From Dissophora ornata (taxonomy: Eukaryota > Mortierellomycota > Mortierellomycetes > Mortierellales > Mortierellaceae): a stretch of DNA of 64,000 nt. Location of the stretch: positions 20,561 through 84,560 of the forward strand of contig MU616605.1 of the NCBI GenBank assembly GCA_025201705.1. Reading direction: 5' to 3'. The stretch's first letter is position 1; each line of letters starts with the position of its first letter. The notes beneath the pieces are model-generated. The model ran no database searches. It was not told where the DNA came from and worked only from the letters and a program-made list of their open reading frames with translations. The position numbers were made by a program, and so were the translations under genes. Below are positions 1-64,000 of this stretch, piece by piece.

Positions 1-1023
1 ATCTTAGTGGTCGGCGCCACTGTGGACTATATGGTCCTCAACGCCACCGTCATTATCGACAACCCTTCCATCTTCGCAGTGGATGCTGGGCCAGTTACAC
101 TACACATCACCGCAAGTGTGAACAACATGACTGACTATGTGGGCGACGTCATGATCAGCAGCCTGAAACTCAGTCCCGGTCCAAACCCTCTCCAGGCCTC
201 TGTCAAGTTCCAACCCACAAACCCTACCTTCAGAGACGCCTTCTTTACCGAGTATATCCTCGGCACAGATTTTAGTGCATCCATTTACGGCGATGCCAAC
301 TCGAGTCCTGTAGTTTCGTTGGCACCTATCATGGAGAGTCTTAAGATGTCGACCACTGTGCCTGGTATGAGTCCGGCTCCAAAACTGATTGTTGGAGGAA
401 ATGGCAATACAACCGTAGGCCAGTTCCTCAACAATCACGAGATTATGCTCCAGGTTCAGATTCTGAACCCACTGGCGACCACTCTCTGGATCCACAATTT
501 TACGGCTGCTGTCAGCTGGAAGGGATTCCCTTTTGGAAGCATCCAAGTTGTGCAGTCGTTTTCCGTTAAACCCAGTGGTGTGGATACGTCTCCGATCTTT
601 GGTATCCAGATCCCGAGTTCGTACCAGTTCTGGGTGTTTATGGCGACGACGTTCTTACCGCAAAACCTGGGCGTACTCACAGGCGCGACAGTGCTTGTGG
701 ATCTGACGGCTCAAATTATTGCGACGGTGAATGGAACGTTGGGATTAGGGTATGAAGCTGGGATCAAGTATGGGCAGAATCAAGTGCCTGTGTTCCTGAA
801 GATTGAGTTTAGTCTGACAGGATTAGGTGTTGGAGGTCTTAGGAGACGCAGCACATCAGAAGGGTATCAGATGCATGAAGCATCCGAGGATGGGTATGAT
901 ATTAATGACAACAGATTGGGACCTGAGCCGAGTAAACAAGATTCGGTGGCCTATCTGGCATGGCTGAAGCAAGCAATCCGTCTCTCTTATCCAGAAGAAG
1001 CGGCCGCAGGCGGATGGGTTTAG
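1..1023 (+). CDS. DUF3712-family (LEA-14-like) protein, 3' part only
   Basis: The reading frame is open from the first base and ends at TAG 1021-1023, so the gene starts outside the window. The visible 340 residues are beta-rich and repeat the pattern seen in fungal DUF3712 proteins: alternating hydrophobic strands, many N-glycosylation sequons (NAT, NMT, NFT) and phrases such as DNPSIFAVDAGPVTLHI. They resemble the protein encoded at the right end of this window, so the two are probably paralogues. The last 60 residues are charged and lack the beta pattern. Family members are usually secreted or membrane-anchored by an N-terminal segment, which is not visible here; their function is unknown. 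The gene is convergent with the next one, with 108 bp between the stop codons. I am confident of the frame, moderately of the family. Confidence 0.75.
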   Translation: MLVVGATVDYMVLNATVIIDNPSIFAVDAGPVTLHITASVNNMTDYVGDVMISSLKLSPGPNPLQASVKFQPTNPTFRDAFFTEYILGTDFSASIYGDANSSPVVSLAPIMESLKMSTTVPGMSPAPKLIVGGNGNTTVGQFLNNHEIMLQVQILNPLATTLWIHNFTAAVSWKGFPFGSIQVVQSFSVKPSGVDTSPIFGIQIPSSYQFWVFMATTFLPQNLGVLTGATVLVDLTAQIIATVNGTLGLGYEAGIKYGQNQVPVFLKIEFSLTGLGVGGLRRRSTSEGYQMHEASEDGYDINDNRLGPEPSKQDSVAYLAWLKQAIRLSYPEEAAAGGWV

Positions 1024-1131
1024 GTAGTGTATATACAAAAGCGAACAGTTTTTCAAACAATTAAATATGTACCTGGCCCCAGTACATATTAAAGGAAGAT
1101 GCGGTCGTTTTCACAGACCGATCGATGATAT

Positions 1132-3613
1132 TTATTTCTGATACTCTCGAGCCCTTCTAGCTGCTACCTTGAGGGATGTCCAGCCTGTGACGCTGGGCGA
1201 AGAGTCGTCCCCACCTCTTGTTCCAGAGGCGAGGTAGCTCCGGATTCTATGTAGTCGATCCAGAGCGAGTTTGACGCTCTCCTCCTTTGTCTGTGTTATT
1301 TCAAACACAGGTGCCGTCCATAGCGACAGGCTGCCAGTACATCCTGGAGGGTAAGTACCGACTGGGAGTCCTACTATCTCGCTCACCGGGACACACCCAA
1401 AAATCTCTAGCTCCCGCAACACCTCGTCGGGACCTGCATCTGCAGACACTGTAGCTTCTTTTTTCATCTCGTCGAGGACCGAGAATGTGAATGTGGTAAA
1501 TTCGTGCTCTTGTAATTGCAGCGTAAACATGCAAGTATTTGTTGGGATGAAAGCTCCTGCTGGCAGGTCACAGTCAACGATGATGCAGGATGGATCGACG
1601 AACGCGGCTGAAGAGACGGATGAGTTCTCGATATATACTGGTGGATTTATGGCACCGCAGCCACCTCCATCTTTGCTGATTGTCTCCGCAAAAGGCAAAG
1701 ACTCAACGCGAGCAATGCCTACGAAGTCATTACTGATATTGAGCTCCGACATGAATGCCGAATCTGTGCATACTCCTGCAACAAATTCCTCCATTGTCCC
1801 GAGGTGATAGAACTTGGAAGCATTGAGAACCATGACCTCCAAAGATACGCCCGACTCTTGCAGAGCCTGCTGCACGATCTGACGACCCTCCAAATGCGGG
1901 TCTGTGTTGGAGTTCGACGTGTAGGTAGGCAAGGAAGAGTCCTGGAGATTGAGAATATCTGCCCAGGCTTCCAAGTCGCACTCACGAGGAAGCATCCTGT
2001 ATGTCTAAAGTGACCATTTGTAGAGTAAGCAGCGTTAGCCTCCACAGAAACATTAAAGCCCTACCTTTGAAAAGGCGAAAGTGAAACCTACCCGGGCCAT
2101 GACACTGACTGTCTCCGGATCAAAGTAGTAACAACTGTCGGTGTAGACTTCATCTGCCATTTGTTTTGTCGAGCTAGGATAAACCACATTCGGTGTGCTC
2201 TGCATCATATCTAGCGTTCGGAATGGACAAAGAATAGTTAGGTACCGAGTTCGATCAGCAAAAAAAAAAAAAAAAAAAAAAAAANNNNNNNNNNAAAAAA
2301 AAAAAAAAAAAGAAAAAGAAAAGAAAAGACAGTAGCAGCCATGTTTTAGTTCTTTTGATCTCTCATTACCCAGAGATGGCTTGTGCAAAAACTTTCCGCA
2401 TTTTAAAAGCAGCGCGGATTGCTCTGCAGGCACTAACTGCCTATCCACTGCGATTAATCCACTAGGATCCTCTAGCATGTAAACGCCGTGTGTACGACCG
2501 ATATGCAACGAGGACGGGTGTGCCAAGGCCGTTATAGTCAACGGTTTGGGCTCGCAAGGGAACGGCGACTTGGACGCAAATAATTCAATTCCATCCGCGC
2601 TAGTCAAGAACACCTGGATGAGAAGAGGGGTGATTCAGTTATTGCATATACAATAGCCGCCGCTTTCGTTTTCTGTATATCACACCACCATAGTTCACCG
2701 AGATAAAACGTACACCTGGAGGCATGGTCCTTAGTAAGTGTAAGTAGAGAACGAGTTTCAAATCCAGAACTTGAATGCCGTCATGAGAGTCGGCTATTCT
2801 TTGTCCAGACAAATATGTAAAATGTTGGTACCAAGCCGAAACACAAAGTATCGAACGTAAAGTGGCGCCATTCGCCTCGAGAGATTAGAGATTACCTTGC
2901 GGCAACGTTGTAAAGACTTTGCCTCGTGCACTGACATGAGGAAGACGCGTGCTATAGCCGCCAGCATGAATCAGGAGAATACGTGCTTGATGATACAAGT
3001 CGATGTTATTGTGAGACTCTCAGTGTTTGGTGCCAAAATCACAAACGACGAGTGAAGTACCTTTGCGCAGAATCTCCTGAGGATAAATTTCGCTTAAGAC
3101 TTTCATTGCAAGGAACGTAGAACCTCCACTGCCAATCTTGGAGCTAGGCGGGTCTTCGATGACATGGTATCTTTGAGGACGCGTTAGCAGTTGGCACACA
3201 AATTCAGAATTGGGGGGACCAATTGGAATAGAGTCGACTAGCGCCACTCACTTGGCTTGCTGGGGAATCGCTCCCGTATCTAACTTTTGGTCTATCCGAC
3301 GCTCGTAGACAAGCCGTTGTTGAGTATCCCCTGCTGTCACTACTACGACATCCCAGAAAGGGACGCGTCCGTTGATTGCAGGGGCAGGTTGTTGCTCGCA
3401 CGCTAGCAGCTTCTTGTAGACAGCCAGGTTCTGGATGTGCGTATCTCGGAGTACTCTCGAAAGCGCGTCTTGACGTGCATGCACGTCGTCGCATGAGTCA
3501 CACTCGATGGCGAATGCCTCCATGGTGAAAATAGGGGTTGATGAAGGAGGAATACCGAAGGGTGACTGTCCCGAATACTCAAAGTACTCCCACGTTTTAT
3601 TTTCTGCCTCCAT
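1132..3613 (-). CDS. FPGT: Fucose-1-phosphate guanylyltransferase (GDP-L-fucose pyrophosphorylase)
   Basis: Seven exons join in phase: 3252-3613, 3061-3170, 2896-2985, 2714-2793, 2370-2613, 2092-2210, 1132-2004, giving 625 residues (animal FPGT is about 600). The enzyme makes GDP-L-fucose from fucose-1-phosphate and GTP in the cytosolic salvage route. Family landmarks appear in order: FWDVVVVTA, YHVIEDPPSSKIGSGGST, the glycine-rich nucleotide-binding loop LLIHAGGYSTRLP followed by GKVFTTLP, a segment with DGIELF, ALAHPSSLHIGRTHGV, FLHKPSL, VYTDSCYYF, VMVLNASKFYHLGTMEEF and CTGSLSLWTAPVF. The match is collinear over the whole length, so this is a full gene and not a fused kinase. The intron at 2211-2369 carries a poly-A/poly-T tract with a 10-base N gap, so that intron's length is uncertain. 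The start at 3613 lies 33 bp from the divergent start of the next gene. Exon ends are hand-called. Confidence 0.9.
2260..2328. repeat. Poly-A tract with 10-base assembly gap inside an FPGT intron
   Basis: A run of A on the plus strand is interrupted by Ns at 2285-2294 and then decays into AAAG/AAAAG. It lies in the sixth intron of the minus-strand gene, reading as a poly-pyrimidine tract upstream of the acceptor at 2211. It is probably a homopolymer that could not be sequenced through. Confidence 0.9.
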
Positions 3614-3646
3614 TGTTCTTTCACCTCATCCGGGACCCACGCCGCA
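3614..3646. promoter_or_regulatory. 33-bp divergent start-to-start spacer
   Basis: Only 33 bp separate the start codon of FPGT (minus, 3613) from that of the asparagine-synthetase-like gene (plus, 3647). No TATA box is visible. Either the core promoters overlap the opposing coding regions or the transcripts have minimal leaders. Co-regulation is an inference. Confidence 0.55.
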
Positions 3647-4783
3647 ATGTCTACACCGCTTCAGGAACAGCATGCGGATGACGCTGGAGCCTACCGTAGC
3701 GAGCCAGCTCGCATCCAAGAGCTCCGCCGCCTACTCCTCAGCTCTATCCAAAAATCCACCCCTTGCGACTGCATCCTCCTTTCCGGTGGTGTGGACACCT
3801 CCATTCTTGCCGAGGCCGCCTTTGCAGTCTACAACAGCAGCGACAATAAGCACGGAGATCTCCCGCGACCCCTCGTAGGCGCTGTCACCGTCCTATGCAC
3901 AGATCAGGCGACGGATGAATTCTATGCCACGAAAATCGCGGCGCGGACCGGGCTTGTTCAGGAGGTCGTCAGGATCACTCTCGATTCTGTTCTGGAAGAA
4001 CTCGAGTTTTGCATCAAGACCCTCGAAACTTTTGATCCCATGGAGCTCCGGAACGGGATCGTCATTGCCAGAGGACTCTCGATCGCCGAATCTCTCGGAT
4101 ACAAGACTGTAATGACAGGCGATGGTGCTGATGAGCTATTTGCTGGCTACTCGTTCCTGCACAACATGTCTGCAGAGAGGCTGCAAGCATATTCTGATAA
4201 ATTAACCAAGACCATGCGGTTTTCAGGCGTGACCTTGGCCAAAGCTCTGGGGCTGAGGCTGGTCCAACCGTACTTGGACCCAGAGCTCATCGCATTCTCG
4301 CAGCAGTGTACCCGGGACGAAAAGATAAATTATCATGATCACCCGAAAGACAGAGAATGGCAAGACCGACTCTCTGGAAGACAACTTCACGGCAAATTTA
4401 TTCTGAGGGAAGCCTTTGAGAAGGAGGCTTTCTCTGCATGGAGAAAGAAGGAGCCCATCGAAGTCGGATCGGGTACAACAGTTTTGCCAAAAATGTTCCA
4501 GGAAGCTATGGACCCCGAAGAGCTGAAGAGGGAGCAGGAGCGTATCTTGGCAGAGGATGGGATCAAAATCCGGGATGCCGAGCATCTGCAGTATTTCAGG
4601 GTGTTCAAGAAGGTCTTTGGCAACGACAAGAGCACCTATCCTGAGAAGCTGAAGAAGGATGGTCGAGACCCCTGTCCAGGGTGCGGGTTCAACCTCACAA
4701 CGCCCGACCAGACCTTCTGCGTGATCTGCGGGCAGTGGCCAGCGCGTGTTCTGCCTCCGCCAGAGGAGATTGCCAAAGCATAG
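3647..4783 (+). CDS. Stand-alone asparagine-synthetase-type ATP pyrophosphatase with C-terminal zinc knuckle
   Basis: This intronless gene encodes 378 residues. The PP-loop SGGVDTS is at residues 46-52 and the second family motif TGDGADELFAGY at 157-168; both are diagnostic of the asparagine synthetase ATP-binding domain (PF00733). The N-terminal glutaminase (class II amidotransferase) domain, which begins with a catalytic Cys right after Met in AsnB/ASNS, is absent: the protein starts only about 45 residues before the PP-loop. It could therefore use free ammonia, a different nitrogen donor or another acceptor. Near the C-terminus is a zinc-ribbon-like C-x2-C...C-x2-C pair (C343, C346, C358, C361), which is not part of classical asparagine synthetase. 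The lack of introns contrasts with its neighbours. The substrate cannot be told from sequence. It is convergent with the Uds1 gene, with 69 bp between stops. Confidence 0.85.
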   Translation: MSTPLQEQHADDAGAYRSEPARIQELRRLLLSSIQKSTPCDCILLSGGVDTSILAEAAFAVYNSSDNKHGDLPRPLVGAVTVLCTDQATDEFYATKIAARTGLVQEVVRITLDSVLEELEFCIKTLETFDPMELRNGIVIARGLSIAESLGYKTVMTGDGADELFAGYSFLHNMSAERLQAYSDKLTKTMRFSGVTLAKALGLRLVQPYLDPELIAFSQQCTRDEKINYHDHPKDREWQDRLSGRQLHGKFILREAFEKEAFSAWRKKEPIEVGSGTTVLPKMFQEAMDPEELKREQERILAEDGIKIRDAEHLQYFRVFKKVFGNDKSTYPEKLKKDGRDPCPGCGFNLTTPDQTFCVICGQWPARVLPPPEEIAKA

Positions 4784-4852
4784 ATTGTCACATCCACCAC
4801 GACTACCTCCTACAAGAGCTGAGCATTGTATTTGAAATAAATATATTAAATT

Positions 4853-7800
4853 CTAGGCATGCACGCTAATCTGGATAGTCTGCAGCTCTCGACGCAGCTG
4901 TCGCGCCTCACGCTCAAGTCGTCTCCTCTCTTCAACTTCTTTGCGGACAGCCTTTTCCTTCTCGTCTCGAAGTTCGCCCATCGCTCTCCTGAACTCTTTC
5001 CGCAATGCCGCGGTGGCGCCAGCCACCACCACACTGTTATTGCCACCAGGGCTAAGAACACCTGACGCTCGGTCGCTGCTGAGGGCATCTGAAGGAGGCG
5101 CAACAGGCGATGTAGCTCCAGAAGCTGTCTCAGATGAGTGGATTTGACTGACTGATCCATGACTCGCAGATCCTGCTATGCCGAGGCTGGATCCGAACCA
5201 CGACGTTAAGGGCGACTGTGAGTTGCTTGCAATAGACAAGTTCTTCAAGATTTGAGATCCCGAGCCGGGTCCTCCATTCAAGCTCTCCAGCGCGGCAACA
5301 ATCATGCGCATCTCACCAGCCTCCTCTTCCAGTTTACCGCACTTGCGTCGCAAATCCTCAAGTGCTGCCACATCGAATGAGCTCATCTCAGCGGCTGAGG
5401 TGGCACTGCCTCCAGCATCGTCAATGATCTTTGTCTTCGCCATGTCCAGTTCTATCTGCCTTATGGCCTTCTCTTGTTTCTGGACTAGTTCATCCCGTTC
5501 CCGCAGAAGCTTGTCTTTGACGCGGATGATCTCCTCTAGCTCGTCCAGGGCGTCATCCCGTGTCTGCCTTTGAACTACTCCTCCGAACACCGAGGATCGG
5601 CTGGGGGCAGGAGAGTTTGTTGTGTTTGCAGCGGCAAGGTCTGCTAGCCGAGCATTCTCGTCAAGGAGCATGTCTGTATGCTGCTTTAGCAAGTCCAGTT
5701 CTTTCTCCAACAGCTGGACCATGCCGGCGCTAGCCTGCAACCGTTCCAAGTCTGTGTTGAGGATCCAAGTCGACCGTTCTTGTTTTTGCTGCAACTGTTG
5801 ATGGGATGTCTCCAAGGACCGGAGGGTGTCAGAGCTCGCCTTCGCCTTTGGTTGGGTCCCGAGATTCTGACTACTACCCTGGTGACTATACGCAGTTCGT
5901 GCCTCAATTTGCTGCCTCAGCTCAACGTTGTCCTGCTCCACTTGCTGAGATTGTCCCACCAACTCCTTGACTCGGCTGATAAGCGACTCCATGCTAAAGC
6001 CAACGGCGCTTGAAGTCGATGGTGACAGAATGCTTCCTACAGAACCTGCACTGCTCGAAGTGGGGAGGTGCAAGGAACCGGCCCCTCCAGGACTTGATGC
6101 AATTTGTTGCTGTAGTTGTTGATGAGAAGAGTAAAGCTGCATGTGACTCTTTCGTCGTGAGTCTGGAATAAGGTCAAAAAGCAGGCGCATGGATTTGAGA
6201 CTTGACTGTTGCTGGTTGTTCAGGACATCGATCTCATCTATCGCCTCACGTAACTGCTTTCTGAGTTCCTGTACGACCCCATCCCTTGACAACGACCCCT
6301 CAGCGCTTTTCCCTGCTTCCTTTGCTACCAGCGCCTTTTTGTCCATGTCTTCAACTGCAACAAGACTTTCCTCAAGAGCACTGATCCGATGGTTCTGATC
6401 CTCTTGCCAGCGTTGACGCTCATTTTCCAGTTCCAACTGTGCGACTTCCTTTGCTAACAGAGCATCTTTCAGACTCTTTTCCAGGGCTGCCCGAATTGTC
6501 TCTTCGGCTTGGCCACCTCGAGGAGTGGAAAAGTTCTTAATCTTGATGCTGTTGTTCCGGCTCGCACTCAGAACCTGGGATTGACGTCTCAGAAGACCCA
6601 ATTCACCTTCGAGAATCTGCATTTTTTGCTGCGACTCTGTCGTACGGCTCTCAAGCACATCCAACGTCGATCGGATGCCCTCTATCGAAAATTGGAACGA
6701 TGATTCCGACTTCCCGGGGGTTGTCGAAGAGTTTGAGTTGACGTTGCCATTGGAAGGTCCAGACGACGTTGATATTAGCGTCGTCTCTGAAGGCCATGCT
6801 TGAGCCGCGCGATGTCTGTCACTGGTGGTTTCCTCATTATTTCTGTCCATCGGACCGCTGCTTTTATTTGTAGAGGTCTGTTTTTGGTGGCGCTCAGGCT
6901 GTTGCTGCTGCTGCTGCTGCTGCTGAAGTATCCTCTGCAATTGTTGTTGGACGAGGTTCAAAAAGTCAGTCATCTCTGCGGCAGTCTTTGCATCTTTGTT
7001 GTCATTGAGTGTATCCATATTCTTCTGGTGAGATTGAGAGAGCGCTGTCGTCTTTTGCTGCTGTTCATCCAATTTAACAAATAGATCTCGCTGATGCTCC
7101 AACTGCTTCATCAGCCGTTCGATAGCGCGATCCTTGTCCTCGAGGAGCGATTGGGCTTCAAGTGCATCAGATTCAAGGCTCATTATCACTTTCGCCATTG
7201 TTTCACTAGAAACGAGGAGGATATCAAGGGAGGCCCTGTTAGATACTACTACACAAAGTGAACATAGTACGCTACTCGGTTCAATCGTTTGCGCCTACAA
7301 TTGCTCTTCAACATCCTGTCCGACTCTTGCATCCTGAATTTGGATCACATGCATATCTCTCTCTCTGCGGCCCTGATCCTCCAATCGAACGACTCCAAAA
7401 GCCAAGACGCCCGATGTATGCTGCAAGAGTGTTCGTTGCAGATCCGCTGCTAGCTGGGTCAACTTCCAGAGCTCTGTTGCGACCTGATCCACTTTACGGT
7501 TCGCTGCTTCCAAATGGTCACTCGCCTGTCGAGCCAGCTTCTTGTTGTCAGCATGTAGTTTGAGAAGAGACTGGGCTGCCTCTCTTATCTTGGATTCCAA
7601 TGAAAGACGGGCAGTGAGGGCGGCAATCCTTGAGCTGAGCGTGGCGTGATGCTATTTCATTAGTTGTTTTATAAAGTGGACATATTAGTCATGACGCAAA
7701 GTGCATGTAACGGGATCATTTTTTTTCCATTTTGCGCATGCATTGCGTGAGGCAACTCGTAAGCGACAGGCGAACAGTGGAGTAAGACGATCTTGAAGAA

Positions 7801-9641
7801 CATGAATTATCCCTTACCCGTTTGATGCTTTCTACGGTTTGAGGTAGAAGAACCTCAAACCCTTTGGAGTCGACCGCTGCCTGTGAAATCATAATCTGCA
7901 TGGCAATATCTGTCTCTGAGTCAGGATCGTCAGGGTGAATCAAGTAACTCTGCATAAGCGCCATGGCTGTTCGATCCTGCAGCGTGTCAAGTAACCCCGA
8001 ATTACAGGGACTTGCGGGCCTCGGCGAATTAGACGAACGAACTGTAGATGACTTTTGTAGCTGCAGAGACTGGTTTTGTTGGTTTTGCTGAGAGTATGGA
8101 AGATTCTGCTGAAGTTGGTGAGTGTACGTTGAGTATTGCTGCGCTACTTGACGTGGAGGAAAATGTGAGGATTGTGGGATGGCCAGGTGATTAGGTGTTT
8201 GGCGTGGAGGTAGGTGTGATGTTGGAGAAGGCGACGGCTGTCTGGACCTTGAGCGATTCCGTGCACTTCCTCGAACAGTACCATCTGGGTCAAAGTACCG
8301 ACCTCCAGCAACTGTAGCGTCGGCCGTATTAGGTCCTTTTTTTATTGACGTTAATTGCTGTGTTTTGACGGACAATTCACGGGCGCCAGAGGAGTGTCTT
8401 CTGTTGCCGTAGTTCGGATCCAGTTTTGTTGATTTATTTCCTGCCATAGTATTTGCTGGCGCTTTTGTGAATGCTGGCGTAGCTGCTGCAGAGCTACTTG
8501 CGGTGGATTCGCTCCCAATCGAGTATGCGTGCTGGCGAGAATGAGCAGGATTGACACTAGATACTGAGGGCGGCGGCGGCGGGTAGTAGGGCTGTAGGTT
8601 GGTGGGATTATATTGGTATTGAGCGAGATGTTCTTGGAAAGAAAGAGGTGGAGATGAATAGGACGACGCAGCAGCAGATGTGTATGCTATCGTAGAAGGG
8701 GACGTGGACGAAGGGGATGTGTTACGATTAGCCAATCGTGGGCTGGCATGCTGCTGTTGCAACTCCGTAACAGATGAAGTCGCTGCCGCATAAAAAGAAG
8801 TCGACGACATCGAGGGCACTAAGGAGAGCTGTTTCGACATTATAGTCGAGTCATCCTGCCCAAGATTACCAAAGTGGTAGAGCGGCGACGAGCGTTCGCT
8901 GAAGGTCCTACTGGTTCTTGCCGAAGTGTTTGCTTCTTGAGAGTTGTGCAACAACTGTCCGTGACCTTGTTCAAGGCCATGTCCTTGCCCGTTCCCGTCG
9001 TAGTGATATAATGGAGTCCTTAAAGCTAGCATTGGCCGGGGATCGCTCATATTGCTGCCATTGCTGCTGATGCTTGACTGATACTCTAATGGGTGCAGTT
9101 CAGTCTTTGCCACACTAGACCCTCTACTGGTGTGCTGGGGATTAGAATGATCCTGAAGCGTCAATTTAGGGGACTCAGGATGGTGAGCATAGCTGTTTGG
9201 GTGGAGGAGGCTCGAGTTCAAGAATGCGGGAGACAGTGTGGAGCTTTGGGCGCCGCTGTCCTCTACAGGCACCTTGATTGAGTCATCAGAAGAGACAGTT
9301 GCTGTAGCCGAGAGAGGTGGGGCAGGTAACGGTCTTTCATATGTTGCTTGTGAGTAGAGTGGTATTTGGATATGGGAATTAGAGCGAGGTCGTTGTCTTG
9401 GCTGCTCCCCTCCCTTGATTCCTGTAATGGGTGAAGATAGTGGCGAAAAGGCTGAGGATCGTGAGACTGGCGGTGCTGACTCGCGCTTCTCTGCCTTGGA
9501 CTTTTTAACATTGCTAGTGGAAAGAAGCATAGGCGAGGACAAGGACCGAGTTTCTACGTTCTTAAAGAACCCTGCAGAGGCAGGCCGAGGAGGGATGGCA
9601 GGAGGAGTAGCGACTGGTGCAGGCGAAACACGCGACAGCAC
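4853..9641 (-). CDS. Uds1 (up-regulated during septation) domain protein, 1509 aa, coiled coil
   Basis: Three exons join in phase: 7818-9641, 7299-7651, 4853-7205. Residues 1-560 are Ser/Pro/Gln-rich and disordered. The Uds1 domain (PF15456) runs from about 560 to 730 across the first two introns: it has SQAAVDSKGFEVLLPQTVE, then SRIAALTARLSLESKIREAA, then ELWKLTQLAADLQRTLLQHT, the usual order for the family. The rest is a long coiled coil with heptads, a poly-Gln run and Ser/Thr-rich breaks. The founding member is a fission yeast gene induced at septation; family members are thought to act at the cell cortex or septum, and no enzymatic motif is present. The start at 9641 is the first Met of a clean Pro/Ala-rich N-terminus. 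The second intron is short (93 bp). Confidence 0.85.
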
Positions 9642-12600
9642 GGAAGTCGGGGAAGCAGGGGCAGGGAAAGAGCGTGGATGAGGGGACTGGGGCCACTGTG
9701 GGGTTGTTTTGAAATCCAGAGGCCAGAGGGCAGTATCAAGAAAAGAATTTGGTCAGAGGAATGCTGGGAGGATGCTTTGTGGCGACGAGTCGAAGGATGT
9801 GTCAGAGAAGAGAGCGCTGGAGTGTTTCGTAGGACACCTCCATTGCTTCCTTGTAATACTTTCTTCCACACCTCCTACCCCCTTCGTCACTCAACCTGTT
9901 CAAAAGAGATCGGAATAACATGGAGACGGGTGCATCGTTATCCACACTGACTTTACCGTCATCGACAGATCGACAGGAAAGAGGTCCTGGCCAGTCCAAA
10001 CGAGGATATTTTCGAAGCGTTTGTGAACGGAGAAGTCGAAGCAGGCAGAAAACAACTAATTCACGCGGTGGAAACTACTGAGAAGGAAGGAATGCTGAAC
10101 GAATTCGTGGAACGAGGGTTGATTCTCTGTTCACAATGATTCCTCCCCACCTCACTCCCACTCCTGCTGTAACGCAGAGAGACAGATGGGTTTAAAAAAA
10201 GGGGGTGGTACTCGATCACGCGATCGGATCATCTGACACTTTCAGCTGAATCAGGCATTTTCCCCGAATGCCAATCAATGTCGTTGGATTAACATCTTAT
10301 CACTCTGCAGGAAGTCGGTCTTTGCCCTTCTCTATTGCTCTATTGCTTTCTAGTGCATACCCTGGACACGTCCGGAGCGACCGTGCCCTGTCGCGCTCGT
10401 CGTTGGACGTGACTGCTTCGACGCACGCGACACGCGACGAGCCCGAATTCACGATGGTGGTACTGCATGCATCTGACTCGCTCACTGGTTCCCGCTGTAC
10501 GCCGATCGGCCGCAGGATCATATTGCCAATGCAGAAAGAAAATAATACATAGATGGAACACTGAGAAAGGGCCTGGCACTTCAATGGTGCCCTTTGGCCC
10601 ATTTATTCAGGTGGTCAACTTAAATTCCTTACTGGTATCATTCCGCTATGGTGCACTTCACTAAAAGACAACACTTTTTTTTGAATTTTGTCAAATAATG
10701 AGGTCGGAGCAGTCACTATTGACATTCAGTCCTAATGGCGGGGGTCCATGTGCATTTTCCATTCATCATATGTACTATCAGGATAATCCTCGAAACCCTC
10801 ACTTAAAAACAACTTCACAAGAGACGAAGGCAGTTGCTCAACATGGCCGCTCGATCTAAATTATTACTGTACGTATCTTTAGAAGAGCGGGAGTTGTTTT
10901 GAGCGACTTACGCTTAAAATAACGTTGGCGATGAATGCTTCCCTTTCTTCATATACTGAGATTATCCATTTTATAATCCAGATGGAAAGGTCAAGGGTCG
11001 CAAAAAAAAATTGTAGCCTGCCAGAAATATAGAAAGCACATGTATACTGTGAAGAGTAAACGTGGCGTGAGCGTTGGGTTCATTGGAAGGGACGTTGCTT
11101 GCAACATTGTTGCAGGAAATTCCTTATACCCTCACGACGTACTTGATAAGAAATCTATTGAGCGGGCACATGTCTTTGGTATGCGTGTGAAATTCTCTGG
11201 TTACATCGCGCTCAGATGCCCAGCCGTCAAAATGAGATGGCTTTTATTTATTTATTTTTCTTTTTTCTTTTTTTTTTTTTGGCCAGATTAACTAACAAGG
11301 TCCATCTCAGACCCTGTTATTAGCAGTTGCAAGAACGGGCAGCAGAGTGCAAAGCAGGCGGCAACTATCGGAGGACACTTGCACCCCCTTGATGGGGTGA
11401 GCATTGACTTCCTACTTTGGCATTAAGGCAAAGGGCATTCCCTTGTAGTGAGCTTTCTATGTGCTGTGTGTCTAGACTAGCAACGAAACGATATAAAAAT
11501 CTAAGACTGTCACTTGTCGCGTCGCACGTTGCAGAAATGCGGCGATGTGATTGGCCCTTTCGGGACGGAGGCGCAAACCGGCGCAGACACAACCAAGAAC
11601 AAAACGTGTCTGTCTGTCCGGTCCACAACCTGCCGTCATTACAATGTGTGGTCTGGTGAGAGCGGGGGCTATTATTGTTGAAAGAAAGTAGTTTTTCGCT
11701 GCGAACAAACCAGCCGCACATGGTATCGACCACAGCTGCAGACTACTGTGATAATAATATGCGGTAGACTGTCGTCAAAGTCTAAGGGCGTCTAACTCGC
11801 TCCGTAGAGCCGCGGATGCCTGTATCCAACCACGCCATCGACGACGATTTGCCGCGAAAGAACGATCGCATTGCTTGAGTTAATTTGTACGTCAATTTTC
11901 CTGATATAGCACTTAGAGTAGACAGGCGATGAGCCCCCAATAAGGTGCGTGTGTGTTACCTTGGAACAGACGGAAAGCAATCCACATCGAATGCGTTTGA
12001 CCGCACATGGACACCCTCGGCAAGAGCTACGTGGGTAGAGCTCAAACTCTTCATAAACACAGGCATTTGCTCTCGGACTAATGGGCTATGGCTCTACCAT
12101 GTGCGTTTCTAGGGTGTCTGCTTGACCTTGAATAAATCGATTATAAATGGTCGCTTTCCTGTTCCTCGTAACAGAGCGAAGGGAGTGCACCTGTGAACAT
12201 GCTGCGAAGGTCATGGATGTTGGATGTTGTTGTGCGTTTTTGTCGTGGATCGCAAACTGTGTCCGTCTGGTCGCTTCTTCGAGGGCCTATTCTCCCAACT
12301 ACTGGCAGCTCTCCGCCTCGCATCCGAGGCAGCATTCGTTACCTGTGCTTCAGGCCACCTGCTCGCATTGGATTTGTTCTGTTGGTTAATGTCACTTCCG
12401 CAATTGAGGCTTGTGGCACCGCATACATTGCCTCCTCAATATTGCTCGCACCTTGCTGCTCACCACTTTCGCCCTCTTTCTTTTCTCTCTTCACGCTTCA
12501 TTGTATACCCACATCTACCCTCATTCACTTATTCGCTTCATATTTTCAAGCTCCAAACTAACCTTTCTTGTTTGCCAATTCACGCGAACAAGAATTTGGG

Positions 12601-12947
12601 GTATTTGCTACTTCATTCTTTCTTCTCTGCGCCCAACGAACACTCTATTGCATTTATCTCCAGCAGCGACTATCGACAGCACTACAAATATCCTACCCTC
12701 GCATCTTGATTGCTTGAGCTCAACAAAAGACCTCTCAACGAGCGCCGGTCTTTGCACGCTCGCCCCTTCCTCCCTACTTTAGACGCCTGTGCCAATATAT
12801 CTTGACTTTGAACTTCGCGGACAAGGTGAGTCTTGTATAAATGGAAAACATCGACAGGGGCCGGGTTTACGCCATAAAGTTGTGGTCTAACAGCTTGCTC
12901 GACTGATATATCACATAGCCCGTCCTGCCTGATTACCTCTTTGCACT
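9642..12947. other. Long divergent intergenic region
   Basis: About 3.3 kb separate the divergent starts of the Uds1 gene and the PH/LRR gene. No frame of convincing coding quality is present. A poly-T run lies at about 11263-11280. From about 12440 to 12800 the plus strand is pyrimidine-rich with short C/T tracts, as expected upstream of a fungal transcription start. A probable 5'UTR intron is listed separately. I see no tRNA or rRNA. Confidence 0.6.
12826..12918 (+). other. Probable 5'UTR intron of the PH/LRR gene
   Basis: A strong donor (AAG|GTGAGT at 12826) and an acceptor (CACATAG ending at 12918) bound a 93-bp segment ending 29 bp before the start codon at 12948. The size matches the coding introns in this window. 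Inferred from splice motifs only. Confidence 0.5.
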
Positions 12948-15900
12948 ATGAATTCGTCCGCATCATCGCCGGGGGTTCGATCCCCACAGCACGTCAAGTC
13001 TCATTACAACAACGCTTACAGTTCTGACGAGCTAATTCTGAACACCATACCCCAGAGACCTCCTCGTTCGAACCGCCAAAGAGCAGATTCAACGTCTTCG
13101 CCTCCTATGTCTGGCTCCCAGTATTATCAGCAATACCAGCAACAGCAACACCAGCAGCTACAACACCAGCAGCGACAGCAGCATCAGCAGCAATACGAGC
13201 AATATGTTTCCTCATCGCCTCCATCCTCTAGACCTTCCCCTCGATCGACACCCAACTCGTATGGGATGTCCTACCCATCTCAACCGTCCTCTCCAATGAG
13301 CTTCCAGTTGCCACCTTCAGCTCTCGCACCGACCAGGGAAGATTCCCTTCGATCGGGTTCTATCTCAAGCCATCCGAGTAATGGGAACGGTACAAATAGC
13401 CACCCGATCCAGATCCCACCCATGAGCTCTTCTTCATCCGCAGCATCATCCTACCGAACGCCGCGCATGTCCCCAGGATTAAACGGGGGTGGTGGTGCTG
13501 GATTATCGGGAATGGCAATGTCCTCGATGCCACCACTGACTCTACCGGATGCATTTTTGGAGGAGCAGTCGGACTATGCAGAGTACTACTCGGATGTGGG
13601 TATCATGGAGCAGCAACAACAACAACAACAGCGACAGTTGCAGCAGCAGATGCTTCTACAGCAGCAACATTCTTCCCACTCTATGCCAATTTTATCTCGG
13701 CAACAGACTATGGATTATCCTTCGCCAGTCTCTTTGAATCGGCATACACAGAGTCTTCAGCAACCCACGAACGGGTCCATATTCATGCCCTCGCCTCTTT
13801 TAAGTCCTACGACCTCACCCCTCTCGGGTGATTTCCCGTCGTTGAGTCTTGGTAAGTGTATCCACATTTTATTGCAGTTCTTGGTCAAAACCAAATTGGG
13901 TCCGTGTATGCATACAAATGTATAAACGCGGGTGTTTATTTTCGCGACGCATTGTGATGCCAGCCTTGTTGTTGTCCTGGGTGTTCTGGCCTTGAATATC
14001 GGGCATGTTTCCCGTGGTTAAAACACAAATTACAGCAAGAAAGGCGACGACAAAAAGGAGGGCAGCGAAAGAGGCATCTGGGCAAGAGTGGCCGAATAGG
14101 GTTGGCTGACTGATTGATCGTGATGTGGTGTGGTGTGGTATGGTGTGCCAAGAGTGGATCGTAAGACACAACAAAACAAAAAAACCTGTGAGCAAAAGGA
14201 CACACATTTTTTAGTGTTTGAGTGGGCATCCATCAACATCCATCGAGTCGTTGCTCAGATTTTGGAACGTGGCGGCTTGAATGACAGTCACCCGCATGTT
14301 GAGGCCTTTGTGTACAACTCCCCCTGTTTTCATTCCGCAACCGCAAAGAGACGCTATTGGGCTTAGACCCCTCCTGCCTCATGCATGCGCGAATGTTTGC
14401 ATGCTGTATGATTATGGGAGGATCGAGACGGCCACACGCGTACAACCTCTAACATGGCACGTGGTGCATTATCACATAGACGACTCCTTCTCTGTCAGAA
14501 ACACAGTTGCTCCTCGTTTTAACACCGAGGCGATCCAGGTCATGCCCGAGGGCTACTATCGGGGCCACCCTCACGTCCCAGTCGAGTCCTTCCTGATGCC
14601 CACCCAGGAACAATATCCTCCAGACTCTGTTATTCTCTTTGGTGGAACGGCTTCGCATTCGGAGAACTCGCTCTTTCGTAAGGATTCGAAAGAGTACTTC
14701 CTTCTCACTAACTCCAGTCTGCTCAAGTACAAGACGATGGAAAAGGCCACCAAGGTCTTTGGCAACCAGTCCGTTTGGTCTTCGTCCTCGGGTCATCAGC
14801 TCCTGACGCCACAGCAGACCAGTCTTATTGCCAAGGACCATCGCGTTCTCGCTCTCAATTCCATTGTGGGTGTACATACACATCAGCCTGCAGGTTCAGA
14901 TATGCAAATCCAGATCGAGTACCTCGTCTCCATCTCATCACAGCCCACGTCGATGCACTTTACCCCGGCACCCGACCAGGTCGACTCTTGGCTCAAGGAG
15001 CTTCGGCAGGGATGCAATTACCACGCGCCCCAGGCAGGGCTGATTCCAAAAGGCACCCGTCAGCGCCAATGGGTTTTGGACAAGCTGCGCGACGACAACA
15101 TCGCTCTGCCGCAGAGTGTCGCAGAGAACGACCCCACAGCCTTGACGGCAGGGGGTATGTGGCGGGCATTCTTCAAGAGCCAAAAAATCAAGGGCGTACC
15201 TGCACAGGAGAATGCGGCAAATGAATCGAAGGTACCGCTTGAAGGCAAAGTCATTGCCATTGCAGTTGGAAAATCCTTCATCCATCTTTTGCCTCACAAC
15301 CTCGGCAATGGCAGCGCCAAGGACGATATGAAAGATGAGCGGACGATCCTTCAATATCCACTTCTCACCACTAAGGCTATCCAGTATCACGAGAAGGATG
15401 ACACTTTCTCCTTGACCTTCGGAACCACGCTTCGTCAGCGAAGGGTCGTGATGACCTTTTCGTCTGCTCGGGCACGAGAGATCATCATAGCGATCCGGGC
15501 CCGAGTTGAGAGCCTTCGTTGGCTCTATCCCCAGGGCCGAAAGGGGATCGAGCTTACGCTGTCAGAGTCGCTCTCAAAACCGATCCCCGTCCCATCTAAA
15601 GATTACATGACTGACCTCGGCTTTGAGGATCTGCTGCGTGCTGAGTGTTCTGCCATGAATATCGACCGCAAGATATATAGTGATGTAAAGGTCGATGGAT
15701 TCACTATCACTGTCAAAAAGACCGGAGACACGGCCGACTCGAAGCGAGATTACTCTGTGGACGAGATGAAGTGTCTATTGCGGGCCCTGCGCTTTAATAC
15801 GACCTTCAAGGAGATAAGCTTCCACAATATCTCGTTTGCTGCTCTCCAGAAACCAAGGACTATGAAGGATGGGACGATTCGGTACGGCCTCCGCCTGGAC

Positions 15901-17621
15901 AAGGAATTTTATGAGCTTGTGATGGGTAATCCTCAGATACGAGCCCTCGACCTTCACAATTGCAACCTAGACACCAGCACTATCGGGAGCATCGGTCGAG
16001 CCATTAGAGATGGTTATTCCGCAGGTCTCCGTCTAGAGCTCCTGGATCTTTTTGGAAACAATGCTTCGGATGGCGCTGATGTCATGACTTTGGCCAAAGG
16101 TATCGTCAAGCACGCGGGCACGTTACATGTCTTGGATGTGGGAAACTGCCAGATCACAGGTGACGGCATCAACCAGATCATGCACGCATTTGTCGCCAAC
16201 CAAGATGTCGCGTCGCACACGCTTGAAACGTTTGGAATCCAGAGGAACCCAGAAAGCAAGGTCAACTCATTTATCCTCGATATGTTCTTGAAGCACTCGA
16301 TGAGGCTGCAGCACCTCAACTTGTCTGGCTTACCGTCTTGGAGCAAATCACCCATTCTCATGGCCGAAACTCTCGCCAATTGTGGTGGGTTCCTGACATC
16401 GCTCGACCTGAGCGGCATGGCCCTGCATCCTACAACCTTGGATCAGATTCTTTCTTGGGTCTCAAGTTCCAGCTTTCAGTCCGTGGAACAGCTAAAGGTT
16501 GAGGGTTGTGGGCTGGATGGCCTACAGTTCAGTAGCATCCTTGATGCCATCGGCCAAAGCCGCAACACCAAAGTTGAGGTGTTTGCGGGCAAGAACCTTC
16601 TCTCCGATGGTGGTGATCTTCCTGAGAGCCTGGTTAATATTCTTGCAAGCGGTGATACAACCACGTCATTGGGCTTGCGTCAGACATGTTGGAGCGAGCA
16701 GGCTCTCCGCCAGCTGTTTGCAAGCTTGAGTCAGAACTGGTCGCTAAAAAAACTCGACCTCAGCGCCGTCTCCTTAGCCTCGAATCGCGATCCTGATGTA
16801 GAGACTTGCAAGCTATTGGGCTTAATGGTGTCTGCACCAGCGAGTAGATTGGAGGAGCTATATATCCCAGGAGAGGAAACTGCTGACCTCACATCCAGGA
16901 TGGGCAGAAACTTGTGGCGTGCTTTCCAGGGTGTGGGACTAAGCCGGTACTTGACAAAGCTGGATGTCAGGAGGAATAAGTTCAGGGACGAGGGTGCCCA
17001 TGCTCTCGCAGAGGCCATTCGCACTAACCAGAGTCTTACTTGGCTGGACATGGATGAGAATGACGTAAGATTTCACTGTTAGTTCTTCAACGCATGCTAT
17101 ATGAGGCTCAACTAGACTTCTAATTCCATTTTTTTTATTCATCTCAACAGGTGACGCTGGATGGCTTCAATGCCATTCTCTCTGCATTTCACCAAGGTGG
17201 AACGGAGCATGTGCCAACCGGCACTCTGTACTACAACAGCACGCTCTGCTATTTTGTGTCCCCAGTCAAGGACGTTGAAAAGCAGACTCAGCTCCTGAAG
17301 GATTCAATGTTGGAGACATACAAGACTGAGCAGGAAACTCGATTTCTGCTGAGCAACTCCGCAGGCAAGGACTCACGCGAGTGGAAAGAGCGACTCGCCC
17401 AGATCATCCGTACCCGCAACCTGAGTTCTGAGGCCATCGCTAGACTTGATCGTTCCATCAAGGGTATAGCCTCAGCGACGGAGCGTAACAAAGCCGCCAT
17501 GGACGCGGTATACAGAGATCGCGAGCGAAGGCGTGATTGGGAAATGGACCGGGAGCGAGAACGAGAACGCGAGCGGGAACGAAGTGACCGTGGGAGCCAA
17601 GCTGGATTCGATCAGGACTAA
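12948..17621 (+). CDS. PH-like and LRR (RNI-type) domain protein, 1319 aa
   Basis: Exons 12948-13851, 14480-17064 and 17151-17621 join in phase. The first 300 residues are low-complexity and rich in Ser, Pro and Gln, with QQQ runs. Residues from about 340 to 620 hold two stretches with PH-like character: SKEYFLLTNSSLLKYKTM and EYLVSISSQPTSMHFTPA in the first, VIAIAVGKSFIHLLP in the second. From about 700 to 1180 there is a ribonuclease-inhibitor-like leucine-rich repeat array (NPQIRALDLHNCNL, LHVLDVGNCQITGDGI, LTKLDVRRNKFRDEGA). The C-terminus is helical and ends in an alternating Arg-Glu run. PH plus LRR recalls actin-regulating CARMIL proteins, but I cannot confirm homology, so a membrane-cortex scaffold is an inference. 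The first intron (628 bp) is unusually long here and may hide a small exon. Confidence 0.75.
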
Positions 17622-18829
17622 ATAGAACCACCTCTTGCTATTTTACATGTATACTACTATAACGTTAGGAATGTCTCAAGGAAATACATGCATTTTCCTT
17701 TGGATCATTGAACCATTCCCTCAGCAGACTGAGTAAACTTTCCATGGTCATTTTGACAACCTCTTTGTTTTCTTAGATAGTTGCCTTGTCAATGGGCATC
17801 GACGGCTAGGGAAAAGCCTTCGTCCTTGTTAGGATCGTCTTTTATGTTGGTACAGGAGCTGAGTAAGCATCGTGCAAATTTTGGAACCCATCGTTGAAGC
17901 ACCTTAATTAGGTGTAAACGAGACGCTTTGTTGAGTTGAGGTTATAGACCTTCTCTTCAGCCCACGGCCTTTTCAAACTGGCGGACGCCAGGAACTGGAA
18001 CGAAATCTCACTTCTCTTCAAATACCGCGACCCTCAAACATCAACACAGCAACATTATGATCTGTACAGCAACGATCTCAACCGAATCAGTGAGGACACT
18101 ACAATCAATGAATCGGCTACGAACGCGCGCCAGCACCGTTTTACGAAGTCTTGACTATGACCGATTCACCGGTACTTTCGTGCAACTTCTGAAAAAGGCA
18201 CGGTAGCTTGAAGTCAAGTCGTCAGTAAGGGGTCTGGTGCTCGATGTGACACGCAGTGCCGCAGACCCATTACCTTCAGAGGCACTCAGATGTATTAAGG
18301 ATTCCTACTGACTGTCAATTTTTTTTTGGTCAATACAGCATCCAAGAAGCCAGAGTCTCTGACCGAAATCCTGCGCATCGATGGAGGGATGTCGTCGCAC
18401 AAATTCTGGCGAAGATGTGTGTCTTTGCCCAAAGTGTGAAGTGGACTTGAAGCTCAGACGACGAACCCTCGGCTGCGATGTCTTTGAGCTTAATTAAGAA
18501 GGACTAGTTTCGCACTATCCAGAAGGCAAATCTCAGTATGGTTGCGCTCTCAGGCACGGCGACATATGTCGCTGCAGTATCAGTGATTTGGCGCTCTACC
18601 TTTTTGATCGTTTTCAGGCAAGTCGATACGGCGTTTCTTCGTTCATTACCGCCCACAGCTCCCAGTGAATATGCGCCACAGCTCCTAGTGAATGTACGCA
18701 TGTGCACCAAGCCCTGGGAGGCCTTCTCAATGTACATTATATATGTTTACTAATGCATTTTCTTTTCTTTTTTTTTCTTTTTTCCTTTTTCATTTGCTAT
18801 AACCATCTCAGACACAATAATAGTTCAAG
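17622..18829. other. Intergenic region upstream of a Crypton relic
   Basis: No frame of convincing coding quality is present. A short plus-strand reading at 18256-18450 could be decayed recombinase sequence but has no recognisable motif. A poly-pyrimidine stretch at about 18760-18815 ends in TCTCAG, which looks like an old intron acceptor just before the recombinase remnant. Confidence 0.5.
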
Positions 18830-20160
18830 ATGGAGGCATCTCCCTTTCAGCGGATTGGGTCATGACCGCACTGCTGAGATATCATACTCCGCGAACCGCG
18901 AGTCCAACTCTAAAGACATTTCAACGGCAACAGGTGGAGTGCGTACACATCTCACACTCCAGGCGCCACAGCGGATCTGTGGAGACTCAAAAGATGGGAT
19001 GCCGCAGGAAGAGATCAGGGTTGGTGGCCGGTGGGTTCATGGCGCCGGCAAGATGCAGCAGTTCTACCTGTCGAACTATCCTATCCTGCTCGCGTTTGGT
19101 ATGGCTGGCTTTCGAGAGAGGCCGTTTCATCTGAAGAGGAACGAGGTACCGCCTTCGATGGAACTGCCACAAAGCATATTTCCATTCATTGCGGCAGTAT
19201 TTGGCGAACCAGTAACTGAGGGCTATGAGGAATTGCAGAAGACTTGCATCGATGAAATGAACGCGAAGGACCAAAACGATTCTAGTCAGATAGAGGACGT
19301 TTTACCCTTGCAGAATACGACAACTCAGGAGGCTGGCGCCACTCCTGCCTATACGGTGCACCTAAATGTAGCAAATCGGCCGCTTTTGAAGATACTCCTC
19401 CATCTAAGGCATGCCATCATGCAGGATGCTGCCTTGTACATGTGCGAGCACGGCAATCTCAAATCACCGGCCCTGCACCACGGCAAGTTTGCATCCCCGA
19501 CATTCCTGAGATTCAAGCAGAACGTCGAGACTGCATTGCAGAGGAAGGATGATGCGTTACCGGCTGATATCCTACCTAGCATGATGCAAGAAATAACAAG
19601 CCAAATAACGGCAGGAAGTGAATCGGGTTGCCAATTTCCGATACATCTTTCAGCAGGTACAACGGCAGTGACAGCAACAGCAACAGCAACAGCAACATCA
19701 GCAGCAGCTTGTGGAATGGATCTTCCGACTACTGGAGCGTAAGTAGGCCCTGATGCAGGGAATGTTCAACGACCTTTACGCATCCATCAACTTCCAGCGT
19801 CCCAATTCCATCCCGCCTTGGCCTCGATATCAAGAGCAACTGTCGAGCAAACATGGCCGCTGCCAATGGGATATCATCAACCTCGTCCAGTGTCGGCGAC
19901 TGTAGCGGCTATTACAAATCTGCTATGCTCATGCTCATGCTCATGCTCAAGGTCAAGGGCACCGCCTCGACTTCGACCTGCAGCAGCACCGGCATCGGTT
20001 AATATGACTTCTGCGGTTGCACTCGACGCAAGAGCGATGAGGGCCGACAGATACGTTCAAGGTGAATTACCGTTTATCAGCCGTGGCCCTAAAGTCCATA
20101 TGCAGCTTCAGGTTTGTGCTCGAACAACAGGAGGCGAATCATCTAGGAGATGGAGTTACT
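18830..20160 (+). pseudogene. Decayed Crypton-type tyrosine recombinase (C-terminal half)
   Basis: The plus strand keeps the C-terminal catalytic part of a fungal Crypton/Ndc10-like tyrosine recombinase. The diagnostic block is EIRVGGRWVHGAGKMQQFYL followed by SNYP and MAGF, which matches the family pattern of an arginine-containing GRW motif and a nucleophilic Tyr in YL-x-x-x-P. Downstream are further family-like phrases (LLKILLHLRHAIMQDAALYM, FKQNVETALQRKDD). The frame breaks near 19625: the coding-like continuation moves to another frame as NRVANFRYIFQQVQ, a CAG/CAA-coded Gln run and EWIFRLLER, and that frame is itself interrupted by stops near 19670 and 19743 and ends at a stop near 19910. 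The N-terminal half with the first catalytic Arg is not recognisable. It is therefore an inactive copy. Confidence 0.7.
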
Positions 20161-20687
20161 AGTTAGTCAAGAACTGGAGAAGTCTGAGGGCGATGAGAGC
20201 CATGAACTCGCATTCAGAAATGCAATATAAATGTTGGAAGGTGTGCGCGCACAACACTAGAGGAGTATCAACCAATTGGTTAAGTACTGTCGCCAGCAGA
20301 GTGAAGGGAGGAGGATGAGAAAGGGTAAGGGTAAGGGTAAGGGTAAGGTTAAGGATTAGGCTATGGCTAAGACTAAAGCTATGGCTAAGGATAATGCCGG
20401 CAGCGTTGGTGTAGGAGAGAATCTTGCTGGAGCAAGCAATGACGACTACGACGACGATGGTGATGATAATGAGGATGACGATGCCTAAAATCTCATACAA
20501 TAAAATCTTTTTTATCCGTGTGCTAGGGATGGATGGGTGAGAGAACCGATCATCGATGATAATGATGGTGGCGATGGTATGAATGATTGAATGGTTGTAT
20601 GGTTTTCTATGAAGTTTTGTTATTCTCCATGGTATTGTCCATCATGTCAGTTTGATTTTCATTTTTTTTTCACTTGGTTGACGGTTG
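20161..20687. other. Intergenic region with GGGTAA microsatellite
   Basis: Contains about four tandem GGGTAA units at 20320-20350 grading into related AAGG(A/C)TA motifs, then GAC/GAT-rich sequence at 20430-20480 and 20555-20580. Parts may be the decayed tail of the recombinase, since a Lys-Gly-rich then Asp-rich reading can be drawn, but it is broken by stops. An AATAAA-like signal lies near 20500. Confidence 0.5.
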
Positions 20688-23600
20688 CTATATATGCTTC
20701 CATGTCACAATGTTACATCTACTGGCCTCGGACACGTTAGACAGTGTCAGAGCTCCTTCATTCCCAATCTCGTTGTCTTGCAAGTTCAAAGTGGTCAAAG
20801 TGGTGTTGGTCTTGAGTGCCTCCGACAGTGCCAGAACTCCTTCATTACCAATCGAGTTGTTCCCCAAGTTCAAAGTGGTCAAAGTGGTGTTGGTCTTGAG
20901 TGCCTCTGACAGATCCAGAGCTCCTTCATTCCCAATCAAGTTGATCCACAAGTCCAAAGTGGTCAAAATGGTGTTAGTCTTGAGTGCCTCCGACAGTACC
21001 AGAGCTCCTTCCTTCCCAATCGAGTTGTTCCCCAACTTCAAAGTGGTCAAAGTGGTGTTGGTCTTAAGTGCCTCCGACAGTGCCAAAATTCCTTCATTAC
21101 CAATCGAGTTGCAATACAAGTCCAAAGTGGTCAAAGTGGTGTTGGTCTTGAGTGCCTCCGACAGGTCCAGAGCTCCTTCATTTCCAATTAGGTTGATCCA
21201 CAAGTCCAAANNNNNNNNNNNNNNNNNNNNNNNNNNNNNNNNNNNNNNNNNNNNNNNNNNNNNNNNNNNNNNNNNNNNNNNNNNNNNNNNNNNNNNNNNN
21301 NNNNNNNNNNNNNNNNNNNNNNNNNNNNNNNNNNNNNNNNNNNNNNNNNNNNNNNNNNNNNNNNNNNNNNNNNNNNNNNNNNNNNNNNNNNNNNNNNNNN
21401 NNNNNNNNNNNNNNNNNNNNNNNNNNNNNNNNNNNNNNNNNNNNNNNNNNNNNNNNNNNNNNNNNNNNNNNNNNNNNNNNNNNNNNNNNNNNNNNNNNNN
21501 NNNNNNNNNNNNNNNNNNNNNNNNNNNNNNNNNNNNNNNNNNNNNNNNNNNNNNNNNNNNNNNNNNNNNNNNNNNNNNNNNNNNNNNNNNNNNNNNNNNN
21601 NNNNNNNNNNNNNNNNNNNNNNNNNNNNNNNNNNNNNNNNNNNNNNNNNNNNNNNNNNNNNNNNNNNNNNNNNNNNNNNNNNNNNNNNNNNNNNNNNNNN
21701 NNNNNNNNNNNNNNNNNNNNNNNNNNNNNNNNNNNNNNNNNNNNNNNNNNNNNNNNNNNNNNNNNNNNNNNNNNNNNNNNNNNNNNNNNNNNNNNNNNNN
21801 NNNNNNNNNNNNNNNNNNNNNNNNNNNNNNNNNNNNNNNNNNNNNNNNNNNNNNNNNNNNNNNNNNNNNNNNNNNNNNNNNNNNNNNNNNNNNNNNNNNN
21901 NNNNNNNNNNNNNNNNNNNNNNNNNNNNNNNNNNNNNNNNNNNNNNNNNNNNNNNNNNNNNNNNNNNNNNNNNCAATCGAGTTGCTCTCCAAGTTCAAAG
22001 TGGTCAAAGGGCTGTTGGTCTTGAGTGATTTTACAAGTACCCGGAAATCACCAGCCCTAATCCCTTGAAGTGTCATCTCAATGGATAACTTATGAAGATG
22101 TGATGATCTTTTGGGTTGTAAACTAAGAAGCTTCATGAAATTCTCGGATAGAACGATATGAATCATTTTCATATTGGCGTGCTCTAAGATACGAGCAAGT
22201 ATTTCATATCGTGTGGATATTGAGAGCAGTTCGTTGGCGATGCTTGCTTGAAGCCGTTCGAGATCAAGTCGAAGAATTGATACACTTGACACCTTGATTG
22301 CTTTCTCAAATGCTTCAAGATCAGTCCTGGAGCAACTCCAGCCGAATGTGATATCCAAGTCGTAGACACCAACCTTCGCTTTGCTGATAGCCTCATAGAA
22401 CTCGCCTGCAGCAAAGCTAGACTTCAAGGTTGCTTTGATACTCCCAAGTTGCTCATCGAATACACCTCCTGCCAGCTTGACCACATCACGCAGCTTCTGG
22501 ATGTGCGCCTCTTGATAGCCTGCTCGATAGTGGTGGCGGCAGACCCATTTAACGTGACCATCCTTAGTTGTCATGCGGTACAGATTGCCCAGCAAGTTGT
22601 CTGAATTGTTGGTCTCCAGATATGATCCGAGTTGGCGCAGCTCCACCCCTTCCAATCCCTCAACACCAGTAAGGTAGCTGCCAAGGTCATGTAGCAATGC
22701 TCTTGCATCACCTTCAACACTGACATCACTCGATTTTTTTATTAGATTGCGAGTCTCCTCCAGATATGCCAAAGAATAATCCACACCCTGGATGATCTTG
22801 GAAGTAACCGAGTTGACAGAGGACTCTGCAAATTCGAGAGCATTGACTACCTTCAAGTTCGCTAGCGCTGGTACGACGTGGCCCGCAATACGTATTCCCG
22901 GTTTGATCATCTCGAGCATCAACATCAAAAAAGGTCCATACTTCTCAAAGAACTCTGTGGGCTTGTTGACGACATATCCTTCATGGTTGGCCAGGTGTAG
23001 GTGATGAGGGATCTCGCTTCTGGATGACTTGGTGTGTTCACCACACTCACAGATGAAATGCAACCGGAACTTGGTGTGGAGCATCGTCGTTGGGTCCCAG
23101 GATATCGACGTCTCAGGAAGGACAATGAACAGCCTTGGGATGGTGTATTCAAGCAGCTCATAGTTCTGGGTCAATATGGCCTCTGTCTTGCTCTGAATCA
23201 GAATCAAATTCATGGCGATTTCCTGCGTTAGATTAGGAAGTCCACCCAGCTGGTGAAGGACTGTACTCTCGAATTCATGATTGGCTACCATAGAGGCAAC
23301 CTTGCTCTTGCCATGCTCAGGCACTTTGCTCGAAGTAATGTCGCAGATGGGTGTGTCTCCAAGTGGCGGAGTGAAGTGTAAAGCCTCAACAACTTTGTCC
23401 TCAATCGAAGCCAAGACTGGGGCACCAGTTCGACCATCAGTCAGAGTCAGATTTGAAGTTGACATTGGAGGGTCAACATGGAAATACTTGGTAGTATGCC
23501 ACAAGGTAATATTCAAGACTACACCCGGGCAATGCTTGATGCAATGAGGTACGAATCTATTTCGCAGAAAAAGCACGCGGTACTTGCTCAACATGATTGT

Positions 23601-23841
23601 TCTTTGTTGTCTCCATACATGTGCCAGATACACTTGTGCGTTCTTTACGCTACCTGGCTCGCTTCAAATCCCTAAGTAACTTGACTAAGAATTTGCCATT
23701 CTGGACATTCTGAACACCAGGAAAGAGTTGCTCGATGTCCTCCCAGTAGATGACATTCTGCCCATCGACATTATCAACATCGATATTTCTGACAGTTGTT
23801 GTGCCAGCGACACGAAACGATTGATATTCCTCCATAGACAT
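20688..23841 (-). CDS. Large LRR (ribonuclease-inhibitor/NLRC3-type) protein with assembly gap
   Basis: Two exons, 23654-23841 and 20688-23556, join in phase across a 97-bp intron and give about 1018 residues including the gap. The N-terminus (FRVAGTTTVRNIDVDNVDGQ, IYWEDIEQLFPGVQ, PHCIKHCPGVVL) introduces a domain I do not know by function. A long helical middle follows (residues 200-500), with no P-loop NTPase motif visible. The C-terminal LRR array has 28-residue units of the type EGALxLSEALKTNTTLTTLDL. Genes of this design are multicopy in Mortierella-like fungi from general recollection; a recognition role analogous to NLR receptors is speculation. Repeat number is unknown because 763 bases are missing, although the frame is kept across the gap. 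Confidence 0.75.
20730..22040 (-). repeat. 84-bp tandem repeat coding for 28-aa LRR units
   Basis: Equivalent points of the unit (CAAT before the motif) fall at 20765, 20849, 20933, 21017, 21101 and 21185, exactly 84 bp apart. The next visible one after the gap is at 21974, which is nine units plus 33 bp further. Units three apart (20933 and 21185) are nearly identical, showing a 252-bp higher-order period. Confidence 0.9.
21211..21973. other. Assembly gap (763 N)
   Basis: Undetermined bases inside the LRR-coding tandem array. The gap is most likely caused by collapse of near-identical repeats. Confidence 0.98.
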
Positions 23842-24762
23842 CTTTGAGTGGTATTTGGTGAGCTGTGAGCGACGGAGAAAGAGTGGTCTTTGAGGGGTGA
23901 TGGAAAGAGAGGAAGAGATGGAGAGAGCGAAAAAAAATTGACTGCGTTAAATTTCGCCTGCATGCAATTGCTTTTCATGCAAAAAAGGGGGGTTTTTTAT
24001 TCGATCAACAAAGTTCGACTTTCCTTCTCCATTGCGCCTGCAAGACGAAACTCCACTCAAGTACAGTTTGATAATAAAATGAGAGGGGTGTTCTTGGGGC
24101 ATCTGAATATTCTGGAATGGCTTGGCTGACAGACATCTCTGCCGGTGTTCCTTGGTGGACTCGGCAATTGGAGCTAGTATTAGACAACGTTGCTTAGATG
24201 GTTGTTCCTCCTTATGTCTCCGCCTCAGATACCGCTCCGCTAATCCATCTTGTCTTATTGCATCCTCCGGTGCCTTTTCTTCTTGGCGTTGAGCCTTTGC
24301 CGATGCCTCATTTCGTAATCGCCAGTTCCTGAGTTTGTCTGTACCATCGCGGTACTGTTGTTTGTAGACTCGCGGCTGTTCTTTGGTCAATGCTTGTTGC
24401 TGCTCCCGCGATATGTGCTCGTAACGTGGTTGTACCTCTTCCTCCTCCCGTTCACTCTATTGTTTTCTTCTTCGTCTTCTCCTTCTCCACTCTCATGTTC
24501 TTTTTGTTTTCCTCTTTCTCTGTGCCGCACTCCCATATCAGTCTGGGATGTTGGATGTAGGATGTAGGATATCTGAAACCAGGATATCATGTGGAAGCCA
24601 AGGTGAAAGATTCCTTTAGTATATGTAGGATGTAGGATAAATGTAGGATGCAACCCGAGCAATATCCGACCTCCAAGCCACGTTCGCATCCCATCCTTCT
24701 AAAGACGGTGTCACTTTCCTTGTTTCTTCTGTCCCTCTCTCCCACGCGCACTGTAGAGCACC
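23842..24762. other. Divergent intergenic region with GGATGTA-type short repeats
   Basis: Lies between the divergent LRR gene and ZHP3-like gene. At 24545-24655 there are repeated (T)GTAGGAT heptads in two clusters. A minus-strand frame from 24390 has a Lys/Arg/Glu-rich start of about 70 residues that could be a small hypothetical protein, but it has no family features and I do not call it. T-rich promoter-like sequence is found at 24420-24540. Confidence 0.5.
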
Positions 24763-26628
24763 ATGTTCAAGCACATTCATTGTAATAAATGCTTCAAAAC
24801 TGAACCCATTCCTGAGGCCCGCTACCTCATCACGGAGTGCGGCCATGTTCTCTGCCAGTCCTGTATCGACCGTGCCACTGGCAACCAAGACGACAAAAGA
24901 AAAGTTAACGCTAACGCTCACAGACCACAGTCGTCAAAGGATGCAACACCTCTGGTCGAGTTAGAGACAGGTTTGTCTCCATTCGTTCTAACCGCTATCT
25001 TGCATTGGGGAGAAGTTTCTAATCGTCAAATGCATACGCGTTAATTTGCCACCAAAATAATAATATTAATCGATCGAATTGAAGCTGTATGCGCCATATG
25101 CAAGGCGCCTTGTGAATGCATGCGCATCACCACAAATTTGGTATGACTCGAGTGTAAAGCATGCAGATGATGGTCTTGATGACAAGACAAAGAATGTCTA
25201 CTGAGAGTCTATCTTTTTTCTAGGACGACCTCCCACCGCGAATACAGCCTTTCTTTCGGACTCTAGAGGATATCTGTTACGACACTATGGATGTTTGGAA
25301 GGTAAGGAATCTTGATTCCTTCGACCGCATCATTTGGTGGCAACGCACTCCTCGTTTTACTCAATAGACTCTATGCCAGTTCCACGAAGATAACTTGTCG
25401 GGGTTGGTAGATCATTTAAAGAGTAAGGCCAGCCGACAGCATGAGCTGTTAATCAAATTCCGCTCTGAGTTCAAGAACATGAGGTCCATGAAAAGGTATG
25501 CGGCAATGCTGTTTAAGCTGTAACAATCCAACGAGGCATATTTCTTAAATTTCTAATCCTCTGCATGTTATCGCAATATCAGTGAGTTACGCGAGCTCAA
25601 AGTGGAAAATGAGACGCTAAAGAAGAAACTCCAAGAGCAAGAGCACATCCAGCGCCGTAACGATGTACCGCATCGGGCACGATGCGACAAGGAAAAGAGA
25701 TCTTGGACTTGTCATGGACCTGGACCACCAGTGCCTGTAGGAGCCTTCATAAAGAATGAGAAGAACGTGAAGGAGGTGTGTACAGAGACAGACGCGAGGA
25801 ACAAGAACTCTCCTGGACAAACAGCTGCCCAGGGCCCCAGCTGGGGAAATACCACAAGGTAGCATCAATTGCATTGTCACCGCAAGGCCCGACGATTGAA
25901 ATCAGTACTACCATTCATACCGATATATTATTCTTCAGAACACGCTCAATAATGTCAAATAGCAGTATAAAGTCGGGCCGAACGGTACGTTTGCACCACA
26001 TTGTTCGTATTAGAACACACGAGTGCAATGGTTGACATTGTAATGACGTGCATCCACATGGTCAACTAGGTTCCTGTACCAAGAACACCTCATCCGCCGG
26101 AACGTCTATCGCTGGTATCTCATTCACATGCAGCCTCTCCCAGACTTTCGTTACATTCACCAACTGGCAATAATTCGCTGCGTTCAAATCTTGTTCAAGT
26201 GCCGTCTGTCCCTTCCACCCTGACAAGAGCCGCCTTGCCTAGTTACGGGTTCCCAAATCAAATAAATGTCCAGACACTGCATGCACCAGGAATTGCAGAT
26301 GCACATCTCCATTTTCCCGCCGGATACGCTTATCAACAAACACCGATACCAGGGCCTGTGCCCATTACTGGCTTCTATAATCACGGAGCACCTTACAGCC
26401 AGTTAATGCCTCCTCCTGTCGCTCCTTCACGGCCATACTTGCATCCACCACGACAACAGCGGCCGATGTTGCATCCACAACGTAATGCATCTTATGCGAA
26501 CAGGGTCATAGCCTCGGTCGGCCAGTCGACAGATCGACTTTTGGTGCCGCCGACTGATGATAACGTTGCACAAGAATACAAAACTATTGCGCGACATCAA
26601 GCATCCTCGGCGAGAACCACATGGCTGC

Positions 26629-26660
<32 letters not shown>

Positions 26661-26774
26661 CGATATTCGATAGCCTCGCCTATGTTTCCGGGGTCGGGCA
26701 TGCCTCCTAATGCTATCATACCCAGCACAATAGGATCTTCAATAACTGGTCGCTCTAGCTGGCCCCAGACATGA
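24763..26774 (+). CDS. ZHP3/RNF212/HEI10-like RING protein (meiotic crossover factor)
   Basis: Seven exons join in phase: 24763-24970, 25085-25140, 25224-25301, 25368-25495, 25583-25858, 25939-25984, 26070-26774, giving 498 residues. The N-terminal RING has C7, C10, C26, H28, C31, C34, C72 and C75; the opening CNKCF and CGHVLCQSC closely match the Zip3/RNF212 class, in which the RING starts within ten residues of the N-terminus. A helical segment follows (EDICYDTMDVWK, QFHEDNLSGLVDHLKSK) and then a coiled coil (SELRELKVENETLKKKLQEQ), as in that family. The tail is Pro/Ser-rich with an 11-Gln run. Family members are SUMO or ubiquitin E3 ligases that mark crossover sites on the synaptonemal complex. 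The loop between C34 and C72 is longer than usual. The neighbour downstream is convergent, 94 bp away. Confidence 0.78.
26628..26660 (+). repeat. (CAA)11 microsatellite coding poly-Gln
   Basis: Eleven uninterrupted CAA codons in the last exon of the RING gene. A pure CAA run is likely to vary in length between strains. Confidence 0.95.
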
Positions 26775-26868
26775 AATAAATCGATATAGTATTTCATTCA
26801 TTTTACGCGCGAGTAACGCGGCACGTTGAAGTATACATAAAAGGAAATCTTATTCCGTGGATGCGAAC

Positions 26869-28662
26869 TTATCGAAGTTCGACCTTCATGCGATTAACAA
26901 CTTCCTCACGAAGCTTCTCTTGAAGCTCGTTGATCTCGACGTTAGTCACGTTGCGGTCCATTGAGCGGTAGTTAATTCTGTAGCAGACGCTGCGCCTCTT
27001 TGTCTTGGGATGGGTGAATTCGTCAATCTACGGTATCGGAAATGGAAAAAAAAGCACTCAGTGGTTGTCTGTTTGGCTGCAAATGCACGTCCGTTGTCAT
27101 CCACAACCTTTCAATCTCAAAAATGAGAAAAGCGAAAACCAGACATACCAATTGAACATCCTCCGCAATATCGCCGGCGACATCTCTTACGATCTCACAA
27201 AAGTTGTTCTCGTGGAAATCTTCGTTTGACCAGAAAGAGATATCCTTGATGCAAGGGGGAAACTTCGAGAAAGTCTTGAACTTTTGAATTTTGGAGGGCT
27301 CGAACTGGCGCAAGAATCGCTCGTCCTGAGACCAGAACAGGCGGATATCGGGAATGCCAAAGAGGACCAGGGCCAATCTTTCAAGGCCAAGTCCGAAAGC
27401 CCAGCCGATCTTGTCTGGTTTTTCTAGAGATAAGAATTACAACGACAACGACAACGACAGTCAATTAGCTTGGGAACTCTGGCAAAAAAAAACCATTCGG
27501 TCACAGATTACCTGCATCCACCAACTTACCTGCGTTGTTCAAGATGTCTTGCTTGATCACTCCGCACCCAAGAACCTCGAGCCACTTTCCTTGATAGAGA
27601 ATCTCCATCTCCCAGCTAGGGCTTGTGAACGGGAACTGAGCATCGATCCATCGGACCTGCAAATCTTTCTCATGCGAAAACAGTTTCCTGACCATCATGT
27701 TCAACGAATGTTTCAAATGATCGGCAGTCGCCAACATGGCAGCTTCGTCGTGACAGCCCTGCTTGGGGTTCTCGGGTGTGATCACAGTTGTATCTGTCGT
27801 ATGAATCGATCTAGAGACCGTGGAAGAATCTGCGGCGATAGCCTTACGAATATCCTCCACTGCCGTCTTGGCATCAAAAAGCTGTGCACCCTCCATTTGG
27901 TGGAAAACGGGGTAGTGACTTGCATCGATCTCGTCTCTCCTATAGACATCTGCTGTCACGAGCACTTTGTCGGCCTCTGTCATGACTTTGAGCTGATGAG
28001 CTGAGGTGTGTGTTCTAAGCATGATCTTCTCGTTGATGTAGTACGTGTCGGTGACCGCACGACCGGGGTGGTCGTCCGAGAAACAGAGATCGTCGAAATT
28101 TTCCTTGGTGGTGACGACGGGCGAGAAAGTTTCGTAGTGCTTAAAGTCAGGGAAGGTGGAGGCGATCAAATTCTTGATGATGGCGATCGGATGCGTAGGG
28201 ATAAGGTGTAGTTGACGAGTCGTCTTTTCGAGGATGGTTGGCGTGACATTGGTGAAACGATCAGATTTGTAGGTTTTTCCGCCTACAGATACGCTGTCCT
28301 CAGTGATCTTTGTTGGTTCCTTGAGCGGGTTCGAGGCTAGTCATGAAGGTCGATCGATCGGATCGAAAACGGCGATCAGTTATTCGCGATACGAGTCCTC
28401 CTCTGCAGAGTCAGATCGACGGCAGCTAGCGCACAAGAATTCCCCAGTCACAGCAGTTACCTGTCTCTGGTGCGAGTCGGAAGGGTGACGAGTGGAAGGA
28501 GGCGCACAGCGCTGGTCGAAGAACTCGTTGCGAAGAAGCCAACGTCGCACCTCTGATAAAGACTGGACTTGAAAGCGTGGTCCTGATTTTTGGCGCTGAG
28601 CCTGGACGCAAGGCTCTGCTGGTCCATTGCTGAGATACGGCTCTAAACATTCCCATGGCCAT
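26869..28662 (-). CDS. FARS2: Mitochondrial phenylalanyl-tRNA synthetase
   Basis: Four exons (28461-28662, 27530-28336, 27149-27423, 26869-27027) join in phase to 480 residues, near the length of yeast Msf1 and human FARS2. It is a single-chain class II synthetase that charges mitochondrial tRNA-Phe. Visible marks are an N-terminus rich in Arg and Ser without acidic residues (mitochondrial presequence), [20 protein letters not shown], the active-site segment [25 protein letters not shown], then class II motif 3 in [20 protein letters not shown] and the C-terminal anticodon-binding FDX-ACB domain starting at [12 protein letters not shown]. The start at 28662 was chosen because it opens the presequence; an earlier in-frame Met gives an unlikely longer leader. 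It is divergent from PSD1. Confidence 0.93.
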
Positions 28663-28884
28663 GGTCAATGCTATTCTAATTGTTGTCGGTCGAGAAGAAT
28701 GAGAGGGGTGAATGCTGTTCCTGAGCGAAGTCGGGTTTTTTTGGCTTTCACCGGGACCAAGAGAGCCGAGAAAGGAAATTAGGCGCGGAGGCTTGTGTTC
28801 GGTACACAGTTTTCGCACCGCTCAGCCACAGGCACCATAGAAAGACGATTCGCGTGTCCTGCTCTTGCTCCTCCGACTTGACAC
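28663..28884. promoter_or_regulatory. Divergent promoter between two mitochondrial-protein genes
   Basis: A 222-bp spacer separates the starts of mitochondrial Phe-tRNA synthetase (minus) and phosphatidylserine decarboxylase (plus). Both products go to mitochondria, so shared control is plausible but not shown. There is no clear TATA box. Confidence 0.5.
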
Positions 28885-30742
28885 ATGCAAGCAACCATGC
28901 TTCGACCATCCATGCCCCCTTCGAGGGTCATCCTCCGCAGGTCTGCGCTTGCCTCTATGCCTCTCCGCTGCAGTGCGCAGTGTCGTCCATCATTGCTTTT
29001 GCAACGTGACTTTCACGCCACCAGACAGAGCCTATCCTCGCAACAAACCTCAGCCAACAACAAGCAGGGATCGTATGCCAGTACGTTTAGGCATTGCAGC
29101 CGATAAACCTATGTACCTTCACATAATCCAGTCTCTCTCTCTCTTTGGTGGCATGAATAACCATATCTTCTTGTCCGTATGGCTTCTATAGGCCGCGTGA
29201 AGAGGGCATGGAACGATACGCCCATCAAGTGGTCGCCCATCCCCATTGGACTCGGTCTAGCTTTTATCACCTTTCTGCAGTACAGGAAGATTAGAGAGCG
29301 GGAGGCGGATCGCGATCAGAACCCATCCAAGGCCGTCATTGTTGGGCCCTGGCATGTATGTTCCCCCAGCATTCGGTCATGGAACAACGGCGAAAGTATG
29401 ACGCCTTATCCAGATTCTAAATACATATTTGCTCTCCACTAGGTCCATGTAATCAGCGAGTTGCCATTGAAAACGATATCGAGACTTTGGGGGGCATTCA
29501 ACAGTATCACATTGCCTATGTGGTTCCGTGTGCCAGGGTTTAAACTGTATAGCTGGATTTTCGGATGCAACCTTGAGGAGATGAAGGATCCGGATCTTAC
29601 CCATTATAAGAACTTGAGCGAATTCTTCTATCGCGAATTGAAGGACGGTGTTCGCCCTGTCGACTACAACGCAGCTTTGGTAACCCCCCAGTTTAATTTT
29701 GCCTGACATCCTTGCCTGACATCCTTGCCTGTTCGCCATATATTTCCTTTATTTGCGAAGTATAACTCACACTTGTATTATCTATATGCCGTAACTCAGG
29801 TGTCACCCTCGGACGGAAGAGTTTTCCATTTTGGATTGGTCGACGGATCAAGAGTGGAGCAGATCAAGGGCATGTCATATTCGCTAGACCAGTTCTTGGG
29901 CGCGCAAAAGGCCAGCGACACTGCAGAAATTATCAAGGCAACGCATTCTGCCAACATTGTGGACGAAGAGGAGTTCGCAGAGGTGAACGGAATCAACTAT
30001 ACATTGGACAGCTTGCTCGGCTATGATAAGCAGCTAGAGCACAAAAGGCAGGACTCTGAAGGCAACGTTGTCCCTGACAAGGAAGCAGACCAGAAAGCAA
30101 TGACGAGCGATTATCAACAGGAGCTTATATTGCGTCCCGGAAACAGACTCTTCTTCTGTGTCATTTATCTTGCGCCTGGTGATTACCATCGCTTCCACTC
30201 GCCGACGAACTGGGTTGCTGAGACGAGGCGTCATTTCTCAGGTGAACTGTACTCGGTTTCGCCGTGGATGGTGAAGCAGCTGCAGGACTTGTTTGTGTTG
30301 AACGAGCGCGTGGTCTTGTTGGGCAAGTGGCGCCATGGATTCTTCTCAATGGTGCCAGTTGGGGCAACTAACGTCGGAAGCATTGTTCTTAACTTTGACA
30401 AGGTAGATGATCATGGCCAGTCCTCATACTATCCTTTTAATGGCCGTAATTGGATCTTTCTTACTATTATTCTGTTACTGATTGCATTTCTCGACTGTTG
30501 AATCTTAGGAACTTCGCACTAACCGGAAGGAGGATGGGTCCCACCGCAGCCAGGGCGAGCTGGTCTATAGCGGTGTCAGCCGCTTGTTGAATGGACAGCC
30601 TCTGCGGGTGGGTGAGGAAATGGGAGGTTTCAAGCTGGGATCGACTGTTGTCCTAGTCTTCGAGGCGCCCGAGAACTTCAAGTTTGAGATTGAGCCAGGC
30701 CAGTGGGTCAAGATGGGCCAATCCCTGGGGCAGATAGAGTAG
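28885..30742 (+). CDS. PSD1: Mitochondrial phosphatidylserine decarboxylase proenzyme
   Basis: Five exons join in phase: 28885-29080, 29192-29355, 29443-29679, 29800-30402, 30509-30742, giving 477 residues. The enzyme converts phosphatidylserine to phosphatidylethanolamine in the mitochondrial inner membrane. The N-terminus is a presequence rich in Arg, Ser and Ala, followed by a hydrophobic segment (WSPIPIGLGLAFITFLQY) that would be the inner-membrane anchor. SDGRVFHFG and APGDYHRFHSPTNW are family motifs. The self-cleavage site LGST is at residues 443-446 in the last exon; cleavage before Ser445 creates the pyruvoyl group. There is no C2 domain, which separates it from the fungal Psd2 type. 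All catalytic landmarks are intact. Confidence 0.95.
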
Positions 30743-31022
30743 GTTCAGTATGGCCCTGCATTAGGTAGGACCTGTCGGTTGGGGTGTTTGTTTAGTGGCT
30801 CGATAGATGAGATCACAATGCATCAATAGCTGCTGGTCCTCCTCGTACGGATCTGTTGGTATCACAAGAGATGATGCACTTGTAGCATCGAACCGACACC
30901 CTACAACAACGTTCAATAAAATCAGTGGGCTCTGGAAGTGTGACCCCTTAAAAGAGCTCCTGCCTGGTGAAAGTCGACAGTCTCCACCACCTCTCACTCT
31001 TGTTTCTCACAAACTCATCATC

Positions 31023-33027
31023 ATGGCACAGACAACATGGATGTACACTGCTGTGCAGTGGTCATCGGTGTCCTTCATCATTTTCTCCGGCAGTTTGTTG
31101 TTCATCTACACTGTCATCATGTCTTATTGCAACACAAAGATTCTTTGGAATTTCAAAGCCAACAGGAGAAGAATATTCCAGGAACAGGAGAAGGCAAAGG
31201 TGGATAGCAAGACAACCCCTGAGAACGTAACTGCAGGGACCGAGCAAAATAAAAAGGATCGCCCCTACCTCATCGCCGGGTTCTTTCATCCTTACTGGTA
31301 ACTAGCATCTCTCTTCGTACCCATCTATTTATTATATATGATGAAGGCAGCAAAACAGACGCCTAACAATTGCGCACCCAACTCGTTATCTTGATGGCTA
31401 TTGCAAGCAATGCTGGAGGCGGAGGGGAACGCGTGCTATGGACCGCTATCCGAGATATTCAGCAAAAGTATCCTCATGTCATCTCGGTCGTTTACACTGG
31501 TGACAAGGGCGTCACCAAGGACGACATCTTGGAAAGGGTCCAAAACCGGTTCAACATTACATTGGACCCATCTCTTGTTGGATTCGAGTTTCTGGAGAAG
31601 CGCGATTGGATTGAGGATGCCAAGTGGCCTCGGTTCACGCTGATCGGACAGAGCATTGGATCGATTATTCTTGGATGGGAGGCGCTTCTTCGTGTCGTAC
31701 CCGATATTTGGATTGGTATAGGACCTGCCGTTCTTAGCATCACCTACATCAACCAAAGGACCTCTAAATGAATGCATGCTGACAGTACGCCTTCACCTGG
31801 TTCATGGACTGATAGACACGATGGGATATGCATTCAGTTACCCGGCTGCAAGAATGTTTGGCGGCTGCCAAGTCGTTGCCTACGTCCACTATCCCGCCAT
31901 CAGCTCGGATATGATCGGCCGTGTCGCTAGCCGTGAAAGTGGCCACAACAACGCCAAACAGGTTGCTTCGAGCCCAATCTATACCACACTCAAGCTCATG
32001 TACTATAAATTCTTTGCAATCCTGTACGCTATCGTTGGCGCCTTCGCCCATATCGTCATGGTCAACTCGTCATGGACAAAGGGACACATCGACTCGCTCT
32101 GGAAAATCAAATCAACTGTTGTGTATCCGCCCTGCGACACTGACGCCTTCAAAGATTTCCCTTTGAAAGGCCGCGAGCGGATTGTTGTAAGCGTAGCACA
32201 GTTCCGACCGGAAAAGGGCCATGGACTGCAATTGGAGGCGATGGCCCAGCTGCTGAAGGATCATCCGGAGTACCGACAGGAGAAGGATGGAGGCAATAAC
32301 GCACAGGCAGTCAAGCTTGTCATGGTTGGAAGTGCGCGCGATGAATCTGATCAGGCCAGGATTAAGCAACTTAAAGAAAAGGCCAACGAGCTTGGAATCC
32401 AGGAGAGCGTCATGTTTGTGGTCAACGCACCATTTAGCGAGCTTCAAGCATGGCTAGCGCGTTCCAAGATTGGTATCCATGGCATGTTGGATGAGCATTT
32501 TGGCATCGGTGTTGTCGAATACATGGTAAGCCTGCACATATGCAACTGCTTCTGTTTCCGGAAGTGTGCAGTCGGAAAAGCCTTCCCTAATCTCTTTCTC
32601 TCTCCTTTTTTTTCGCTTGATGTTCATTTATTTATTTCCTTGTTCCCACTCATTTGCTCGTTCTGTTGTACCTTTCTCCACTTCCCAGGCTGCAGGGTTG
32701 ATTCCCGTTGCCCACAACTCTGCAGGACCCAAGATGGATATTGTCCGTCCATACAACAACCAGCCCACGGGATACTTGGCCACGACACCCCAGGAATTTG
32801 CAGAGGCGATCGAAAAAGTGCTCTCTGCAAGTGACTCTATTGTAGATATGCAGCTCCGCGCCAGGGACAGTGTCCAAGAACGGTTTTCGGAGAAGGTCTT
32901 TGGCGAGCAACTCCAGAAATGCATGCACGAAGTTTTGTTTCGTGAGAAAGTCACGGTCTATGGACACAAACTGATTGACCCACCAGAAGGTGGCTGGGAA
33001 GAGGCGCCGGCCGACGCAGCAAAGTAA
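31023..33027 (+). CDS. ALG11: GDP-Man:Man3GlcNAc2-PP-dolichol alpha-1,2-mannosyltransferase
   Basis: Four exons (31023-31297, 31408-31715, 31816-32525, 32689-33027) join in phase to 543 residues. Alg11 adds the fourth and fifth mannoses to the lipid-linked oligosaccharide on the cytosolic face of the ER. An N-terminal transmembrane helix (residues about 12-36) is followed by the family motif FFHPYCNAGGGGERVLW, built across the first intron, then the GT4-family donor-binding regions (SVAQFRPEKGH, KLVMVGSARD) and the C-terminal E-x7-E segment in DEHFGIGVVEYMAAG, built across the third intron. The start is the Met just before the membrane helix; the longer upstream frame lacks a better Met. Confidence 0.95.
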
Positions 33028-33936
33028 ATTGATGAGCGAATGAATAAAATCATAAGCTATAGCTATACGAATTGCTGATTTTAGTTCTATGGTTGTCTTT
33101 GGCTCTTCGCCTGGATGGGGAGATGTTGTGCCAGTCCGCCTTACAATTAGACTTGTATGCATATTATCTCGCGACTATTTACAAGGTCGTACATATGTGA
33201 CAGGGATAGGCACCTTTCTACCTGCTGGCGGGTCGCAGTTTACGACAATGTGCGATACACGGCCAGAGCAAAAGCCACTGTTTGCGTTACATCTCAGCGC
33301 ATTGTCTGCCAGAAAAGGTAATTCTGCACAATCTGGCCACGCCAAACATCGCTGTGCGCAGCACGATTTGTGAGTCTTTCAAATTTAAATGCACGCCGCC
33401 ACGTTCTGGTTGCCGTAATCACTCACTCAAATGAAGGCGTATGGGCTATTATCGGTATCCAGTTGTGCAGCAGTAAAGAGATATGCGGTAATTTTCTGAG
33501 AGACTATGGTCAGCGGTACGAGCAGATGTTGAGTCTGCTTCCGTTGGGTGTTGGGTATTGGGTGTGAAGGAAGCTTGGGCGGTGCAATTTTTATGGGAGT
33601 GAGAAAAAGAGATTCCAGAGTCTCAAGATCCTATTTTGCCTCGCCCTTCAGGCACCACCCTATTGCGATTCAGGTCTTTTCGAGCGCGCCCAAGTCCTCA
33701 GTCCTCCCATCAGCCGTCATCCACCATCATCGCGTCCAAAGAGTATGCAGAATCGTTTTTTATCTTTGATATAATCTTACTGCCATTCTACATGTTCAAT
33801 AAGAAAGCAAGCTATGGAAACAACGCGAGAGGGTAACACGATGAAAATGAAATGCGGAAAATGGAAAGCGAGAGGATAGCAATTACAACGGCGGAGTAAA
33901 GAAAACCAAAGAAAAGAGTTCAACGCACTGGTCAGA
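33028..33936. other. Intergenic region between convergent genes
   Basis: About 0.9 kb between the stops of ALG11 and the DIP2-like gene. An AATAAA signal lies at 33042-33047, suitable for ALG11 polyadenylation. No coding frame of quality, RNA gene or repeat is seen. Confidence 0.6.
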
Positions 33937-36900
33937 TCAGTTCATGCCCGACTTGCGGATCTCAGACCACTTGGCGTTCATCCCTTTCATAATATTCTTG
34001 ACTGTGCCACCCGGACGTGACGGGTCCATCTTTAGTTCCTCAGATGAGAGCGACCGACTTTCCTGGCTCTGTATCTGTCTCGGATGAGTCGGCCTCTGTC
34101 CAGATCCACTTCCCTGTTGAAGATGCGGTTGGCTATGTTGCTGTAGCAATGGTTGGCTATGTTGCTGTAGCAATGGTTGCTGCGTATGGCGGTGTTGGTG
34201 AAGACGGGCCCTGTCACCACTCTTTGCTCTCACAGAGTTACTAGCCGATAGTGGGCTGTGCATCGTCGTCTCATTAAGCATATTTTGCATGGCGCCACTA
34301 TTGCCAGATACAGAGCCCACTCCATTCACACTCCTGCTCCCTCCCGTTCTGGTTCCTCCGCTGTAAAGTGAATCGCTCACAAATCCTTGCTGGGACATGG
34401 GCCTGGTATAGGAGGCGGCTGCCACCGCGGCTGCTACAGACGGCGCCATGTTATTGGAATTATCGGACATAAGATTCGGCGCCGACATTGCCTGCTGCAA
34501 CGGAGGATGACCTGTGGCTGGCGCTACCATTCCTGGACCCGCAGTAGCAGCTTGCGATGAAGGGTTGTACCCTGGTTGGTATTGAGTCTGCGGCTGGTAT
34601 GTTGTCAAGTTTACTGGGCTATGAGTCACCGGCGACTGAACAAGTGGATTATGGGCCCCCGGAGGTAATGGAATACTGGAGACAAGCAAAGGTGATTCAA
34701 AAATACTGCCGCAGTTTGGTCCAGGGCTATTATAGCTGCCTTCCACGGGCGAGCCGTTGTTGAGTGTCGGGATATGCAACTGTGGGGGGACTCGACTGGC
34801 AGTCATGGGTGCAGGATTAACACCACTCATGAATCGACTAGACGACGTCGACGAAGATGTAGACGCTGCTGCAGGCGGCTTCTGCAGCAGCTGTTTTTGC
34901 AGAGACTGTTGCGCTGGCATGTTAGGTTGCAACTGGTTGAACTGCTGACTGGCCCGATTTGCTGCTGGAAGAGAGTCCACAGAGGAGTCAGAAAAGGCTC
35001 TCCCGTGAATAGGAGGCAGTAGCGAGTTTGAAACGGGGGCCAGGGGCTTTCTGTGGCAATGGTGGAGGTGAAGGATGGGCCTAGAGGTCATGCAGATACG
35101 ATTTTTTTTGTCCGTTAGTCGCTGCAGCCATAAACAAGAATATAAACATATAAAAAAAAGGTAAACTCACAGGTGCTCAGACGTATAAAGGCCACAGATT
35201 GTCTCTCTGGGCTTAAGTCCGTCCGTTGGTCGTCGAGAGGTTAAAACGGCTTCGCCAACAAGGACAATGGTATCCGGGAGGAACTGATGCTGCTTTAGAA
35301 TCGCATGCATTACTGGGATGTACATGGATACTAAAACCTCAGGTTCTTGGTTCTGCACCTTGACGACACAGATCACCTGTCCTTGTAGAGTCTTGAAGGT
35401 GACACTGATGTCGCAGATAGAATTAGAATGGAGATCAGTCCGAATGCTCTTATCCAAGGAGTCGTTTGCAGTCTGCATGATCAAGCAGTTGGCACATACC
35501 ATCCCTGGAGGGCGACGTTAGCATGGGAGCTCTCTACTGTCGCCTCGATATCCGACGCAAAATGAAGGAGTCCATGCATCTGGAAGGACTCTTCCATCCT
35601 TCCAAGCACAAAGAGTTGGAACGACCCAGATCCTGCATGACTAGCCTTCTGGCTCTGCGCTGTCAACGACCCCTGTCTTTGCAATGAGTGTTGCTGTTGT
35701 CCATTCCATAAGAAGCCCAAATCTCCTGTCCTCACGTATTTGACGCGGCTGTCGTATCCCATGATGCTTGCATTAAATGGCTGCTGGTGGGTGGGGTTGC
35801 TGACAAACCCAACAGGGACATGGAACGAGTTGATGCTCGAGTCTGAGCAGATCCAGATCTCGCCAATTTGATTTGCTGCACACACCTCGAATGTTTCTGG
35901 ATGAACAATAGCAATCGATGTGCATACGGTCGACTTGAAAGCGTAGAGTAAAAGGTTATAGTAAATAAACAGGTTCGCTAGTGCAGCTATCGACTAGTAA
36001 AGAAAAATGGGCTAGGTCAACTTACGATGCCAGAATCTTCCAACCAAATGCCTGTTGGATCATCGCCTTCCGAAGTGGGATTAACGAGACCATATCGCAG
36101 GTTCCTGGATGAGACATGGATGCGAACTGTTCCTGCCTCTCTTTCCACCTGGGAGGTCACCATGGGGTTGAAGGGATGACTATAGACCAGATTAAGAGCC
36201 TCCGGTTCGAGTTTCAGTGCGCCGAGACGTCCGATTGCCATCTTTGTCTTCTCCTGTTGAATCCGTCCATGACCGCATATCATAAAGTTCTTGACAGATT
36301 CCAAAGACACAGCTCCGACTGCAGACAGCGCTCCATGAGTTCCGTCCAGGCGCAGCAGGAGCTGATCCAAAAGAGGGTAGCTCAACGCAACATCTTGGGC
36401 TACATTTAGCGCATTGAAATAAAGGTGCAAGTCATGAGTATGTCGATCAGATGACATTGTGAGAGCAGAATATTACAGACCGTCAATTGGCATACCTCTG
36501 TATCGCGAAATTAGCTCCAGCCAGACCATTGGATTGGCATAGAAATCTACAGGCTGAAGAATGACAGTGGGCCCGCCATTGTAAATTCCACAGAGGCATC
36601 CGTGAATGAAGCCGAGGCCATGAAAGACACTCATGGCTGTCACGATAGGCTGCCCAGTTAGAGTCTGGAATTGGAGCTTTTGGTTCCGGCAGAGGTTATT
36701 CAATGTCTCGTGATTGAGCTTCAGCAACTTCTTGGAGGTAATCGATCCCGCCTTGGCTTCCGGATCAATGAGATAGACGGCAGGATAATTCGCTCCGAAC
36801 CACTCCTTCCGTGGGGCATACCCTGACAGGGCGCCCAGGATCTGCTTCGTTTTGGCGGCCTTACTGACATTACAGAAGGTCGGAAGGATAACGTCCGAAG

Positions 36901-39900
36901 ACGAGAACACCTCCGGTGTCTGCAGGTAGATGGCAGTGAAAGTCGATCTGCAGGTCCGCAGGTGCGCACCCGTTGTCTTTTGCTTGAGATAGTCCTCTGT
37001 TGCAGTATTACCTAGAACAGCTTTCACTTTGACTTCGTCCATGATTCGCAATAGTGCTTGTAAGATTCCGTTTCTCTTATCCTCCATCAACTTTGCCGAA
37101 AATGCGGGGTTGGTAGAATGCGGCCCTTGAGATGTACTAGGTCCTGGACCAAACGACATGTTAAGGCCACCAACATGCCCAACCGCCGATCCTGTTGCTG
37201 CGTGACCGGTGAAGTGGCTAGGAAGTGAGCCTTGGGACTGGCTCGACTGAGGTATGTCAGGCAGCGGAAGGGGGATAGGAATAAGGCCTAACACCCAGCA
37301 CGCGTGGAGCGTAATGATGTAGTCGAGATCCTGAGTGAACCACAGCAGGACATGATCGCCAGCCTTCAGGCCGTGCTTCTTTTCCAAGTACATGGCATAT
37401 CCTGTGACTTTTTGGTTGAACTTCTTGAATGGGATAGACTTGCTCTCCTTGCCTCGGGAATCCACGTCAACAAACGCAACATCCTCGGGCTGAATAATCG
37501 ATCGCCACATCAAGATATCTGTGATGTTGTGAAACTTTCCCATGAAGACCTTGGTCTTTTCGTCGTAGGCGTCAGGAATCATGGTATTGGTGGTATACTG
37601 AACATGGCGAGCAGGTGCTCCTTGGCGAAGCTGCCTTTTCACAACGCATTCTATCAGCAAGGTCAGTTGTCAATAGAGTTAATGATGTCATCAGGTGCAG
37701 ATAATCCTAGATGTTTAGACTGATGTCCAAGCAAACGCAAACATACCTCGACTCCAGAAGCCATTCACGGGGTCATCTCCTCGCGGTATGTTGAATAAGA
37801 CGTCATCTGTGAACGTGGCAAAGTAAAGCATCCTATAGATCCTGCCCAGCTCAAACATCTTTTTGCAGAGGGCGTGATCGACGACTCTTCGTCCATTTTG
37901 GAAAATCCTCGGGAGCATATTCGTATCCCAGACGGCCACGCAGTAACTCCGCAACGCATTCACTTCTTTCAAGTAATGCCGCGCATTGATGGCCACATGT
38001 TGCGCTACTGCATTAATGGATTGTCCATTCCATTTGCTATCCCTGGTGAGTTCGATGCAAACGACAGGCAGAAATTCCTTGTTGACAAGGCACTCAAAGA
38101 CGGAACTGTAAATAATGAAAGCGCAGAGACTTATTAGCGATAAAGCGCAAACAATAAGCCATCTGACATAAAGAATTTGGGCTCGTAGACCTACATTTCT
38201 CCAACGCCACCCACTTTGTTGAGCAATGTCTGTGTAAGATCTGAGCAGTGATGATATTCAAACTGGACTCCTATCGATTTCATAGGATCTGCCACGTCCT
38301 GCTGCAAGCGGTCCCAGTACGACCCAAAAACAATCACTCGACCTTCGATCATGGCTCCCAGAAGGCCTGTGCGGAGCAATTGATTGCATCCTGGAGGGCT
38401 ATAGACTGTCGGAATCATGTTTTCCTCGGTTACGATGTAGGGCTTGGTATTAAAAACCTCATCTGTGTGTTCTGGCAGACCCCAAAAGCCCACCGGCATC
38501 CCAGGCGAGCTCACCCAAATCTCCCCAACCATATCAGGCAAGGAGAGAGCCATCGTCTCTGGGTCAACAATAAAAGCGGTGCCTATTTTTTTTGCCACCG
38601 ACATGTGTTAGTTCCATTAGCGCAATGAAGTCTTATACGACATGCTAAAGTACCAATGCTCCTATTATTACTACACTTACATCCTGCCAGTGCGTAGCCA
38701 AAGGCACCCACTAGGACACCGCCTGGCTCGTCTCTCTGCCTGTAGGCTTCATCACCGGTAGCTAAAATGGCGATTCGATTTGATCGCAGGGCTCCTCTGT
38801 GCAAAAGGTACTCCCCACATGCCAGAGATGATGGTGGGTGATACAAGAGACTGTCTTGATATCGGGTGTTCAAGGCGTCATTTCTAGATGCCTTCTCTGA
38901 TCCCGAGGGTTGCAATCGAAGTTGTGGCGACTTGAGAGCAGTCGAGCTCGCTGTGTCAACGTCCGCAGCTGCTGAAGGACGTCTGGGTTGAGGGAGAGTG
39001 GATCTCCTGTATTGCTTCTGAAGATCGTGGGTTTCGATGTCCTGTGGTGGACCAAGTGTATCTCTGAGAGAAACAATCATTCCTCCATGATCCAAAAGGC
39101 TCAAGAATGCAATTACACCCATGTCGCTCCTATCCATCTTTGATTTGATGTTGGGTGCAGCCATGGGGGAGTCTTCAGCGGTGGAAACTGGGCTGATACT
39201 GGAGGATGAATTATGGCGCACTATCATTCCAAGTGGGTAAAGGTAGTCGTCCAAGAACTCTCTGTTGAGGACTAGGTTGCTGGACTGAGCATCAATATAG
39301 ACAGTTTGAAGAAACCGAAGGTCCGGTCGTGTTGGTGTTACAGTTGCCTGGGGATTGAGCCTGAAGTTGCGCAAAAGTTTTTGGACTCCAATATAATCCG
39401 CAAAGGCGATATTGGCTATATGTGACATGTAGCACAGTAGTGAGTACGACGGCGTTCAACTCTGGTGATACTCGCTCTCTTCATCATCTATTGTTCCAGG
39501 TGCAGGCTAGTTTACCTCTGTATGCTGCAACGGAGTGGGCCCATAGTCCAGAGACTGTAGTGATGGCACTCTCCATAAATACAGTAAAGTTTCCGCAAAA
39601 GACGCCCATAATGCATCCCAGAATGAGGCCTGATTGCTGACGCGGCTCTAGCCATGTCATCACAGTCCCCGAGTAAGTCAGGCTAGCAGATTTGTTCTTG
39701 CGATCCTTTGCATGGGGTACCAAGTTATCGGTAGCTAAACGAGGATCCGTTTGCAGATTGCCGTTCTTATCATGGTAGAGAGCTGGTCTCCATGTGAAAC
39801 TCGAATAGAGGACCTGACATTGGGCGATCAGGCTCTTGTGGCTCACAACGACTCCCTTCAATTCTCCAGAGGCGGACTTTGTGTATTCAATATACGCTAA

Positions 39901-42900
39901 GTCGTTGTTGAGAAGAGGTAGCCGTTCCTGTTGACTGTTCTTTGGTGCCCACGTCTCCAGAATATCCGTTTGCCACCAAGTCACATTTGATGGCCACACG
40001 GCTCCTTTCCGCAGATCCTTTTGGAGGGACTTGTGGTTGAACTGGGTCGTCAGCGCGAGTTCTACTTTTGCAGAAGTCATTACATAGACCATTTCTGAAA
40101 AATCCTGGATTTGATTGACGAGAACTGGTACAACTCCTGCCAAGATGGCTCCGTAAAACGCTGCGATGAACTCAAGAACTTCCGAGAGTCGAAAGATGAG
40201 CGCTACTCTTGCTCCTGTACGCAATTGAGTCTTGTCGTGAATCGCCTTGGCAATCATCTCTGCTCTACCAAGAGTAAATGACCAGTCCCAAGAACCGCAC
40301 TCAACACCTTTGCCATCCAGGTTTGCGAATGCATTTCCCTCCGGTGCGTTTTGACCCCAGTGCCGAATGGCTTCACCAATATGCTTGAAATGAAGGCAGG
40401 GGTCACTGCTATCGACTTCTACAGACCTTGGCTTCAGTGGCAGCAGCTGTCTTCCAGTCAGTGCTGGTACATCGATAGAATTGACGTCGGCTTTCGGTGG
40501 AAGGATTGGCCGACTTTGAGGTAGCCATGGAATCTGATATCCGGTGCCCAAGTTGAACGGCGATGGTACTGCTGATGGTGCTCCGTGCGTTGTTGATGGT
40601 TGAACAGGGTCCGCGCTGCCAATGAAATCTACAGCGTGTAGAGGCAAAACTACTAGGTGAGAATACTAATAAGGTTAATCCGCTTCATCATCTCATGCAC
40701 TCTTTAGACGTACCACCTCGTCGAAGATGACCATAATCCTGGCTCAATCGTTCCCCAGGCAAAGCGTGCGTTTGAAAATCTCGTAAGCTCGAAATGCTTC
40801 TGTTTGCCTGGTGCGCTCCATGGACTCCATGATGACGTCCTGCCGTTGTAGCACTTTGCTCAAAGGTTGTATAATTGGGTTGGGCGCTAGTTATAGGCTG
40901 GTTTGAACCAGGATATGACGACGAGGCGAGGACTGTGGTGGATGGAAGGGGTGCAGCCTCTACTAAGTTCTGATATGGGTCTACAGCCGTTGGTGACTGA
41001 AGAGTCTGCGATTTCAACTCTGGTGTCGTGCTCGTTGGCTTTTGTCGCGTGTCCTAATTGGCGGCAGAGATATCCATTGTAGAGCATGGCGCAAAGTGAA
41101 TATACATCTCTGGAATTATGATTTAACACAAATGCAAATTTCTCTGTCTTGCTTACCTCAACCACGATCTGCATCGACTCAAAAGGCGATGGAATCTTCT
41201 TTATCACTATGGGCGAAGCCTCTGTGGTGGAGGCGTTGTTTCTGGATCCAGAGCTGATTGGAGGAATCACCATAGGGGGCTTTGCCACAGAATCCTTTGC
41301 ATGAGAGGAAGTGGATAGTGTTGTCCCCACCGCCAGGCTGACAGGCAATGTGGCATCAAAGTTGACATCAGACAGTCCTGACAATGCCTCGAGCGCCCAC
41401 TGGGCTGTGCCGTCGACTGGTGTTCCCGTTCGATTTAGTTCCAAAGCCGGTTCAGAGGTTGCGTTCTCAGATAAAGATGTTGTTGGTGCGGCTGGGGTGG
41501 TCGGTGCTGCCTCGGCTGTTAATGCCACCGCTGCTGGCTCCTTTGTTTCTGCCCCAGATGCCTTTGTTTCTGCTCCAGATGCATATTCCTCAGGAGATTC
41601 CACCAGAGCCCTTACATCTTTGGCGGTTGCCATTGTGTCTCGTGGTTTTTTGGACTTTGAGCCTTCCTTCGCTTTGTACTGTGTGACGGGGGTATATTGG
41701 ATGGGCGCAATAGGGTAATTAGAGGTACCAGTAGCATGTTGATCTTTAAAAACTGAGGGCACTGGGGTTGCTGTCAAGGACGAAGATGATCCCTGGCCGA
41801 GAAGCGTCCTGGATGAAGCTCCATGAGAGGTTAATCCAGGCCTCTCCTCCTGCCCTGATGGATTCAACGCTTGGCTCTGTCGAACATTTCTGGGTCCCAT
41901 TCCTAGGTCTCGCAACTGCGATGGCGAGTGATGCGCCTCGATACCTGCTGGTGATACAACATACGCCCTCGAGGCAGGTGATTGTGCAGTCGATATCGGG
42001 GGAATTGGGATGGGTATAGGTGGTGGTACTACAAGCTGGGGTGGGATGGATTGTTGCTGATGCTGTACGAGCTGCGACTGAGTTGCTGCAGACACAGGGG
42101 GTTGTTGTTGCTTCGCAACCGTTGCATTTTCCACGGGTGGAGGCGGTGCCGTTGGCTGCGGGGCGCTTGATGACCTTCCATTGAGCTGGTCGGGATTCAG
42201 AGGTGCAAAGAGAAGAAGTGGGACCTGCGAGTTCCTTGTAAAGGCGCTGGATGGGAACGCGTCGTCGTTTGAGTACTGGTCTTCGTAGTGATGGCTGTTC
42301 TGCGATGGCTCGATGTTGGCTGGTCGATCAAAGAGTTCTTCAGCAGTTTGGTAGCCCCTTGCAGAAGATACAGGTGATGCGCCCGAGGTGTCCTTGACCT
42401 GGAGACTGGGAATCACCTGTATCAATGATTGTGCCAAGATGCTTGGAGATGCTAACATGCTGTTCGATCGAGTTAACAACTGCGCGTCGGTGAGTCCTTT
42501 CCCTAGTCGCCGCTGCAAGATTCTGGCCCATTCATGGTTAGGCGATGTATAGGATGCTGTTGGCTCTGATTGTACATCCTCCGATACCGGGTCTTCGTCG
42601 GGCAATTGAGCGAAAGAAAATTTTGGAGCAGCAATGGATCCGTCCGTGGTTTGTGGGACTATTGCCTTTACTGCAGTGGCGCTCTTGTTGGCATTGATGC
42701 TGATACTGTTAACGCTGTTCTCATGGCTATCGTCGGCATTTGATGGTTTCCTTGGAGTAGACGCGGGGACAGGAGTACCCAAGGTGGCGATGGGTACGGC
42801 GCTATTGACTGCAGGGCCATTAACGGGTACTGATCCTTCCTCATCGCCTGAGTCTGATGAATTACTACTAACTTCGCTGAGTTGGGAGCGCTCCTGGATG

Positions 42901-43322
42901 TCAGAGGCGATCTCGTTGCCATCATTAAATAACTTCTCTGAATCATCTGCATTGACGCCTGGGTCCTTGGTGGTATCTTTATCATCGTCCCTGCATGTTG
43001 ATTCGTGTTCTGGGGGTGCAGGTTTGTTTGCTGGGATGGAGGCATGTTCTCCTGGAGGCAGTGCTGTCCCTGAAGATGTCTCAATTTCTGTCTGTGTCTT
43101 GGTGTTTGAGGACAGATGGGCATTCTTATTTTGCAGTCCTATTTCCTGCGCTTTTGAATGCTCTCCCGCCGGAGCAAATGCCTCTGCATCAGTCGAAGCG
43201 GCCGATGGGTCCATGGAAGAGGGCAGAGCCTCAGCAGGAGATGTGGTCATTGCATCTGTTGTAGAAACTAGGAGGACACCTGGCTTGGGCGTGGATGTGG
43301 AAGCAATGTCGGCCGAGGACAT
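33937..43322 (-). CDS. DIP2/CMR2-family protein with two adenylate-forming (FAAL-like) domains, 2820 aa
   Basis: Eleven exons join in phase: 41157-43322, 40714-41053, 39516-40649, 38681-39415, 38195-38582, 37747-38105, 36496-37650, 36026-36399, 35500-35933, 35171-35404, 33937-35080. Residues 1 to about 870 are disordered, rich in Ser, Pro, Ala and Gln. The first AMP-binding domain spans about 880-1600 with the ATP loop EYTKSASGELKGVVVSHKSL and MVGEIWVSSPGMPVGFWG. The second spans about 1720-2440 with LKAGDHVLLWFTQDLDYI, VYSHPFNPMV and NQIGEIWICSDSS; its ATP loop is degenerate. The last 380 residues are disordered with Gln/Ser runs. Tandem FAAL-like domains define DIP2 (CMR2 in yeast), which controls a diacylglycerol pool. 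The intron at 35405-35499 rests on homology (TGT joins QG-CVTF). Its length exceeds that of animal DIP2 (about 1550) mainly through the two tails. Confidence 0.88.
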
Positions 43323-44277
43323 TGCACAGATGGGACACGGTGAGGCAGATTCGACGAGGGAAGTGGAGGGGGATGAACCTTGAGAAAGGGAAGGAAGGAG
43401 TCGACGCGCTTTGGACCCTGGACAGATGTATAATTAGGCGTGGAATAAAAAGAAGAGTAGGCGAGAGTGAGAAAGAGAGAGAGAGAAAAAGATGAATGAA
43501 AGAAAAGCGCGGATGGGTGGACGATGGATGGCGATGCAGGGGAATGGCTTCGCGGGAGTGACAGAGGACAGAGAGGATGGAGGGGCGAGCGAGGATTAGG
43601 ATGGCGGATGGAGGGGAAGGGGGACGAACAGAGAGAGAGAGAGAGGGGGAAAGAGAGAGAGCGACGTCGTCGTGGACGACCAAAAGGGCGTTTGCCTGGT
43701 TTGCCTGGTTTGCCTGTCGGTTGTTTCGTCCTGGAACAACGGCCATCTGGGTGCGCCCACAGCCCAGAGGCGCACTTCGCACTGCAACAGTGCACTGTGG
43801 ACGTCGGACAAACAAACTCGCAGCAATGAAGGAGCACTTTGCACGCGGGCAAGGCCAGCACACCCACAGATCACACACCCCACGCCCACCACACAAACAC
43901 CACACACCCGCGTCCACCGACACGGGCTTGCCCTCTGGGCCCCGTCCTCTCTCTCCCACAGTGAGTGGGTGCTGCTTGAATCCGCGCTCCGCACTCTCTT
44001 TTCGCGCTCTCTCTCCCACGGATTCAAACACCTATATCACTTGTATCTGCTCATCACTAGTGGAAGCAACTATACTACCACGACAGAGCGCTCTGTTCAG
44101 AGTGTAATAAGAGAGCAGATGGACAAGACGATGCTCCTTCACATGTATCTCATCTACCCACTCCCAATGCCTTCTTCACCGAGGCTCTTTCCAACAACAC
44201 ATCTCGTATCATGCAACCTAACTTGGGTCCGTCTTTTGTATTAATTGTGGTTGCTGTAGCACAGATGGTCAATGTCA
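43323..44277. other. Upstream region of the DIP2-like gene with GA/CT tracts
   Basis: Lies between the DIP2-like start (43322) and the stop of the monooxygenase (44278), so both genes point the same way on the minus strand. It carries purine-rich repeats (GAGAGA at 43466-43490 and 43630-43665), TTTGCCTGG in three copies at 43690-43718 and CA-rich sequence at 43860-43920. Several long open frames cross it in both strands, but these follow from the biased composition and have no family features. Confidence 0.6.
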
Positions 44278-46630
44278 CTACACAGCACTGTCTTTGTCCA
44301 ACGCAGTTGTCTCTTCGTCGTCCGACGCAGAGCTACAGTTAACAAATTCGCCCTCCTCGTCCGAAGAATCGTCGTCATCTTCGGCTTTGGATACTGCCAG
44401 GGTCGGCGACACCACTACTTCCGTGGCAACTTCAATGTCAGCATCAACAATGGCTGCAGTAGCTATCGCCGTTACTGGCCCTGACAGCGTAGCAGCGCTC
44501 ACTGCAGCGGTATTCTCTGACGGTGCATCGTCGCTCACTCGAGTGGCAGTAAATCCTTGTTCATCCTTTACGTAACTCATAGATTCCCGAGGACTTTTCA
44601 AGGAGGACCGATTGGAGGAGTTCTGTTTCGTTGCCGCGGAACTCGGCGATGAGAACAGCGAAACAGTTGGTGCTGACGGCATCGAAAAAGCGGGTCTCGA
44701 GAATGAGGACCAAGAAGCTCGTGAAGTCCGCGGAGAGGACGCCGCTGATCCCGCGGCAGACATTGTCGCGTTTACGACTGCCTCTAACGACACTTTCACA
44801 GGTCCGTCAGCGACAGGCCCTGTTCCATTTGCCACTGAAGGCATAGATGCCAGCGGCAAGTTAGGCAGGGCTTTGACAATGCCTCGATCTGTGACCTGGG
44901 GCAGGAACCATAACTGGGGTCGATCTTCGTTTCTTTTGTCTTCCAGCAGATTGCGCACCTTTTCTGGCATGTAATTGAAAACGACATTGCGCTTAAGCGA
45001 CGCCGCACGTCCCTATAGTGGATGAACAAACGAACCGGATGAGGTGAGTACACGCGGAAGATGTCTGTGGCACTGTAGATCGTCCCTCATGTATACTATC
45101 GATATTGACGTCTACCTTGCCAGTAAAAACTTGGCGGAGAAGCACACATTGCTCCACGGCTGCCTTGGCTGTCGAAGCTCGCCGCTCCTTGTAGTCTTTG
45201 AACAAAGAAGTGAGACCATCCATAGACTCTGATGACGAGTTCGACAAAAAGTTGACCAATGTGACCGCATCCACGATGGCCTCGCTCACAGGCTGAAGAA
45301 ATCCTTTATGACAGGCTGTAGTCCCATGCGTGTTTCAAGAATGCTCCAGAGTGGTAAGTGCTTGTGAAGCTTCATACAATGAGGCTAGTGGTGCTAGCAA
45401 TATAGCCCGAGAGTATGATGCTGAAGATACGTACCGTCGCCGACAAGAACCGTTCGCCCGCCATACCAAGTCTCGCAATAACGCTCCTCGGTCATGTGGA
45501 AGTACATGCTCTCAGGTGATGTAGTGTCAATGAGATCGCCGATCCGTCCCCCATATGGACATTCAAAGTTCTTTACGGCCTCAAGCATTTCCTCTACGTC
45601 TTCTGGACGCCAATGATGGACTTTAGTGGCCTCACCCTGCCTGATCCCAGTCTTGCTCACTTCCCGAGTTATATCCCATGCGATTCTGTTGTCTAGGAGC
45701 GGCACAAACCAGATCTGACAGCAGAAAGCAAGAGACGCATTGTTAAATAGGTGAATAAGTGCTTGCATTATCTGTACATTACACGCACAATGCTCCGGGT
45801 CGTATTATGGGACATACAGCGTAGGGCTTATCAGGCAGTTGAACAGATTGGATCTCACTCATTGCATCCAGAAGTACTGGGTACTTTGTAGGGTCCAGCG
45901 GTTTTGTGCAGCCCGAAATGATGTGTAGGTCAACGGACATTGGCACAGCATCTGCCCTTGGTAGCTGCTTCTTATCATCCAGGGTCCAGTAGAGCGTGTG
46001 TCGAACATTGCTGAAAGCGCCATCCGCAGCAATGAGGACATCTCCTTCGTACGTTGTTCCATCCGAGCATCGGACAGTGACCTTTTCCTGATCCTGAATC
46101 ATCCCAAGAACCTTCCTGGAGACGATTCTCTTGGGAGGGATGCGCTGCAGCAGAAGCGCGTAGAGTTGTGAACGTGTCATCACCTCGGTGTGATAGCCGT
46201 ATCTTGTAAAAACGGAAGCAATGGTCAACGCGTCTTCTCTAACAGATCTTGCTAGGCTACGTTCAGGCAGTACGCAGTCGCAGGTTGCTCACCTCTCGCG
46301 GTGTGTGGACAAGTCGATGCGGCCAACGTAGTTCATATCGTGTTCGTTCATGGAGAATCCGCTCACGGGCTTTGAGATCTTTTGTATCTCTTCGTAGATG
46401 CCCAGCTGGTGCAAGAAGTGGAGGGCCGTTGGCCCGACCTGGACGGCACCTCCGGTATGAGTTGGGGAACCTGTCTGCTTCTCCAGAGTGTCATTGCCAT
46501 TGGTGGTGTTGGGGGTCAACTCCTGCTCGATAACAGTGTAATCGAGCCCAGCGAGCTCGAGAGCTATGGCTGCAGAGAGTCCACCGATACCGGAGCCCGC
46601 AATGATGATCCTGAGCTCGGTTGTTGCCAT
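44278..46630 (-). CDS. FAD-dependent monooxygenase (PF01494-type)
   Basis: Five exons (46293-46630, 45785-46202, 45435-45714, 45116-45315, 44278-45012) join in phase to 656 residues. The N-terminal Rossmann motif is GSGIGGLSAAIALELAG with the acidic ribose-binding end VIEQE. The second FAD/NADPH motif is ADGAFSNVRH in the middle, after the typical MTRSQLYALLL. The third FAD motif reads VLVGDGACHKGFLQPVSEAI where most members have GDAAH. The last 190 residues form a Ser/Ala-rich, then acidic, disordered tail that is unusual for this family. The family hydroxylates aromatic or isoprenoid substrates; the substrate is unknown. The donor of the second intron (GTGTAA) is weak, so that junction is less sure. 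Confidence 0.85.
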
Positions 46631-47464
46631 GGTATCTTTCGACCTTCTATCGTTACAAATGGCGGAATATGAACCTGAAAAAAATATACGCTAAAGTTCT
46701 ACTCTAATATAAGTTCGAGGCAGGCAGGACAGGGCGCGGAATAAACCAGGGTGGTTTGCGTTTGTCAGATTGGTACAGGTGCGGTGCAGGGACCCTGGTG
46801 GTTTAACAATGGAGATGGATGAAGGGATGGACAATGAGGGATGCTGAGAGCGTGTGGAGGGAGAAGAACATGGTTCTGTGCCCTCGTGCAAAAGAAAATG
46901 ATTTGCCGAAGAAACATCCGAAAACGCAATAAAACAGAATAAAATAAATCAGCCCATGTCGTCGTGTCCATGCTCGTACTGTCTAGCTGTGTATCGTGCC
47001 TCGCTGCCATCCGTGGAAATCCCGGCCACCCAGCACCCTCGGCGTCGTGCTTGGGTGCTGTGGCGCGCATATTTCCGCTTGGTCGATCCCCGCGAAAGGA
47101 AGCTCCGACGTACATGTACAGTACAGTATGCTAACATTTGGGGGCGATGAAGGTTCATTTTTTCCTGGAAAAAATTTCCCCGTCACACTACCATGCTTAA
47201 TATTTGCCCTGCAAACCATAATGTACTAAATGGTTCATTGCTGTTTTCATCACAATCCACACTCTACTGTCACAGCGAATGAATTGAATACGGATTGAGG
47301 CGCAGAGCAGAAAAAAAGGTACACACACACACCTTATTTTTTTTATTTTATTTTATTTTTTTTGCGTAGAAACCCACTGTGTTTGATGGTATACTGGTAT
47401 ATTGCTGGGTATAAAGGCTAGCTCTCGATCACTATAACATACATACTATATATAATACTTGTAC
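46631..47464. other. Intergenic region before an accessory island
   Basis: About 0.8 kb upstream of the monooxygenase and downstream of the GCR1_C gene. It holds a CA run (47322-47331) next to T/A-rich TTTTATTTTATTTTA sequence at 47335-47362. No convincing coding frame is seen. The left boundary of the neighbouring mobile-element-like sequence could lie here, but I find no terminal repeat. Confidence 0.5.
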
Positions 47465-48259
47465 TTAGGCTGTTGGTTGAGGTGCTGACGACTGGGATGT
47501 CGTGCCCATTGGCTTTCTCTTTGGTGTCTTCTTGGGAAGCGATCTTTCAAACATGTTGATCGATCCAGCGCGTTCGATTCGCTTCTTCACCGATATGAGC
47601 GCTGCTGCCTCTCGCTCTAGTAAAGGCTCGTCGCTTCCCGGCGGAAAGGACTGCAAGATGGCATGGATGATGTTCTTCTTAAATAGATACATCACCGCAT
47701 TTGCATTGCTAATGGCCTTGGTAGAACCTCGGCGCCATGAAGTATTGAACCACTTGTTGAGCTGCAAGATCGACGGTTTCCCATTGACTCCATGAAACCA
47801 CTCTTGCCAGATATCCTCGAGTGAAGAATCGCGAGGAAGCATCTTGTACGCAGGCATATCCACAGGCTTGGCTGGAGGCGTCGCCGTCGCCGAAATCATG
47901 GCCATGAGCAACTCAACATTCTCGGGGCTCAATGGAGTGCGGCTCGAAGAAGGATCCTGCGGCTCCAGCAGCCGCAACTCTGACGACGCAGAGCCATTGA
48001 CCGCAGGATGGACAGCTGTTGGTTCATGCTGCGCATCCAGTTGGGTGGGAGCTATGGCAGGAATCGTGCATGGGCCTGCATCAGGAACCTCCAAGTCGAG
48101 ATCCATGTCGAGGTTCGTGTCAAGATTCATATCACGGTTCGTTTCAAGATCCAAGATGGCGGTAGAGGCTCGTAGTTGGGATGCTGTCTGCTGTTGGAGT
48201 AGTGGGTGGAGCTCTTCCTCCATGATAAGATGAATCTGCGATGCGATTCGATTCATCAC
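47465..48259 (-). CDS. GCR1_C DNA-binding domain protein (Crypton-tail-like)
   Basis: A single-exon frame of 264 residues. Residues about 135-200 match the GCR1_C fold (PF12550), named from the yeast glycolytic activator Gcr1 and common at the C-terminus of fungal Crypton recombinases: YKMLPRDSSLEDIWQEWFHG, then GKPSILQLNKWFNTSWRRG and a helical end. The first 130 residues include a helix-prone start, an unusual Asp/Leu/Asn run near residues 40-55 and disordered Pro/Ser sequence. No tyrosine-recombinase block precedes it; the frame is closed a few codons upstream of the first Met. It is therefore either a domesticated DNA-binding protein or the stranded tail of a Crypton whose catalytic part is lost. 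It starts only 40 bp from the divergent Fanzor-like fragment. Confidence 0.72.
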   Translation of the reverse strand: MMNRIASQIHLIMEEELHPLLQQQTASQLRASTAILDLETNRDMNLDTNLDMDLDLEVPDAGPCTIPAIAPTQLDAQHEPTAVHPAVNGSASSELRLLEPQDPSSSRTPLSPENVELLMAMISATATPPAKPVDMPAYKMLPRDSSLEDIWQEWFHGVNGKPSILQLNKWFNTSWRRGSTKAISNANAVMYLFKKNIIHAILQSFPPGSDEPLLEREAAALISVKKRIERAGSINMFERSLPKKTPKRKPMGTTSQSSAPQPTA

Positions 48260-48298
48260 TCGGCTCTATACGATCCTGTTCTACGCCATCGTGAAGCC

Positions 48299-49039
48299 AT
48301 GAATATGGCCAAAAATACGCGCAGTATCCTTACTCCACAACAGACGGCCGTTAATACCGCCAGTCGGTCAGTCATTCTCCCTTCTGTGAACGACCTACAA
48401 AACAATCTGACGGGCTTTGGGGACGGGGGGCGCAAGGATGTTCAAACGCATTTCGAGCAGTGGAGTAGCTTATTCCTACAGCTAAGAATGTTCTACGGCT
48501 CAATATCGTACAAAAAAAACGGATGGGCTCGGCGAAACGCCTTTCGAGCCGAGCGCGATTGGGCTGTTAAGGGTCTACTCCGTTGTGCGGACCCTTCCCT
48601 TCGGGTCCATGAGAAAGCTAAAGGCCACGATGTCCTCTTTGTTTATGGAAATGCAAAGTTCAATACGCGGACCAAGCTGGCGTCACTGCACGAAACCTTC
48701 AAGGGCTATTTCTTCAACAAGGTACTATCCCAATTTTATTTTTTATTCGAAATGATTGCCCCGCCTCTGACAAAACAACCTGCTTTGAATGTTTCATTTT
48801 AGGCCAGTGCCCTGGGGTACACTGTGGTGAGCACTGACGAATACAAAACCTCGTCGGTGTGCCCCAGATGCGATACCGATGTCGTCAAGCCGACAATGCG
48901 GTCGTGCTATTGTACATCGTGCAAGCGTTATATCCACCGAGACATCCTCGGCGCGCACAATATCGCGCGCATTGGACACAGCTGGATTACGGCCCAGACG
49001 CGCCCTGCGGCCCTCAAGCGCCAAATAATCGTCAGCTGA
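48299..49039 (+). CDS. Fanzor-type (TnpB-like) RNA-guided nuclease, C-terminal half
   Basis: Exons 48299-48721 and 48803-49039 join in phase to 219 residues (intron 48722-48802, donor AAG|GTACTA, acceptor TTTTAG). The C-terminus carries the TnpB/Fanzor signature: GYTVVSTDEYKTSSVCPRC, then CTSC, then YIHRDILGAHNIARIG. This supplies a four-Cys zinc ribbon (C161, C164, C178, C181) and the RuvC-III Asp (D188). Upstream, FVYGNAKFNTRTKLASLHET and YGSISYKKNGWARRNAFRAE fit the Fanzor1 region before the ribbon. E154 in DEY sits where an alternative catalytic Glu has been described for Fanzors. Fanzor proteins are usually 450-700 residues; the RuvC-I Asp region and RNA-binding N-terminus are missing, displaced by the divergent GCR1_C gene. 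The frame that remains is intact. It is probably a truncated, nuclease-dead copy. Confidence 0.82.
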
Positions 49040-49380
49040 ACTGACGAACACAATTTACTGTTAAGGTTCGTAAACCACCAGTCCGAGATCGATTCATAAT
49101 CCAGTGGTTCATAATCATAACGGTATGGACCGAAACTAACTATTTACGGCTACAGTAACTTGATCAAAGGCATCGTCGTGTAATAAAATAGAGTATAGCC
49201 ATAAGATAAAAATTGGTATCGAGAAAAAGGGCAAGAGAGAGAGAGAGAGACACACACAGTGTCGGTTTGCCACCGACAGCCTTTTTCACACGCTTTCACT
49301 ATAAAGGCATATTTCCTCACACCACTCTTCTCTCTTTTCCTCCTCTTTGTCCTCACGCGCAAATACTCACTCAGTCACTC

Positions 49381-49976
49381 AGTCACTTGCTCGTCGATAG
49401 AGAATCCACATCGAGGGCTTTCTCGGTCAAGGCTACATCTGTAGACACCGTCAATAACCTCAAAGTGCCTGTAAGGCCAAGATGACATTAAGTTTGATGA
49501 CATTGTGGCAGACAAGCTCACGCTCTGGCGCGTCTCGGTGCCCATCGATGCTGCCACAAGGCACAACTCGGTCGCTCTGGACTCTATTGTATCCAAAGAG
49601 GAGCTTATGCCGTCAACTCACCTCTAGATACTGCACCCAGGAGGCGCAGATGAGGACGTAGTTCACATCATTGTCCAGCGTCCTTCAGCACGTGAAACAC
49701 GCTTCCCCGGTCATCATCCCTCAATCGGATGGATTTACCCCAAATGCACCGCCTGTGCCGCCGAGTGTGGCGAGAGAAGCATATAAGAAGGTGGCATTCT
49801 CCTTTCAAGGCTGCATTCTGGTTTGGGTATGGATTGCTGCTAATACCTTTATTTCCTGGCAGTCAGCACGCCTTATAGAAAGGCTCGAGAAGGATTACTT
49901 CCGTTCAGACACTGCGATTTCACACTTGCTTCGTTCGTTCGTGAAAGGCGACCTCTCCATTCCTGACGCAAAGTGA
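49381..49976 (+). pseudogene. Broken Crinkler (CRN) N-terminal domain
   Basis: The CRN ubiquitin-like N-terminal domain (PF20147) can be read in pieces: LVDRESTSRAFSVKATSVDT, NLK, then after a stop (TGA at 49482) and a shift, KFDDIVADKLTLWRVSVPID followed by SIVSKEELMPSTHL, a TAG stop at about 49628, and EDVVHIIVQRPSARE. The order and the closing HxIVQRP are typical of fungal Crinklers, putative secreted or nuclear effectors. The continuation (SPVIIPQSDGFTPNAPPVPP, then LIERLEKDYFRSDTAISHLL) lies in yet another frame. No intact start is seen. At least two disabling changes show that this copy is dead. Confidence 0.72.
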
Positions 49977-51684
49977 TGTGTTAGGGGTCTACCTAAAACC
50001 TGGCTCCGATCGAGTACTTTCGCCGAAGAAACACCTCAACCTGCACTATACCTCTTATACCAAAGGCGACCACCCTGGACGACAAAGACACCTCCTTCGG
50101 AGGCGGCACTAAAAACTATCAAGAAATACGAAAACAACGACATGATCGCATGAAGTCAAACTCAAGGTTCATCTCCCGGACCCGGTCACGTACTGCCCTG
50201 GCGGAAAGTACCTGAGCTTGATCTAAGTCTATCCCACGATCGCAAAGACGCCGCGAGAGGGCTGGGTTGGCGATGAGCTTTGGGACCCAGAGTCTGAGAC
50301 AGGAGCTGATTCCATCAAGGATGTCGACACACCATTGACGCAGCTCCTTTGGTTACTGATGGGAGCAATGTGCGATATTTTATTCCTGGAGGCGCTGTGG
50401 TGTTGAGCAATAACGTGAAGGGCATCAATCGAGTTCGTGAGCAGTTTGGCTCGTCTGGTAGGGCGGACAAAAAGTTGATGTTGAGGAAGCAGCGGTAGCG
50501 AGAGACGAAAGACATGTTATAATAAAAGAGCTTAGTCATAGCAGTAGTTTGCTCTGTTTGCAACAACTCTGAACAGCAAGAAGTCAATTTTCTATGCATC
50601 TGCTACCTTTCCTCCTTTGGCGGTCCCCCAGACCTCAGAATTCCCCCAAAATCCTAGGGATTAGGCAGCTTTGAAGCATGTTCCACATTAGAGTTAAGCT
50701 GCAATACGTCGTCCCATGCAATGTCATACCTCCAGCTCTATAGAAAGGAGTCCTTAGCGCCCATTGCGTTGGGGCCGCCTGCTTGTTTATGTCCGTCCAA
50801 GAGAACAGTGAAGCCCGTTCTTGCAGCCAAGAGCAACGCTCCTTTAAAAAGAAGCAGAGGATGTGCTTGCAAGCACCACAGGTCTTCGCCTCCACTCAAG
50901 AGTTAAAGTAGTATTGTTCTGGTGCTGCTGCTTTGGGTCGGTCTCCTTGATAACGGAGCGCGCTCTCCATCATCTGTGCCGAGCAGCTATAGGATCCAAG
51001 TGCAGCTTGAATATTGAGATGCCCTGCTTGCGCTGCGCTAGAACCACGAGAATATATGCTGCACGCTATTTTCAAAAAAACTGGGATCTAGGCAAGTGCT
51101 ATCTAGCTGGCCACCCGAGAACATGCAAGTACAGGCTCCTATGTTGCAGCACTAATAGTAGCCCTTCCACAGCGTGTGGCGCTCTAGCGCTTCTCCTTCG
51201 ACGCTCTACGCAGAGTAGACTGGGCTTCGGATAAGTGTCGTCAATGGCCTCTACCTCCTCCCAAATTGCAGCCTGCTCCTGTGCAAGCTGCTGACCGGCT
51301 TTCTCCTCTCGTTGTCGCTTCCTCCTTCGTCGGTTGTATTCTAAGAAAAAAGACGAAGGCAACGGTTGTGTATAGATATCAACAGTAGTGAATTGAGTGA
51401 ATTGCCTTGGAGGCGATTGAGTGCCATAAGCAATTAATGACCGGGAATGGCGACGAGAGAAAACGGTATTAAAGAATACGCTCGCGGCTGGTATAAGCAA
51501 GCTTGTACTTGCACTTGAGAAGACGAGAGAGAGGGGAGGGTTTTCGTATCCCGGCGAGGGGGGTTTTTTTTGGCAATACGCCGTGTCTTTCGCCTGGGCG
51601 CTTAAGACGCCGCCAACTCTGTGTGCAGGTGGCTGTGCTTTTCGACCAAGCAATATTCACACCGCGCCTCCCATTAACTCAAAG
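49977..51684. other. Decayed coding fragments of unknown origin
   Basis: No intact gene. Several protein-like stretches are split between frames on the plus strand: VHLPDPVTYCPGGKYL and PREGWVGDELWDPESETGAD near 50160-50330, then DGSNVRYFIPGGAVVLSNNV in the next frame from about 50355, and KSNAPLKRSRGCACKHH near 50835. On the minus strand a Lys/Arg/Glu-rich helix is readable near 51240-51340. They may belong to the broken Crinkler or to a transposon. I recognise no family. The last 150 bp hold the leader of the next gene. Confidence 0.45.
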
Positions 51685-54341
51685 ATGATGTCGAGAGGCG
51701 CGAAATTGGTTTTCTCGGATTCTCATCACCACATCCACATCCGCTCAGAAAACATGCCATCTCGCGCCGCGTTCCTTCCTCCACTAGTCGAGGAACTGGT
51801 GTGCAACGAGAGGGACTTTTCCCTACGACCCTCTGCAACTCAAAATCTGCCCCTCCCAAGTTTCCTTGACGACCACGGCTTACTCTCCATAGAGGCTACT
51901 CAACATTGCTTACCGCAGGCAGTAATAAACGGCCCTGTCACCACAGCCATCAATCCTCGCGATCTTGACTCATTCAAGAAGGCCTGCACGATAGTCATGT
52001 CAGAGTTGCCGATGCTGCCCGTGGACCAATTGATAACTCTTGGGGATGTTTATTCAGATCAATTGAGTTGGCTGGGTACGCCAGGCAAGAAGGCAGCTGA
52101 GATTTGGTTGCGGCTGTACGAGAAAGGCAATTTCGATCAAGCGTGGCTCGTGGGTTCCACCGTTCTCGAACAACTGCTAGGCAACGTAAGTTTAAAGAAT
52201 AGGCGATTCTAGGTTATGCGCGTCATAGAGTTGAGATCGCTACGCATCGGAGGTTCACTATAATATCCATCAATGAGAAAATAGATTATTTTCTCGCTTC
52301 AAAAGCCTGACAAGTTCATTCCGTTCCTAGTCAGGGACTTGGTGGCTGTCCCCTGCTTGACAAAGTGCATCGATCGGACCCTGGTAGGTACATTGGTCCA
52401 TTTTCGACATTTTATTGCCACAATGAAGCTTCTAACAGTTGCACTACGTCCCTCACTGAATAGATCCGCATACTGAAGACGATGATAGGATCTCCTCTTA
52501 CGCTCAACATTCGCAACTTGCTTTGGCACGGGTTTATAATTCCTGGTGATGAAATTCCTCTTGATGCTTACGGCGCCATGTTGATCGTCACCACTATGAC
52601 TATCATAAAGGATGCTAAAGCCAAGCTCGCAGGATTGACGTTGGCGATTCGACATTTACATCCCAAATCTTATTACTTCGGACCCCAGCTACAAGCATCT
52701 CTCGCGGACGATTTTGATCATGTCTTTGAAAGGGTGGCCTTCGGGCCGAATCCGCCGCCGCTTCCCCATCTCGCGGAGATATTGCAGGCACTAATCATGG
52801 AAAGCAAGTTCGTAACATCGGGGACTGTTGAGCAGTGGTCTGCGGCATGCCAACATTTGGAATCTGGTAGTGACAGCAGCTTTGTGTTTGTGATGTCGAG
52901 CTTGCCTTTGGTCGAGCATGCGCTTAGATTAGTGTATGTTGCAGTTAACCAGTGCAAGGAAGATCGGAGGAATGCCTTGATCGATGGCGAGTATTACCTG
53001 ACGCTGGACGTGATTCTGGACAAGTTTGTCCCTGTAGACTATTATGATTCAGGATCATCTATCTTGAACAATTATGATTCTTCCAGTATACCCAACAAGC
53101 TTCCCACGGAGCTTGGGACAGAAGTGATGGTAGGGGTCGAACCAAGGAAGGTTGTAGCAAAGAGAACATTGGGATGCGAAGCTATTTTATTTACGAATTT
53201 TGTTTTCTTCGCCATTTGATAGAACCTTCTCAACGACCTCTTTCTTCTTGATCTTGGTCCCCGGCTCCGCGACAGAACTAGCCATGGCGAGCTGAACAGC
53301 TATCTTACAGTCGACATCACGAAAGAGCCGTGGTTTGCCTGCTACATCGGGCTAGTGATCCGTCTACTGTCCAAGTATATGTCGTCCGATACGCGCGGCT
53401 TGTCAGAAGAAATCGAACAAAACAACTCTTGGATCGCCCAATACTCGACGTGTCGATTCAACGAATGGTCCACTCTGAAGAAGGAGGCCTCACGATGCCA
53501 AGCTCTTCTATCAAAGTACTCTGAATGGCTGGCTAGCTCCAACCCCACTGTGGGAGATAATCCAGCGGAATCTACTCTACCAGTCGAACTCATTCTCAGA
53601 TTCAAGGATGCGTCTGTGTTCTCTAATGAAGAATCAATACTAAGAGCACCTCTCGAACATCAATTGCGAGCCACTCTGTCTTCTTGGTCAGCAGAAAAAC
53701 CAGAAAAACCAGCTTTTTCAGCGTTTGCGACCAACCTGCCCGCGTGGATCATCATCCTTCAAGGCATCCAAGAGGCGATTCAAAGGGTAGTGGCCAAGGT
53801 CACGACTTTGTCTGAGCAATTAGCTAAGCACCAACTTTCGTCTCGCTCCCGCAAGCAATTTGAGGTCATGAGGCCATTGATCCCTCGATTCCTGGGCATG
53901 CTGGTGGGTTGCTTGACTTTGGTTGAGCACTTTGTCCTGACACCATCAGCATGCGCTTCCCCTGCAACGTTTGGTGGCGTTTTGGCGAGTACAAGTTGCC
54001 CTGATTCATTATCCGCTAGGCGAAATATATCTTCAGCTCTCGAGGCTATGACTATCTCGGAACCTAGTACACCAAGACCATCGACTACTAGCACAAGCTC
54101 GAGCACTGGCGCCACTCAGCTTATAGACAGGTCGAGCTCTGCCGAGATCCAGCTACGCCTTAAATTAACGACGTTCGTGGACAAGTTTGTGTCGAATTTC
54201 GACCGGGCTAAGCTGAGCATGATCGAGCCAGCGTGGGAGGACCTGCTGAAAAATGTTGGCATCCTCGAGGGAGGAAGACAAGAGGGAGAGGAGCAACAGC
54301 AGAAAACCAGATGGCTTGCAGAGGGTGGGGTCGAGGAATGA
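51685..54341 (+). CDS. ERMARD-like DUF4209 protein
   Basis: Four exons (51685-52185, 52285-52383, 52464-53129, 53223-54341) join in phase to 794 residues. The diagnostic segments are [11 protein letters not shown] in exon 3, the core of DUF4209, and [10 protein letters not shown] at the start of exon 4, a second HG motif that is also shared by the family. The named animal member is the ER membrane-associated RNA degradation protein (ERMARD, C6orf70). The rest is predicted helical. I see only one weakly hydrophobic stretch (residues about 600-640), so membrane anchoring is unsure. The biochemical role is unknown; the RNA-degradation name reflects a proposed role. Related HG motifs occur in HEPN-fold nucleases, which makes a HEPN-like fold a reasonable guess. 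The first of two adjacent Mets was taken as start. Confidence 0.72.
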
Positions 54342-55240
54342 CGGGATTAAGATATATCACACAAGTTGAATACAACTCTCCTCTTTACAACAATAAGCTG
54401 CCAAAGGGTAATCTGTGGATCTCATGGTGGTATGAATGAGAGATGACAAAAGGCGTTGTCCGTTCTGAAAAGAACGAGGGAGTCCTTCATGGGTTTGGTG
54501 CAGGTATTTTGATCCAAGCCTCATATCGTTGGATCAGCCCAAGAAACCTAATATTCATGGGATGGAACAAACTACATGGATCACCTCTCTTTGCATTTGC
54601 AAGAATTCCCTACCCTTCAACGATCGTTAAAAAGATTGTCACTGACCGCCATTCCTCACCAACCGTCCACCAGCTGTCCCGCTTGAGCATCATACGATCC
54701 CTGGAGAGGCCACCCACAAACAGAGCACCCACATCGCAGAGTACCCAGCAGATTCAGCAAGCTTAATCACCCATGGCGTCGATGGATGGGGTGATCTCTG
54801 TGTTGCCCTCAGACAGCGGTAAATAGACTGTTCACGATCGAATGTTCTCAGATGTCCAGGGAGGGCCGCCTGCCCATTTGGCGCGGATATCATGAGCCCT
54901 GTGACACCCGCAGCGATGCTAGCGCGAGATGGAGTTGGCTCTGCATGTCCACACAGACCGCACAGCTCGCTCCGAACCCCACGCGAGTCACCCCGTTCTC
55001 CCTCCCTTCCCCCTCTCCCACTTCGCTCTGACTAATGGCATCTGTCTTTGTCCTCCCTCCCTTTCGCACCTGCTTGTCTCTTCAATCTGCCCTATTCTCG
55101 TGAACTGCTCGACCGATTTCCAAGATCGAGCACAGACCAACGGCGTCGATCCCTCCGCGGTCGGGACCAACCCTTCCACAAAGGATATTTGTCAAGATCC
55201 CGTCATAACGGCGACCAAATCACCATCGCTCTCGACTGCA
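54342..55240. other. Promoter region of the histone deacetylase gene
   Basis: About 0.9 kb. The plus strand from 54985 to 55100 is C/T-rich (CCCTCCC, CTCTCCCAC), typical of a fungal core promoter. An open frame continues upstream of the chosen start but has no better Met and reads as low-complexity leader. No other feature is seen. Confidence 0.5.
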
Positions 55241-58938
<3,698 letters not shown>

Positions 58939-59233
58939 GCTCATCATATCCAATTGCTCTTATCGCCTACCACGTCTCCCTAGCTTACTCAGTCGCATAC
59001 GCCATCTCACAAAAACACACACGCTCGTTTTTTTGCTGTATCTGGCTCCCACCAACACCACCAACATTCCCGTATATCCTCCATAAGATTTCGCAACTTT
59101 GTCGCATTTTTTATTTCTGTTGTTTATGCTGTACGATGTTTTTTTATCTATTTCTTGCCATGGTTTGCATTAAATAAACGCCTGGAGGAATTCAACAAAG
59201 TGATATTCAACCAATGCGACCTAGAATGAATCC

Positions 59234-61402
59234 CTAATTTACACGCACATCTGGGCGAAGCAACGTCAAGGTCGTCACAAACTCCTTCAGTTTGGCATCC
59301 AACTCTTGCGTCTGGACCAACCCGCTGATGCTTTTCAAATCTGGCCATTCGTTAGCCATCCATCTCGCCTCTTCACTCGTCAGCACACGGAGAACCCTCG
59401 ACATGGGTTGCTCCCGATGGCCAATCCGCTCTTTCCTAGTTCTCAGGTCCAAATGCCGCAAGTGCGTCAGAGTCCACAGGCGATCCAGTCCTGTACTCAA
59501 AGAAAATTCTAGATTCGTCCCTTTTTCTGAGCAGGTCAGATCCAGGACTCGCAGGCTGGTCAGCGTTGCAATCCTGTCGAAGAGCTGGCGTTGGCGCACC
59601 AGATACGGAGAAATAGCCGGTGCTGGCGCTATTTCTGGTACTGCTCCTTGATTAGCAGAAGCCTGGTTTTCGAGACTCGCGCAGATCTGTCTCTCCCTCT
59701 CTACCGAACACTCGATCGACAACGACAGATTATTCAGCGTCTTCCGACATCCCCATTCTTGTTGTAAGTCATAGTCGTCTAAGAAGAATTCCAAGCGGAC
59801 TGTGGGCGCACGAAGTGTCTGAAGCGACTTGCAGAGTTGAAGCAGCTTCAGTATGCCCAATCCATTGAAATTGTCACAGTTGTCCATCTCGATCGTCTGG
59901 AGCCAGGACGCATGCATCTGCATCAGTGCAATGAAATCGCCCGGTTGGAGCAAGGAGTTGCAAATAGAAAGATCGTGCAATTGGGTAGAAGGGATGGACG
60001 ATAGAATGTGTGCAATACTGATCGCAGGCCCCGTTCCATTTCCACTTCGCTTTGGGAAAATAAGATTGAGTGTACGAAGCGATCGAAAATTACTTCCGCT
60101 TGTGGCCTGTGAAGACGAAGAAAAGGCCGTGAAACCCAAACCGTCGCGTAAGGCGATGTCACAGGTTTTTGTGAGCGACAGGGTTAGGGATTTGAGGACT
60201 GGACACTGTCCAGCAATCCGGAGTTGATGATCGAGTGATATCCCAGTGACGCCGCAGATCCCCAGAGTCCTCAGCCATCGGCCGGCATGGTCACCGAGAA
60301 TTGATACGTTAGCAGATTTGAAGAAATTGGCTTGATCCTCCTCTAGCCCCGAGGATGAAGTTGATGAAAGATCTAATTTGGAGGATGTGTTGATCGTGAC
60401 ACGGGCTAACCAAAGTCGCTCGATGGCTGGAGCATTGTGGAATAGAACTCGTAAGAAATCGCTGTGAAGGATACAGCTCTGCAGCTGAATATCCTTCAAC
60501 TTTGGCCAGTGTGGTCCTGCGGTAATAGGACCTTTCTGTGGCGACGGAGTTCCTAGATTCATTTGCAGTTCCTGCATTGGGGGTGCGGCATCGCCGCTTC
60601 TACTTGTCGTTGGTTCTGTGTCCGCGGTGGTGGAAGTGGTAAGCTGGTCCATCTGCAACTCCTTCTTGGTCCAACGACACGTCGACCCTTCTAAAAGCCC
60701 GCCGACGAACAGCGTTTCCAGATCCCGATTCCGTTCCACGACCGCTATGACCAAATCGACAACTGTCTGGTTCTTTGGCCAGAGTTTCACAAGCTCCTGT
60801 CGCTCAAGTGGGCTACTACTACATGCAGGACCAACCAAGTCGGCTCTATCTCCTGGAAACACACCAGCGGGCACCATAAACGGGAGATGATCCAGATTTC
60901 TATCCGCACCCAATCTTTTGAAGCTCAGTCGCCTGATGTCCTTGTATTGTCCAGCCAGCAATAGCAATCCTAGGGGCGATTCTGCAACCACGTCCTTGGA
61001 ATATTTGACATCCATCTTTTGAGCTAGCGTCAAAGTCGTCTTACATAGACTGAGGTAAAACTCCCTATCCATTGCGTCATCCTCCGCTATGATATCCAAA
61101 ATCATAGCGTGCTGTTCCTGTGCCAGCTCTTCTCGCGATAGATCGCCTTGTACGAGTTCCTCCTTCTGTCGCCTCAAACGCCCGAGCCGTCCGCGTTTGA
61201 ATTCCAGGTGCTTGCGGAGTTTGCCATGATGGATACTCGTATACTTTAGAAAGACGGTCCACCAGTAGGGCGAAGCAAAGACGGAGTACCAAAGCCGACT
61301 GACGAGTGAGCACGCTTTGAGGTCCGAGCCGGCCACGAAGTTACTGATTAGGAATAGAATCTCGCTGGTTTCGAGGGCATGCGTTCGTCGACGGTCCGCC
61401 AT
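59234..61402 (-). CDS. F-box / LRR (RNI-like) protein
   Basis: An intronless gene of 722 residues from the Met at 61402 (a longer option starts at 61438). The N-terminal F-box reads ALETSEILFLISNFVAGSDL followed by KACSLVSRLWYSVFASPYWW. A charged linker follows (KRGRLGRLRRQKEELVQGDL), and then irregular leucine-rich repeats (LKDIQLQSCILHSDFLRVLF, LQTIEMDNCDNFNGLGILKL, TSLRVLDLTCS, LTHLRHLDLRTRKE). F-box/LRR proteins are substrate receptors of SCF ubiquitin ligases; the target is unknown. Large families of such intronless genes exist in Mortierella-like fungi, from general knowledge. It is convergent with the deacetylase gene (295 bp between stops). Confidence 0.85.
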   Translation of the reverse strand: MADRRRTHALETSEILFLISNFVAGSDLKACSLVSRLWYSVFASPYWWTVFLKYTSIHHGKLRKHLEFKRGRLGRLRRQKEELVQGDLSREELAQEQHAMILDIIAEDDAMDREFYLSLCKTTLTLAQKMDVKYSKDVVAESPLGLLLLAGQYKDIRRLSFKRLGADRNLDHLPFMVPAGVFPGDRADLVGPACSSSPLERQELVKLWPKNQTVVDLVIAVVERNRDLETLFVGGLLEGSTCRWTKKELQMDQLTTSTTADTEPTTSRSGDAAPPMQELQMNLGTPSPQKGPITAGPHWPKLKDIQLQSCILHSDFLRVLFHNAPAIERLWLARVTINTSSKLDLSSTSSSGLEEDQANFFKSANVSILGDHAGRWLRTLGICGVTGISLDHQLRIAGQCPVLKSLTLSLTKTCDIALRDGLGFTAFSSSSQATSGSNFRSLRTLNLIFPKRSGNGTGPAISIAHILSSIPSTQLHDLSICNSLLQPGDFIALMQMHASWLQTIEMDNCDNFNGLGILKLLQLCKSLQTLRAPTVRLEFFLDDYDLQQEWGCRKTLNNLSLSIECSVERERQICASLENQASANQGAVPEIAPAPAISPYLVRQRQLFDRIATLTSLRVLDLTCSEKGTNLEFSLSTGLDRLWTLTHLRHLDLRTRKERIGHREQPMSRVLRVLTSEEARWMANEWPDLKSISGLVQTQELDAKLKEFVTTLTLLRPDVRVN

Positions 61403-61783
61403 GGTGAGCATTAGCTTCGGTAAGGTTAATGAGTGCAAAGGTTGACGGAATCAAGAAGAATCATTGGTCTTGGCGAAGCAAAAAAAAAAAAAAGCGCTTC
61501 CCAGTGCTTGCACAGTAACAAATATCGGACATTTTGCTTCTGTGGCAATGTCAAGCTCTGCGATAGTGATGCGCCTCCAGACCCTTTCTGCAAAGTCCGG
61601 CCAAAGGCGATGTATCCACTTAAACTTGCTCGTAGACGCCCCTCAACTGCCTTATCGACGACAGTTCCAGCACAAGTATCGATTCATGGAGAAAACGTTA
61701 TAGATTCATTGAAAATAATTATCCAATGCTATTTGATGCGTCATTAGGATGTTGGATAGGGGTGAATAATAGACTACGGGAAA
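61403..61783. other. Intergenic region upstream of the F-box gene
   Basis: About 0.4 kb between the F-box start and the stop of the right-hand DUF3712 gene, both on the minus strand. A poly-A run lies at 61481-61493. No gene seen. Confidence 0.55.
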
Positions 61784-64000
61784 TTACACTGCAGGGGTGG
61801 GAGAGGGACTAAGGGTCGACGTAGTGGTGGTGGTCGACGTAGTGGTGGTGGTCGACGTAGTGGTGGTGGTGGTCGACATGGCGGTAGGGGTGGGACTGGA
61901 CGCAACAGTCGAGGGAACAGGACTGGAAGTGACCGTGATTGGGACGGTGCTCGGCGACGCGGTTGTGGCCGCTGAACTGGTGGCATTAGGAGCGGTAACA
62001 CTAAGGGGGACGACCGGCGGGTAGGTTTTGTCATACCAGTCCAGGAACAGCGCAAAGTCCGATCCTGTCTTCAATGTAATTACTCCACTGGTCGTAGGAT
62101 ATAACGATTCAGAGTTCCAATACACGACTGCGGGTGTCGGATCATCACCGAGTGCAGCCATGCCAAACAAGCTTGCCTTGATCTGGACACTTCCTGACTT
62201 GCTCTGGTCCACAAGTGTTTGAATTTGAGCCCTGGTTACGTCAGGGACACTATTCGGAGTCTGGGTTGAGATGGCGACTTTGTATGTCACAGTCTGGGAC
62301 CCATTGACTGGTATGTCAAATGTGAGGTCGTCCATGAAGACGAACAAACCCGCAATAGTACCTGAGGAAGTGATTTCGCTAATTGGTACTTCCATCACCT
62401 CAGTCTGGTTCACCTGGGCGGCCAAGAATTTCAAGGGAACGGCGTATGGGTTCTGAAAAGTGGTCGTGATTTCTACCAGGCCATCGTCGACAGTCGTAGG
62501 AAGGAACTTGACCTCCCATGTAGAAGTATACGCAGGTAGAGCAGTGTAATTTGGGTTTACAAGGTTACCTGGGACAGCAACCTTAGTTTCCAGCTTCTGC
62601 AACCCAGCCACCAAAGCAACATTGCTGCTGATGGTGGGGCTAGCGTACAGGAACATATCCGTGCCTTCGGAAGAGAAGGCCCCCATTGTGAAATCTACTG
62701 TCGCTGGCAGTGATACGTCCAACATCACCAAGGAGCCCATCTTGTTATCTCCAGGAGCGAGAACCATGTTTTTGATTTGAGTCGTTCCAACATAACCTGC
62801 TTCCGTGTAACTCATGCCAGAATTCATGGTGATATCGCCAAGAATGAGGGTGAGACTGCTGGGGTTGTGGATGTTGACAATGACTGTCATCGAAAGGAAA
62901 GGATTGTCGCCAACCATTACCGAACTCAAGCCGAGGTAATTGATATAAGTAATGTCCTGGAGTCCTTGAAGACCGGCCATCGGTGTCTTGACGTCGATAT
63001 TAATACCCTTGATCTCAATCTTACCGAGGGCGCCAAGGTCCAAAATCGAGTCGGCAGTTCCGCGGAGTCCCATCTCGTATGTCGTGGCAGCATTCAAGTC
63101 GCCGATGAAAGTCTCATAGATCTCGTGAGATCCATCAGCAATGACGAGAGGAGCCGAAGGGGTCGATGTTGTCACAATGCTACCGGAGGCGTTGGCTGGG
63201 GCATAAGGTGTGCTCAATGTGCCAACAACCTCGCCGTTCTTGTCAAGAATTTCAACGTGCTGGCTGAGCTGAACAATGGGTGCTCCGTTGGCGAAAGGCA
63301 AGTTGGTCGTGGCAGTGATGGCAGAGAGAACATTAGGAGTCCATGTGCAGGTATCGCAGCTGAAGTCCATTGTCATCGAATCGATCGCCACCGCCGAAAT
63401 TGGAGCAGCTGTCAAAGGAGGGAGCGAGGTGTGAAGGAGCAATGATTTGATGGCAGCGTCCAACCACGAAACACCAGGTGCACCAGTACCCTGTGCGTCG
63501 AGGGGGGTAGCGACACCACCGACTGCATTCTGGAAGATACCGGTCAAATATGGGGTAAGGTCTCCATTGCCGGTCGCGATTGTCGCATTCAGTGCAAAGC
63601 TTGAGCTACCGTGAGGAACGAGAGTCAGTCCCGCCGCGGAAGCTGGTCCGAGGACCTGGCCGTGGAAAGAAGTCTGGAACTCAGATAGAGGGATTGTCAT
63701 ACCGATGGTCGAGGGGTTGGCGATGGTGGCACTGATAACCATGTGCAATCCTGCATCGTCGATGGCATTGATGATGTAGCTCGACAACTGCAAGCTCGCC
63801 AGCTTATCGAAACCATCAAGCGTAACCGTTTTATTCATGCTCACTCCAGGGAGGGCCACACCCATTGCATTGACGACAAGACCTGATGCTGAGATGACCC
63901 AATCAAACTTTGCGTTGTTCAGCGCATAAACGTTGAATTCGGTGAAAGCGGCGAGGTCAGTGACAGTGAAAGCGACTGATGTAAGATTCAGAGGAGCGCC
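61784..64000 (-). CDS. DUF3712-family (LEA-14-like) protein, 3' part only
   Basis: The frame is open at the right edge, so the N-terminus lies outside; 738 residues are visible. They contain at least two LEA-14/DUF3712-like repeats, each a beta-rich segment with phrases such as LHMVISATIANPSTIGMTIP and FLSMTVIVNIHNPSSLTLIL, where the N-P-S turn is conserved, and several N-glycosylation sequons. The C-terminus is a Ser/Thr/Pro linker with repeated TTTTTS units, as expected for an O-mannosylated wall or secreted protein. No GPI signal follows the linker. Function is unknown. It is probably a paralogue of the partial gene at the left end, which lacks the Thr-rich tail. Confidence 0.8.
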   Translation of the reverse strand, partial: GAPLNLTSVAFTVTDLAAFTEFNVYALNNAKFDWVISASGLVVNAMGVALPGVSMNKTVTLDGFDKLASLQLSSYIINAIDDAGLHMVISATIANPSTIGMTIPLSEFQTSFHGQVLGPASAAGLTLVPHGSSSFALNATIATGNGDLTPYLTGIFQNAVGGVATPLDAQGTGAPGVSWLDAAIKSLLLHTSLPPLTAAPISAVAIDSMTMDFSCDTCTWTPNVLSAITATTNLPFANGAPIVQLSQHVEILDKNGEVVGTLSTPYAPANASGSIVTTSTPSAPLVIADGSHEIYETFIGDLNAATTYEMGLRGTADSILDLGALGKIEIKGINIDVKTPMAGLQGLQDITYINYLGLSSVMVGDNPFLSMTVIVNIHNPSSLTLILGDITMNSGMSYTEAGYVGTTQIKNMVLAPGDNKMGSLVMLDVSLPATVDFTMGAFSSEGTDMFLYASPTISSNVALVAGLQKLETKVAVPGNLVNPNYTALPAYTSTWEVKFLPTTVDDGLVEITTTFQNPYAVPLKFLAAQVNQTEVMEVPISEITSSGTIAGLFVFMDDLTFDIPVNGSQTVTYKVAISTQTPNSVPDVTRAQIQTLVDQSKSGSVQIKASLFGMAALGDDPTPAVVYWNSESLYPTTSGVITLKTGSDFALFLDWYDKTYPPVVPLSVTAPNATSSAATTASPSTVPITVTSSPVPSTVASSPTPTAMSTTTTTTSTTTTTSTTTTTSTLSPSPTPAV
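61814..61878 (-). repeat. 18-bp tandem repeat in the Thr-rich tail
   Basis: GGTCGAC recurs at 61814, 61832, 61850 and 61871, giving 18-bp units (the last is 21 bp) that encode the TTTTTS repeats on the minus strand. Confidence 0.9.

Follow-up and report, generated by a model that had tools for sequence, protein, structure and literature searches.

A truncated Fanzor copy in Dissophora ornata and its relatives, a family of predicted XPG-Fanzor fusion proteins in Mortierellaceae

The DNA analysed here, referred to as the window, is a 64-kb stretch of the Dissophora ornata genome (contig C44, positions 20561–84560; assembly of 31.4 Mb in 968 contigs). Our analysis showed that positions 48263–49039 of its forward strand carry the 3' end of a Fanzor/TnpB nuclease gene, 231 codons split between two stop-free exons (Table 1). 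The 231 codons are counted from the duplication boundary; from the first ATG, at 48299, the fragment has 219 aa, and it ends with a TGA at 49037–49039. Its open frame extends back across the junction, and the duplicated part starts only at 48263. The gene on the other side of the junction is divergent from the fragment. It bears GCR1_C only, with no match to NDC10_II, the domain that marks Crypton tyrosine recombinases.

Table 1. Features around the Fanzor fragment, in window coordinates
Feature	Position	Strand	Basis
GCR1_C gene, truncated; probably encodes a C-terminal piece of a Crypton-like protein	47465..48256	-	GCR1_C E 1e-11; frame of the C59 paralogue continues past the start
Junction where two truncated genes meet	48262..48263		Similarity to C228 from 48263; GCR1_C-side similarity to C59 stops at 48261
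Segment duplicated in C228	48263..49169	+	DNA comparison; right limit is the C228 contig end
Exon of truncated Fanzor, RuvC part between RuvC-I and the relocated RuvC-II Glu	48263..48721	+	99.2% identity to C228; open frame
Intron, 81 nt, GT-AG	48722..48802	+	L022 and L023 models have an intron at the matching point, immediately 5' of the TNB exon
Exon with relocated RuvC-II Glu (DEYKTSSVC), C4 zinc ribbon, RuvC-III (HRD) and stop	48803..49039	+	Pfam TNB E 3.5e-10
Stem-loop TCGTCAGCTGAACTGACGA, candidate guide-RNA scaffold or element end	49029..49047	+	Exact pattern only at five 3' ends of the window subfamily
Short palindrome GGTTCGTAAACC (C62 form GGTTCATGAACC)	49065..49076	+	Weak

The second exon scored 40.3 bits against the Pfam family Cas12f1-like_TNB (cut-off 26.3) and is therefore more than a chance resemblance; the first exon, searched alone against Pfam, matched no family. 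RuvC-III of the second exon reads HRDILGAHN, and the relocated RuvC-II Glu, that of DEYKTSSVCPRC, lies six residues before the zinc ribbon. A sequence-only reading of this DNA had assigned the zinc ribbon and RuvC-III to TnpB/Fanzor and had described an open frame with a clean intron. The assignment was borne out by the TNB match, the Glu spacing and the fold of relatives, and the description by the GT-AG intron and the absence of stops. The same match, spacing and fold ruled out a zinc ribbon of non-TnpB type, and a Pfam match to C1_1 scored under its cut-off. A retrocopy was ruled out by the retained intron, and an intact gene by the loss of everything up to and including RuvC-I. Since the fragment has neither an XPG nor a WED domain and no RuvC-I Asp, the window copy should be inactive and unable to cut DNA.

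DNA comparison revealed that the duplicated segment corresponds to C228:41168–42074, at the end of that contig, with 99.2% identity over 907 bp. The homology begins 36 nt 5' of the window ATG and continues at least as far as 49169, the point at which contig C228 runs out. Counted in frame, the two copies differ at 7 positions (4 synonymous, 2 nonsynonymous, 1 intronic). The C228 gene continues upstream of the segment through RuvC-I (VVGIDPGEVV) and beyond, which supplies the longer relative that had been anticipated elsewhere in the genome. Because its upstream gene model contains one in-frame stop and one frame break, the C228 copy is itself probably not intact but a pseudogene; the stop and the break may reflect an unmodelled intron or an assembly error. 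On the GCR1_C side, the frame of the C59 paralogue runs past the start codon of the window gene, and the paralogue has an NDC10_II match (E 1.1e-6). The window thus joins two damaged genes, a 5'-truncated Fanzor and a GCR1_C gene also truncated relative to C59.

From its sequence and the models of its relatives, the fragment almost certainly derives from a mobile XPG-Fanzor gene, as a copy truncated at its 5' end. It would have arisen by a recent duplication, lost its 5' part and come to adjoin a Crypton-like gene truncated in the same way. Of the two outcomes offered by the sequence-only reading, recent decay or retention for another role, the 99.2% copy supports a recent duplication, and no positive evidence of a new protein role was found.

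The full-length relatives went beyond that reading, as an N-terminal XPG/FEN1/EXO1-type nuclease is fused to them. Splicing of four GT-AG introns at L022 (contig C141) gave one protein of 1300 aa, and L023 (contig C298) gave a spliced protein of 1178 aa with the same layout. The order in both is an XPG/FEN1/EXO1-like domain, a linker (FNRYRTID), a helical region and the Fanzor, and C228, the parent type of the window copy, has the same order. Full-length members are accordingly predicted to be single polypeptides, with the nuclease domain at the N terminus and a Fanzor (helical region, WED, RuvC, TNB) at the C terminus. At least 66 places, on 62 contigs, matched the TNB exon, and at least 34, on 29 contigs, matched the XPG exon, with several XPG pieces coming from some loci. 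In 14 loci the two exons share a strand and follow each other as expected within 6 kb (1.0–3.3 kb apart); the wrong order was seen in none. At L019 (contig C21, 3033–5792), two related RuvC exons were found in tandem (ORFs 3033–4382 and 4971–5792), the second of which has N-derived X residues.

Database searches with the RuvC region gave 46 proteins for L022 and 10 for C228, a third search, aimed at shorter proteins, gave 2, and all 58 carry Mortierellaceae names. Within these searches, the family was found only in Mortierellaceae, which fits the earlier guess of a Mortierella-like genome. The search for short, possibly unfused relatives (A4; lengths of about 278–885 aa) gave 2 Mortierella alpina proteins among the 7996 candidates sharing most words, the only ones scored, so relatives that are unfused or from outside Mortierella may exist. 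Deposited models that independently show the fusion include P0004, P0009, P0017, P0019, P0048, P0049 and P0054. Others are partial, as would be expected if XPG and Fanzor were two adjacent genes misjoined by annotation pipelines and by our splicing. We consider such a misjoining highly improbable: at two loci, removal of GT-AG introns leaves a single open frame that has the conserved linker motifs, the fusion recurs in many independent models among those deposited, and the 14 loci have a constant order and spacing. One M. alpina protein deposited as RING-type (P0058, 629 aa) joins the TNB zinc ribbon to other Pfam domains, through a gene merger or a model error.

A tree of 57 rows was built from 54 of the 58 database proteins together with L022, L023 and C228. 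In it, the window type clustered with four M. alpina proteins (P0047, P0048, P0049 and P0056; support 0.91). XPG domains are present on either side of the midpoint root, so the fusion likely predates this split.

Sequence and structure models support the Fanzor identity of the window subfamily. Two Fanzor fingerprints, DPG in RuvC-I and a relocated Glu, are given in passages of PMC10711439. Both were found in C228, where the Glu again lies six residues before the zinc ribbon. RuvC-I of the window type reads IDPG in C228, P0047–P0050 and P0052; over all 57 rows, the middle residue is L in 43, P in 9, G in 3, M in 1 and V in 1. The larger, L022-type branch keeps the relocated Glu, but its RuvC-I mostly reads DLG, which counts against the explanation favoured below; its Fanzor label thus relies on fold and Glu, not on DPG. 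The D-E-D residues of RuvC are kept in 57/57, 38/41 and 39/40 of the rows having a residue there. We also found the Fanzor motif D-X(125,275)-[TS]-[TS]-X-X-[C4 zinc finger]-X(5,50)-RD, taken from a passage of PMC3627910, in L022 (D956 to T1167, 210 between) and in C228 (D1067 to T1266, 198 between), and the window fragment has its TS-C4-RD part only. The best database match to the window subfamily was P0047 of M. alpina, which is 52% identical across 97% of the RuvC-TNB query. The seven best Foldseek matches of its fold were SpuFz, PpFz and GtFz entries, and the REC-WED-RuvC-TNB fold is present in both P0004 and P0047. Sequence profiles gave less, and this was likewise held against the favoured explanation: profile A1 matched none of the Fanzor chains up to E 0.1, and profile A3 reached SpuFz at an E of only 0.017.

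The XPG fold was also found in relatives. We took the seven metal-binding acids of the XPG/Rad2 family to be the set known from FEN1, and these are kept in 25/26, 32/32, 33/35, 35/35, 33/34, 35/35 and 40/41 of the rows having a residue there. One of them is Asp in the family, where FEN1 has Glu. The XPG Pfam matches of single family sequences lie under their cut-offs, a point against the favoured explanation. This weak similarity in single proteins is what might be expected of a merely structural or DNA-binding module, a reading to which the conservation of the seven acids leaves very little probability. Pairwise dN/dS was 0.25 for L023-L024 over 907 codons (0.23 over 821 codons of the C part), 0.26 for L023-L025 over 417 codons, 0.44 for L022-L020 over 1046 codons and 0.35 for the RuvC of C228-C24 over 366 codons. 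For XPG within the window subfamily, the ratio was 0.74 for C228-C24 (195 codons) and 1.58 for C228-C190 (131 codons), in copies that contain stops, and these values too were counted against the favoured explanation.

Evidence of movement came from a subfamily other than that of the window, with copies on C4, C96, C209, C918 and C430. Its five right ends are 98–100% identical to one another as far as a common terminus (over 94 nt only in C430) and are followed by five unrelated flanks. This subfamily has therefore moved, and probably recently. The right end of C209 forms a hairpin, the last 67 nt including 21 nt of flank having a z of −2.8; its 150-nt fold does no better than shuffles (z −0.47). 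No left end or target-site duplication of the family was found when these were sought, the near-identical copies reaching contig ends, and this was also weighed against the favoured explanation. The many diverged copies, and the purifying selection seen in some pairs, would also suit a family that now consists of host genes for genome defence or regulation, with only some copies still mobile. We regard this as quite unlikely, given that five right ends are nearly identical while their flanks are unrelated, and that many copies are truncated or broken.

Of 14 GCR1_C matches in the genome, 4 are no more than 6 kb from a family locus, where 0.45 would be expected (P 0.0008). No enrichment was seen for NDC10_II near family loci (2/20, P 0.13). 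In C228, a GCR1_C gene lies divergently upstream of the XPG-Fanzor gene, C24 has a 29-residue GCR1_C remnant, and C824 has both NDC10_II and GCR1_C. The GCR1_C gene of C753 is absent from the NDC10_II matches, and the GCR1_C genes of this genome are therefore not all Cryptons. Crypton recombinases are among the partners of Fanzor1 listed in a passage of PMC10711439. Because mobile elements cluster, the Crypton association of the family is suggestive only. Tandem repeats were observed upstream of the XPG-Fanzor gene of C228, one with a 175-bp unit in 2.5 copies (L009:625–1053) and one with a 17-bp unit just before the start codon (L009:1115–1189). Related repeats lie upstream of the C190 and C24 copies. 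These repeats may be promoter units or belong to the left end.

At the 3' end of the fragment, the stem-loop TCGTYARCTGAACTGACGA occurs in exact form at five genomic places (window, C228, C24, C62 and C3), all of them 3' ends of this subfamily. The pattern was derived from four of these five, and the informative point is that no further exact place was found. A sixth match had two mismatches, and a reversed control pattern gave one match. Indels of 10 nt (C62, C3) and 11 nt (C24) directly before the stem-loop shift the frame and leave the stem-loop in place, which suggests that it matters as nucleic acid, as expected for a guide-RNA scaffold. C3:108683–108811 and C62:36186–36291 are short fragments that retain only the 3' end of the window subfamily, stem-loop included. 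The 3' folds of the window are modest (z −0.93, −2.0 and −1.87), and that of L022 was no better than its shuffles (z 0.63). Guide RNAs of Fanzor1 in three species are given as 75, 90 and 150 nt in a passage of PMC11423790. A known RNA family was ruled out, as Rfam at gathering thresholds had no match in the 64-kb window, and no tRNA gene was found in it. With its 231-codon open frame, its intact stem-loop and the same 3' part kept in C62 and C3, the window fragment might still be in use, as a small zinc-ribbon protein or as a guide-RNA donor for full-length proteins. This is very unlikely in our view, since RuvC-I, WED and XPG are gone and the copy is too young to show selection (4 synonymous and 2 nonsynonymous differences).

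Taken as a whole, the explanation that we favour, with somewhat better than even confidence, is that the fragment is a truncated copy of a mobile XPG-Fanzor that combines RNA-guided cutting with end processing by XPG. We put forward the mechanism itself more tentatively. By homology to Fanzor, intact members would bind an RNA made from the element 3' end and adjoining host sequence, and RuvC would cut the matching DNA, for example an unoccupied allele. At the break, 5' ends or flaps would be processed by the XPG domain, and repair by homologous recombination would then copy the element, to its benefit. Such a division of labour is plausible, because Cas9 fused to end-resection exonucleases raises homologous recombination in Pichia, as reported in PMC9450370. 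A less probable reading keeps the fusion and has XPG serve mobility or target cutting itself: it would cut flaps or R-loop edges left by the Fanzor complex, for excision, insertion or staggered cutting, and not resect for homologous copying. It counts against this reading that the GCR1_C/Crypton genes near some copies (4/14) could provide the recombinase instead. Going further than the favoured explanation, Mortierellaceae might have a natural RNA-guided gene-drive module in one polypeptide. Fanzor would cut the unoccupied allele, the EXO1-like nuclease would resect at once and so force homologous copying, and 5'-truncated copies of the window's type, which retain the 3' end, would donate additional guide RNAs in trans. 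We offer this as a speculation that is probably wrong.

Compared with the Fanzor1 proteins SpuFz1, PpFz1 and GtFz1, the family adds the N-terminal XPG/FEN1/EXO1-type nuclease, and DLG replaces DPG in its larger branch. The extra domain of PpFz1 is another one, FRI, described in a passage on it as binding cyclophilin. Unlike EXO1, FEN1, Rad2/XPG and GEN1, the family's XPG sits within a Fanzor polypeptide, at about 16% sequence identity. Closest to the Crypton association described here is MCi-2 of Mucor, whose prefix stands for Mucor circinelloides. It is a Fanzor1 element with a partial Crypton transposase, according to a passage of PMC3627910, and so resembles the family in associating a Fanzor with a Crypton-type sequence. 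XPG is unmentioned in the main text of that paper, and the terms XPG and flap are absent from the main texts of PMC10711439, PMC10432273, PMC3627910 and PMC11423790. In the open-access literature searched, we found no description of an XPG-Fanzor fusion. Some sequences of the family may be among the roughly 2,500 putative Fanzors that, according to a passage of PMC10711439, were obtained by mining the eukaryotic proteins at NCBI.

The engineered Cas9 fusions also join an RNA-guided nuclease to an end-resection nuclease, such as Exo1 or Mre11 (PMC9450370). They are man-made, whereas XPG-Fanzor is natural, Fanzor-based and known here from sequence and models. The family may thus be their natural counterpart, in which cutting and end processing could be separated by mutation. 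To the question of why Fanzors persist in eukaryotic transposons, it points to a testable answer, that the break is meant for a particular repair: here a Fanzor lineage fused to an end-processing nuclease, with both active sites kept, has multiplied in one fungal family. The value of the window fragment is as a lead to this family.

Elsewhere in the window, an 84-bp tandem repeat in 5.6 copies was found at 20740–21210, possibly, as judged by eye, part of a leucine-rich-repeat gene. At about 21250–21980, G+C drops to 0 in 21400–21699, which is probably an N run (assembly gap or masked) and not AT-rich DNA.
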